Virus record (IMG/VR): IMGVR_UViG_3300024346_000139
Span: 1 to 43,816 of that record
Direction: 5' to 3' (one strand)
Length of the DNA stretch: 43,816 bases
From: a virus
Translations under genes and position numbers: made by a program
Notes under the pieces: model-generated
What the model was told of the DNA's origin: nothing
Database searches by the model: none
What the model saw: only the letters and a program-made list of their open reading frames with translations
Shown here: one piece after another, positions 1 through 43,816 of the stretch
Position numbering within the stretch: the stretch's first letter is position 1
How the letters are laid out: the number at the start of each line of letters is the position of its first letter

Positions 1-2
1 AC

Positions 3-497
3 AAAGATTATAAGACCGTGATCAACGGCCAAAAGTACAAAATGGAATACGATGAGGCTAGAGATGCTACAATTCTTGCGCCTGTTGAAGTTAGCGAATC
101 TGTTGAATACATTGAATTGGACGAAGCACGTTCAATCAACAAGATTAAGAAAGAGTGGGATACTGTTACTAACGATATGAAGGAGACTGTCAGGGAATGG
201 AAGGCAGCTGATGCATCAAAGAAAGAATCATACCTTGAAAAACTAAAGTCTCTAACTGCTAAAAAGAAAGAGCTTGAGAAAGAGCTTAATGCAGCAGTAA
301 AGGGTAAAGATAGAAATGCTGAACTTGCAGCTTCTGAATCACTACTAGAAGGTGGTATGTCTGATATTGACATCATTGCTAAGACGGCTAAGAACTTCAA
401 TTCATTCATGAAAGAAGTTATGGCTGATTTTAAACTAGAAGACTCAAAAGAACTTAGAGCATGGTTGGAAACAATCTATGCACCATACTCAAAGTAA
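3..497 (+). CDS. Head-associated helical protein, 5' end cut by window
   Basis: The frame is open to the left edge, so the true start lies outside the window; at least 164 residues are present. A GTG at 18 could be a start but nothing favours it. The middle of the protein is a charged, Lys/Glu-rich coiled coil. Two linkers of the type seen in the next gene occur, VSESVEYIELDE (about nt 90-125) and ASESLLEGG (about nt 330-353). The stop at 495-497 is one base from the ATG of the next gene. Shared linkers and adjacency suggest a head-interior or prohead-core protein; this is inference. I do not recognise a named family. Confidence 0.75.
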   Translation, partial: KDYKTVINGQKYKMEYDEARDATILAPVEVSESVEYIELDEARSINKIKKEWDTVTNDMKETVREWKAADASKKESYLEKLKSLTAKKKELEKELNAAVKGKDRNAELAASESLLEGGMSDIDIIAKTAKNFNSFMKEVMADFKLEDSKELRAWLETIYAPYSK

Positions 498-498
498 T

Positions 499-2160
499 AT
501 GAAACACTTCCATACATTCGAAAGCTTTAATTCTGCAGAGTCTAACATCTCTGCTGAAATCTTTGATATTCTAGAAGGCAAAGTCTCTATCGAAGAGATT
601 GAAGCAGTTATTGCTAGCACAACAGATGAGGGATTCTTTAGTTGGCTAAAGGGCATCTTCACAAACGGTAAGCAAAAGAGAGTTCTAGATAAGTATGCTG
701 ACGAACTTCTTAAGACTCTTATTAAGAAAGGTACACTAGAATTACAGGGTGATCCAACTGAGGAGTTGAGTGCTGAACTTGAAGCTGCTGAAGAAGGGGA
801 TGATATGTATGGATGGTCTGGTAACCCAGATGATGGAAGCAATGGATTTAGATCAAGAGCAAGTAGCAGTCCTTCATATTCACACAGTCCACATAAAGCT
901 CAATTAGATTTGCTAACTAACCAAGAACAAAACATCATTGAAGTGATGGATGAAATTGGTAAGGAGAGTGAGGTTCTTGGTAGATATGTTTCTAAGGTTA
1001 AACTTGAAGCTAAACTAAAGGCTACTGAGATGCTTATGAAGGTTGCCGATACTGAAGTTAAAAGAGTTCTTGGTAAGATAGTTAATAAGCAAAGAAAGCG
1101 TATTGCTCAAAACGATAAGGACCTTAAGGCAGCAGTTGATGCTTCTGAGTCATTAGTTATTGAGAAGGCTGAAGGAGATAGAGGTCCTATTGATAATCCA
1201 GATATCGAAACAGCTCTAAAGAAAAAGTCTGACGAAAGCGGTATTGCTATCGGCCTACTTCGTATTGTAATGAGAAGGGGCATGGACGCTTGGAACAGTG
1301 GCCACAGAGAGGGCATGGGTCAAGAGCAATGGGGCTATGCTAGAGTTAATGCATTTATTGAAAAGGGTAAAGGTACTTGGGGTGGAGCTGATAAAGATAT
1401 TGCTGCTGAAGTATCTGAGTCAACTGTCAACGAAGCTGAAGAAACTTATAACGATTACCCAGCAGCTGCTAAGGCAAATGCGAAGAAGGCTATCGAGTGG
1501 AAAGAGAAGTATGGCCGTGATGAAGTTACTGGCGGTACTGAAGTTGGTTGGGCTAGAGCTCACCAGTTGGCTAAAGGCGAATCACTATCGAAAGATGTAG
1601 TTTCTAGAATGGCTCAGTTTAACAGACACAGAAAGAATTCTGAAGTTGCTGCCGAGTTTAAAGATACTCCTTGGAAGGATAGAGGCTATATTGCATGGTT
1701 GATCTGGGGTGGTACTGAAGGCGTTGATTGGGCTATTGCTAAAATGGAAGAAATCAAAGAAGCTTACAATATCAATAAGTATTCGCCAATGTCTTATGCT
1801 AAGCAGATTGCATCAGGTGTAATGACTATGCAAGACGCAATGGAAGAAACAGGTCTACCATTTACAGAGCTAATGAAGCTTGTAAAGAAGATTGACAAAA
1901 ACTTCAAAATCAATTTTGAATCAAAGGATATGAAACACTTTAAAACATTTGAATCATTTGTTAACGAGGGCAGCCACAAAGAGGCTGAGAATATTGCAGA
2001 TCAAATCACTGGTCATATTCAAGATATGATCAACAATGACGAAGAGGTTGATGGCGCATATTACTTGGTGAAAGATTACTTCGAAGGAGACACTCGCAAT
2101 CCACTTTTTAATATGGTAGTCGACCTAGTTGGTAAGTGGATGAAAAAGAATAAAATCTAA
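499..2160 (+). CDS. Modular head-cargo protein with two capsid-targeting-like leaders
   Basis: 553 residues from ATG 499, chosen over the in-frame ATG at 478 because it follows the previous stop directly and gives the leader MKHFHTFESF. This resembles the T4 capsid-targeting leader MKTYQEFIAE of internal proteins. Visible modules: an acidic N-terminal helical part; residues about 248-302 with RRGMDAW...QWGYARVNAF, a motif I recall from marine phage proteins of unknown function (perhaps DUF5824); residues about 321-418 with GGTEVGWARAHQLA and WGGTEGVDWAI, also recalled from phage head-linked proteins; and a second leader, MKHFKTFESF, at residue 478 followed by a 66-residue tail. Modules are separated by SESLVIEKAE, SESTVNEAEE and FESKD. 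I infer a packaged cargo protein that may be cut by the prohead protease. Module names are from memory and uncertain. Confidence 0.8.
   Translation: MKHFHTFESFNSAESNISAEIFDILEGKVSIEEIEAVIASTTDEGFFSWLKGIFTNGKQKRVLDKYADELLKTLIKKGTLELQGDPTEELSAELEAAEEGDDMYGWSGNPDDGSNGFRSRASSSPSYSHSPHKAQLDLLTNQEQNIIEVMDEIGKESEVLGRYVSKVKLEAKLKATEMLMKVADTEVKRVLGKIVNKQRKRIAQNDKDLKAAVDASESLVIEKAEGDRGPIDNPDIETALKKKSDESGIAIGLLRIVMRRGMDAWNSGHREGMGQEQWGYARVNAFIEKGKGTWGGADKDIAAEVSESTVNEAEETYNDYPAAAKANAKKAIEWKEKYGRDEVTGGTEVGWARAHQLAKGESLSKDVVSRMAQFNRHRKNSEVAAEFKDTPWKDRGYIAWLIWGGTEGVDWAIAKMEEIKEAYNINKYSPMSYAKQIASGVMTMQDAMEETGLPFTELMKLVKKIDKNFKINFESKDMKHFKTFESFVNEGSHKEAENIADQITGHIQDMINNDEEVDGAYYLVKDYFEGDTRNPLFNMVVDLVGKWMKKNKI
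1930..1965 (+). repeat. Internal second copy of the leader-coding sequence
   Basis: The stretch around the in-frame ATG at 1930 repeats the start of the same gene at 499: both read TCAAAG, a few bases, then ATATGAAACACTT, and both encode MKHF-x-TFESF. The second copy could be the start of a separate 76-residue product, or a relic of two genes fused after loss of a stop codon. Confidence 0.6.
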
Positions 2161-2161
2161 C

Positions 2162-2197
2162 ATGAAACGCTTCAAAGGTGGTCACAGAGGCTATTAA
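2162..2197 (+). CDS. Possible 11-residue leader-like mini-ORF
   Basis: Directly after the previous stop, ATGAAACGCTTC opens an 11-codon frame that reads MKRFKGGHRGY and stops at 2195-2197. It begins like the leader-coding starts at 499 and 1930 but lacks the TFESF part. It may be a broken copy of a leader gene or a translated short peptide. Length alone cannot prove coding. Confidence 0.25.
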   Translation: MKRFKGGHRGY

Positions 2198-2213
2198 TCA
2201 ATAAAAGCAGTTT

Positions 2214-2225
2214 GATATATAAATA
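2214..2225 (+). promoter_or_regulatory. Putative late promoter (GATATATAAATA)
   Basis: GATATATAAATA contains an exact T4 late promoter box, TATAAATA (2218-2225), 25 bases before the ATG at 2251. It is the best match in the window to the T4 consensus and belongs to a set of GATATATAA copies ahead of structural genes. Confidence 0.65.
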
Positions 2226-2250
2226 ATAACAAAATAAAATACCATATCCC

Positions 2251-3030
2251 ATGGCAAAACTAAAAACATTTGAAGAATACATCGCTGATATCGATTCTGC
2301 AGAAGAAATCGAGAAGGAGATCGTAGACATGGGTGAGCCAAAAACGGCTGAAGGCGGAGAGGACGTTGTGTCTGATGATCAACCTAAAGCTAAAGCGCCA
2401 GCTAAGTCAACTGACAAAGGTGCTGGTGAAGATGCTGAAGAAATGGAAGCAGACACCAAAGATGTTCACTCAGAAGAAGATAAAAAGATTGTAGATCCAG
2501 CAGATCAAAAAATGCCTGAAGATGAAGGCGAAGATGGTGCTGTTGAGGTTGAAGAGTCTGTAAGCGAGGAAGACGAAGAAGAGGAAGGCGACGAGATCGT
2601 TGACGAAATTCCTGGTGAAGACGGCCAAGTTGAAGCTGATGATGACGAAGAGGAATCTGATGACGAAGACGAGGGCGACGATGAGGACGAAGAGTCTGAA
2701 GAAGGCGAAGAGTCTGAAGAAGGCGAAAAGGAAGAAGAGCCAAGATTGGTTACTGATATTCTACAAGAAGCTTTCGGCATGATCAAGAACGAAGCAAAGG
2801 TTTGGGAAGAAGATGCACACGATACACATACTATCGAAGCATACCTTAACGAGAATGCTTCACTTCTAGCATCGATGGCTTGCAATACTCTTACAGAAAT
2901 GAAGAAGGATATTACACTTGAGCAATATGAAGCAGCGTGTAACGGTCTAAAAGAATCTTACTCTAAGAAGATCTCTGAAATGATCGAGTCTTTCGAAGCT
3001 GAAGGTGAAGTTATTTCTACAGAAGATTAA
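2251..3030 (+). CDS. Highly acidic prohead-core-like protein
   Basis: 259 residues starting MAKLKTFEEYIADIDS, again like a capsid-targeting leader. Residues about 95-165 are almost wholly Asp/Glu/Ser with tandem EEGEESEEGE units; residues about 168-250 form a helical domain with LVTDILQEAFGMIKNEAKVW. Extreme acidity plus a leader is what one expects of T4-type scaffold or core proteins (gp67, gp68, gp22), which are degraded during maturation. I could not match it to one of these. It has its own late promoter-like box at 2214 and is followed by a strong hairpin at 3061. The low-complexity part creates long open frames on the other strand that I regard as shadows. Confidence 0.75.
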   Translation: MAKLKTFEEYIADIDSAEEIEKEIVDMGEPKTAEGGEDVVSDDQPKAKAPAKSTDKGAGEDAEEMEADTKDVHSEEDKKIVDPADQKMPEDEGEDGAVEVEESVSEEDEEEEGDEIVDEIPGEDGQVEADDDEEESDDEDEGDDEDEESEEGEESEEGEKEEEPRLVTDILQEAFGMIKNEAKVWEEDAHDTHTIEAYLNENASLLASMACNTLTEMKKDITLEQYEAACNGLKESYSKKISEMIESFEAEGEVISTED

Positions 3031-3045
3031 TACTCATAGTTTCTT

Positions 3046-3076
3046 TTGAAACAACCATAGAAGGTCCGTGTATAAT
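3046..3076 (+). promoter_or_regulatory. Putative sigma-70-like early/middle promoter of cd
   Basis: TTGAAA (3046-3051), 19 bp, then TATAAT (3071-3076) with an upstream TG. GTTTC-TTTT-GAAAC (3039-3052) forms a small dyad over the -35-like box. The -10 lies inside the hairpin at 3061-3087, so terminator and promoter overlap. A similar arrangement precedes gp32. Confidence 0.5.
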
Positions 3077-3096
3077 ACATGGACCTTTTATATTTT
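3061..3096 (+). terminator. Rho-independent-type terminator hairpin
   Basis: Left arm AAGGTCCGTGTAT (3061-3073) and right arm ATACATGGACCTT (3075-3087) pair along their whole length with one G-U pair; the apex must open to a 5-7 base loop. TTATATTTT follows (3088-3096). It sits between the acidic head gene and dCMP deaminase and probably separates late from early or middle transcription. Confidence 0.65.
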
Positions 3097-3100
3097 GTAG

Positions 3101-3619
3101 ATGCCTAGTACACCTATTGATAAAGTTTATATGAAGATCGCTTATGATGTTGCAGAGCTTAGCTATGCTCAACGTCGTAAGGTTGGATGTGTTGTCGTTA
3201 AGGATAACCAGATTGTTTCATTTGGTTATAATGGTACACCATCAGGCTTTGATAATATCTGTGAACATGAACATGTTGCGATAGTAGAAGTTGATGGTGG
3301 ATATGAAAAGAATCCAGAGGCTATTAAGGCTTTGGAGGATGATGGATATTTCTGCAATGCCAATGGTGTATGCGGTAAAGTGACACATGAAACTAAAAGA
3401 GAAGTGTTGCACGCTGAGTCAAATGCAATCACAAAGATTGCTAAGTCAACACTGAGCTCTGATGGTGCTGATTTGTACACTACCACAACACCATGCTTTG
3501 AGTGTTCAAAGCTTATAATCCAGTCGGGTATTAAACGTGTTTTCTATACTGAGGATTATCGAGATATGACAGGCCAAAATTTACTAGCAAGCGCTAACAT
3601 TGAAGTTATTAAAATATAA
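3101..3619 (+). CDS. cd: dCMP deaminase
   Basis: 172 residues, close to T4 Cd (193). The enzyme deaminates dCMP to dUMP, feeding dTMP synthesis in the cytoplasm. Zinc-site motifs of the cytidine/deoxycytidylate deaminase family are plain: HAE at residues 104-106 (zinc ligand and catalytic Glu) and PCFEC at 131-135 (two Cys ligands). The N-terminal part has the family's RRKVGCVVV and GYNGTPSGF segments. ATG 3101 comes 4 bases after the T-run of the terminator; no Shine-Dalgarno is present. The stop overlaps the next ATG in TAATG, suggesting translational coupling. This is the first gene of a cluster reaching 6140. Confidence 0.95.
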   Translation: MPSTPIDKVYMKIAYDVAELSYAQRRKVGCVVVKDNQIVSFGYNGTPSGFDNICEHEHVAIVEVDGGYEKNPEAIKALEDDGYFCNANGVCGKVTHETKREVLHAESNAITKIAKSTLSSDGADLYTTTTPCFECSKLIIQSGIKRVFYTEDYRDMTGQNLLASANIEVIKI

Positions 3620-3843
3620 TGGGATTTAATAAAGTTTATTTACCTGAATATGAGGTCATGGTTAAAGAGTTGAAGACATTAGACTCTAAAACATTCGCTG
3701 ACAGATATAGAAAAGCAGATGCACTAATAGGACCGTCTAAATCAGTAAATCTTGTAACAGAATACTTAGAAGAATATTATGAAGGTTCTAGAAACTTTAA
3801 CGAGGATTTTCTCGAAAGATTCCAAAGAAAACACAAAGTCTAA
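3619..3843 (+). CDS. Small protein of unknown function
   Basis: 74 residues, overlapping the dCMP deaminase stop by one base (TAATG). It is charged and helical with an acidic-aromatic segment EYLEEYYEG and a basic C-terminus. I recognise no family. Position between cd and further small coupled genes suggests an early or middle gene. Its last 65 bases could also be read in the next gene's frame from ATG 3779, but I prefer a later start for that gene. Confidence 0.7.
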   Translation: MGFNKVYLPEYEVMVKELKTLDSKTFADRYRKADALIGPSKSVNLVTEYLEEYYEGSRNFNEDFLERFQRKHKV

Positions 3844-3853
3844 TCTAAAAGAT

Positions 3854-4432
3854 ATGGAAGTGGCAGATATTAAAAAACAAAAGAGGTATCAATGGATTAA
3901 GGGTGATAAATTTGGTGACGTTGTAGAAGTTTCTGAAACCCAAAAAGATATTAAATGGCTATACTTTACAGATGGTTCTCGTATTAATCCTTCATTAGTA
4001 AAGGAATTCCTTATGGAAATTGAACACGATAACCAAGTACTAAATATTAAGAAGCAGAACCAAAAGCCTGCAGTTGCAGCATCTGCTGAAGAAGCAGGAC
4101 TAGTTCCACGAACAGGTCCTACACAAGACCAAACACCTACAGTTACAACAAATACTTCAAGCCCAGTAGTTACTCAACCAGAAGTAAAAGAACCTACTGT
4201 GATGGGTAAAATGATTGAGAAGATGAGTAAGAAGAACGTGGTAAACGTTCCTGTAGAAATTAACGTAAACATTCCGACTCCTGCTATCTATGCAATGCTA
4301 AGCGAAGGCATGGAATCAGAGGATCTGAATGAAGAAATCATGAGTGTTGCTCTTGCACAAATTGAGATAAATAAACTTCAAGAGTATATTAAAGAACAAA
4401 TCACTAATTTTTTAATTGAATATTATGGCTAA
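3854..4432 (+). CDS. Two-domain protein of unknown function with Pro/Thr linker
   Basis: 192 residues from ATG 3854, ten bases after the previous stop. An in-frame ATG at 3779 would add 25 residues but overlap the previous gene by 65 bases, so it is less likely. Residues 1-60 look like a small beta domain (YQWIKGDKFGDVVEV...WLYFTDG). Residues about 75-115 are a Pro/Thr/Ser-rich linker, and the C-terminal 70 residues are helical. No family recognised. It shares 8 bases with the next gene. Confidence 0.7.
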   Translation: MEVADIKKQKRYQWIKGDKFGDVVEVSETQKDIKWLYFTDGSRINPSLVKEFLMEIEHDNQVLNIKKQNQKPAVAASAEEAGLVPRTGPTQDQTPTVTTNTSSPVVTQPEVKEPTVMGKMIEKMSKKNVVNVPVEINVNIPTPAIYAMLSEGMESEDLNEEIMSVALAQIEINKLQEYIKEQITNFLIEYYG

Positions 4433-4778
4433 TAGACGCGAAAGACGTTGGCAGCTTAGAGCTACTCAAATGTTGAGAGTTAAAAACCTTTTTGGTCCAT
4501 ACACTGAGTTGGGCAAACTATGGTATAACAAGACTAGAACTGAGGGTGCAGCTCTACACAAAAGAAACACAGAAGCAGTTGAGCAAGCAATGTATGAAGC
4601 TCTCGCTGAAAGAGAGTCAAAGCTTGTTGAACTTTACAATGAGATGGGCTACTCAAAGCAGAAGATTGATCTATTGATCGAGGCTTGGCAGCTTACTACT
4701 GTAAAACACAAAGACACATATCGCGAAGATCGTAAGAGAGCTAACCAGCTCCGTCGTCAAGCTAACGATATGAACTAA
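4425..4778 (+). CDS. Basic helical protein of unknown function
   Basis: 117 residues from ATG 4425, overlapping the previous stop by 8 bases; a TTG at 4416 would add three residues and is less likely. The N-terminus MANRRERRWQLRAT is strongly basic and the remainder is helical with many Arg, Lys and Glu, ending RKRANQLRRQANDMN. Nucleic-acid or protein binding is possible but unproven. No family recognised. Confidence 0.75.
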   Translation: MANRRERRWQLRATQMLRVKNLFGPYTELGKLWYNKTRTEGAALHKRNTEAVEQAMYEALAERESKLVELYNEMGYSKQKIDLLIEAWQLTTVKHKDTYREDRKRANQLRRQANDMN

Positions 4779-4783
4779 TAGAC

Positions 4784-5119
4784 ATGCAAAAGATCTTGTT
4801 AGAGATTGCTGATAACGGTATTATTAAGACCGTTACTGATGATAATATTAATGCGGCTGGTGAAGTCTTCGAATCAAAGGTTGTTTATGATCTTGAGAAT
4901 GGAGATGTCGTCATTACCAAGTTGAATATGCTATATGAACTTTCTGAAGACATGGGCATGGAACTTGGTAATTCGAAACAGCCAGATCAAATCAAGATCA
5001 TTGCTGACTGGGGTGAGAGCTTCATTCCTCAAATTGAGGATAAAGCTGAACTCGAGAATCGAATTAAAAATACAGAGAAGTTCTTGCTAATGATGCGAGA
5101 ACAACTCTCAAAATTGTAA
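4784..5119 (+). CDS. Small acidic protein of unknown function
   Basis: 111 residues. The first 50 residues look like beta strands (MQKILLEIADNGIIKTVTDD; DLENGDVVITKLNMLYEL), and the last 30 are a helix (AELENRIKNTEKFLLMMREQ). Its stop overlaps the next ATG by one base (TAATG). No family recognised. It belongs to the coupled cluster after dCMP deaminase. Confidence 0.7.
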   Translation: MQKILLEIADNGIIKTVTDDNINAAGEVFESKVVYDLENGDVVITKLNMLYELSEDMGMELGNSKQPDQIKIIADWGESFIPQIEDKAELENRIKNTEKFLLMMREQLSKL

Positions 5120-5550
5120 TGATTCTAAAAGTAGAATGTATATGGTGCAATACCAAGACCGAATTCAATAGATATGTTCGCCTAAATGGTGAAGGTTCTT
5201 TTGTAATCAATTACTTGGATATCATCGATAAACTAACGAAGGCCGACCCTTATGGAGAGAATCCAAATGATAAGGTTGTCGGCCTTCACCTACATTCTGC
5301 TATGAATAATGTTATAAATAAAATAGCCATTTCAGAAGAGTCTAATGAGCTTTCTCCGAAAGACTATAAACTTATATACTTACTCAAGAATCTAACGGCT
5401 GACACCACACAGGGTATCCAGGAAACACTAGAGACTATAACTCCAGATGAATGTAGGATGCCAATGAAACTTGTTATCATAAATAGAACGGATTATCCTA
5501 AGAAGGGTGTACTAAGCCGTTTTGATACAGTTAAATTTATAGACAAATGA
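5119..5550 (+). CDS. Protein of unknown function with N-terminal CxxC
   Basis: 143 residues. A CIWC pair at residues 7-10 at the end of the first strand resembles half of a zinc ribbon, but the only other cysteine (in DECRMP, about residue 128) is single. The remainder alternates helix and strand. It overlaps its neighbours by 1 base (TAATG) and 4 bases (ATGA). No family recognised. Confidence 0.7.
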   Translation: MILKVECIWCNTKTEFNRYVRLNGEGSFVINYLDIIDKLTKADPYGENPNDKVVGLHLHSAMNNVINKIAISEESNELSPKDYKLIYLLKNLTADTTQGIQETLETITPDECRMPMKLVIINRTDYPKKGVLSRFDTVKFIDK

Positions 5551-6140
5551 TACAGCATAAGTTATTCCCTAAGGGTGAATACTGCCATGCATTAATATCT
5601 AGCCCTTCTAATCCAAATGTTTTAATCCCAGTAAGGGGCCTCATCTATGATGTTAAGATGGATGAGTTTAATCCACAATATCAAATCAAGATTGTTAAGT
5701 TCTATGACGACATTAACTTCTTGAAAAGGTACTTGTTTGGATACAAGTTTCCTGGTAACTTTAAAAACAAAGATGCCATCTTTAAATTCAAGCGCAAAGA
5801 CTATAGCACATGTGAAGAGTTCGAAGCCAGAATTAGAGATGGTAAAAACTGGGATAAGTATCTAGTGGTTGTTGACTCAGTCATGTGTGCTAGAACTGAA
5901 GTTGAAATTAGAGAGTTATTCAATAAGGTTCAGACATTCATGATTGAAAAGAATATCAAAGAAATATTCGAACAGACTAATAGAACTTATTACCGCTCTG
6001 GCCAATACTACTTCCAGTCAAGAGACGATTTCTCAATGGCACTAAAAAGATTCTTAAAGGATCGTGAACCTAAACGTAATAATTGGATAGACTCCATAAT
6101 CAATCGCGCATCGTTTGATGAGCTAGATAGCTTAGACTGA
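5547..6140 (+). CDS. Protein of unknown function before the hub cluster
   Basis: 197 residues, starting in ATGA with the previous stop. It mixes strands (residues 1-60) with Lys/Arg-rich helices, and has two aromatic segments, FYDDINFLKRYLFGYKF and TYYRSGQYYFQSRDD. It is the last gene before the large tail operon; its TGA stop overlaps the late promoter-like motif at 6139. It could be a small baseplate-assembly factor like T4 gp26 or gp51, but I see no sequence support for that. Confidence 0.7.
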   Translation: MIQHKLFPKGEYCHALISSPSNPNVLIPVRGLIYDVKMDEFNPQYQIKIVKFYDDINFLKRYLFGYKFPGNFKNKDAIFKFKRKDYSTCEEFEARIRDGKNWDKYLVVVDSVMCARTEVEIRELFNKVQTFMIEKNIKEIFEQTNRTYYRSGQYYFQSRDDFSMALKRFLKDREPKRNNWIDSIINRASFDELDSLD

Positions 6141-6147
6141 TATATAA
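6139..6147 (+). promoter_or_regulatory. Putative late promoter (GATATATAA)
   Basis: GATATATAA ends 21 bases before the ATG at 6169. The 16 bases TTAGACTGATATATAA (6132-6147) are repeated exactly at 37313-37328, each copy also carrying a gene's TGA stop. Confidence 0.6.
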
Positions 6148-6168
6148 AAGAAAAGTATATCTGCTTAC

Positions 6169-8277
6169 ATGGGTTACGGACTAAGTGCCAATAGCGCTAA
6201 AGATTGGTTTGCTAGAACAACTGGACAGCTAGGAAATTTATGGGGCTCTACAACTGATGCTGCTGCATCTGGTTATAATGCTGTAAGTGCGGGCGGTTCA
6301 AGTGCATATAATGCTGGCGCGCCTGTTATTAATTCTGCTGCTAGTACTGGGGCTGGATATGCATCTAATTCTGCAAATGCTGTATCTGGTGCTGCAACTT
6401 CTGCATATAATAGTATTGCTGCCCTTCCTGATACAGTGGGCGGTGCTGTGTTTAACACATATCAGACTGCTACTCCGCTTGCTAGAAAAACTGGTGACAT
6501 TGTTAATAGAAAGACGGCAAAGGACCAGGCATATGTTGGTAGACTTGGAAATAATGCATCAGACATCGGCAACGAGGTTACCTCTTTTGGTAACAAATGG
6601 TGGAACAGATTTACTGGTAAGGAAGTAACATCGGTTAGTGGTAGAACTGCAACGTATAATGGTGCTAGAATACCTAATACCCCACCACCAACAAACGTAG
6701 ACAGAAACATAGGTGATGATTTAGCTAAGACAACGCAACCGCCTGAAGTAGTAAACTTTGAGGTACTATATGGTGCTGCGGGTTCTGAACTTACTCAAAG
6801 TATTTCATACGATGCAAATCCAGCTAAAGGTCTTGAAGAAGCAATTCCAGGACAGAAAGCTTATTTCTCCTTGTTTAATGACTGGTCTCTTATTAAATAT
6901 AAAGGTGGCCTAGGTTCTAAACTTTCTGCTTCTGATCCGTCGGGTGCTAACGATTCATATAACAGTCCTACTACTCTTAGTGGGTATGAAGGCGAAGACG
7001 GTAAACACCTTAGAAACCCAACAGTCCAGACTATTATTGAAAATACAAGCAAGCTTGGATCTATTTCTTATAACTATAGATACTTTGACTTTGCACTTGC
7101 TAAATATCACGGTAGAATTCCTAACAACTATCTAGTAACTGTTAGAAGGTTCCCAATGCCTGTTGAAGATAATATCATTAGTAGCAAATCAATGGAAAAC
7201 CAAAAGATTGTTGAGAATGGTCTTCCTGCTATTGCACAGGCTGTTACTTGGTTTGGTGAATCTACAGGTAATGAACTAAACAGTATGCTTAAGTTTACTG
7301 TTAGTCAGAAATGGGAAAATGTTGAGTCTTCTATTCAGACTATTGATGGTGGTGGTTCAGGTGGTAAAGTACAATCTCAAATTGGTGGAAGTGACTTCAT
7401 GTCTGCTGTATGGGGTGCTGCAAATGGTATGGATGCTGCAGGTGTTAAAGCCGCTAGAGATGGACACGATCCTCTTACTGACACATATCCTAACCACGTA
7501 TTTGGTCCTATTAACGTTATCAAAGAAGTTGCAGTAAGACAGCAAGGTCTTTCATTCTCTAATGACATTACACTTATATTTGAATATGATCTTCGCCAAA
7601 TCAAAGGTGTTAACCCTAAGATTGCATTCCTTGATTTGATGGCGAACCTACTTGCGCTAACATATAATAACGGTAACTTCTGGGGTGGCTCGGTGAGATA
7701 TACTGGTGGTGGTAAGATTAATAAGCCAATCGGTGACCAGTCTAAGCTAAAGTCAGGTGACTATGGTGGCTACTTTAAGAGTATTGTTGAATCAGCGCTT
7801 TCAGGTCTTGGAAACATCTTTCAAGATATCAGTGAGAATGGATTGATGGGTAGCTCGGTTGCAAAGAACTTTATTGGTGGTAAACTACAGAACATGTTTG
7901 GTACTCCTCAAGGTGGCCAGGCTGTAAAGGCATTCCTTTCTGGAGATGCTACTGGAGATATGCACGTTGTTATCGGTAATCCACTAAACCCTATTGCTGT
8001 TATTGGTAACATGTATTGTGATAGTGCTGAGTTTATTTTTGATGGTGAAATGTCTTACGACGGTTTCCCAACACAGCTTAAATTAACTATGAATCTAAAG
8101 CACGCTAGACCAAGAGACAAGGCTGATATCGAGTCTATGTTTAATGGTGGTAAAGGTAGAATCTATCTACAACCTAAGAATGGTGCTAACATCGATAGAC
8201 CGATGATTGCTACGGCATATGGTAATAAAGACTCTAAGCCAGACTTGAGCTTGATTGAAAAAATGACACACGGATAA
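6169..8277 (+). CDS. Large tail/baseplate structural protein
   Basis: 702 residues. Residues 1-130 are an Ala/Gly/Ser/Asn-rich, low-complexity region with repeated GYNAVSAG- and SAYN-type units; the remainder is a beta-rich structural protein with NNYLVTVRRFPMPVEDN near residue 318 and a conserved-looking C-terminus (GNPLNPIAVIGNMYCDSAEF; MNLKHARPRDK). It opens a run containing a LysM-like protein, gp27 and the spike, so it is very likely a tail-hub or tube-associated virion protein. I cannot name a T4 counterpart. Its TAA overlaps the next ATG (TAATG). The Ala/Ser-rich start could be flexible or helical inside the tail. Confidence 0.85.
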   Translation: MGYGLSANSAKDWFARTTGQLGNLWGSTTDAAASGYNAVSAGGSSAYNAGAPVINSAASTGAGYASNSANAVSGAATSAYNSIAALPDTVGGAVFNTYQTATPLARKTGDIVNRKTAKDQAYVGRLGNNASDIGNEVTSFGNKWWNRFTGKEVTSVSGRTATYNGARIPNTPPPTNVDRNIGDDLAKTTQPPEVVNFEVLYGAAGSELTQSISYDANPAKGLEEAIPGQKAYFSLFNDWSLIKYKGGLGSKLSASDPSGANDSYNSPTTLSGYEGEDGKHLRNPTVQTIIENTSKLGSISYNYRYFDFALAKYHGRIPNNYLVTVRRFPMPVEDNIISSKSMENQKIVENGLPAIAQAVTWFGESTGNELNSMLKFTVSQKWENVESSIQTIDGGGSGGKVQSQIGGSDFMSAVWGAANGMDAAGVKAARDGHDPLTDTYPNHVFGPINVIKEVAVRQQGLSFSNDITLIFEYDLRQIKGVNPKIAFLDLMANLLALTYNNGNFWGGSVRYTGGGKINKPIGDQSKLKSGDYGGYFKSIVESALSGLGNIFQDISENGLMGSSVAKNFIGGKLQNMFGTPQGGQAVKAFLSGDATGDMHVVIGNPLNPIAVIGNMYCDSAEFIFDGEMSYDGFPTQLKLTMNLKHARPRDKADIESMFNGGKGRIYLQPKNGANIDRPMIATAYGNKDSKPDLSLIEKMTHG

Positions 8278-8795
8278 TGGACTTCAATACATTCCAAGGC
8301 AAGCGCGTTGTTGATGGTAAGGTCGCTATGACGGAGCCATATGTTATCTTTACTGAGAAGACTAGTGTTATTGCAACACATGTTGTAGCGATTGAAGAAG
8401 AGGGCAGACCGGACTTGATTGCCCTTAGCTATTACGATACTGAGTACATGCTAGACTTAATCCTAAAGTGGAATGGTATTTCCAATCCGTTTGGTATTGC
8501 AGCTGGCGATGTACTTGAGATTCCATCGGCTGTATCTGTATTCAAGAAGTTTACTAAGCCGGGTAGACCAAACGGAAATACTAAGAAAGAACAGTTTATT
8601 TCTGAAAGAAGAATGACTAAAAAGGATATTAAGCGCCTTGACTTTATTCAAGCAAAGTCAGCGCAATACAAGAATGGTTCTAGTGCACCTCTACCGCCTA
8701 ATGTTCTTAAAGAAGGTCAAACCAATACTAAAGTTGTTGGCATCACTAGAGAGGCTAATGGACCACTTGAGGTCGATAGAAAAAGCGAAGTATAA
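8277..8795 (+). CDS. LysM-like baseplate protein (possibly gp53-like)
   Basis: 172 residues. Residues about 45-84 read as a LysM-type fold: DLIALSYYDTEYMLDLILKW, then NGISNPFGIAAGDVLEIPS, matching the usual layout of an early helix, an Asn-Gly-hydrophobic turn and a final strand with GDVLxIP. LysM-like domains occur in baseplate proteins of contractile systems (T4 gp53, Afp7-type proteins). The C-terminal half is basic and probably unstructured. Position between a tail structural gene and gp27 supports a baseplate or hub role. Identity with gp53 is inference. Confidence 0.65.
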   Translation: MDFNTFQGKRVVDGKVAMTEPYVIFTEKTSVIATHVVAIEEEGRPDLIALSYYDTEYMLDLILKWNGISNPFGIAAGDVLEIPSAVSVFKKFTKPGRPNGNTKKEQFISERRMTKKDIKRLDFIQAKSAQYKNGSSAPLPPNVLKEGQTNTKVVGITREANGPLEVDRKSEV

Positions 8796-8801
8796 TCTCT
8801 T

Positions 8802-10295
8802 ATGGGTTTAAATGCTCACATATTAACAATAACTGAGCCAACGATTGCAGTAGATAATATTGCTGCAGTTGATATGGGTCAAAGAGAGGGCGGAGACAAC
8901 TTTGATGTTGCATCTGCACAGCAACCGTATATCAGGATAAATGGATATACCTTCCAGACTGGTGAGGTTGGTTCTTTTAGATTAAGACTTACTGGAAAGT
9001 TTCCTGAGATTAGTGCTGTACTTTATGACAGGATGGGTGCATTTGCAGTATCTCAGTTTCCTAGAGATGGTGATGTTCTGGGGCTTAGAATGCAGGCGAG
9101 AGGTGATAAGTACAAGGATATTCGAATGGACTTTCATATCATTGAGTTTAGGGGCGTTCCAGCGTCGGATGCTGAAAGAGCTACTAAGGGTACTACATTT
9201 CACGTAAGAGCTATTGCTAAACTTCCAGGGATGTATACTGATGATTGTAAGAGTTATGGTAAGGCAACTTCATATGATCACTTGATCAAGATTGCAGAGG
9301 ACCTTAAGCTTGGATTCGCAACAAATGTAGAGGCGACTGATGACGAGATGGTTAGACTTTGTGCATACCAAACTAAGTTTGATTTGATTGACAAGACAGT
9401 ACTATACTCCTATATTTCTGATGAAACATTTCAAACGTATTCGATTGATCCGTATTATTATATAAACTTTATTGATGTCCAAAAGCTTTTTAATGCCGAG
9501 GAAGATATTGAAATGGCTGAGCTTAAGACGGTTCAAACATTTTATGAAAGATCAGAGGATAGCCAGCTAGGTGATACTGGAAACATGACTAAATTGCTTC
9601 TAACAAATCACAATAATGCAGCTTCAACTTCTAATTATATTGCATCGTATAATCTAATCAACAACTCAACAACTGTAGCACTTGAAAATGGCTATAGAAG
9701 GTTTGTCCAGTATTATGATTTTAATACAAATATGGATGCTAATAAAGAAAACTTAAATGAGTTTTTTACAGAGTCCATTGTTAGTTCAACTATTAAAGAA
9801 AATGAAGAGCCACTTAAAGGCCGTAGAAAGTCTAGTACTGATGAATATGATAGCCTTACTAAACACAAGTTTGTAGGTCTTCAAGACTCAAATCCTAATG
9901 AGGGCAATGTACACCTAAACTATGGTTTTAGTGTTATACATAATATTCAGAACATGGTCGAGTTGGATAAGATGAAACTTGTAGTTACTCTTAAGACAAT
10001 GAACCCTGCACTTTACAGGTACATGAAGGTTCCTGTAACTATTTACAATATGACTACTGCCTCTAATGTTGCTACAAAACAACTGATAGAGAAATCAGAA
10101 GAAGCCGGCTTTGAGAATAAGAATCCAAAAGAGGCTGAGAGCTCTTCTATATCTGATGAGCAGCCAAAGGTTGATGAGTTCCTAACAGGCTATTACGTAA
10201 TCATGGGTATCGAATATGTTTATGAAGCTGGAAAATACAACCAAGTATTACACCTATCTAGAAAGGAATGGCCAGCAAGGATTAACACAGTATAA
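8802..10295 (+). CDS. 27: Baseplate hub protein, gp27-like
   Basis: 497 residues; T4 gp27 has 391. The protein is beta-rich in its N-terminal third and ends with GYYVIMGIEYVYEAGKYN followed by QVLHLSRKEWPARI, a C-terminal pattern I associate with hub proteins of the gp27/gpD family, where such strands pack in the trimeric cup that holds the spike. It lies three genes upstream of the OB-fold spike, its expected partner. About residues 260-350 hold an Asn/Ser/Glu-rich insertion that could explain the extra length. The assignment rests on context and the C-terminal pattern; a structure-based search would settle it. Confidence 0.65.
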   Translation: MGLNAHILTITEPTIAVDNIAAVDMGQREGGDNFDVASAQQPYIRINGYTFQTGEVGSFRLRLTGKFPEISAVLYDRMGAFAVSQFPRDGDVLGLRMQARGDKYKDIRMDFHIIEFRGVPASDAERATKGTTFHVRAIAKLPGMYTDDCKSYGKATSYDHLIKIAEDLKLGFATNVEATDDEMVRLCAYQTKFDLIDKTVLYSYISDETFQTYSIDPYYYINFIDVQKLFNAEEDIEMAELKTVQTFYERSEDSQLGDTGNMTKLLLTNHNNAASTSNYIASYNLINNSTTVALENGYRRFVQYYDFNTNMDANKENLNEFFTESIVSSTIKENEEPLKGRRKSSTDEYDSLTKHKFVGLQDSNPNEGNVHLNYGFSVIHNIQNMVELDKMKLVVTLKTMNPALYRYMKVPVTIYNMTTASNVATKQLIEKSEEAGFENKNPKEAESSSISDEQPKVDEFLTGYYVIMGIEYVYEAGKYNQVLHLSRKEWPARINTV

Positions 10296-10299
10296 TCCG

Positions 10300-10310
10300 A
10301 ATATATAAAT
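10300..10310 (+). promoter_or_regulatory. Late promoter-like motif (AATATATAAAT)
   Basis: A variant of the GATATATAA motif, ending only 2 bases before ATG 10313. If it acts like a T4 late promoter, the RNA would start at or inside the gene; the next in-frame ATG (10355) would then be the usable start. Confidence 0.4.
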
Positions 10311-10312
10311 CT

Positions 10313-11497
10313 ATGGCCGGCCAAAAAAATCAATATAAGTTTTCAAAGGAGATGTTGAATAGGCATTCAAAAAATGCTTACCAAGATCCTACGTATTTGT
10401 CATTCACTATCATGTTTGACCCAACGTCTCCGTTGTTCAGCCCAGGAGATGCTGCCAAAACTCTTAGAGACTTCTATAAAGAACCTAAAAGGGCAGCAAA
10501 GCTAACACAGTTTACTGATACTATTCAGCTACTCAATAAGGAGATGCCATGGTACTGGAAAAGCATCGAAGGCATTGATAGGGTTGTAACATACCACGAT
10601 AACAGAAAGGATGCATATGCCGGCGGTGACGATGCTAAGATAACTATTACATGTAACGAAACTATTAACCTTGCTATTACAGGTCTTATGGACTTGTACA
10701 GAGAGGCCCTATATGATAACGCCGCATGGACTCAAACTTTGCCAGAGAACTACAGACGTTTTAGAATGTGGGTTATTGTATCTGAGGTAAGAAAGATCAA
10801 CAGCGCGGACCCAAATAGCCTGAATATAGTAGATTGGGATGATATTGAGAACTCAGCTACTGAGTTTACTCCGATGTTTAAATTCGAGTTTGATAAGTGT
10901 GAGTTTGTACCAAACTCTGCGAGTGAAGCCTTTGCTTCTCTTTCATCTAGCGAGCCTACAATGGCAACTGACTTGAAGATCAATATTAAGTACGAGACTA
11001 TTAAGAGGATTGATGAAGATACAAACTATCTACAAGGTATTGTAACAAGTTCAGTACCCGATCAATATATTGAAGATGCTGCTGAAGGTCGCGAAGGACT
11101 TGGTAATAGAGTGGCTAGAGATGTGAATGGTATTCTGCAAGATAACATTGATCGCTTTGGAAGGTCTGTTGCAAAAGCAAACCCAGCAAGGCTTGTTAAT
11201 AATCCTGATAATGTATACGGTTCACAGTTAGATAGACTTTATCAAAGTGGATTAAATAATCTTGGCAACTTTACTACAGGGATTGCTAGAACACCTGAGA
11301 ACATTTACAAGGATGCAGTTGTTAATATCGAGTCTGGTGCTAATGCATTTAGACAGGCTTTAAATACAAACATTTATGGAGCAGCAGGTATGCCTGTTAA
11401 TGAAGCTCTAAAGAGAGGTGCAATCGCATCTATTTTTCCGTTGATAAATAACCAAGAGGGCTTTGGACGTGGAGACCTCGGAAATGTCAACGGATAA
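10313..11497 (+). CDS. Tail structural protein, possible tube initiator (gp48/gp54-type)
   Basis: 394 residues; T4 gp48 and gp54 have 364 and 320. The N-terminal 220 residues hold YLSFTIMFDPTSPLFSPG and a strand-helix pattern with ITITCNETINLAITGLMDLY and YRRFRMWVIVSEVR, like a tube-type domain. The C-terminal third is Asn/Ala/Arg-rich and helical. Lying between gp27 and the spike fits a protein that joins hub and tube. The name is only an inference. An alternative start at ATG 10355 must be kept in mind because of the promoter-like motif. Its stop overlaps the next ATG (TAATG). Confidence 0.6.
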   Translation: MAGQKNQYKFSKEMLNRHSKNAYQDPTYLSFTIMFDPTSPLFSPGDAAKTLRDFYKEPKRAAKLTQFTDTIQLLNKEMPWYWKSIEGIDRVVTYHDNRKDAYAGGDDAKITITCNETINLAITGLMDLYREALYDNAAWTQTLPENYRRFRMWVIVSEVRKINSADPNSLNIVDWDDIENSATEFTPMFKFEFDKCEFVPNSASEAFASLSSSEPTMATDLKINIKYETIKRIDEDTNYLQGIVTSSVPDQYIEDAAEGREGLGNRVARDVNGILQDNIDRFGRSVAKANPARLVNNPDNVYGSQLDRLYQSGLNNLGNFTTGIARTPENIYKDAVVNIESGANAFRQALNTNIYGAAGMPVNEALKRGAIASIFPLINNQEGFGRGDLGNVNG

Positions 11498-12195
11498 TGA
11501 ATCAAAACGAACTGTTTAAGGATAACCTTAGAGACACTCACTGGATTGGTGAAGTTGTTGAAAACGTAGACCCTAATAAGCTAGGAAGATGCCGAATCAA
11601 AGTGTTCGGTAAATTCGACCTACTTGAAACACAGGACATTCCATGGGCTATTCCTTCAAACACAATGGTGCACGGTTCATTCGCCGTACCTAATATTGGT
11701 GACATAGTTGGTGTTAGATTTGACAATGGTAACCTATACCAACCAAGATATACATTCCAACTTCGCACAAGCGATTCTCTTAAGACTGAAGTACTAGATA
11801 ACGAGAACGAAGCCGAAAAGGTTATCTCGATTATGTATGATTCTGAAAAGAATGTTAGAGCATACTACTCGCCGACTGATGGCTTTATCATGACCACTGG
11901 CGGCTCGAAGACTGCTGACCCTATGGTTAGACTAACTAACGACGGAAAGGTTATCATCAACGCTAAAGATATCTATATCGCGGATGGATTTAATGACACT
12001 TCAGAACCTGCGGTGAGAGGCGCAACACTGTCAAGTGTTATTAGAAACATACTAGGATTCATTACATCACATATACACCCAACACCATATGGTCCTTCAG
12101 GCCCTGCCCTACCGCCAGAGTCTATTAATGCAGCTAAGTTAAGGTCTGATATCTTGACTAATACAGGTGATGGTAAAATTCAACAAAAGAGCTAA
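11497..12195 (+). CDS. 5: Central spike protein, OB-fold gp5/gpV type without lysozyme
   Basis: 232 residues against 575 for T4 gp5. Residues 14-95 match the OB-fold start of the gp5/gpV family: HWIGEVVENVDPNKLGRCRI, then DIPWAIPSN and VPNIGDIVGVRFDNGN. Residues 145-165 (KVIINAKDIYIAD) begin a strand-rich stem, and 191-204 hold the spike-type motif SHIHPTPYGPSGPA. The lysozyme domain that T4 gp5 carries between OB fold and stem is absent, as in P2 gpV. The protein should form the trimeric spike below gp27 that pierces the outer membrane. Confidence 0.85.
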   Translation: MNQNELFKDNLRDTHWIGEVVENVDPNKLGRCRIKVFGKFDLLETQDIPWAIPSNTMVHGSFAVPNIGDIVGVRFDNGNLYQPRYTFQLRTSDSLKTEVLDNENEAEKVISIMYDSEKNVRAYYSPTDGFIMTTGGSKTADPMVRLTNDGKVIINAKDIYIADGFNDTSEPAVRGATLSSVIRNILGFITSHIHPTPYGPSGPALPPESINAAKLRSDILTNTGDGKIQQKS

Positions 12196-12198
12196 GTC

Positions 12199-13413
12199 AT
12201 GCCAGAACAAATAGTAGGTGGAAATAACGGGGTCCCTATGTCAGATGGCAACGGTGGAACAGTCGACCAGGGCGGTGCTCAAACTCAGGGTGGTGGGTCT
12301 GCTGCTATTCCTGGAAGTAGCACATCTGGTACTTCAGGTACTACAGCCACTATTGCTCCGTTGGTAGATTGGCAAGCCGAAGTTGCCAGAACAAATGAAG
12401 CACTTGATTTGGTTCTTACACAACCTGGATTCTTTCTTACATTTAACCAGTTTGTAGCTATCTTTATTACTGCGAAATATGGTAGAATGTTTGATGGTAT
12501 GGGCCTTGATGAAAAGACTAAACAAGAAGAGTTAGATAAGCTTAAGGAGTATTACAATACACATGGCAAACAAGCTATGAAAAAAGAGTATGCTAAACTA
12601 AAAGAAGCTTACTCAGATGCTATCAAAGGTTTTAAAGAGATTGTACCTCAAATTTCATCTACTATTATTGATGTATTCATGCCTCCTACATTTACTGGAG
12701 TGCCAAACGTTGGATCAAAACTTTTGCAGGTTGGTATTAGAATTCTAAATATACTTGTGGCTATTCAATATGCACTAAGGCTTGCTAAAAAATACTTAGA
12801 CCTTGCAGAAGAATTTGGTCTACAGGAATTAGAGACTACAAAGGTACTTGTTCGTGCATTAGATCCTATGGTCAAACAACTTGAATTTGTACAGTCACAA
12901 ATTGATAAGTTGGGTGCTGTATTTAATAAGGACGATGCAGATGAAATGAACAGGATCATGAAGAATAAGCTAATTAAAAACGTGAGTAGAAGGCTTGACA
13001 AAATGACCGATGTTGCTGAAGAGGTTATTGATAATATTGCAGATGGTGAGTCTACTGCAGACAATAGAAAGTTAGTAAAGAGATTCTATAAACTTTATAT
13101 AGCTAATCAAAAAGAGATTGATAAAGGTGTTAATGCAATGGATCTTGCAAGTGATAATAATCCATTGGGTAATAAAGATTTTGAAACGCTTAATCAATTA
13201 ATACTTGCTAATGATTTAAGAGGGCAAATTGAAACGATTGTAGGTGGTACATTAACTGAATCTAGGGCAAAAAGTATACAAAATAAGTATAAGCTTGAAG
13301 AGTCGGTTATAACACATGTAAATAAATTAATAGATGACTATATGAAGGAAGATACTACTTTACAGATTCTTGAGTATGGTAAACAGCTAGGTTTTAAGAT
13401 TAACAACAAATAA
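12199..13413 (+). CDS. Helical hub-cluster protein with hydrophobic segment
   Basis: 404 residues. Residues 1-50 are a Gly/Ser/Thr/Gln-rich tail. The remainder is almost all helix, with a long hydrophobic stretch at about residues 173-198 (SKLLQVGIRILNILVAIQY) and then Lys/Asp/Glu-rich helices. The codon after the spike's TAA region is ATG 12199. A helical protein beside the spike might be a short tape-measure analogue, a hub plug or a DNA-ejection protein; I cannot decide. Its 3' third is noticeably more AT-rich than its 5' part. Confidence 0.7.
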   Translation: MPEQIVGGNNGVPMSDGNGGTVDQGGAQTQGGGSAAIPGSSTSGTSGTTATIAPLVDWQAEVARTNEALDLVLTQPGFFLTFNQFVAIFITAKYGRMFDGMGLDEKTKQEELDKLKEYYNTHGKQAMKKEYAKLKEAYSDAIKGFKEIVPQISSTIIDVFMPPTFTGVPNVGSKLLQVGIRILNILVAIQYALRLAKKYLDLAEEFGLQELETTKVLVRALDPMVKQLEFVQSQIDKLGAVFNKDDADEMNRIMKNKLIKNVSRRLDKMTDVAEEVIDNIADGESTADNRKLVKRFYKLYIANQKEIDKGVNAMDLASDNNPLGNKDFETLNQLILANDLRGQIETIVGGTLTESRAKSIQNKYKLEESVITHVNKLIDDYMKEDTTLQILEYGKQLGFKINNK

Positions 13414-13431
13414 TACACTAAAAAGAAGCGA

Positions 13432-13444
13432 GTTATATATTAAG
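13432..13444 (+). promoter_or_regulatory. Weak late promoter-like motif before S1 gene
   Basis: GTTATATATTAAG, 26 bases before ATG 13471, is a poor relative of GATATATAA. It is the only such element in the 57-base gap. Confidence 0.25.
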
Positions 13445-13470
13445 TATTCATTCACTCTAAATTAAATAAA

Positions 13471-14814
13471 ATGAACTCAAAAAAAGAGGCTGGTGCAAAT
13501 AGCAACGGCCAACCAAAAAGACAGAGGCTCTCTAAGAAAGAACAGGCTCCTGTTAAGCTTCAAGAAGAAACATCACTTGAAGTAGACGTATTAGATCTTT
13601 CAGATGATGCGTCAGATGAAGAAACATTCCTATTGCCTAATGGCGAATTCGATTGGGATCGTTATGAATTTCATCACAACACCAAACTAAGACGTAACGA
13701 TCGTATTAAGACTGGAAGTCATAAGGATATCGTGTATTGCCACGAGCCATATGCACAGGACTTTTACAACATGATCTCAACAGTACAGTTTGAAGAAACT
13801 ATTTCTGAACTTGGTGTAGGTCGTATTGAGACTGGTCGTATCCACTCTATGAGTGAGAAATGGGCTACTGTTGATATCGGTTATCGTGAGATGCTTTACA
13901 TTGATCTAGCTAAAGAAGATCGTGATGTTATTGAAGATATCAAGCCAGGTGACGAAGTTTCAATTAAGATCCTTAGCGATAAGACAGAATCGAAAGAATA
14001 CGCAACTGCGTCTATCTCTGAAGGAACTAAGCAGCGTGTGTTTGCTGAACTAAGAGTTGCAGCAGATGAAGGTGGTACTGCTTACATGGGTACTGTTAAG
14101 GAGATGATTCCAGGCGGTGGTTACATTGTCAGCGTACAAGGTATTAATTGTTTCATGCCAGGTTCTTTGGCAGGTATTAACAAGCTACATGACTTTGAGT
14201 CTATCATTGGCACAAAGATGTATGTTGTTCCAGATTCTTTCTCTGCACAAAAAGGTACTATTGTCGTATCACACAGAAAGTATCTACAGGCTATGATCCC
14301 ACACCAAATCGAAGAGGTGAAGAACAATATGACACACGAGTATACTGGTAGTGTTACAGGTTCTGCTAAGTATGGTGTCTTCGTTGAGTTTAATACTTGC
14401 CTAACAGGTATGATTCACGTTAATGACCTAGATCAAGACCTTGCTGAAAGACACAGATCTCAAAGCATCCAACCAGGTGAAGAGGTTAAGTTCAAGATCA
14501 AGGAGATCGTATCAAATGAGAAGATTATCCTAACACAAAAAGAAGTTGCAGAGGTTAAGGAAGACACTTCATGGGAAGAGTTCTCAAAGACTTTGAAGGT
14601 ACCTATGATTGTTGAAAATGCTGTTATTAGATCTATTAAGGATTATGGTGTATTCATCTCAGTACATGGTTCTGTAGTTGGTATGGCGCATATCTCAGAG
14701 TTCCCAGAAGGAACATCCCTAAAGGATACGTTTACTAAGGGTGAACAGATCAAAGTAGAAGTTACTAAGGTTGATCTAGACACTAAGAGAGTATTCTTGA
14801 AGGTCATTATGTAA
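13471..14814 (+). CDS. Phage-encoded ribosomal-protein-S1 homologue (four S1 domains)
   Basis: 447 residues. After a charged tail (1-60), four S1-type OB domains follow at about 117-185, 202-268, 289-357 and 378-447. Domains 3 and 4 are clearest: YTGSVTGSAKYGVFVEF with LTGMIHVNDL, and VIRSIKDYGVFISVHG with VVGMAHISEF, the classic S1 sheet residues. Host S1 binds the 30S subunit and single-stranded mRNA leaders; it is longer (about 557-600 residues, six domains). A phage copy could direct ribosomes to phage messages, which here lack Shine-Dalgarno sequences, or protect RNA. It lies in the late tail cluster, between the spike group and the amidoligase. It uses more CGT Arg codons than the tail genes. 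Confidence 0.9.
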   Translation: MNSKKEAGANSNGQPKRQRLSKKEQAPVKLQEETSLEVDVLDLSDDASDEETFLLPNGEFDWDRYEFHHNTKLRRNDRIKTGSHKDIVYCHEPYAQDFYNMISTVQFEETISELGVGRIETGRIHSMSEKWATVDIGYREMLYIDLAKEDRDVIEDIKPGDEVSIKILSDKTESKEYATASISEGTKQRVFAELRVAADEGGTAYMGTVKEMIPGGGYIVSVQGINCFMPGSLAGINKLHDFESIIGTKMYVVPDSFSAQKGTIVVSHRKYLQAMIPHQIEEVKNNMTHEYTGSVTGSAKYGVFVEFNTCLTGMIHVNDLDQDLAERHRSQSIQPGEEVKFKIKEIVSNEKIILTQKEVAEVKEDTSWEEFSKTLKVPMIVENAVIRSIKDYGVFISVHGSVVGMAHISEFPEGTSLKDTFTKGEQIKVEVTKVDLDTKRVFLKVIM

Positions 14815-14838
14815 TAACTTAATACGCTTTCTGAGGCG

Positions 14839-14847
14839 GATATATAA
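14839..14847 (+). promoter_or_regulatory. Putative late promoter (GATATATAA)
   Basis: GATATATAA ends 28 bases before ATG 14876, between the S1 gene and the amidoligase gene. This copy has a G-rich flank (AGGCG). Confidence 0.55.
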
Positions 14848-14864
14848 TCTTAAATAGTAAGATT
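14846..14864 (+). other. Leader hairpin AATCTTA/TAAGATT
   Basis: AATCTTA (14846-14852), loop AATAG, TAAGATT (14858-14864) form a 7 bp stem just before ATG 14876. Its first bases overlap the promoter-like motif, so only a transcript starting upstream would carry the whole stem. Confidence 0.35.
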
Positions 14865-14875
14865 CCAATATATCC

Positions 14876-16180
14876 ATGCTAAACGAAGCGAACAAAGATA
14901 TTCTATTAAAAGCTTTTTGCGGAATTGAGTTTGAATTTTATTCAAACCATTCGGTTGAACAGACTGCTGAAATGCTTGGAAAGGTACTGAACCGAAAGGT
15001 CAGAGTCGAAGAAAAAGCACACTCGGACTTCAAACCTTCCGATAGAGAGTTTAAGATAGAACCCGATATGTCAGGTGGTGCCGGTCTCATGGAAATGGTG
15101 ACCGGCGCACTTGCATATACTGATGCAAGATTGATTATTATCAAGACTCTAGCGTGGATTCAGGAAAATGGATACACTACAGATAGAGCAGGTATCCACT
15201 TGAATGTTTCTTTTGATAAGAAGCAGGTGGGTGCAAATTTCATCACACATATGAATACTCTTAAGTTTATTCTTGACTTTAAAGAGGATCAGGTTTATAA
15301 GTTCTTCCCTGAAAGAAGGGACCTCGTTTACGCAAAGTCTATTAAGTATATTCTACCTAAAAACGAGTTGTTTAACTTTGATGAAAACCACATCTCAAAA
15401 CAGCAGTTTAAATATCCAGATACTAAGTATTATGGTGTTAACTTCTTAAAGCAAAATGATGGCTATCTAGAGTTTAGATATCTAGGTGGTAAAGACTACG
15501 AGAAGAAGACTACAACAATCCTACATTTATTGGACCTGTTCTTGATTCAGCTTTGGAATGCGTGTGTTAATCCAGATTTGAATGAGTTGAACAGACTTGA
15601 ACTACGTAGGATCATGAACAAGTTAAAACCAACATATGATCTATACAAGGACCACAGAAACTTTAAGAACTTTCAGAATATTAAGTTTACACTTGATTTA
15701 AGTCCTGATGGTGGTAATCGTGGTGAAACGATAGATATGTATTGGGATCAGATCAAGGAGCAAGTCATTAAGCTTATTACTGAAGGCGGTCTAATCGAGG
15801 GTCATATCAACTATGATACCGATAGATCTAAGGTTCAGGTTAAAGACGGTAAACTAATGGCAGCACATAACTTATCTGGTTATGAATTTGTTGATTGTGA
15901 GATTAGAGGCGAAATAAAAAGAAGTGATTTATATCGTTGCAAAATTGAAGGTGCTGATCTACAAAGCTGTAATCTATTTCAATCAACATCTATTAAAGGT
16001 TCTAAGGTACAATCATGTTATACGCATGCAAGTTGTACCCTAGAAGACTGTTATGTATTTGGCGTTGACAGTATTTTTAAAGGTAAAATGAAAGCGGGTA
16101 TCTTCAGAGAGGGTGGATACAGCGAAAAACATGCACAATTCGACGGAACTGAAATTGTGAACTCTACAAAAATAGACTAA
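14876..16180 (+). CDS. Amidoligase-like protein fused to pentapeptide-like repeats
   Basis: 434 residues. Residues 14-21 (FCGIEFEF) match the GVEIEF start of the glutamine-synthetase-like amidoligase family (Pfam Amidoligase_2). The later signatures are in order: LMEMVTGAL (71-79) for the E-x-V-x-P-x-L element, AGIHLNVSF (105-113) for G-x-H-x-H/N-V, and GYLEFRYLGG (196-205) for x-x-E-F-R. Such enzymes are predicted to join amines or amino acids to carboxylates using ATP. The second His of the GxHxH motif is Asn here. Residues about 334-405 are pentapeptide-like (LSGYEFVDCEIRG; ADLQSCNLFQSTSIKGS). Substrate unknown; virion protein, cell wall or nucleotide are all possible. It lies in the late cluster just before wedge genes. 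Confidence 0.7.
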   Translation: MLNEANKDILLKAFCGIEFEFYSNHSVEQTAEMLGKVLNRKVRVEEKAHSDFKPSDREFKIEPDMSGGAGLMEMVTGALAYTDARLIIIKTLAWIQENGYTTDRAGIHLNVSFDKKQVGANFITHMNTLKFILDFKEDQVYKFFPERRDLVYAKSIKYILPKNELFNFDENHISKQQFKYPDTKYYGVNFLKQNDGYLEFRYLGGKDYEKKTTTILHLLDLFLIQLWNACVNPDLNELNRLELRRIMNKLKPTYDLYKDHRNFKNFQNIKFTLDLSPDGGNRGETIDMYWDQIKEQVIKLITEGGLIEGHINYDTDRSKVQVKDGKLMAAHNLSGYEFVDCEIRGEIKRSDLYRCKIEGADLQSCNLFQSTSIKGSKVQSCYTHASCTLEDCYVFGVDSIFKGKMKAGIFREGGYSEKHAQFDGTEIVNSTKID

Positions 16181-16185
16181 AGAAA

Positions 16186-17022
16186 ATGGGAGATATTTTC
16201 GAAGGTAACTTAGGTGATTTAACAACACCACCATCGTATGATCCAAACTGCTTGAATGATTTCATCGATGAGATTGCAAGTGAGGTAACAGGTTCTTGTA
16301 TGATTCCTATGAATCTGCCTAGAGCCGAGGTATACAATATTATTAAAAGAGCAAAGAAGTGGTTCTACAAGAACTATGAGTACTCAATGACTGAGAACTT
16401 CTTGTATATTCCTTTAGAGGCATTCCAGTCTGAGCACTTTAAAAATCGTAGGGCCCTAACTATGCCTGGTGAAAACCCAGCGACTGGAGGTAACGAAGTC
16501 TATTCTATCTACGCTGTTGCTATGGTTGGATCTAGATATGGTGCTGGTTCTTCTATTACATTTACAACAGGTGACTTTGATATTCAAAGAGCCCTATTTG
16601 GTTCTTTATATTCAGGCGGTTCATCTGTTGTTGAAGGTGCTGAGAACCTACAATACTATGTGATCAACGAATCATTCTTTGACATGGCGCGCCAGATCTT
16701 AGAAAATCCACTATCGTTCCACTACTCACAACAGACTCATGAACTTAAGTTCACAGGTCAAACACCAAACAAGCCTGTTATTCTTGAGATCTATGAGACT
16801 ATTCCTGATTGTGCTCTGTTCGGTGACGAGATCTTCTTTAGATATGTTGCTGCGAAGGTAAAGGTTTCTCTTGGTCAGAAGCTAGCTATCTTTGGCTACA
16901 ATCTACCTGGTAACATTACTATCAATGCTGATGTTATCCAGTCTATGGGACAGGAAGAACTTGATAAGGTAATCGAAGAGATCAAAACAGACGAAGGTAC
17001 AGATTGGATGTTCCATTCTTAA
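16186..17022 (+). CDS. Virion structural protein, neck/baseplate type
   Basis: 278 residues. N-terminal helices (residues 20-75) include IPMNLPRAEVYNIIKRAKKW; the C-terminus has a helical FFRYVAAKVKVSLGQKLAIF, then GYNLPGNITINADVIQ and an acidic helix. I recall this Leu-Pro-Gly-(x)-Ile-x-(Asn/Leu)-(Asp/Ala) ending from neck or head-tail connector proteins of large myoviruses, but am not certain. It starts 5 bases after the amidoligase stop and lies immediately upstream of gp25, so a baseplate role is equally possible. Confidence 0.75.
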   Translation: MGDIFEGNLGDLTTPPSYDPNCLNDFIDEIASEVTGSCMIPMNLPRAEVYNIIKRAKKWFYKNYEYSMTENFLYIPLEAFQSEHFKNRRALTMPGENPATGGNEVYSIYAVAMVGSRYGAGSSITFTTGDFDIQRALFGSLYSGGSSVVEGAENLQYYVINESFFDMARQILENPLSFHYSQQTHELKFTGQTPNKPVILEIYETIPDCALFGDEIFFRYVAAKVKVSLGQKLAIFGYNLPGNITINADVIQSMGQEELDKVIEEIKTDEGTDWMFHS

Positions 17023-17025
17023 ACT

Positions 17026-17034
17026 GATATATAA
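17026..17034 (+). promoter_or_regulatory. Putative late promoter (GATATATAA)
   Basis: GATATATAA ends 8 bases before ATG 17043 (gp25). A T4-like start site would give an almost leaderless message. Confidence 0.5.
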
Positions 17035-17042
17035 ACTTAGCA

Positions 17043-17399
17043 ATGGAATTCTATATTAGAGCTTACGGTGATCCTAACTTTGATCCATATAAAATCCACT
17101 CTGAGAGTGAGATTTCAATGGTTCTTACACAACTCGAAACCATTCTTTTCACAAAGAGGGGTGATGTTATGGGTGAACCATTACTAGGAGCTAATCTAGA
17201 AGACCTTGTGTACACATTAAACTATAACGAAGGGCAGATTCGAGGACTCATTGAAGAGCAAATTGAAATGTTCTCACCGTTAGCACAAAAATATAACACG
17301 CAAGTGTCTGTATCTTTCTTTAAAGGGACTGTACGTGACATTGCGCAAATTGACATTGTAGTTGATTCTAAGTATCAAGTCGGTGTCTACATAAATTAA
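17043..17399 (+). CDS. 25: Baseplate wedge protein gp25
   Basis: 118 residues; T4 gp25 has 132. It carries the GPW/gp25 signature: an N-terminal strand, a helix ending LFTKRGDVMGEPLLGANLED (residues about 35-54), then LVYTLN and a long helix IRGLIEEQIEMFSPLAQKY, and a final pair of strands. The E-P-x-x-G motif is the part that is conserved across contractile systems from T4 to type VI secretion (TssE). It forms the wedge core beside gp6 and next to the sheath. The gene is directly followed by gp6, as expected for the (gp6)2-gp7-type wedge heterotrimer. Confidence 0.9.
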   Translation: MEFYIRAYGDPNFDPYKIHSESEISMVLTQLETILFTKRGDVMGEPLLGANLEDLVYTLNYNEGQIRGLIEEQIEMFSPLAQKYNTQVSVSFFKGTVRDIAQIDIVVDSKYQVGVYIN

Positions 17400-17411
17400 T
17401 AAACCCTATCA

Positions 17412-19241
17412 ATGGCTGATTTTAACTTTCTTAGTGCCGCAAGAGTCAAGGCTACCCAAATTCAGGAGGATACTAAATCGTATTTGAGCAGGGTTTATGG
17501 TCGTGCCAATAATCTATTTACTTCAGCTTCTCCATTTGCGCAAATGGTCAAGGTGGCTTCAGAGCTTACTGAGATGATCATGTACTATGTTGAAGACGCT
17601 ACTGTTGAGCAGAATATTTTAACAGCTCAACAACCTGAATCAATCTATGGCCTAGCCGCTCTTACAGGTCACAATGCAACTAGAGGTTTCTCTGCTATGG
17701 GCGAAATTGAAATCGCATGGCAGCCAGGCCAACAAGACACTATTGCAGGTGAAACTCTATACATCTCTAGCAACACTGTTATTAAATCACAGAACAATGG
17801 CTTAAAGTATCTACTAAGATCTTCTGATGATATTATTCCACTACTTAAGTCTGAAAGAAACTTTATTAGAATACCTATTATTCAAGGTGAGGTACAGAGA
17901 CAATCTCTTACTGGTACTGGTGAACCGTTCCAAACCTTTAATGTTCAGACTGGCGGTGCTACAGCACATGACAAGGTATATGTTTCAGTAAATGGTGAAC
18001 AATGGACTGTATACAATAGCCTTTACGATATGAACGCAACGACTAGAGGTGTTGTTATTAGAACTGGTGTTACTGGTGGTATTGATCTTTTCTTTGGTAA
18101 TGGTAACTTCGGTATGATGCCTAATCTAGGTGCATTCATCCTAGTTGAATATATTAAAACAGGCGGTTCTGCAGGTAACCTAGGAGATGCTCCTGATATC
18201 ACATTTGAATTTGAAACAGCCGGCTTTGATAGTATCGGTAATGAATATAACTTAAACAACCTTATCGAGGTTAGAGTAACTTCAGCTCCTAAGATGGGTG
18301 CTGACCCTGAGTCAATTGAATTTACAAAGCTTATTGCACCTCTAAACTCAAAGTCATTTGTGTTGGCTACACCAGAGAACTACGAGCACTTCCTGGCGCG
18401 TTATAACATGTTCTCTTACATCGATGCATACAACCTGACTGATGATCAATACTTAGACGATGACAACGTTATGTACCTATTCTTGTTACCAGACGTTAAG
18501 TCTAAGCTAAGAACAGGACATGACTATTTCTCTATGCCTAAAGAAGAGTTCTTCTTTATGGAGTCTGAACTAGAAGGTATTAGAGAGGCTATTGAACTTT
18601 CAGGCCAGCAGATGGTAACTACTGAGATTTCGTTTGTGAATCCAAAGGCTAAGATGTATGCAATGAATGTTTGGATCAGACACTTTGAAGGCTTTGATGA
18701 AGTTAAACTTATGAGTGTTGTAAGAAGCAAGATTTCACAATATATCCTTTCTATTACAAGACGTGATAGACTTCCTAAGTCAGACATCGTTGCACTACTA
18801 GAAGGTATTGATGGTATTGATTCTGTAAACGTACAGTTTCTATCTAAGGCGGAAGAAGATGCCATGAGAACTGGAACGTATACGGTTACACAAACTACTA
18901 TTACACCACAAACTCCAGTACTTGAAGATGTTGGTAACGGTAAAAATAGAATGATGTTCTTTAAGAAGACTGTTACTTCTAGCACTGTTACATTTGATAA
19001 GACTCAAGGTATTCCAGCTGAAGTAAGACAGAATGTTACAGGTCTTGATGAGTTTGGTGATATCGTCTTGAGTAAAGAAGAAGTTGCTATGTTTAGAGGT
19101 GGATGGGCAGATAGAGACGGTGCTACAGTAAATGACTCTGCTAGAATCGGTGAATTGGCTGCACTTTCTATTAACTTTAGTAAGCCTATCCCAAGATCAG
19201 TATATACACAAATACAGTCAGCAAATAGAAGAGCATTATAA
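17412..19241 (+). CDS. 6: Baseplate wedge protein gp6 (gpJ-like)
   Basis: 609 residues; T4 gp6 has 660. The N-terminal 90 residues are helical (SPFAQMVKVASELTEMIMYY), followed by beta domains, including GVVIRTGVTGGIDLFFGNGN and FILVEYIKTGGSAGNLG, patterns typical of gp6/gpJ baseplate proteins. The C-terminal part has the helical IREAIELSGQQMVTTEISFV dimer-type region. gp6 makes the dimerising wedge core that links six wedges in a ring around the hub. Its stop overlaps the next ATG (TAATG). Confidence is high from sequence pattern and the gp25 neighbour. Confidence 0.85.
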   Translation: MADFNFLSAARVKATQIQEDTKSYLSRVYGRANNLFTSASPFAQMVKVASELTEMIMYYVEDATVEQNILTAQQPESIYGLAALTGHNATRGFSAMGEIEIAWQPGQQDTIAGETLYISSNTVIKSQNNGLKYLLRSSDDIIPLLKSERNFIRIPIIQGEVQRQSLTGTGEPFQTFNVQTGGATAHDKVYVSVNGEQWTVYNSLYDMNATTRGVVIRTGVTGGIDLFFGNGNFGMMPNLGAFILVEYIKTGGSAGNLGDAPDITFEFETAGFDSIGNEYNLNNLIEVRVTSAPKMGADPESIEFTKLIAPLNSKSFVLATPENYEHFLARYNMFSYIDAYNLTDDQYLDDDNVMYLFLLPDVKSKLRTGHDYFSMPKEEFFFMESELEGIREAIELSGQQMVTTEISFVNPKAKMYAMNVWIRHFEGFDEVKLMSVVRSKISQYILSITRRDRLPKSDIVALLEGIDGIDSVNVQFLSKAEEDAMRTGTYTVTQTTITPQTPVLEDVGNGKNRMMFFKKTVTSSTVTFDKTQGIPAEVRQNVTGLDEFGDIVLSKEEVAMFRGGWADRDGATVNDSARIGELAALSINFSKPIPRSVYTQIQSANRRAL

Positions 19242-19516
19242 TGGCAGACGAACTATACAGAGGCCTTTGGAAATACAAGTTAGGAAAGCGATATGATATT
19301 GCTAAGTCTTCTAACGATAGTAGACTAAATGAAGGCAGAGACTACACGAATGACTTGATGCTTAAAGGCCTATCGAGACACATTACTCGTAATGATACAA
19401 TGCTTGATTTCGTTAGATTCATTCAAGATATGTTTGTGAACGGTGTTAAGACCGTAACACAATTAAAACTATACAAGGCATTTGCAATGCCGAAAGACTA
19501 TTTAAAAGTTAAGTAA
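19241..19516 (+). CDS. Small protein between gp6 and gp7-like genes
   Basis: 91 residues, linked to both neighbours by TAATG overlaps. It is basic (ELYRGLWKYKLGKRYDIA at the start) and helical in the second half. T4 has no gene between 6 and 7. It may be a baseplate assembly factor or small wedge part; no family recognised. Confidence 0.7.
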   Translation: MADELYRGLWKYKLGKRYDIAKSSNDSRLNEGRDYTNDLMLKGLSRHITRNDTMLDFVRFIQDMFVNGVKTVTQLKLYKAFAMPKDYLKVK

Positions 19517-22194
19517 TGAGGTACCAGGGGCTTAGATTCTTTAATGGCATGAACACTGAAATTGAGCTGAGCTTTGACTCGGCACTCGGTGCTTATACTG
19601 GTACTCTAAACCTAAATGAGGTTTCAACAGGTCTATACGAAGCTGCTACTATCTTTATTCTAGAAGAGGTTGTTACACAATATGGTGCAGCATCCCTTAT
19701 GACACCAATTGGTTCTAACGTTGGTTCTCAATTTATGTTTAAGTTTGCGGACACTGAATATACTAGTAAAGATATCAATCTCTTTACAGCGTCACTATCC
19801 GATGGTGATGTTTCTATTTCTATTGAGGATTCGGTTTACTTGGATCCACAAGATAACTCAATTGCAGTTAGTACACTTGATGGCATTCATACTGTAAGTG
19901 GCGCATCTACTAGAGAGGCACTTCAGGTAAACGTTGCCCTAAACTCTCAAGTTGAAGGACCTCACTTTAGATACCTACATGTTGTTGATGTAATTGATAA
20001 CACTCTTGTTGTTGAGATCGAAGTATATGGTGAGACTGTTGCTGAAGAAGAAAGACTTTCTGTTCTACTTAGTAACCTAGGTGCAAACTTTACTGCATCT
20101 GATCAGTTCCTTTTTAAGGATCATGACATCAACGAGGTAGCTCCTGACTGGATTCTTATCAATAGAAAGCGTAGAGAACTTCTACTAGAACTTTCAAATA
20201 TCAAACCATTCGTTGGAACATATAAGGCTCTTGTAAATGCTATTAAGTTCTTTGGATATAACAACCTTACACTTAAAGAATATTGGTTAGTCATTGACGA
20301 TAGATCACCTATGTTTGGTAAACTTAAGGCATTTGAAGTACCTAACTCTTCAAAGGGTGCTTATGTCTCTAACAAACTTATGGGTGTTAGACTGCCTTCT
20401 TCAACATATAAGAAGACATCTAGATTTGGTCTATTCTATAAACTAAACACACCTAATGGTAACTTTGACAAGTGGGATATTCCAGAAGTTGATGAAGTAT
20501 TTGACTTCACAGCTGACGAGGTACTAATCAAGCTTTATGGTCTTAAGTCTAAACTACAGCGTGAATATCTACCACTAAATGCCAAGATCATTGACATCAT
20601 TGGTGAGGCCGACTATTTCACGAACTATAATACAAATATCTGGAATAACCAGAATCCTATTACTACCATGACAGCTGGTGTGGAACCTAAGATTGAGATC
20701 CACAACGCTGAAGCTTTTATCGAAGATTTAAATTTAGTTTCAAATCTTTATACTGGTAAGGAACAAAACTTTGAAAATCTGTCAAGTGTTGACAGGGCTA
20801 CCTTATATGCCGACACACTTGCATTCTATAATAACTATTACAATTTAACTCGCACAACGTTTGCTGATATTACAGAGGCTCTTCCTATTGGTGCTCCTAT
20901 TATGCTTGAGTGTACCTCTTTTGATGACACATGGGATGCAGCCATGTTTACTTGGGATGATGCTGAGTCTTACATCACTTGGTCTAATTGGTGGAAGCGC
21001 AATGTGTATGAACTAAGATGGACAATCACAGGTCCTAAGAACTGGAAGCAGGTGATCACAGGATCTATTGATGATGTACTAAAGGTTGCTATAGCACTTC
21101 CATACAAAGGAACCTATTCAGTTGTCTTCGAACAAATTGATCTATTCAATAACACTACAGTTCTAAGATACCCTAATTCTATTGAAGTTAAGATGAAGCA
21201 GGTTGAGATCTATGGTGTTTATAGATGGATGGATCGTGAGAAATATGATTGGTTCTCTTCTAATTTTAAGTGGGGTCAAGCAGGTGGTTCATGGAGCTTT
21301 CCACAACAGAACGATGATACAGTTGACCAAGAGATTGGTACACTTTATTTGACTCTTGATAGGGCTAACTATTTACATGATGAGACTGATGGTATTAACT
21401 TCTCTATGGTTAGAAGATATCTAGATCCATCTTCTCCTACTGGATACTCAGACACAACAGGGCCATACTTCTGGAAGAATCTTAAAAAGCATGTATGGAA
21501 TGATGGTAAACACACTTGGTGGGATGCAACTCACGTAGGTGCTGATGTGGCCGCTTCATTTAAGATCACACAAGCTGACATTGATTCAATCATTGAAATC
21601 AAACATCAAGTAAGTGAAGGTGTCTATGCATACGGTTATGCTACGATTAACTTTGATCTTAATGACCCACTTGACTTGCCATCTTGGCAACAAGCAGCGG
21701 ACGATCTAAATACATCTACAGATCCTATCATCTCTAAATTCAATTATAACCCAGTGTTTATTGATAATAATAATGATGGTTTTAATGACGAGTGTCTGTA
21801 CATTCTAGCAGTCGGTAAGGAGTATTCTTCATCCTATGATTTTGTAACAGTTGATCAGGCATCAACTAGCCCTACTGTTGTAACTATTGATGCTAGACAG
21901 AATTATACACAACATAATCCAACATATAACGATGTTCAGATTGCTGAGGCACATGCTGAAATTGAACTACTTACACACATGACTTTCTCAGTAGATAAGT
22001 CTAGAATGCCTGGTAAGTTAAAATATGACTGGAAACTACATAATACTAGTAAAGAAGTAGAGGATATATACTACAATAGTAAGTGGTTAACATATCTCTT
22101 TGAGCACAGGGGTGACTATACACTTGAGCTCGAAGTTACTGATGTTAACGGTAACACTAACAAACTGGTAAAAAACGCACTAACAATTAAATAA
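19516..22194 (+). CDS. 7: Baseplate wedge protein, gp7-like, with PKD-like domains
   Basis: 892 residues; T4 gp7 has 1032. Residues about 204-258 hold a patch I associate with wedge proteins: DINEVAPDWILINRKRRELL, then IKPFVGTYKALVNAIKFFGY and a following KEYW. Later regions look like Ig/PKD-type folds: residues about 490-550 (ELRWTITGPKNW, YKGTYSVVFEQID) and the last 70 residues (KYDWKLHN, HRGDYTLELEVTDVNGN). Order 25-6-x-7 agrees with the T4 wedge. The gp7 name is by context and this patch; a P2 gpI-like assignment is an alternative for the N-terminal half. Confidence 0.65.
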   Translation: MRYQGLRFFNGMNTEIELSFDSALGAYTGTLNLNEVSTGLYEAATIFILEEVVTQYGAASLMTPIGSNVGSQFMFKFADTEYTSKDINLFTASLSDGDVSISIEDSVYLDPQDNSIAVSTLDGIHTVSGASTREALQVNVALNSQVEGPHFRYLHVVDVIDNTLVVEIEVYGETVAEEERLSVLLSNLGANFTASDQFLFKDHDINEVAPDWILINRKRRELLLELSNIKPFVGTYKALVNAIKFFGYNNLTLKEYWLVIDDRSPMFGKLKAFEVPNSSKGAYVSNKLMGVRLPSSTYKKTSRFGLFYKLNTPNGNFDKWDIPEVDEVFDFTADEVLIKLYGLKSKLQREYLPLNAKIIDIIGEADYFTNYNTNIWNNQNPITTMTAGVEPKIEIHNAEAFIEDLNLVSNLYTGKEQNFENLSSVDRATLYADTLAFYNNYYNLTRTTFADITEALPIGAPIMLECTSFDDTWDAAMFTWDDAESYITWSNWWKRNVYELRWTITGPKNWKQVITGSIDDVLKVAIALPYKGTYSVVFEQIDLFNNTTVLRYPNSIEVKMKQVEIYGVYRWMDREKYDWFSSNFKWGQAGGSWSFPQQNDDTVDQEIGTLYLTLDRANYLHDETDGINFSMVRRYLDPSSPTGYSDTTGPYFWKNLKKHVWNDGKHTWWDATHVGADVAASFKITQADIDSIIEIKHQVSEGVYAYGYATINFDLNDPLDLPSWQQAADDLNTSTDPIISKFNYNPVFIDNNNDGFNDECLYILAVGKEYSSSYDFVTVDQASTSPTVVTIDARQNYTQHNPTYNDVQIAEAHAEIELLTHMTFSVDKSRMPGKLKYDWKLHNTSKEVEDIYYNSKWLTYLFEHRGDYTLELEVTDVNGNTNKLVKNALTIK

Positions 22195-22205
22195 AATACA
22201 AACAA

Positions 22206-22760
22206 ATGGCGACTATTACAAACATTCAAGGTACAGACAGCCTATCAGCTTCTAGGGTTACATTGAACGATAATTTTACAGCTATCAACGATGAGTTGGT
22301 TACTGTAACTGCTAAGTTGGATCCTGTTACTGGTAACCTAACTGGTATTGCTGCAGCTGAAGCTACTAGCGTACTAGTTGATGGTGGTCTTGCTGCTGAA
22401 TTTAAAACTGCTGGTAACACTCTTACAGCTGCTACTGCAGTTGACGGTGAAATTACTTTCAATGACGCAGTTATCTACGACAAGGAGATTATCACAACTT
22501 CAATGCCTGCTGCACTTGGTTTCGATTCAAACACATACATGATCGATTCTGGCGCAACACCAATTACACTTAATGCAGCTGAAGAGGGACAGCAAATCAC
22601 ACTTATTGCAAATGATGCAGCTGGTGTACAATTCGCTGTAGTTGGTAACATTGCAGGTGTATCTACTTCTATTGATATCCAACAATACGGTACTCTTACT
22701 CTAAGATATATCGGTGCATCTTGGTACATCCTAGGTTCGTTCAACGTAACGATCGTATAA
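22206..22760 (+). CDS. Short fibre or baseplate-decoration protein
   Basis: 184 residues, Ala/Thr-rich and beta-rich. The N-terminus SLSASRVTLNDNFTAINDEL has the N-D-N-F-x-x-I pattern also visible at the start of the collagen-like fibre at 32603 (VNYNFDQI). Such starts often attach fibres to the baseplate and trimerise. The C-terminal strands end TLRYIGASWYILGSF, a pattern common in phage beta-sandwich or fibre tips. It may be a small trimeric fibre. Confidence 0.65.
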   Translation: MATITNIQGTDSLSASRVTLNDNFTAINDELVTVTAKLDPVTGNLTGIAAAEATSVLVDGGLAAEFKTAGNTLTAATAVDGEITFNDAVIYDKEIITTSMPAALGFDSNTYMIDSGATPITLNAAEEGQQITLIANDAAGVQFAVVGNIAGVSTSIDIQQYGTLTLRYIGASWYILGSFNVTIV

Positions 22761-22767
22761 TTGAAAA

Positions 22768-22779
22768 CGGCTTAAGCCG
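22768..22779 (+). other. Perfect palindrome CGGCTTAAGCCG
   Basis: A 12-base perfect palindrome stands in the 42-base gap after 22760. As RNA it would form a 4 bp GC stem with loop TTAA. There is no T-run, so it is a weak terminator candidate or a processing/pausing site. Confidence 0.35.
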
Positions 22780-22802
22780 ATAAAAGAATAATTAGGCATT
22801 AA

Positions 22803-24695
22803 ATGGCAACACCATTAGTAAGAAAAGTTCAAGAGCAAGGCGGAACTATGTTCGCGTTTGCTTCTGCGGCTAGAGATTTAACTAGAGCGCAAGGAGACCC
22901 GGATTTGAAGTTCGAGTTCTCTCACTATGCTCTATTGGATCTTCCAGAAGTAAATGCTGGTACAACTGCCAACTCTATTAAATGGGAAAACTTGTATGAA
23001 GGGGCTACGCCATGGTCACTTCCTACGCTTTCTACAGATGATAACGAGAACTGGTCAATGTCATTTCAGAACTATGCTCTAAACCTAGAGGAGATCATTA
23101 GAAATGACGATGACTTTGATCCTGTAATGTATCAGTCAGATGCCGAGAAAATCTTCTTTAAGTATCTTGCAGCTCTTGACTCTTTTAAGATTCAAGCTGC
23201 TTCATCTTCAGAGGCTCTTTCTACTTTAGGTAGATACGTAGAACTTCCTAATGCAACTGGTACTGGTAGTGATTACACAAGACTGATTAAGTATCTTGGT
23301 ACTATCGACGTAATCAACGATAAGAATTACGCAGCTAACACATACCAAGAGGTATTCATTAACGTTCCTACTTCAGTTGGTTATACACCAACAGTTCTTC
23401 TTAAAGAAGACACATACAATACAACTAGCCTGACTCTAACTCCAGGCACAAATATTAATGGTAGATCTAGCCATCCAGATTCTCTAAGTGTACTATCGTT
23501 GCATGATATTGATGGTGTTACTCCAGTATATGATATCAATACAAATACTACACCAGCTGTAGGTATTGATTTCAACGAGGCTAGCTACTATGCAGTTAAC
23601 GTAAATTCTTCTATCAATACTCTACATGATTTTTCACAAAGAGGTGGTAACTTTACGTTTAATGCTGTTCTAGTTTACTATGATTTGTACTCACAAACAA
23701 ATCCTGGTAACAGAGCTACAAACCTATACGGTATCCTTCTATTGGATCAGTTTCAAGATGGTAACATTAGAGAGCTTATCAAGTACAAGCCAAACTCTGT
23801 CACTGGTCTAAATGGTAATGCATACTCCTTAAAGCTTAATATCAAGTATAACACATCTCTTGATAATGTTGGCGTTGAGAATTCAATCAACGACTTTACA
23901 ACGTTCTCAATGGATTTGTTCTTTGATACTACTTCTGTTCTTGAGAATGCTACCAAGCTACTTATGCAAGCTAATGATAGATATGCCGGCATTCTTGACA
24001 GACTGAATGTGATGGAGAACATGGTTCTTTCATCTGAAGATGCACAAGAAATGTCTGCTCAAATTGCTAGTCTTCAAACTCAAGTTGAGAATGCTTCTCT
24101 TAATTATGCTGACGAAGCTTCTCTTCTAGACATGATCACTGAGATTAATAGAAGAGTTAATAGTATTGTAAACGGTACTATTCCAACAGAAGTACAATAT
24201 AATACTAACGTTGTTTTTGCAGGTCCTGGTATTGAGGTAGATAAGTCTACTGCAAACAAGATCAAGATTAATAACATTAATAAGGGTTATCAGTTCCCAA
24301 CTCTATTCCAATGGGATAATAATACAAGTGCAGTCGGTGTGAAGATCGATGCATTTGATCCTAATACTGCCGATCAATATGGTATGTATGTTAGACTAAA
24401 GGATTTCTCTAACATGCTTAGAGTTATTACTACGTCAACTACCGCGATTGAGGACGTAAATATATACATTGATGATTCTACATATAAGTGGACCAATGGA
24501 CAATCTTTCAAGATTGTTTTTGATAGTGTACTAAATATGGACGGATATAACATCAACATTTACACTGACAAGAAAGGTGGATGGCAGAATGTCGCTACAG
24601 TCGTAACAAGCGATTTAAATGCTTCTAAGCCATACATTGAAATGGTATGTGTAGATGAACTAACATTAACGTTTGCAACAGACGTACTAAGATAA
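22803..24695 (+). CDS. Tail/baseplate structural protein with central coiled coil
   Basis: 630 residues, near the size of T4 gp10 (602) but without a match I can name. Residues 1-370 are beta-rich and Asn/Thr-rich. Residues about 380-490 are helical and coiled-coil-like (LMQANDRYAGILDRLNVMEN; AQIASLQTQVENASLNYADE). The end is a small beta domain. It lies between the wedge genes and the two largest tail proteins; a peripheral baseplate or fibre-socket role is my inference. It is followed by the next gene after a single base. Confidence 0.75.
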   Translation: MATPLVRKVQEQGGTMFAFASAARDLTRAQGDPDLKFEFSHYALLDLPEVNAGTTANSIKWENLYEGATPWSLPTLSTDDNENWSMSFQNYALNLEEIIRNDDDFDPVMYQSDAEKIFFKYLAALDSFKIQAASSSEALSTLGRYVELPNATGTGSDYTRLIKYLGTIDVINDKNYAANTYQEVFINVPTSVGYTPTVLLKEDTYNTTSLTLTPGTNINGRSSHPDSLSVLSLHDIDGVTPVYDINTNTTPAVGIDFNEASYYAVNVNSSINTLHDFSQRGGNFTFNAVLVYYDLYSQTNPGNRATNLYGILLLDQFQDGNIRELIKYKPNSVTGLNGNAYSLKLNIKYNTSLDNVGVENSINDFTTFSMDLFFDTTSVLENATKLLMQANDRYAGILDRLNVMENMVLSSEDAQEMSAQIASLQTQVENASLNYADEASLLDMITEINRRVNSIVNGTIPTEVQYNTNVVFAGPGIEVDKSTANKIKINNINKGYQFPTLFQWDNNTSAVGVKIDAFDPNTADQYGMYVRLKDFSNMLRVITTSTTAIEDVNIYIDDSTYKWTNGQSFKIVFDSVLNMDGYNINIYTDKKGGWQNVATVVTSDLNASKPYIEMVCVDELTLTFATDVLR

Positions 24696-24696
24696 G

Positions 24697-27600
24697 ATGG
24701 CAAATAACAGTATTTCACAAATCATTAGACAGTTTCTGGAAATGAACCAGAACTCTTTGGAGACTTATGAGAAGATCTCTGAAGCGATTACGACTGATAA
24801 GAAGACAGTAACGGTTGATCTATTCGACCAGTCTGGTAATCTTAAGACAGTTCAAGTCCCAGCATTTGGATACCTTAAGCGTGAAATCGAAAGACTAGAT
24901 CAGAACTTTAAGTCTCTATCTGGTCTTGGCCAAGGTGATGCAGCTGTTAGAATGGCTGATGGTACATTTAGACAGATTCATAAGTCTAAGCTAAAGTCGC
25001 CTGCTAAGACAGTTACATCTGTATCTGCACCTAGAACATTTACAACTAAATCAAATAACTTCTTTGAGTCTTTCCTTAATCCATTGCTAAGCATTCAGCT
25101 TGACGTTGCGGGTCAAGTTCCAGCAGATACTGAGAAGATCAAAGTTAAAAGATACCTAATCGATTCTACTGTTGCAGCTTCTGCTGAGTGGTTCGATAAC
25201 AATATTAAAGGCTCTGATTCTATTGAGATCAATGGCCTTATTTCTGATCTAGAAACTAACAACATTGCTTACATCATTGACGAAGAGGTTATTGATGCTC
25301 CAGTTAGATCAACACAATACGCGGGTTTCTTTGATGTGTCTAAAGTAAAGACTGCTCAAAGAAATGTAGTTGTTGATGGTGTTTCAGTTACTAAATCAGT
25401 AAAGCTATACAGCCTAAACAAGCTAACATATACTGATGCTAAGAAGTCTCAAACAGATACTGAGACTCTTAAGATTGGTGATGAACTACTTGTTAACTCC
25501 GGCACTAACTCGACTAAATACAGAATCGTAGCACTTAACTCAGATACACTTGAGGTTGAATTACTTCTACTAGAAGGCTATGAAGCTATTAAAGTCGGCA
25601 ACGCCCAACTAAAAGTTTATAAAAACAAAGAGGCTTACTCTTCTATCGACATCAACGTTGGTTTCGATGAGAGAGCAGCCATCTTTATTAAGCCTGTTGA
25701 TCCAGACTCAAACCTAGAGGCTGAATTCTGGTCACCTGGTACTGCGATCTATACTAATGACTTGATCATCACACTTGCAAATGGTGAAGTTCAGACATTA
25801 GCACAATACTACAAGGAGCAAGTCTCTGACTTTGGTCAATTGATCAAGGCACTAAAAGATGACTCGATCCCACCATCAACACTTGGAGTGGTTCCAGACT
25901 CACCAACTCTTGAGACTGGTAACTTTAAGGTTGTACAGGTTAATGCGCACCTGACATCCAACAACGCGTTTGAGCAAATCAAAAAGCTAAACTCTAGTAA
26001 GACTACAGCAGAAGAGAACATTAAGAAGCTTGACGAGGATCTTGCTGCTAGAAGATCTTCTATTGCTACTAAGAAGTATAATACATCTGTTGAAAAAGAC
26101 AGAGATAGAAACGAACTTACAGCTGCGTTAAACCAAAGATCTGCTGAGTCTAAACTTTATTCATCTCTTGTAAATGAGATCAGATCTCTAAGTGATGTTA
26201 ACTCTGTAAAAAGCACTGCGGCTAAATATAGAATTAGAGGTTTCTGGACTATTCCAGCTCCTAAGAAGTCTGCTAACACGATTGACCAAGAAGTTGTACA
26301 GTTTAAGGTTCAATATAGATACCTATCTGCTGATGGCAAGCCAGCGCCGATTACACAAATTCCATTTACTGATACAGTATCTGGTAAGGAGAAGACTGGT
26401 GCATTCTCTAACTGGAATGAAGTAATGACTCCTGTTAGAAAGCGTGTAAAAGATGAGGCAACTGGTAAATACTACTGGGACTCTGAAAACGTTGAAGACA
26501 GCCAGGCAATCAATATTAACCAACTAGATCTTCCTATCCAGTCTGGAGAGGTTGTAGAGATCAGAGTTAAGTCTGTCTCTGAGGCAGGATGGCCTGCAAA
26601 CCCAGTGGAATCTGAGTGGTCTAATATCGCTAGAGTCGAGTTTGCTAATGGTACGCAAGCTACTGAGTCTGTTGTTAGCATCGTCGATCAAAACTCAGCG
26701 GAGATTGCTAAAGTTAAGTTGATGGAAGAACTTGAGTCTAGAGGTCTTTACTCGCACGTAGCAGATTCATTTGCGGTTAACGAAAAGTATTTTGCACACG
26801 AAGCAGGTTCTATTGCTTCTGGCTTCTTGACTCCTGAACAGTCACCAATCAACCTATTTGATAAGTTGACTGAGATGCAAAATGAGATCCTAAGACTTCG
26901 TAACATTATTGAGGGTGTTCAGGGTGAACTTCTTGTTAAGATTGTTCGTGAAGATGGTTCATCAGAAGTTATTCAAAACAATGACAACAAGCAGATCTTT
27001 GCAGGGTACTACTCTGACGAGATTGCTAACCTAACTGTCAAGAAGGGTCACATTGTTACTAAGACGTTCAAGATTGTCATTGAGAACACACAGGCAACTC
27101 CTCTTGAACTTATCTCTAGGCTGGTAGGTGATAGAACACTTCCAACATATAACTCAAGTACGAGCATTAATAATGGCTTTGGTACTGCACCTTCAACTAC
27201 AGTTGATCCTAACGTAGCTAACGATAATTACTATAGAACTGTTGGTAAGTATGACCTTGTTCCTGTTCAATACCAGAACGTATCAGGTTTGAACTTGGCA
27301 CTTCCATACTTCAACGATTCTCCATATCAATCAGGTCAGCTAAGAGGTCAGTTTGCATACTCGAGATTTAAGAACATTGCAACAGACACAGACCTTTACG
27401 TATACAATAACATTAACCTACTAGATTCATCCGGTGCAAATGCATTCGAATATGGTATGTATGATGTGTCGACTTTTACTCCAACTACTACTTCAGGCGA
27501 ATATATCTTCGAGGGTACATGGACTGGTACTACACCAAATACCCTTCCATTGGCTACTGTTACTACAGCAACTTATGACTCTGGAATCTTCTTACATCCT

Positions 27601-28110
27601 AGCCACCCAGCTCTAGCATCTACTACAACATATGGTGACATTTACGACAATGGTGGTAGATTTGTACAGGCTAAAACTGCTAACCTAAAAGCTACAGATG
27701 CAGAAGGCTTTAAGCAAACGGCATACTACTATGACTCTGCTCTAGGAAGAACTGTTAAGTCTTCATTTGAACCTAATGATCAATACCTATTGGGTGGTAG
27801 ATCTTGTGGATCATACCTATTTGTTGCACCTCTTTCTGCAACGTCACTATCTGTTAACGCCGATAACAACTCTGGTATTAAGTCTATTAAGATTGGTGAG
27901 AACAACGCGATCACTATTGATGTTGTATTCCAGTACAGAATGACTGACTACTCTGGTATTTCTGATAGTGCTGCTGGCTTTGTTGGTGGTATTGCTTCTA
28001 CGACACTTAATAACCTTTCATATTCTAAGAAGATTGGTTTCGATCTATTCGATAAGTCTGGTAATCAGTTCTCATTCGATCTAGAAGTATTCGCCAAGTA
28101 TAAGGCCTAA
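24697..28110 (+). CDS. Giant tail protein with coiled coil and FN3-like domain
   Basis: 1137 residues. The N-terminus is helical (ISQIIRQFLEMNQNSLETYE); residues about 424-498 are a strong Lys/Glu coiled coil; residues about 527-651 look like a fibronectin-III-type or related beta-sandwich (VVQFKVQYRYLSADG, VVEIRVKSVSEAGWP, ESEWSNIARVEF). The C-terminal 350 residues are a Thr/Asn/Tyr-rich beta region. The segments LFDQSGNLKT (start) and LFDKSGNQFS (end) echo each other. It is probably a peripheral baseplate or fibre protein that contacts the surface or carries fibres. I recognise no T4 counterpart. Confidence 0.75.
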   Translation: MANNSISQIIRQFLEMNQNSLETYEKISEAITTDKKTVTVDLFDQSGNLKTVQVPAFGYLKREIERLDQNFKSLSGLGQGDAAVRMADGTFRQIHKSKLKSPAKTVTSVSAPRTFTTKSNNFFESFLNPLLSIQLDVAGQVPADTEKIKVKRYLIDSTVAASAEWFDNNIKGSDSIEINGLISDLETNNIAYIIDEEVIDAPVRSTQYAGFFDVSKVKTAQRNVVVDGVSVTKSVKLYSLNKLTYTDAKKSQTDTETLKIGDELLVNSGTNSTKYRIVALNSDTLEVELLLLEGYEAIKVGNAQLKVYKNKEAYSSIDINVGFDERAAIFIKPVDPDSNLEAEFWSPGTAIYTNDLIITLANGEVQTLAQYYKEQVSDFGQLIKALKDDSIPPSTLGVVPDSPTLETGNFKVVQVNAHLTSNNAFEQIKKLNSSKTTAEENIKKLDEDLAARRSSIATKKYNTSVEKDRDRNELTAALNQRSAESKLYSSLVNEIRSLSDVNSVKSTAAKYRIRGFWTIPAPKKSANTIDQEVVQFKVQYRYLSADGKPAPITQIPFTDTVSGKEKTGAFSNWNEVMTPVRKRVKDEATGKYYWDSENVEDSQAININQLDLPIQSGEVVEIRVKSVSEAGWPANPVESEWSNIARVEFANGTQATESVVSIVDQNSAEIAKVKLMEELESRGLYSHVADSFAVNEKYFAHEAGSIASGFLTPEQSPINLFDKLTEMQNEILRLRNIIEGVQGELLVKIVREDGSSEVIQNNDNKQIFAGYYSDEIANLTVKKGHIVTKTFKIVIENTQATPLELISRLVGDRTLPTYNSSTSINNGFGTAPSTTVDPNVANDNYYRTVGKYDLVPVQYQNVSGLNLALPYFNDSPYQSGQLRGQFAYSRFKNIATDTDLYVYNNINLLDSSGANAFEYGMYDVSTFTPTTTSGEYIFEGTWTGTTPNTLPLATVTTATYDSGIFLHPSHPALASTTTYGDIYDNGGRFVQAKTANLKATDAEGFKQTAYYYDSALGRTVKSSFEPNDQYLLGGRSCGSYLFVAPLSATSLSVNADNNSGIKSIKIGENNAITIDVVFQYRMTDYSGISDSAAGFVGGIASTTLNNLSYSKKIGFDLFDKSGNQFSFDLEVFAKYKA

Positions 28111-28120
28111 AGGCGCGCCT
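28111..28120 (+). repeat. Palindrome AGGCGCGCCT in a GC-rich intergenic patch
   Basis: AGGCGCGCCT directly follows the TAA of the preceding gene, in a short GC-rich patch of an AT-rich genome. Its core GGCGCGCC also occurs inside genes at 6316-6323 and 16686-16693. Confidence 0.4.
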
Positions 28121-28129
28121 GGAGCAGGG

Positions 28130-28138
28130 GATATATAA
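28130..28138 (+). promoter_or_regulatory. Putative late promoter (GATATATAA)
   Basis: GATATATAA preceded by CAGGG, ending 29 bases before ATG 28168, ahead of the largest gene. The leader is AT-rich with no Shine-Dalgarno. Confidence 0.6.
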
Positions 28139-28167
28139 GCTAAGCGCTTAATAATATAACTCGTTTA

Positions 28168-31100
28168 ATGGCTAACATCAATTTTGAGGCAAACTCTAAT
28201 TCATTCGAAAATAAGTCTAATGTAGTCTTAAGAACGAATCCAAATCTAACTTCTAACGTAAAGCTTGTAGTTGATTCGGATGGTTCTTTGTATATGGACA
28301 GCATTAGTGCCAATAGAGTACTATCGGACCAACGTTACAAAAAGGTTTCAGTTGATTCTGGTAGTAGCTATGCCTATGATCTAGCCAAGTTTTACAAGAA
28401 TACACCATTAGACAAGGCATTTGAAACATATAGAACCACATCTGATTTATCTGTTTACAGAGACTATGAGAGTCAGTATGAAGAGCAATACCATTATGGT
28501 GCTAGGTTAAATGATTCAAAGCTTTACAAGGACAACATCAGATTCATGGCACCTTTATGGTTGGAATCTGATCTACCAGAATATTTTGTAGTATACCGAA
28601 TCGATGAACCTGTTTCTGAGGTTGATCTATCAGATGGTCTAAGTGGCATCAATGCTAGAATTATGCAGATGCTTAAGAAGGCAACTCTTGTCAAAACGTT
28701 TGATATGCGTAAGGGTTCTAAGCTTGGTAACTATCTAGATAATTATGTAAACGATCCTAGGTTTCCATATGCTCCTGTAACCGTATCATTTGAATCAAGT
28801 GAGAAATCAACTTGGAATGGTATTGATTTGGTTAAAGGTGGTTTTACATCTTCGGCTGAGTTTATGTATAACGAGTTTGTTGTCACTGACCGTCAAGAAA
28901 TTCTAAACAATCAATTTATTACAGAGGGTTTTAGACGTAACAAAATGGTTTGCGCAAACCTAATCAACTTAGAGTTTATTTTTGATGATGCAACTGTTGA
29001 AGCATATGACGTAAACAGATATGTTGGATTCTATGTTAAAGCACATACAGAAGGTAAGTTTAAAGCATCTAAGTTTGTTAAAGGAATTCTACACGTTGAT
29101 ATATCTACAATTGAAACTGAATATGATCTAAGTGCTTCGTCTTTAACAGACATCTCTATGTTGCCTACTATGGATCTTAACAAGCCAGTATTACAGTGGG
29201 TTAGAACTAGAGATAATTTCTATAACGTTGTTAACGAAAATATTCCACTATTTCAATTAAAGGTTCCTAGTATTCCAGCTAACGTGATTGGCGGAATGAT
29301 TAAAAAGAAAGAGACCCTTGAGATTAAGTCTATTATTCCTAATGTTAAAGACTTCTTCAAAATTAATATTACTGGAACTCCTGATTCTGGTGAGAAGTTT
29401 GTTCTAGCAGCAAAAACTGAATGGCTTCCGACAACTAACAAAGATGGCTTTACTATTTTTGCTGATTCATCAGTTGCCGCTGGTAAGGCAGATGGTTTAA
29501 AGTTTTCTAATCTAGGAACTACTAATCAGATTGCCCTTGCAATGCTTACTGCATTTAATAATATCGATGACAATCCTTTTAAGATTACTAGAGTTGACAG
29601 CTCTCTAATTATTGAGAACTATTCAACAGGTAACAGACTTCATAGATCTTTCTTTGGAATACATCTAACAAACACTTCTAATACTATTCAAGTTGAGGTT
29701 GGTGAATATGACAATGTTACTAAGAAAGTCGACCTGGATACTGCAGATTATGCAACATATTTGACTTATTATCCAGTCGGTGGTTCTTCTGTTAATACTG
29801 GTTATTTGATTCCTAACTCAGAGATCGGTGATATTGATAACAATACTTTTATTAAAGACGGTGCTAATTATATTAGAATAGTTGAAGTCGTAAAAGATCC
29901 TTTTTATGATGGATGGAGAGTTTGCCTAGGTGGCAAAACTTCTACTAACCTTTACTTTGAGGCATCAGTAAATCTATACAAAGATTCTTATATTGAGTTT
30001 GGTAAGTTTGAGGTATTTAATTTCATTGATTTTGATTTCAACTTCTTCTCAACACAAAACTCTGATCCAAAAGAACTGTTCCATGAAACAGAACAGGATA
30101 CAAATGTTAATACTTCTCAGCTAGAAGACATTAACAAATATAATGAGGATTGGTCAACATACTTCAAACAACTTGAAGGCATCCTACAACCAATTACTCC
30201 GACAATCACACCTAACAATAATATCTCTAACGAGTATGATCGTCTTCAGGAGAATTATACTAAAGAGACTTCGATTGTTTCAAGAGTTGTTCCTACTATT
30301 AATAAGTGGGTTTATAAAAATGGTTTAACATCAAGAGAGAAGCCATACTTCCTATCAATGTCTGAGGCATTTGGTAAAACAAACTTTGCACCTGACTTAA
30401 ATGTTTCTGGAAGAGACCCTAAAGCAATGACTCACGAATGGTACTATATTTATGGATACCCTGAGTATTCTTCAGTTCCACAAACTGCTGCTGGTATGGG
30501 TGATATCATTAGAGACTTCTACAGTTATATTCAACCTGAAAAGTCTATCAATCTTTCTAGTGATAATCTAACAAATATTACGGAAGATTGGTTTAGCAGA
30601 CTATTTACATTTGAGGGTGTTGAAGTTGATGGCGAAATGGTTCCAACTGTAATTAATAAAAAGTACACAAGACTAATTAAGGGCTCTACTGCTCAACCTG
30701 CTGAAACAATGTTTAGAGGATTGAAGGTTAAGATGTATGCTCGTAAAGAGTTTAACGAAAGTAACCCTAGAAATCTAATCAACACACCTGAATTCAATAA
30801 CTATAAGTTCAGTTCAGTTCTTGTGTTCAATAATTATCAGACTCAAGTTGAGCTTGGTAAAGAACCAGAAGACTCAGTCAAGTATAAGGCTATTCAAAAC
30901 AAGAAGTGGAAAACAGTTACTCTTTATGTTGAGGTAAATTCTACTGAAGAAGTTGTTGAATATGTTAACAGAAAGTTGTTGTATAACATGAGAGATTTCT
31001 ATACTTCAGGTACTACTGCTACGGCAACACCTCTTGAAGGTTATCTTGATTTCTCATCTGCTGTTGGTTTTGGCGATTCACTAGATGTTAAAGGTTTTAA

Positions 31101-32601
31101 CACTGAACTTATTAGACAAGTTCAGGTTAATAGTTCAGGTTCATACAGTACTATTACTTTTGAGTATGGTGGTTACACATGGGAAGCCCCAGTTGAGAAA
31201 GTATTTAACAACAACTCATTAAGAATTTTAGCACCGGGTGGTATATTGCGTGATATAACAAATACACAAATATTAACACCTACTTCATTACCGTCAATTG
31301 TATGGCAGGGTACTCAGTTTACTTATGAAGGCGGTGGTTACAATTTAGCTAAGAGTACATTTGAAAGAGTGTCTGCAAAATATATTGCAGAACTGTTTAA
31401 CTCTAATAATACAGAAGACATTGAATACCTAACAGTTGAAGAGGGTGGAACTATCAATCCAAATAGATTTATTCTAAACATTGAAGATGGTAATCATGTA
31501 ACTAAAAAATCTACTATTGTTGTAGAGGCAGATTCAAAGAAACCACAGAGCTATAAGGTTAGTAGTGGTATTGTCGGATATGTTAATACTAATAGAACTA
31601 CTCCTATTGATGTTAAGCTTGTTAGAATGGCAGGTGACTATATGCCTAACTATAGAACTGTTATTGCATTTACAGATCTTTACAGAGATAACAAGATTGA
31701 CAAACTATGGGCTGGTCTTTCTGATGAGGAGGCTAGACAAAAAGTTGTATATAACAAATATAATCGTTTAGGTATTGCGTTTGCATCATACACTAATTTA
31801 GGCTATGATAAGTTTGGTCTTATCGAAGATATGCATTTTCATAAGATCAATCCTGAAAAGGCTGATGGTATTCTTAAGCTTTCAAACTCTACAGAGGACC
31901 AACCAGTTTATCCACTAATCGGTGAAGTTGCTATTGATAAAAGAGATATTAATGTATTTAGATCTTCATGGGAGGATGGCTTCTATACTAAGAACGATAA
32001 CCAGTTTAACAGATCGTTTGTATTCGGAACTCTATCGGCCAGCGAAGAGGGTGCATTCATTGCATCAACTCTAAACCTACCTAGAGCTGCTTATGATATT
32101 ACTAGTTATTCAAACATTATCAAGGCAACATCTCTAGAAGAAATGAAGGCGTATAAGGATGCTAGAAACTATGTAGGTGACCTTATTACATTCGAAGACG
32201 ATTCTAACATTTGGATGGACTTCTACTTACAGAACAATCTTGTAAATATCCTAAAGGATGACAACGCTGGATACAGCATTAAAAAATATGTAGATGCTTC
32301 TAATTCTTACGGTGACAAAACATCACTAGATGACGACATCACAAAATATATCCAGGCTAACCTTATCAAGTTAATGGGTATCGAAGAGATTAGAGTTTGG
32401 AATAATAAGACGAAACAGATTGTAGAATCAGCAGTTCTTTCTGCAGAAAACCTACAAGAAATATTAAACACTACATTCGTAGAGGAGAAGAGTTTTAGAC
32501 TTGAATATGATCCTGTACAACCACTAAATGTAAGGTTAATATATAACAAAAGACCTGGCTTTAGACATGAGCTATATGTCTACGTAAAAATAAGCAGTTA
32601 A
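28168..32601 (+). CDS. Giant tail/fibre structural protein (1477 residues)
   Basis: The largest gene here, 10% of the window. The N-terminus (residues 1-150) contains SSYAYDLAKFYKNTPLDKAF and an aromatic YESQYEEQYHYGARLNDSKL, followed by FMAPLWLESDLPEYFVVYRI. The remainder is beta-rich with high Asn, Thr and Tyr and no obvious sequence repeats, signal or catalytic motif. Size and position in the tail block point to a baseplate-periphery or long-fibre proximal protein. I do not recognise it. It is preceded by its own promoter-like motif and followed by a collagen-like fibre gene after one base. Confidence 0.75.
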   Translation: MANINFEANSNSFENKSNVVLRTNPNLTSNVKLVVDSDGSLYMDSISANRVLSDQRYKKVSVDSGSSYAYDLAKFYKNTPLDKAFETYRTTSDLSVYRDYESQYEEQYHYGARLNDSKLYKDNIRFMAPLWLESDLPEYFVVYRIDEPVSEVDLSDGLSGINARIMQMLKKATLVKTFDMRKGSKLGNYLDNYVNDPRFPYAPVTVSFESSEKSTWNGIDLVKGGFTSSAEFMYNEFVVTDRQEILNNQFITEGFRRNKMVCANLINLEFIFDDATVEAYDVNRYVGFYVKAHTEGKFKASKFVKGILHVDISTIETEYDLSASSLTDISMLPTMDLNKPVLQWVRTRDNFYNVVNENIPLFQLKVPSIPANVIGGMIKKKETLEIKSIIPNVKDFFKINITGTPDSGEKFVLAAKTEWLPTTNKDGFTIFADSSVAAGKADGLKFSNLGTTNQIALAMLTAFNNIDDNPFKITRVDSSLIIENYSTGNRLHRSFFGIHLTNTSNTIQVEVGEYDNVTKKVDLDTADYATYLTYYPVGGSSVNTGYLIPNSEIGDIDNNTFIKDGANYIRIVEVVKDPFYDGWRVCLGGKTSTNLYFEASVNLYKDSYIEFGKFEVFNFIDFDFNFFSTQNSDPKELFHETEQDTNVNTSQLEDINKYNEDWSTYFKQLEGILQPITPTITPNNNISNEYDRLQENYTKETSIVSRVVPTINKWVYKNGLTSREKPYFLSMSEAFGKTNFAPDLNVSGRDPKAMTHEWYYIYGYPEYSSVPQTAAGMGDIIRDFYSYIQPEKSINLSSDNLTNITEDWFSRLFTFEGVEVDGEMVPTVINKKYTRLIKGSTAQPAETMFRGLKVKMYARKEFNESNPRNLINTPEFNNYKFSSVLVFNNYQTQVELGKEPEDSVKYKAIQNKKWKTVTLYVEVNSTEEVVEYVNRKLLYNMRDFYTSGTTATATPLEGYLDFSSAVGFGDSLDVKGFNTELIRQVQVNSSGSYSTITFEYGGYTWEAPVEKVFNNNSLRILAPGGILRDITNTQILTPTSLPSIVWQGTQFTYEGGGYNLAKSTFERVSAKYIAELFNSNNTEDIEYLTVEEGGTINPNRFILNIEDGNHVTKKSTIVVEADSKKPQSYKVSSGIVGYVNTNRTTPIDVKLVRMAGDYMPNYRTVIAFTDLYRDNKIDKLWAGLSDEEARQKVVYNKYNRLGIAFASYTNLGYDKFGLIEDMHFHKINPEKADGILKLSNSTEDQPVYPLIGEVAIDKRDINVFRSSWEDGFYTKNDNQFNRSFVFGTLSASEEGAFIASTLNLPRAAYDITSYSNIIKATSLEEMKAYKDARNYVGDLITFEDDSNIWMDFYLQNNLVNILKDDNAGYSIKKYVDASNSYGDKTSLDDDITKYIQANLIKLMGIEEIRVWNNKTKQIVESAVLSAENLQEILNTTFVEEKSFRLEYDPVQPLNVRLIYNKRPGFRHELYVYVKISS

Positions 32602-32602
32602 A

Positions 32603-33913
32603 ATGGCAATTAACATTAAAGAGTTATTTAGTACTGATTCGGCAACGGACCATCTAGATAAGGTAAATTATAACTTCGATCAGATCGTTGCTAATGGTGG
32701 CGGTCCTACAGGTGCTCAAGGTTCTAAGGGTGACTTAGGCCCTCAAGGCAATAAGGGTAATAAGGGTGATCAGGGTATTGCAGGTCCTCAAGGAGATCCT
32801 GGCATTGCTACAGATTACTTCTTTAGAAACGACAATGGTACTAAGTTTACATATACACCAAGACAAGATGATGCAACTGCACCTCTTGGTTATTCTAAAC
32901 CCGCATCTCTTATTCTTGGCGATGCACCATTAGATCCGTTTAGTACTAGTTCAGAAACTGATGCACTACTATATGTTAAGCAGTTTGATCATCCATATCT
33001 TGCCAAATTTGGAACTGACAATACTGATGAATTTGTAACTCTTTCTATTACTGCTGATGGTGTTGATAGAGTACTGACATGGGCACCAACTGCTTTGGGT
33101 GCTAGTACTCAAAAGTATGTTTTTAACGGAGATACTATTGTTCTTAATGGTGGTACAGGTGAAGTTATTAAACTTGACTCTACAGCATCTGAAATTGCTT
33201 CAAGCCTTTTGATTAGTGGTACACTTAGAATTTCTTCTGGTGGTCCAGGTAGCGGTAAGGTTCTTACTTCGAATGCAACTGGCGTTGCTTCTTGGACAGC
33301 ACCATATGAAACACCAGTAGGTACTATTGTTATGGTACCTAAATTTGTTCTAGATCCTGCAAATGGATATATTAACTGGACTTCTACTGGTATATTAGGT
33401 ACTGACTATGTAGGTCGTGGTAATGCTGGTACTGATTGGGAAGGTTGGTATTATTGCTGGGGTCAGACGTGGGGTACTTATGAGACTCCTGATATGAGAG
33501 AGGCAATGCCTGTTGGTTTTGTTAATACTGCCATGCAAGGTGCTGGTGGTTACTCAGCTGAAGTTTATACTGCCAATGGTACTCTTACAACAAACAAGGG
33601 CAGAGTGGATGCCCTTCAAGCAATTGATACAGGTTTTGCAGCACCACATAGTCACGTTATTAAAAATGTTGCACTTGGTGGTGGTGGATATGCATATACT
33701 GATATTTCAGCGGGAACTACTGCCAAGTATGTCCCTTATGTTACTAGTTCAACTGGACAAATTTCAACGGGAACTTCTGGTACGTCGGCTGTAGTAAATA
33801 ACGTAAACGTAGTTCCTCCAGGTACTGTAGTTGGTTTCATGATCTATCTAGGTAGTGCAACTCTAACTTATGACACATCAGGCGGTGGCGGACCATTACC
33901 AGTAGGACCATGA
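32603..33913 (+). CDS. Collagen-like tail fibre with tail-collar-type tip
   Basis: 436 residues. After an N-terminal attachment-like segment (ATDHLDKVNYNFDQIV), residues 34-69 are twelve uninterrupted Gly-X-Y triplets, a collagen-like trimer stalk. The C-terminal 170 residues resemble phage tail-collar/short-tail-fibre tips (T4 gp12-like): YYCWGQTWG, TPDMREAMPVGF, APHSHVI and VNVVPPGTVVGFMIYLG, a set seen in many Bacteroidota phage fibres. The protein is probably a trimeric receptor-binding fibre. It ends in a flexible Gly/Pro tail; its stop overlaps the next start (ATGA). Confidence 0.8.
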   Translation: MAINIKELFSTDSATDHLDKVNYNFDQIVANGGGPTGAQGSKGDLGPQGNKGNKGDQGIAGPQGDPGIATDYFFRNDNGTKFTYTPRQDDATAPLGYSKPASLILGDAPLDPFSTSSETDALLYVKQFDHPYLAKFGTDNTDEFVTLSITADGVDRVLTWAPTALGASTQKYVFNGDTIVLNGGTGEVIKLDSTASEIASSLLISGTLRISSGGPGSGKVLTSNATGVASWTAPYETPVGTIVMVPKFVLDPANGYINWTSTGILGTDYVGRGNAGTDWEGWYYCWGQTWGTYETPDMREAMPVGFVNTAMQGAGGYSAEVYTANGTLTTNKGRVDALQAIDTGFAAPHSHVIKNVALGGGGYAYTDISAGTTAKYVPYVTSSTGQISTGTSGTSAVVNNVNVVPPGTVVGFMIYLGSATLTYDTSGGGGPLPVGP

Positions 33914-34671
33914 TCAAATTAGAATTAAATAGAGACAATATTACGTTCATCGGTCTAGTGATCGTTGTACTCCTTCTTTTGGGCCAATGTAGCTCGAATG
34001 CATCTCTGCGCGATAAGGTTAAAGAACTTAAGGGTCAAGTTACTCTAGGTGAAGCTAATTTAATGGCTAGCCAAGATTCTGTTGAAATTAAACGCCAAGA
34101 AAACGGTAACATGATTGCTGAAATCTCTGCATTTCAAATGACTAATGAACAACTTATAAAAACTAATAAAAAGTTGGCTAGTGATTATGCAAAAGCCCTT
34201 GATTTAAATAAAAAGCTAAAAGGAGTAAACTCACTTCTTAAGGCTGAAATTACAGACAAGGACAGTATTATCTTCAATAGCAACTTAAACCCAGACTCTA
34301 CATTTTCATTTGCTGATTCAGCTGATTATGGCGATGGTAACTACAGATACACTTGGGTTAATGGTAAATTGATTGACACTAAAGTTACTGGCACAATTGA
34401 TATTGAACAGAAGATTACCCTATGGTCTTCTATTGATGAAAAAGACGGTAAGAAAAGTTTAAAGCTTAGTACTAAATATCCATTCGACGAGATCAACTTA
34501 CAAGGTGTTTCTCTAGTGAATGCTGAATTAAATGCATACAATAAAAAATCACGTTGGAATATAAACTTCGGTGTTGGACTTGGAGTTATTCCTAACGGTA
34601 CGACAGGCCTTGCAGTTACACCGACAGTTGGTGTTATGTTAGGATGGTCACCTAAGTGGTTACAATTTTAA
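33910..34671 (+). CDS. Membrane-anchored coiled-coil protein, spanin-like
   Basis: 253 residues. Residues 11-26 are one strong membrane segment (ITFIGLVIVVLLLLGQ) followed by C27, which looks like a weak lipobox (LLGQC, with Gln at -1 instead of Gly/Ala/Ser). Residues about 33-115 are a coiled coil. The C-terminal 40 residues (WNINFGVGLGVIPNG; TPTVGVMLGWSPKWLQF) alternate like outer-membrane beta strands and end in Phe. This shape, inner-membrane anchor, periplasmic coiled coil and outer-membrane-affine end, suggests a spanin for late lysis. Unlike its neighbours it is not an obvious virion protein. Function is inferred from architecture only. Confidence 0.6.
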   Translation: MIKLELNRDNITFIGLVIVVLLLLGQCSSNASLRDKVKELKGQVTLGEANLMASQDSVEIKRQENGNMIAEISAFQMTNEQLIKTNKKLASDYAKALDLNKKLKGVNSLLKAEITDKDSIIFNSNLNPDSTFSFADSADYGDGNYRYTWVNGKLIDTKVTGTIDIEQKITLWSSIDEKDGKKSLKLSTKYPFDEINLQGVSLVNAELNAYNKKSRWNINFGVGLGVIPNGTTGLAVTPTVGVMLGWSPKWLQF

Positions 34672-34685
34672 AATAAAGAATTAAA

Positions 34686-36773
34686 ATGGCACAATCATCA
34701 AAATACGCTAGGCTAGACCAAGATGTTCTACTAGAGTTCATTTATCACGATCAAAATGTTAGCACACTTGTTAACTATCAAATTGAGATCGATGATAACG
34801 GCTCTCATGTAAAAGCTCTTAATACGACTGCATCTGCTTCTGATTCTCGCCATTTGATTCATGAGCTAGGTGCTAATGTTGTAAACTTTGATGTTACAGA
34901 GGCATCTGACAGACTAGTCATTGAGAACTTTGCAAATAGAACCCTAACACTTCAAGCTGGAAAAACATATAAGTTTGATGTTAGCGCTCTAATTAATCCA
35001 CTTGACTTTACTATTAACGATTCTGGTTTCGTACCTTCAACAACTGTTGCTATTTATAATCCAACTGCAAATGGAACATTTGCATATTCTTCACCACTTC
35101 TTTTAGGTGGCATTATTACAGTTCAAAGTAATGCTAATCCGTTATATGCAACTGCTGATGAAGAAACTGGTAATGATATTAAGACTGGATCAGGTACTGT
35201 TGAAAGGTACCATGCAGTACTAGTCGATGACATCAACGGTTCTAGATATGCGCTTCTAGATTCAACAAATAACTTTATCGACAATAACCTTACTTGGACA
35301 GGTTCAACTTCATCTACTATTGATCAGGCTGATGCTGTAGATATTCCATCTAATACTATTACATACGATACAGTAAGACTTCACTTAAGATCTGGATACA
35401 ACTTTGCTGGTAGAGGTCTTCAAGGTTTCTTATTCCAGGTTGGTGTACCAAGAGTTAGTGGTGTTATTTCATATTATACTTCTATTGTATATTTGAATTC
35501 ATCATCATTTGAGATTCAAAACCCAACACCTTTTATTATCGGTGAAACTCTTTACTCTAAGTTTATTGAGATCAAGGTTCCTGCTCTTACTGATATGGAC
35601 CCTAACTTTGCTACATGGTTTTTTGGAACAGGTGTAGATGCAGTTGATCCACTAGGTAACTATGAGATCACATTTAAACATATCCAATCAGTAGAAGATC
35701 TTGGAGGCTTTGATTATATCAATACAGTTGATGAAGTTTCCTTAACTCTTGCTAAAGAAGATGAGTTCAACGATATTGCAGCAAATCTTATTCCTGCACC
35801 AGACGGCGACTACTTCCAACTATATGCAACTAGAAATGGATCTATCACTGCATTTGATTCTTATATTGCTAATAGAATTCAAAATCTTGGTGATGACATT
35901 ACAGTATTCCATGACATTACAGTATATGAACAAATCACAAGCTACTGGGATATTACATATAACATGAGCATTGTTCAAGTTGAAAACTTCGATGTTCCGA
36001 TTCCATTTAGACCAGTTATTCAGAATGCATCTAATGCTATTTCATACAACATTGACTATGTAATTAGAATCTACAATGAAAAGGATAATACTCAAATTGT
36101 AAAGAGAGCATCTTATACTTCGTTTGAAACTGGCAAGTATGGTAAGAAACTTGCAAGAATCAATCTGCCTTCTTCAAACAAGATCCTTAAGGTATACAAT
36201 ACTATGCCTAATATTCTTGAGAACAGACAGATTACTCAGAACCTTGCAACACTACCAAACAACCAGACAAGATTCGTACCTACATTCATTGAGCGTATGA
36301 ACATTGTTACAGGTTCTACTAGTGTTACAGTTTCACAAAACGAAGTTGTTGACAACTCTACTATCACATATTATTCTGATGGAAATAGCCAACTAACGCT
36401 TAGCCCATTTGATAACTATATTAAATTTAAAGTTGCTAAACAAGATGGTAACGATCTAATCTCTATTTCACTTGAAGGTGCAGATAAGGTTGTACTTGAT
36501 CTTGCCGGTGTTTCAATCGATAACAACATGAACTATGATGATGTTGATTTATCTGATGGTGAAATCATGTTCAAGATCTCACAGGAGAATGCACAAAAAG
36601 CAAAGAACGCTATTGCAAACTCTTCGGACAATGTTTATATGCTTTCAATCCAGAATGGTTCAGATAAGACTATGATCCACCATGGTAAATATACAGTACT
36701 AGGTGCTTCAGCAAACACAACTGTAAGTGCACCTATTCAGGCTACAAAACAAAACATCACTTCAGCGTTATGA
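34686..36773 (+). CDS. Tail structural/fibre protein (695 residues)
   Basis: Beta-rich throughout, Asn/Thr/Ser-rich, with DRLVIENFANRTLTLQAGKT early and a conserved-looking FRPVIQNASNAISYNIDYVI near residue 440. The C-terminal third has short helices and beta turns (SLEGADKVVLDLAGVSID). No catalytic motif, signal or repeats are evident. It lies between the spanin-like gene and a tube-fold gene; its last base pairs overlap the next start (ATGA). Probably a tail-surface protein or fibre; no family recognised. Confidence 0.7.
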   Translation: MAQSSKYARLDQDVLLEFIYHDQNVSTLVNYQIEIDDNGSHVKALNTTASASDSRHLIHELGANVVNFDVTEASDRLVIENFANRTLTLQAGKTYKFDVSALINPLDFTINDSGFVPSTTVAIYNPTANGTFAYSSPLLLGGIITVQSNANPLYATADEETGNDIKTGSGTVERYHAVLVDDINGSRYALLDSTNNFIDNNLTWTGSTSSTIDQADAVDIPSNTITYDTVRLHLRSGYNFAGRGLQGFLFQVGVPRVSGVISYYTSIVYLNSSSFEIQNPTPFIIGETLYSKFIEIKVPALTDMDPNFATWFFGTGVDAVDPLGNYEITFKHIQSVEDLGGFDYINTVDEVSLTLAKEDEFNDIAANLIPAPDGDYFQLYATRNGSITAFDSYIANRIQNLGDDITVFHDITVYEQITSYWDITYNMSIVQVENFDVPIPFRPVIQNASNAISYNIDYVIRIYNEKDNTQIVKRASYTSFETGKYGKKLARINLPSSNKILKVYNTMPNILENRQITQNLATLPNNQTRFVPTFIERMNIVTGSTSVTVSQNEVVDNSTITYYSDGNSQLTLSPFDNYIKFKVAKQDGNDLISISLEGADKVVLDLAGVSIDNNMNYDDVDLSDGEIMFKISQENAQKAKNAIANSSDNVYMLSIQNGSDKTMIHHGKYTVLGASANTTVSAPIQATKQNITSAL

Positions 36774-37321
36774 TGTTAAACTCTAGGAGCAATCTTTATA
36801 ACTTAAAGTTCCCAAGAACATTTATACCTAAAGAAGTTGCTGACAAATATAGACCGTATCTGAATAAGATGCCTGGCAATATTATTAGCGAGCCGATTGA
36901 TTACGTTAACTATTCAATCCAGGGTGTTACTGTTCCAGGTATTGCATTTGATCCAGTACAACAAGACCCTAACCCAGGTACTATTACTTACAAAAGGGGT
37001 TATGTTCCTGTTCAGAATCTAATCACACGTGAATTCTCTATCGAGATGCAACTACTTGATGGTTTTATTAATTATTGGATATTAACTGATACTCTTCTAT
37101 ATTACTATGACAGGAGTACTAAGGAAATGTATCTAGATGATATTAAGTTACAGATCCTAGATGCCGAAGGACTTCATGTTATGAGTGCTGTTTTTGAAAA
37201 GCCTATTATGAGAGGCATTAATGAGCTTTCACTAAATATGTCTTCGAATGTGGCAGAATTTACAACATTCTCGGTTGACTTCAGTTACAATAAGTTCAAC
37301 CTACTTAACGAATTAGACTGA
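36770..37321 (+). CDS. Tail-tube-fold protein (gp19/gp48/gp54 type)
   Basis: 183 residues. It begins at ATGATG, overlapping the previous TGA; the second ATG (36773) is an equally good start. The pattern is that of contractile-tail tube proteins: IDYVNYSIQGVTVPGIAFD, then REFSIEMQLLDGFINYWIL, DIKLQILDAEGL and, at the end, EFTTFSVDFSYNKFNLL. T4 gp19 has 163 residues and ends in a comparable strand. It may be the main tube protein or a tube-like initiator/terminator; no sheath gene adjoins it, so the latter is quite possible. Confidence 0.6.
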   Translation: MMLNSRSNLYNLKFPRTFIPKEVADKYRPYLNKMPGNIISEPIDYVNYSIQGVTVPGIAFDPVQQDPNPGTITYKRGYVPVQNLITREFSIEMQLLDGFINYWILTDTLLYYYDRSTKEMYLDDIKLQILDAEGLHVMSAVFEKPIMRGINELSLNMSSNVAEFTTFSVDFSYNKFNLLNELD

Positions 37322-37328
37322 TATATAA
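37320..37328 (+). promoter_or_regulatory. Late promoter-like motif (GATATATAA)
   Basis: GATATATAA overlaps the TGA stop of the tube-fold gene and ends 3 bases before ATG 37332. The 16 bases 37313-37328 are identical to 6132-6147. Too close to the ATG for a normal leader. Confidence 0.45.
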
Positions 37329-37331
37329 CGT

Positions 37332-37700
37332 ATGAAAACTTTTATCGAATACCTAGAATCAAATAAAATCACTGAGCAGGAGATGCACATTCTTAATGAA
37401 TCTCTAAACTCTGAGTGGACTCCTGAGCTTGAGGCTAAGGTTGATACTGCAATCGAGCAGTTCTTTGAGGAATTTAAAAATGAAGATGGTTCTTACGATT
37501 TCGATAGATTCAACGAAGAACTAACTAATGAGGGTCTTCTAGGTTCTATCCTAGGCGGTCTAACAGGTTTCGCACTAGGTAAGTCAGTTGGTAAGATTGT
37601 TGCCAAGGCACTAGGTGTTGAAAAAGGTATTTTCTATGATCTATTAACTTCAAGACTTGTAGGTGCTGCTCTAGGCGCTTCTCTTGGTAAGAATATCTAA
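37332..37700 (+). CDS. Leader-peptide protein with glycine-zipper C-terminus
   Basis: 122 residues. The start MKTFIEYLES closely resembles the T4 capsid-targeting leader MKTYQEFIAE. Possible prohead-protease sites of the T4 (I/L)xE kind follow: KITE (ends residue 15), ILNE (ends 23, followed by SLNSE) and ELTNE (ends 67). Residues 68-122 are a glycine-zipper region, GLLGSILGGLTGFALG, then GKIVAKALG and VGAALGASLG, which looks membrane-active. I infer a packaged protein that may release a membrane-inserting peptide. It is upstream of the RuvC-like gene by one base. No named family recognised. Confidence 0.7.
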   Translation: MKTFIEYLESNKITEQEMHILNESLNSEWTPELEAKVDTAIEQFFEEFKNEDGSYDFDRFNEELTNEGLLGSILGGLTGFALGKSVGKIVAKALGVEKGIFYDLLTSRLVGAALGASLGKNI

Positions 37701-37701
37701 G

Positions 37702-38325
37702 ATGAATATCGTAGCAATCGACTTTTCAATTAACTCTCCAGGTATTTGCATCTTAAAGGATGGAAATCCATATTTCATTGCATTCTTAAAACCAACCACA
37801 GGTACAAAGGCCCAACAGGCCCTACAGTCTCAAATGACAGAACTAGGTGATGTACATCTAGTATTCCAAGAAGAGCCTAACATTGATAGGCAAGAGATGA
37901 GCCGGGTTTTAAGACACCGATACATCGCGGAAGAAATTTGCAACCTCATAGAAGAACACACGGACACATCTCAGCCCTACAGAATCTTTTTTGAAGGTGC
38001 TTCCTACGGGACATCTAGATTTGGAACAAACTCCCTCCTTGACTTGGCTTCAGCCAGCTCGATCCTTAAAAGCTTTATGTTTGACCGATTTGAGATCGAA
38101 CAACTAGATGTTATTGCCCCTACATCCATTAAGAAGTTTGTTGGAAAAGGCAATATGAAGAAAGAAGGGATGTGGGAACACTTCTTAATAGATGACTCCT
38201 TTCAGTCCTCTCCCTTTTGGAAATTTTGCAAGACCATCGAGTCCTTTGAATTTAAGAAGTTACCTAAACCGGTTGATGACCTTGTAGATGCTTACTACCT
38301 TTTAAGGTTAGCCCAATCGATGTAA
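37702..38325 (+). CDS. RuvC-like Holliday-junction nuclease
   Basis: 207 residues from ATG 37702; a TTG at 37684 would overlap the previous gene and is rejected. The RNase H/RuvC fold signature is present: first strand IVAIDFSINSPG with Asp7, RIFFEGASYG with Glu98, and the final helix PVDDLVDAYYLL with Asp192/193/196, giving the four-acid metal site. IAPTSIKKFVGKGNMKKEGM (139-158) matches the lysine-rich substrate loop of RuvC. It likely resolves branched DNA during replication or packaging, taking the place of T4 endonuclease VII. Proximity to gp32, UvsY and UvsW supports recombination. Confidence 0.75.
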   Translation: MNIVAIDFSINSPGICILKDGNPYFIAFLKPTTGTKAQQALQSQMTELGDVHLVFQEEPNIDRQEMSRVLRHRYIAEEICNLIEEHTDTSQPYRIFFEGASYGTSRFGTNSLLDLASASSILKSFMFDRFEIEQLDVIAPTSIKKFVGKGNMKKEGMWEHFLIDDSFQSSPFWKFCKTIESFEFKKLPKPVDDLVDAYYLLRLAQSM

Positions 38326-38451
38326 TCTTACCCCTGGAACTGAAACCCAATTCTTGTATGCTCGTTTTGGGGCATTGTTTCATTTAGCCTAAAATATATT
38401 ATATTATTACAAGATTATGAAACAAACTAAATGTTTCGTGATATATAGTAT
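38326..38451 (+). promoter_or_regulatory. Noncoding region with GAAAC/GTTTC dyads
   Basis: This 126-base gap holds two dyads. TGAAACCC (38341-38348) can pair with the later GGGG...GTTTCA near 38370-38382. ATGAAACA (38417-38424), loop AACTAAA, TGTTTCGT (38432-38439) forms an 8 bp stem. GATATATAG (38440-38448) follows and ends 3 bases before ATG 38452. The AT run TAAAATATATTATATTATTA around 38390-38409 could be a promoter region. The dyads resemble that before gp32. Confidence 0.4.
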
Positions 38452-38634
38452 ATGAAAACAATTAGCTCTGGACAGTTTCTTAGACTGCATGCCACTTTGG
38501 AAGATATGGTCGCATGTGATCGCATTAATAAAGAGGAAGCCAATGCCTTCCTAGCTAAGACAGGTTATGTACAAATGGGAGAATCCAAGTGGCAATCCCC
38601 GGATGGTAGCACGACAGAGATTATTAAGAGTTAA
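38452..38634 (+). CDS. Small protein of unknown function before gp32
   Basis: 60 residues, starting MKTISSGQFLRLHATLEDMV with helices and a possible small beta hairpin (GYVQMGESKWQSPDG). Flanked by regulatory gaps on both sides, so it is a stand-alone unit rather than part of an operon. It starts like the leader-type proteins (MKT...) but lacks their aromatic-Glu pattern. No family recognised. Confidence 0.65.
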   Translation: MKTISSGQFLRLHATLEDMVACDRINKEEANAFLAKTGYVQMGESKWQSPDGSTTEIIKS

Positions 38635-38641
38635 AAGTTTT

Positions 38642-38671
38642 CTGAAACATTCTTCGGGATGTTTGTATAAT
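38642..38671 (+). promoter_or_regulatory. Putative sigma-70-like promoter of gp32
   Basis: CTGAAA (38642-38647), 18 bp, TATAAT (38666-38671), with TTTG directly before the -10. The same TGAAAC and TATAAT elements, 24 instead of 23 bases apart, precede dCMP deaminase at 3046. Confidence 0.5.
38645..38664 (+). other. TTCG-tetraloop hairpin upstream of gp32
   Basis: AAACATTC (38645-38652), loop TTCG (38653-38656), GGATGTTT (38657-38664): an 8 bp stem with one G-U pair and a very stable C(UUCG)G loop. It lies between the -35- and -10-like boxes, so only read-through RNA contains it; it may end the transcript of the 60-residue gene or act as a DNA dyad. Confidence 0.5.
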
Positions 38672-38676
38672 AGGAG

Positions 38677-38737
38677 TTAAAGCATCTTTGAAGTAAAGAG
38701 AGATTAACAGGTTTAAACAATTTAAAAGTAACTTAAA
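38677..38737 (+). promoter_or_regulatory. Putative gp32 autogenous translational operator
   Basis: The leader has TTAAA at 38677, TTTAAA at 38712 and 38721, and CTTAAA at 38732, in an otherwise unstructured A/T-rich stretch ending in AAGGATT before ATG 38743. The T4 gp32 leader has a run of UUAAA-type elements over which gp32 binds cooperatively to shut off its own translation. AAGGA here is the nearest thing to a Shine-Dalgarno in the window. Confidence 0.5.
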
Positions 38738-38742
38738 GGATT

Positions 38743-39681
38743 ATGGCAGATTTTGACATTTTCAACCTGAGTGTTGCAGACGTTGACACTCACGAAACGG
38801 CATCTTCAAACAAAGAAGATATCATCTACAAGCCTACCGCAGATGACGGTAAGGACGGTACCTATAAAGCATTGATTCGCTTTGTACCAAACCCAGAAAA
38901 CCCACGCAAATCATTGGTTCGCAAGTATGTCCACTGGATGACTGACCCTGCAGGCAATGGTCGCTTGGTAGACTCTCCCGCTTCAGTCGGCGAGAAGTGC
39001 CCAATTCAAGACGCATTCTTCCGTCTTCGCAAGTCAGACTCAGCAGTCGACCGCAAGATGTCAGAGAAGTTGAAGCGTCGTGAACAGTTCTACTCACTTA
39101 TCAAGATCATTAAGGACCCACAACGTCCAGACTTGGAAGGTCAATACATGGTATTCAAGTATGGCTACAAGATCAAAGAAAAGATCGATGAGGAGTTGAA
39201 GCCTTCATTCGGCGAATCTACTCAAGTATTTGACCTTTTCGAAGGTAAGAACTTTGAGTTGATCATCACACGCCAGGGTGAATACAATAACTACGATAAG
39301 TCTAAGTTCTCAGCTAGCAAGTCTGCTATCGTTATCGAAGGTGCTCCTGTTGAGCGCACTAAAGATGCGATGACTGTAATCAAGGCTGAACTTGATAACG
39401 CTCCAAAGCTTGAGCCTTACGAATACCGTCAGTGGGACGATCAGACCCGTGACTTCGTAAACTCAGTACTTGGACAATACATTTCAAATCCAGGTATGGC
39501 AGTAGGTGCTGTGACTTCACGCCCTGCAGCTTCTGAATCTAAGAGTACTGCAACTTCAAGCTCGACTATCAGTCCAGCTTCAACACAGGAAGCATTCGAC
39601 TTTAACGGTCCTTCTTCTACTGCGACTAAAGTTGATGCAGATGACGATCTAGAATCATTCTTGAATGACCTCGATCTCTAA
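38743..39681 (+). CDS. 32: Single-stranded DNA-binding protein gp32
   Basis: 312 residues; T4 gp32 has 301. It coats ssDNA in replication, recombination and repair. The OB-fold core is recognisable (YKALIRFVPNPENP at 41-54, REQFYSLIKIIKDPQRPDLE at 113-132, FKYGYKIKEKI, VFDLFEGKNFELIITRQGEY) and the C-terminus is the acidic protein-interaction tail ending DADDDLESFLNDLDL. T4's zinc site (H64, C77, C87, C90) is reduced to H64 and C86, so zinc binding is probably lost. All 15 Arg codons are CGC or CGT, unlike the AGA-rich tail genes. The primase gene starts inside its 3' end. Confidence 0.95.
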   Translation: MADFDIFNLSVADVDTHETASSNKEDIIYKPTADDGKDGTYKALIRFVPNPENPRKSLVRKYVHWMTDPAGNGRLVDSPASVGEKCPIQDAFFRLRKSDSAVDRKMSEKLKRREQFYSLIKIIKDPQRPDLEGQYMVFKYGYKIKEKIDEELKPSFGESTQVFDLFEGKNFELIITRQGEYNNYDKSKFSASKSAIVIEGAPVERTKDAMTVIKAELDNAPKLEPYEYRQWDDQTRDFVNSVLGQYISNPGMAVGAVTSRPAASESKSTATSSSTISPASTQEAFDFNGPSSTATKVDADDDLESFLNDLDL

Positions 39682-40744
39682 TCTTTCAGAGGATTTAAAG
39701 AACACAATTAGAGTTTTGGTGAAGCAGGTGGTTGTTGAAAACCACTCTGCTCCTCCAAAGCAAATGATAAAGGAGATGTCAGGTCGTTTGAACCTGGCAT
39801 GTCCCTATTGTGGGGATTCTACAACGGATCTTCTCAAGAAAAGAGGTAACATCTTCTGGGACACTCTCCAATATCATTGTTATAACTGCAACCACCACTC
39901 TGATCTAACTTCTTTCTTTAGGGACCACGGCAAGCGCTTTGGATCCGGTGACGATTCTATTCATGTAATCGAGTATATTAAAGACAAGAAGGTTAATGTT
40001 AAAGAGATTAGTACACTACAACATAGTGTATACAACACTGCAGTTGAGCTAGCCATTGAGGTTAGTGATTTCAAAAGACATTTCAAAGCAGATAATATAA
40101 GCGTTGGTGATTTTGCGTGGTTCTATCTAAGAGGTAGATTACTACACAATAGAGCCGATGAATTCTTGTATTCAGCCCAACGCAAGAAGCTTTGGATATT
40201 AAATAAAACACCTGACGGTAAAATCCTAAGTTGTCAGAGCAGACAAATGGGAAAGAACGCCAGGACAAAATACTTGACATACGATCTAGCCAAGCTTTAT
40301 GAAGAGATGGGACGTGAGTTTCCATTAGAAGGCGATGACTTGATTGCTGTCAACAAAATATCAACACTGTTTGGTATTATGCAAGTGGATATGATGAGAC
40401 CAGTTACGGTCTTTGAAGGTCCTCTTGACGCTAAGTTCATGTTTAACTCTATCGCCCTGGCTACTGCCGGTAGATCAACAACAGAGCTTGATGAAGTACC
40501 AACAATCAGGTATATGTTTGACAATGATGAAACCGGAAAGAAGAAGATGCTAGAGAAGCTCCGTAAAGGAAAGGCTGTCTTTATGTGGTCAAAGTTCTTG
40601 AAGGATACAAAGTTGAATATATACAATGACGATATAAAGGATCTAAACGATTTGATTAAAAAGTGTTTTGAGCTTAAGAGTGATGCACATAAGAAGATCG
40701 GTGAGTATTTTACTAGTTCACATTTAGATGCTTTATACCTATGA
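39665..40744 (+). CDS. 61: DNA primase, gp61-like
   Basis: 359 residues; T4 gp61 has 342. It makes RNA primers for lagging-strand synthesis with the gp41 helicase. The N-terminal zinc ribbon is C46-x2-C49 (LACPYCGDS) and C72-x2-C75 (HCYNCNHHS). The Toprim-type part has VFEGPLDAKF (Glu251, Asp255) and YMFDNDE (Asp286, Asp288). The start ATG 39665 overlaps the gp32 end by 17 bases in another frame, so translation is probably coupled to gp32. Its stop overlaps the next start (ATGA). Confident on both motifs. Confidence 0.9.
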   Translation: MTSISNLSEDLKNTIRVLVKQVVVENHSAPPKQMIKEMSGRLNLACPYCGDSTTDLLKKRGNIFWDTLQYHCYNCNHHSDLTSFFRDHGKRFGSGDDSIHVIEYIKDKKVNVKEISTLQHSVYNTAVELAIEVSDFKRHFKADNISVGDFAWFYLRGRLLHNRADEFLYSAQRKKLWILNKTPDGKILSCQSRQMGKNARTKYLTYDLAKLYEEMGREFPLEGDDLIAVNKISTLFGIMQVDMMRPVTVFEGPLDAKFMFNSIALATAGRSTTELDEVPTIRYMFDNDETGKKKMLEKLRKGKAVFMWSKFLKDTKLNIYNDDIKDLNDLIKKCFELKSDAHKKIGEYFTSSHLDALYL

Positions 40745-40950
40745 TAGACTTTAGTTGGATGGATCAGGAGTTAGATCAGTTTCATGATGATCACGAAGGC
40801 CGTAGGAATCTAAAGATGTTGATAGATTTTCAACAATCAAAGATATCCTATACTGGACCTGTGTTTAATCCTGGAACTCCTAAGATGAAGAAGAAGTTGA
40901 CGGCACATAAATGGATTAAGCAGGGCAAGGATAAAGGATCTCTATTTTAA
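40741..40950 (+). CDS. Small basic protein between primase and UvsY
   Basis: 69 residues, starting in ATGA with the primase stop. An acidic, Asp/His-rich start (DQELDQFHDDHEG) changes to a basic end (KMKKKLTAHKWIKQGKDKG). Operon position among replication genes suggests an accessory of replication or transcription. I considered gp33 (late co-activator) but see no supporting motif. Confidence 0.6.
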   Translation: MIDFSWMDQELDQFHDDHEGRRNLKMLIDFQQSKISYTGPVFNPGTPKMKKKLTAHKWIKQGKDKGSLF

Positions 40951-40960
40951 ACGTAACCAA

Positions 40961-41386
40961 ATGTCAGAAAAGAATAAGATTGTTGAGATTGACCAGTACT
41001 TAGGCAACCAACGTCAAGAATGGACCGCTAAGATCAGGGAACTGGCAAAAGCGTTTAAAAATATTGATGACCTTAACGAGGCTATGGTGACTATTCCATC
41101 ATACCGCCAGATTATCATCGAACAAATTGCTCAGCTTAATATTAAGATAAAGCAACAAGAGCGTAAGATCTCAAAGGTCTACAAAGAATCCTTTATTAAA
41201 TATTACGAATACGACTACAAACTTACTGACAAGCAGAAGGAATCATTCCTTAAAGCAGATATGTCAGATGACAGCATGATCCTATCTTTGTTAGAAACAC
41301 AGATGGACTTTTACAAAGAATCGGTTAAGACTCTAGACAACATGAGCTGGGCCGTTCGCAACAAACTACAGCTAAATGGGCTGTAA
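40961..41386 (+). CDS. uvsY: UvsY-like recombination mediator
   Basis: 141 residues; T4 UvsY has 137. UvsY loads the UvsX recombinase onto gp32-coated ssDNA. All helical, with a layout parallel to T4 UvsY: Lys/Gln-rich central helix (LNIKIKQQERKISKVYKESF), a KYYEYDYKLTDKQ-type loop in place of YYSGRGDGDEFS, then KADMSDDSMILSLLETQMDF and a C-terminal helix with AVRNKLQL (compare LSADKD...LLDF and FAIKHI). It stands directly before uvsW, as in T4 where uvsY and uvsW are neighbours. Sequence likeness is modest, so context counts. Confidence 0.75.
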   Translation: MSEKNKIVEIDQYLGNQRQEWTAKIRELAKAFKNIDDLNEAMVTIPSYRQIIIEQIAQLNIKIKQQERKISKVYKESFIKYYEYDYKLTDKQKESFLKADMSDDSMILSLLETQMDFYKESVKTLDNMSWAVRNKLQLNGL

Positions 41387-41413
41387 TACAGCGAGAATAA
41401 AAATGCTCAACTA

Positions 41414-42925
41414 ATGGTGGAGCTAACGCTTACAGAAGACAACCAGTTCTTAAGAATCGATGCTGCTACAGAGCTAGAACTAGAACAGTTGAATATTTCG
41501 TTAACAAGACGCATCGAAGGCTGGAGGTTTAACCCACTGGTCAAAAGAGGTGTGTGGGATGGCTATGTGTCTTATATTAAAGATAACAAGTGGATCCCTT
41601 CTGGTCTATGGCAAGAAATTACAAAGATCTGTAAGCAGTACAAATACGAGTTAAAGATCAACGGTATAACTAGACTCTTTGACAAGAATATTACAGCCGA
41701 AGGCTTTGAAGCCTGGTCTCTTGAGTTCTTTGAGCGTAGTGAGTTAACACCTAGAGACTATCAGCTTGAAGCAGCATTTAATATCTTAAAGTTTAGAAGA
41801 TCATTGTCCGAGCTTGCAACTTCAGCAGGTAAGACCATGATCTCATTCCTTACTATTGCATACATGCTAGAGAAGGAGAGCGCTAAAAAGATATTGTTTG
41901 TTGTTCCAAACGTTTCATTGGTTGTACAAGCCACTGAGGACTTTGCTGAATACAACTATGAGAACAGAGTACAGATGATGGTACAACAAGTCTACTCTGG
42001 TCAAAAGATCAAGGACAGTAGAAATGTTGTTATCGGAACTTACCAATCACTTGTAAAAAAAGGTAAAGACTTCTTTGATCAATTTGATTGTGTTATTGTA
42101 GACGAAACACACAAGGCTAAGTCAACATCGATTAAGACTATCCTACAGAAATGTGATAAGGCAACATATAGATATGGCCTGTCTGGAACCATTCCTAAAG
42201 ATAATACATTAGATAGGTTAACTATCATGGCATATACTGGGCCTTTAATCACGGAGGTTAAGGCTTCTTTCCTACAACAAGAAGGCCACATTGCAGGGTG
42301 TAAAGTTAAGATCATTGAAATGAACTATGCACCTGAGACTGCCAGAAAAGCATTCATGGAACTCTCGACAAACAGATATGAGAACAAAGATGTTTTCCAG
42401 TTAGAACAAAACTATATTATTCAATCACCAGGTAGACTTAATTTTATTGTTAATGTTGTTTCAAAGGTTCCTAAAAACTCACTAGTTCTTTTCCATCGAA
42501 TCGAACATGGTAAAAAACTATATGAGTTATTGAGAAGAAAGAGCGACAAAAAGGTTTACTATGTTGATGGTAGTACTGATAAGGATATTAGAGAAGAATA
42601 CAAGAAGAAAATGGAAGCTGGCGACGAAGTAGTTATCGTGGCCTCTTATGGTACATTCTCAACTGGTATCTCTATTAAGAAAATCCACAACATCTTCTTT
42701 ACAGAATCATTTAAGTCTGAGGTTATTATTAGACAGTCTATTGGCCGTGGTCTTAGACAGCACGAGTCAAAAGATTCTGTAAATATCATTGATTTTGTTG
42801 ATGATATTTGTTTTGATGGCCACCAAAATTACTTATACAAACATGGTTTAGCTAGACAAAAGATTTACAGACAGGAGAAGTTCAGCTACGAAATCAAAAA
42901 GGTATCTTTTGAAGGGGATATATAA
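41414..42925 (+). CDS. uvsW: UvsW-type recombination/branch-migration helicase
   Basis: 503 residues, the same length as T4 UvsW. A superfamily 2 helicase that unwinds R-loops and branched DNA and drives the switch to recombination-dependent replication. Seen: an N-terminal DNA-binding domain (1-105), motif Q-like LTPRDYQLEAA (111-121), Walker A ATSAGKT (135-141), motif II VDETHK (229-234), motif III SGT (257-259) and motif VI RQSIGRGLRQ (440-449). ATG 41414 is 27 bases after UvsY. The stop TAA forms the end of the late promoter-like GATATATAA at 42917. Confidence 0.95.
   Translation: MVELTLTEDNQFLRIDAATELELEQLNISLTRRIEGWRFNPLVKRGVWDGYVSYIKDNKWIPSGLWQEITKICKQYKYELKINGITRLFDKNITAEGFEAWSLEFFERSELTPRDYQLEAAFNILKFRRSLSELATSAGKTMISFLTIAYMLEKESAKKILFVVPNVSLVVQATEDFAEYNYENRVQMMVQQVYSGQKIKDSRNVVIGTYQSLVKKGKDFFDQFDCVIVDETHKAKSTSIKTILQKCDKATYRYGLSGTIPKDNTLDRLTIMAYTGPLITEVKASFLQQEGHIAGCKVKIIEMNYAPETARKAFMELSTNRYENKDVFQLEQNYIIQSPGRLNFIVNVVSKVPKNSLVLFHRIEHGKKLYELLRRKSDKKVYYVDGSTDKDIREEYKKKMEAGDEVVIVASYGTFSTGISIKKIHNIFFTESFKSEVIIRQSIGRGLRQHESKDSVNIIDFVDDICFDGHQNYLYKHGLARQKIYRQEKFSYEIKKVSFEGDI
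42917..42925 (+). promoter_or_regulatory. Putative late promoter (GATATATAA)
   Basis: GATATATAA ends with the UvsW stop codon, 42 bases before ATG 42968. The AT-rich leader between shows no Shine-Dalgarno. It would drive the leader-peptide protein that follows. Confidence 0.6.
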
Positions 42926-42967
42926 CCATAAGATACAATAATATAAAAATACACAACCACGCAAAAA

Positions 42968-43816
42968 ATGGAACGTATTCAATCATTTAAGTCTTTCTCA
43001 GACGTTAAAAAACAGCTAAAAGAGAAAGCTACACTTGAAGAAACAAATGTAAAAAGAGCAACTTCTGCCACTGCATTTGCTGAGCTTCTTAAAAAATACG
43101 AAGCGGCTACTATTGCTGACGTAACTGAAGACAAACTACAGGATTTCATGTCTGAATTAGTTGGTAATTTCAAATTCGAAAAGACTAACGAATCAGTTGA
43201 GACTATTAAAGAAGCTATGGGCATAGACCTTAGTCCTGAAGTTGCTGCTTCTATAGTAAAGAAATATGGTAATGAAAAATGGGGTGAGAGAGCCGGCTAC
43301 GGTGATCAAGAGGGTTACTATATCCTAAGATCCCTTGGTATTCAAATGGCTAAAGCTGCTGGTATTGATAAGGCGCCTGGTGATTTCGATTACCCATACT
43401 CAATCTACTTTGACGGCGGTAGTCTAGTCCTTGGTGATAAGACTGTTGGTCAAACAAGAGGTAAATCACTTGCTCAAGTTGCACAGATGTACACTGCTCT
43501 AGTTGGTAAAGCTCTTGCAGCTCTTGCTAAGAAAAACAAGTCTAACGAATCAGTTGAGGCTGAAGTTATCGAAGAAGGTAACAAGAATAGAGAAATGGTT
43601 GCTTCAGCCTGGATGAAGACTGGCATTAAAGACCTTAACGGTATTGCTAAACTTTATGCAGATGCAATGGAAGATGCTAATTTCCACCAAGAAATGGGTA
43701 CTTCTAAAGCTATCGGCTCTGCGTCAAGGGGCAAGGTTTCAGGTCTAAAGGGTTCTGATATCGCTTCAGCTGCAGGCTGGGATGGTTATGCAATCGCTAA
43801 CGGCACAGTTGATTTC
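42968..43816 (+). CDS. Leader-peptide head-cargo-like protein, 3' end cut by window
   Basis: 283 residues visible without a stop. It begins MERIQSFKSFSD, like the leaders of the genes at 499 and 2251, then a helical part and two domains separated by TNESVETIKEA (about residue 73) and SNESVEAEVIEEG (about residue 192). The middle module (KWGERAGYGDQEGYYIL, then DFDYPYSIYFDGGSLVLGD) and the last one (REMVASAWMKTGIKDLNGIA...SAAGWDGYAIANG) are unknown to me. I infer another packaged multi-domain protein. The two linker regions share a 17-base exact repeat. Confidence 0.75.
   Translation, partial: MERIQSFKSFSDVKKQLKEKATLEETNVKRATSATAFAELLKKYEAATIADVTEDKLQDFMSELVGNFKFEKTNESVETIKEAMGIDLSPEVAASIVKKYGNEKWGERAGYGDQEGYYILRSLGIQMAKAAGIDKAPGDFDYPYSIYFDGGSLVLGDKTVGQTRGKSLAQVAQMYTALVGKALAALAKKNKSNESVEAEVIEEGNKNREMVASAWMKTGIKDLNGIAKLYADAMEDANFHQEMGTSKAIGSASRGKVSGLKGSDIASAAGWDGYAIANGTVDF
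43185..43201 (+). repeat. 17-base direct repeat, copy 1
   Basis: CTAACGAATCAGTTGAG, encoding part of the (T)NESVE linker, is identical at 43542-43558. The copies lie 357 bases apart in the same frame. Confidence 0.7.
43542..43558 (+). repeat. 17-base direct repeat, copy 2
   Basis: Second exact copy of CTAACGAATCAGTTGAG, encoding the (S)NESVE linker before the last visible domain of the protein. Confidence 0.7.

Follow-up and report, generated by a model that had tools for sequence, protein, structure and literature searches.

Putative T4-like capsid-targeting leaders on unrelated and partly fused cargo proteins in a phage genome fragment and its relatives

The window, i.e. the whole stretch of viral DNA that was analysed (43,816 bases; IMG/VR virus record IMGVR_UViG_3300024346_000139), is a fragment whose genes include those for a T4-like tail and baseplate and for a UvsW-type helicase; protease, portal and capsid genes are absent from it. 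The nearest large relative that was found is the uncultured phage LR756500 (462 kb), of which about 65 kb are collinear with the window. For the tail genes, the Lak phages and phages of Bacteroidota come next after LR756500. A Pfam search of the window's nearest contigs, which are themselves fragments, detected no protease or capsid genes; both are present in LR756500.

All features of the window described below lie on the plus strand, and putative cleavage positions are marked by a slash. Positions 3 to 497 contain the C-terminal part of a modular protein whose gene is cut by the end of the window. Its homologues differ by whole modules between linkers; a full-length one of 425 aa, starting with MRKVQNLNEWLDAKNQIDEA, is encoded by L004 (L followed by a number denotes a fetched viral contig). 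Within positions 3 to 497, the linkers ...YIELDE/ARS (cut before nt 126) and ASESLLE/GG (cut before nt 351) were detected. The adjacent ORF (499 to 2160) comprises 553 aa if it starts with the ATG at 499, the point at which homology sets in; another in-frame ATG lies upstream at 478. It is composed of a pro-region and five modules. The pro-region (499 to 630) contains the degenerate leader MKHFHTFESF, in which the aromatic residues 7 and 10 are kept and Ile11 and Glu13 are absent, and extends to ASTTDE/G. In homologues, the end of this region reads VGE/GFF, LNE/GFF, LDE/GLF or VDE/GLF.

Module 1 (631 to 1164) begins with GFFSWLKGIF and exists as a stand-alone gene in L160, L105 and L074 (MKHIKLFEAFNN...). 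Module 2 (1165 to 1434), which follows the linker SESLVIE/K, is a DUF5824 domain that was found at seven loci (L149, L007, L010, L012, L102, L147 and L169) as a stand-alone protein of 112-114 aa with its own leader. The linker SESTVNE/A leads to module 3 (1435 to 1761), a PHROG 2859 domain whose stand-alone counterpart is a 127-aa leader gene in L143. AlphaFold models revealed four helices for module 2 (pLDDT 83.5) and an all-helical structure for module 3 (pLDDT 80.7), the latter folded from an alignment of the window and fetched viral-contig sequences only. A search of the PDB by sequence and by fold yielded no relatives of the two modules; both are predicted to form small helical domains for which no structural relative is known. 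In unrelated phages of haloarchaea, Roseobacter and Synechococcus, the PHROG 2859 domain is also part of ORFs whose annotation is prohead protease, portal, head morphogenesis or capsid protein. It was observed in ORFs of S-CBS3, CRP-823, HGTV-1 and HRTV-28, lying close to the N-terminus of the major head protein (836 aa) in S-CBS3. Module 4 (1762 to 1929; AYNINKYSP...) follows the joint EEIKE/A. As it precedes DUF5824 in L074 and L122, the module order there differs from that in the window. The next segment (1930 to 1968) is a complete leader, MKHFKTFESFVNE/G, which lies in frame and does not start a separate gene. It is followed by module 5 (1969 to 2157, 63 aa), a C-terminal module also present in L155, L091 and a 1247-aa polyprotein of L080. 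DUF5824 and PHROG 2859 are the only domains that were recognised in the ORF 499-2160, and no metallopeptidase domain was found in it. Positions 2162 to 2197 encode MKRFKGGHRGY and a stop codon, which correspond to both ends of a 104-aa leader gene with the interior deleted. This gene is intact in L004 and L005 (MKHFKTFESFINESYK...GGHRDY), and judging from its sequence the mini-ORF looks like an internal deletion remnant of such a gene.

Other leader genes are located at 2251, 37332 and 42968. The first of them (2251 to 3030) encodes a highly acidic protein of 259 aa with the leader MAKLKTFEEYIAD, and the motif TATAAATA lies upstream at 2218-2225. The cleavage position is occupied by Asp in the window and by Glu in some orthologues (MAKLKSFEQYVAE). 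Since Asp at residue 10 of the T4 leader blocks cutting and not packaging (PMC9026906), it would be predicted by analogy that the window protein is packaged yet uncut; it is a candidate core or scaffold protein. The gene at 37332 to 37700 codes for 122 aa and has the leader MKTFIEYLES with the spacing of T4. Its orthologues (MKTFxxYLxE) have the full motif and include MKTFNDYLVE, MKTFLDYITE, MKTFLELINE and MQTFNEFIGE, the window protein possessing Ser in place of Glu. A second conserved site in this protein, TNE/GLLGSILGG (cut before nt 37533), is followed by a glycine-zipper segment. The glycine-rich stretch behind that site (37533 to 37700; GLLGSILGGLTGFALGKSVGKIV) could be a membrane-active ejection peptide. 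At the right end of the window (42968 to 43816), the N-terminal part of another modular polyprotein with the leader MERIQSFKSF was identified, which continues in L015. It contains the linkers NESVETIKE/A (cut before nt 43214) and NESVEAEVIEE/G (cut before nt 43577). Its homologues comprise 550-855 aa, have ESVVNEA linkers and keep the leader as M(N/E)(K/R)IxSFKSF.

The original prediction had named five peptides as sharing a leader, MKHFHTFESF (499), MKHFKTFESF (1930), MAKLKTFEEY (2251), MKTFIEYLES (37332) and MERIQSFKSF (42968), and each of them was confirmed at its coordinate. The peptide at 1930 had been counted as the start of a gene of its own, which does not hold. It lies in frame inside the ORF 478-2160 (560 aa), at residue 478 counting from 499 or 485 counting from the ATG at 478, and is likewise fused in all close relatives (L003, L004 and L005), ruling out an independent gene. 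The notion of a leader common to the five peptides stood in part: it is supported by the aromatic pair and by the orthologues, whereas the full tetrad of the T4 leader is missing from the N-termini of the window. An aromatic pair at residues 7 and 10 was found in three of the 40 window ORFs compared to 0.44 expected. Among the N-terminal leaders of the window no complete tetrad was detected; solely the internal copy at 1930 has the full set. Because the N-terminal leaders of the window are degenerate at the cleavage positions, the evidence for these copies rests on their orthologues. Taken alone, the window thus gives a weak to modest leader signal, which becomes strong once the relatives are added. 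An association of each leader with a late promoter-like motif, as had been proposed, was dropped since TATAAATA precedes just one of the five (that at 2251) and is no commoner in the window than expected (3 versus 4.7).

Mutagenesis of the T4 internal protein IPIII revealed that residues 4 and 7 of the leader MKTYQEFIAE direct packaging, while residues 8 and 10 are needed for processing (PMC9026906). This tetrad (Y4, F7, I8, E10) recurs in relatives of the window three residues further in (MKHIKLFEQFINE/A). Its start position was scored with the pattern [FYW]xx[FYWH][ILVM]xE in ORFs that had not been preselected for a leader. Of the 678 ORFs of LR756500, 23 have the tetrad beginning at residue 7 (0.21 expected), and other N-terminal positions gave 0-1 ORFs each. 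The corresponding value for relatives of the window, i.e. contigs reached via cargo homology, is 26 of 342 ORFs (0.10 expected). These ORFs belong to 16 unrelated body clusters in LR756500 and to 21 in the window relatives. As both sets were unselected for the tetrad, they are free of search-pattern bias. For the contigs fetched by the leader pattern, the residues fixed by that pattern have to be discounted. Over all fetched contigs, 298 leader ORFs fall into 125 clusters of otherwise unrelated bodies. When 121 representatives were aligned, the consensus was MKHIKLFExFxNE without any conserved column past residue 13. Moreover, the 28 copies of the peptide MKHIKLFEQFINE have 24 different coding sequences, so it is the peptide that is conserved rather than the DNA. 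When viral contigs were scanned with the leader pattern, at least 120 stretches were found in the forward direction and none with the pattern reversed, and a stricter form had no matches in bacterial and archaeal genomes (257 Gb). The strict pattern was absent from the isolates PTm1 and pT24 and showed no excess in Lak-C1 and S-SSM7. The Microcystis phage Mel-JY01 was rejected as a leader carrier; a homologue of one cargo is present in this phage, the leader is not.

Most of the bodies behind the leaders had no family match. Among the recognisable cargo is Tad3, an inhibitor of Thoeris, which was detected in three phages with 69-80 bits; a leader start was seen in both of the two that were inspected. 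Other cargo includes a 2H phosphoesterase, a polynucleotide kinase 3'-phosphatase, a lysozyme and a zeta-like kinase, and further domains are ATP-grasp, GNAT, HD and cytidylyltransferase. The identity of one cargo with Acb1 was not accepted since its score was under the Pfam cut-off, and it is named only 2H phosphoesterase for this reason. The bodies have a median length of 138 aa (range 61-818 aa) and a median pI of 6.8, with 42% above pI 8. Hence, they do not share the small basic character that is typical, albeit not strictly defining, for the T4 internal proteins. As the latter block restriction enzymes (PMC12373910), it is plausible by analogy that part of the cargo acts early in counter-defence. 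In LR756500, eight leader ORFs (LR756500.1, at about 13.4-15.9 kb, 124 kb, 181 kb, 198-199 kb, 313 kb and 332 kb) form one related body cluster. Several resemble, by eye, leucine-rich-repeat (LRR) proteins, and the cluster might represent LRR effectors that are packaged.

Some cargo was found as a stand-alone leader gene in one phage and as an internal module in another, where it is joined at ESVVNE/A-like sites. The stand-alone and fused forms meet at the same residue, after [ILV]xE. For module 2, the fused sequence SLVIE/KAEGDRGP corresponds to FINEA/EKAKGDRGP in the stand-alone protein, for module 3, STVNE/AEETYNDYP corresponds to INE/AESYTDYP. Modules have been gained, lost and reordered among the window, L004, L005, L074/L122 and L080, and in L005 two additional modules are inserted at [ILV]xE joints. 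The 1247-aa ORF of L080 (5710-9453) contains about 11 modules with ESVVNE-type linkers, three of these modules being shared with the window ORF. Over all loci, [ILVM]xE was located at 84 of 109 internal joints (77%), a set in which some joints stem from ORFs with starts placed too far upstream and are no true fusions, compared to 18.7% of random positions. The linker motif xES[ILVFT][ILVT]?[NTD]E occurred 175 times, with up to 8 copies per ORF, versus 14 times in shuffled and 20 times in reversed proteins. By their sequences, the linkers look like leaders which have lost the targeting half and retained the cutting half. The presence of the cutting half only would fit a single N-terminal leader that imports the whole module chain. 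These internal cleavage-type linkers had escaped the original prediction and may be the more novel feature.

The head genes of LR756500 comprise a Peptidase_S77 prohead protease (226725-228623; E 2e-12), which adjoins a portal-like gene, and a Gp23-family capsid protein (E 2e-34). Homologues of the protease and capsid genes adjoin leader genes in L092, L118, L119 and L088. In L092, one leader gene is flanked by the portal and protease genes and two are flanked by the protease and capsid genes, and in L118, L119, L138 and L088 leader genes adjoin the protease gene. Since these contigs were fetched via the leader, co-occurrence alone is weak evidence and it is the adjacency that counts. Capsid proteins of several leader phages start with ...QLINE/AE, which is the same site as the leader end. 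In LR756500, the leader genes are dispersed and lie outside the head cluster.

From these sequence comparisons it is likely that the leaders represent an expanded version of T4-like capsid targeting and that the cargo is partly fused into polyproteins which the prohead protease should cut. There is a good probability that the leader directs proteins to the capsid in the way known from T4. The claim that unrelated multidomain proteins carry a T4-like leader is well supported by sequence, namely by the tetrad, its fixed distance from the start and more than 100 unrelated bodies; it also agrees with genes for a gp21-family protease and a capsid protein of the gp23 family in these phages and with anti-defence homologues among the recognisable cargo. 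Docking onto the prohead core would be mediated by the aromatic pair at residues 7 and 10 (4 and 7 with T4 spacing), the gp21-family protease would take off the leader by cutting after the Glu of [ILV]xE, and the freed cargo would be ejected with the DNA. Leader genes have probably been fused in frame, the linker between the modules having decayed to ESVVNE/A, in which the cleavage positions would be retained and the targeting positions lost. One N-terminal leader would then bring in the string of modules, to be separated by the protease within the head. We infer packaging, cutting and injection as well as functions in host takeover or anti-defence. On balance, it seems probable that T4-related huge phages possess capsid-delivered polyproteins of up to about 11 effector modules which share one leader and are separated by the protease at ESVVNE/A leader remnants. 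The format is analogous to that of animal-virus polyproteins, here for packaged effectors.

It is conceivable, though rather unlikely, that a cleaved capsid-targeting leader is combined with internal linkers that are merely flexible acidic-serine stretches of polyvalent multidomain proteins, whose delivery would be in the intact form or after processing by a different enzyme. According to PMC5512222, polyvalent phage proteins have 2-15 domains and were proposed to be processed by their own metallopeptidase domains, and some multidomain phage proteins, e.g. the virion RNA polymerase of N4, are packaged uncut. However, the high frequency of hydrophobic-x-Glu at the module joints (77% versus 19%), the similarity of the linkers to the leader end and the fact that modules join where the leader ends in stand-alone genes speak against this reading, as does the lack of a detectable metallopeptidase domain in the window ORF.

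The N-terminal motif might also dock the proteins to a target other than the capsid, e.g. a chaperone or a compartment for replication or assembly, without any role in packaging. The dispersed leader genes of LR756500 would be in line with such a localisation tag, which is nevertheless distinctly improbable because the motif matches those T4 residues that direct packaging and cleavage, is position-specific and conserves the cleavage Glu. In addition, a gp21-family protease is present, leader genes lie amid portal, protease and capsid genes (L092) or beside the protease gene (L118, L119 and L138), and one module was found in head ORFs of unrelated phages. A translation-initiation element acting at the mRNA level or a recently duplicated 5' end could account for a motif that is A/T-rich and situated at the start codon. 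This explanation is very hard to reconcile with 24 distinct DNA sequences for 28 copies of the same peptide, with the end of conservation at residue 13, with the complete in-frame internal copy at 1930 and with linkers that keep the cleavage half. Chance similarity among short charged N-termini could be considered for the window alone, where the aromatic pair is limited to three ORFs out of 40 (0.44 expected), but is already refuted by the position-specific enrichment in the relatives and by the orthologues, leaving it a negligible probability.

The leaders resemble those of the T4 proteins IPI-IPIII (MKTYQEFIAE, cut by gp21) in that a short N-terminal aromatic-xx-aromatic-[ILV]-x-Glu sequence precedes unrelated bodies. 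Further similarities are the gp21- and gp23-family proteins in the leader-bearing phages and the anti-defence cargo, T4 internal proteins inhibiting GmrSD and Tad3 homologues being present here. On the other hand, the leader described here is mostly three residues longer and occurs on more than 100 cargo families, with 23 leader genes in one phage. The cargo is not generally basic, reaches about 800 aa and is in part fused to chains of several modules with linkers of the cleavage type. The polyvalent proteins known from phages and conjugative elements are also large, shuffled, modular multidomain proteins that are thought to be delivered with the DNA; for these, the passages of PMC5512222 that were consulted report a proposed processing by built-in metallopeptidases and describe neither a capsid-targeting leader nor prohead-protease linkers. 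The inner-body and ejection proteins of ϕKZ and SPN3US are similar as head-internal jumbo-phage proteins that are cut after Glu by a gp21-related protease, and one protein pair shares an identical 15-residue N-terminus. They differ by long propeptides (often >100 aa), the motif AxE/SxE (here the slash separates alternatives) and the lack of modular polyproteins. An expansion of a leader to more than 100 cargo families or a polyprotein format was not found in the papers searched (open-access text, preprints excluded).

If the proposed capsid delivery is correct, a signature of 13 residues would flag, from sequence, more than 100 families of head-packaged and probably injected proteins of huge phages, the majority of them of unknown function and some being anti-defence homologues. 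Thereby, 'hypothetical proteins' of huge phages would become ranked candidates for early effectors and counter-defence factors. The packaging tag of T4 would be part of a widespread delivery system having its own polyprotein format, and candidate tags and cut sites would be available for loading proteins into large phage heads.

At the DNA level, the far-T4 spacing was enriched in LR756500, LR756501 (735 kb) and LR756502 (642 kb), the T4 spacing in LR756501. In LR756501.1, 19 T4-spaced pattern matches (e.g. at 238741, 268430, 604837 and 540510) were counted (control: 2), which makes it probable that the tag is also present in the largest phages. T4 itself gave three matches, ipII, ipIII and gp61.1. 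The product of the latter (19130-18966) begins with MKTFKEFIKE, which fits the capsid-targeting tetrad, and gp61.1 is possibly an unrecognised internal protein of T4.
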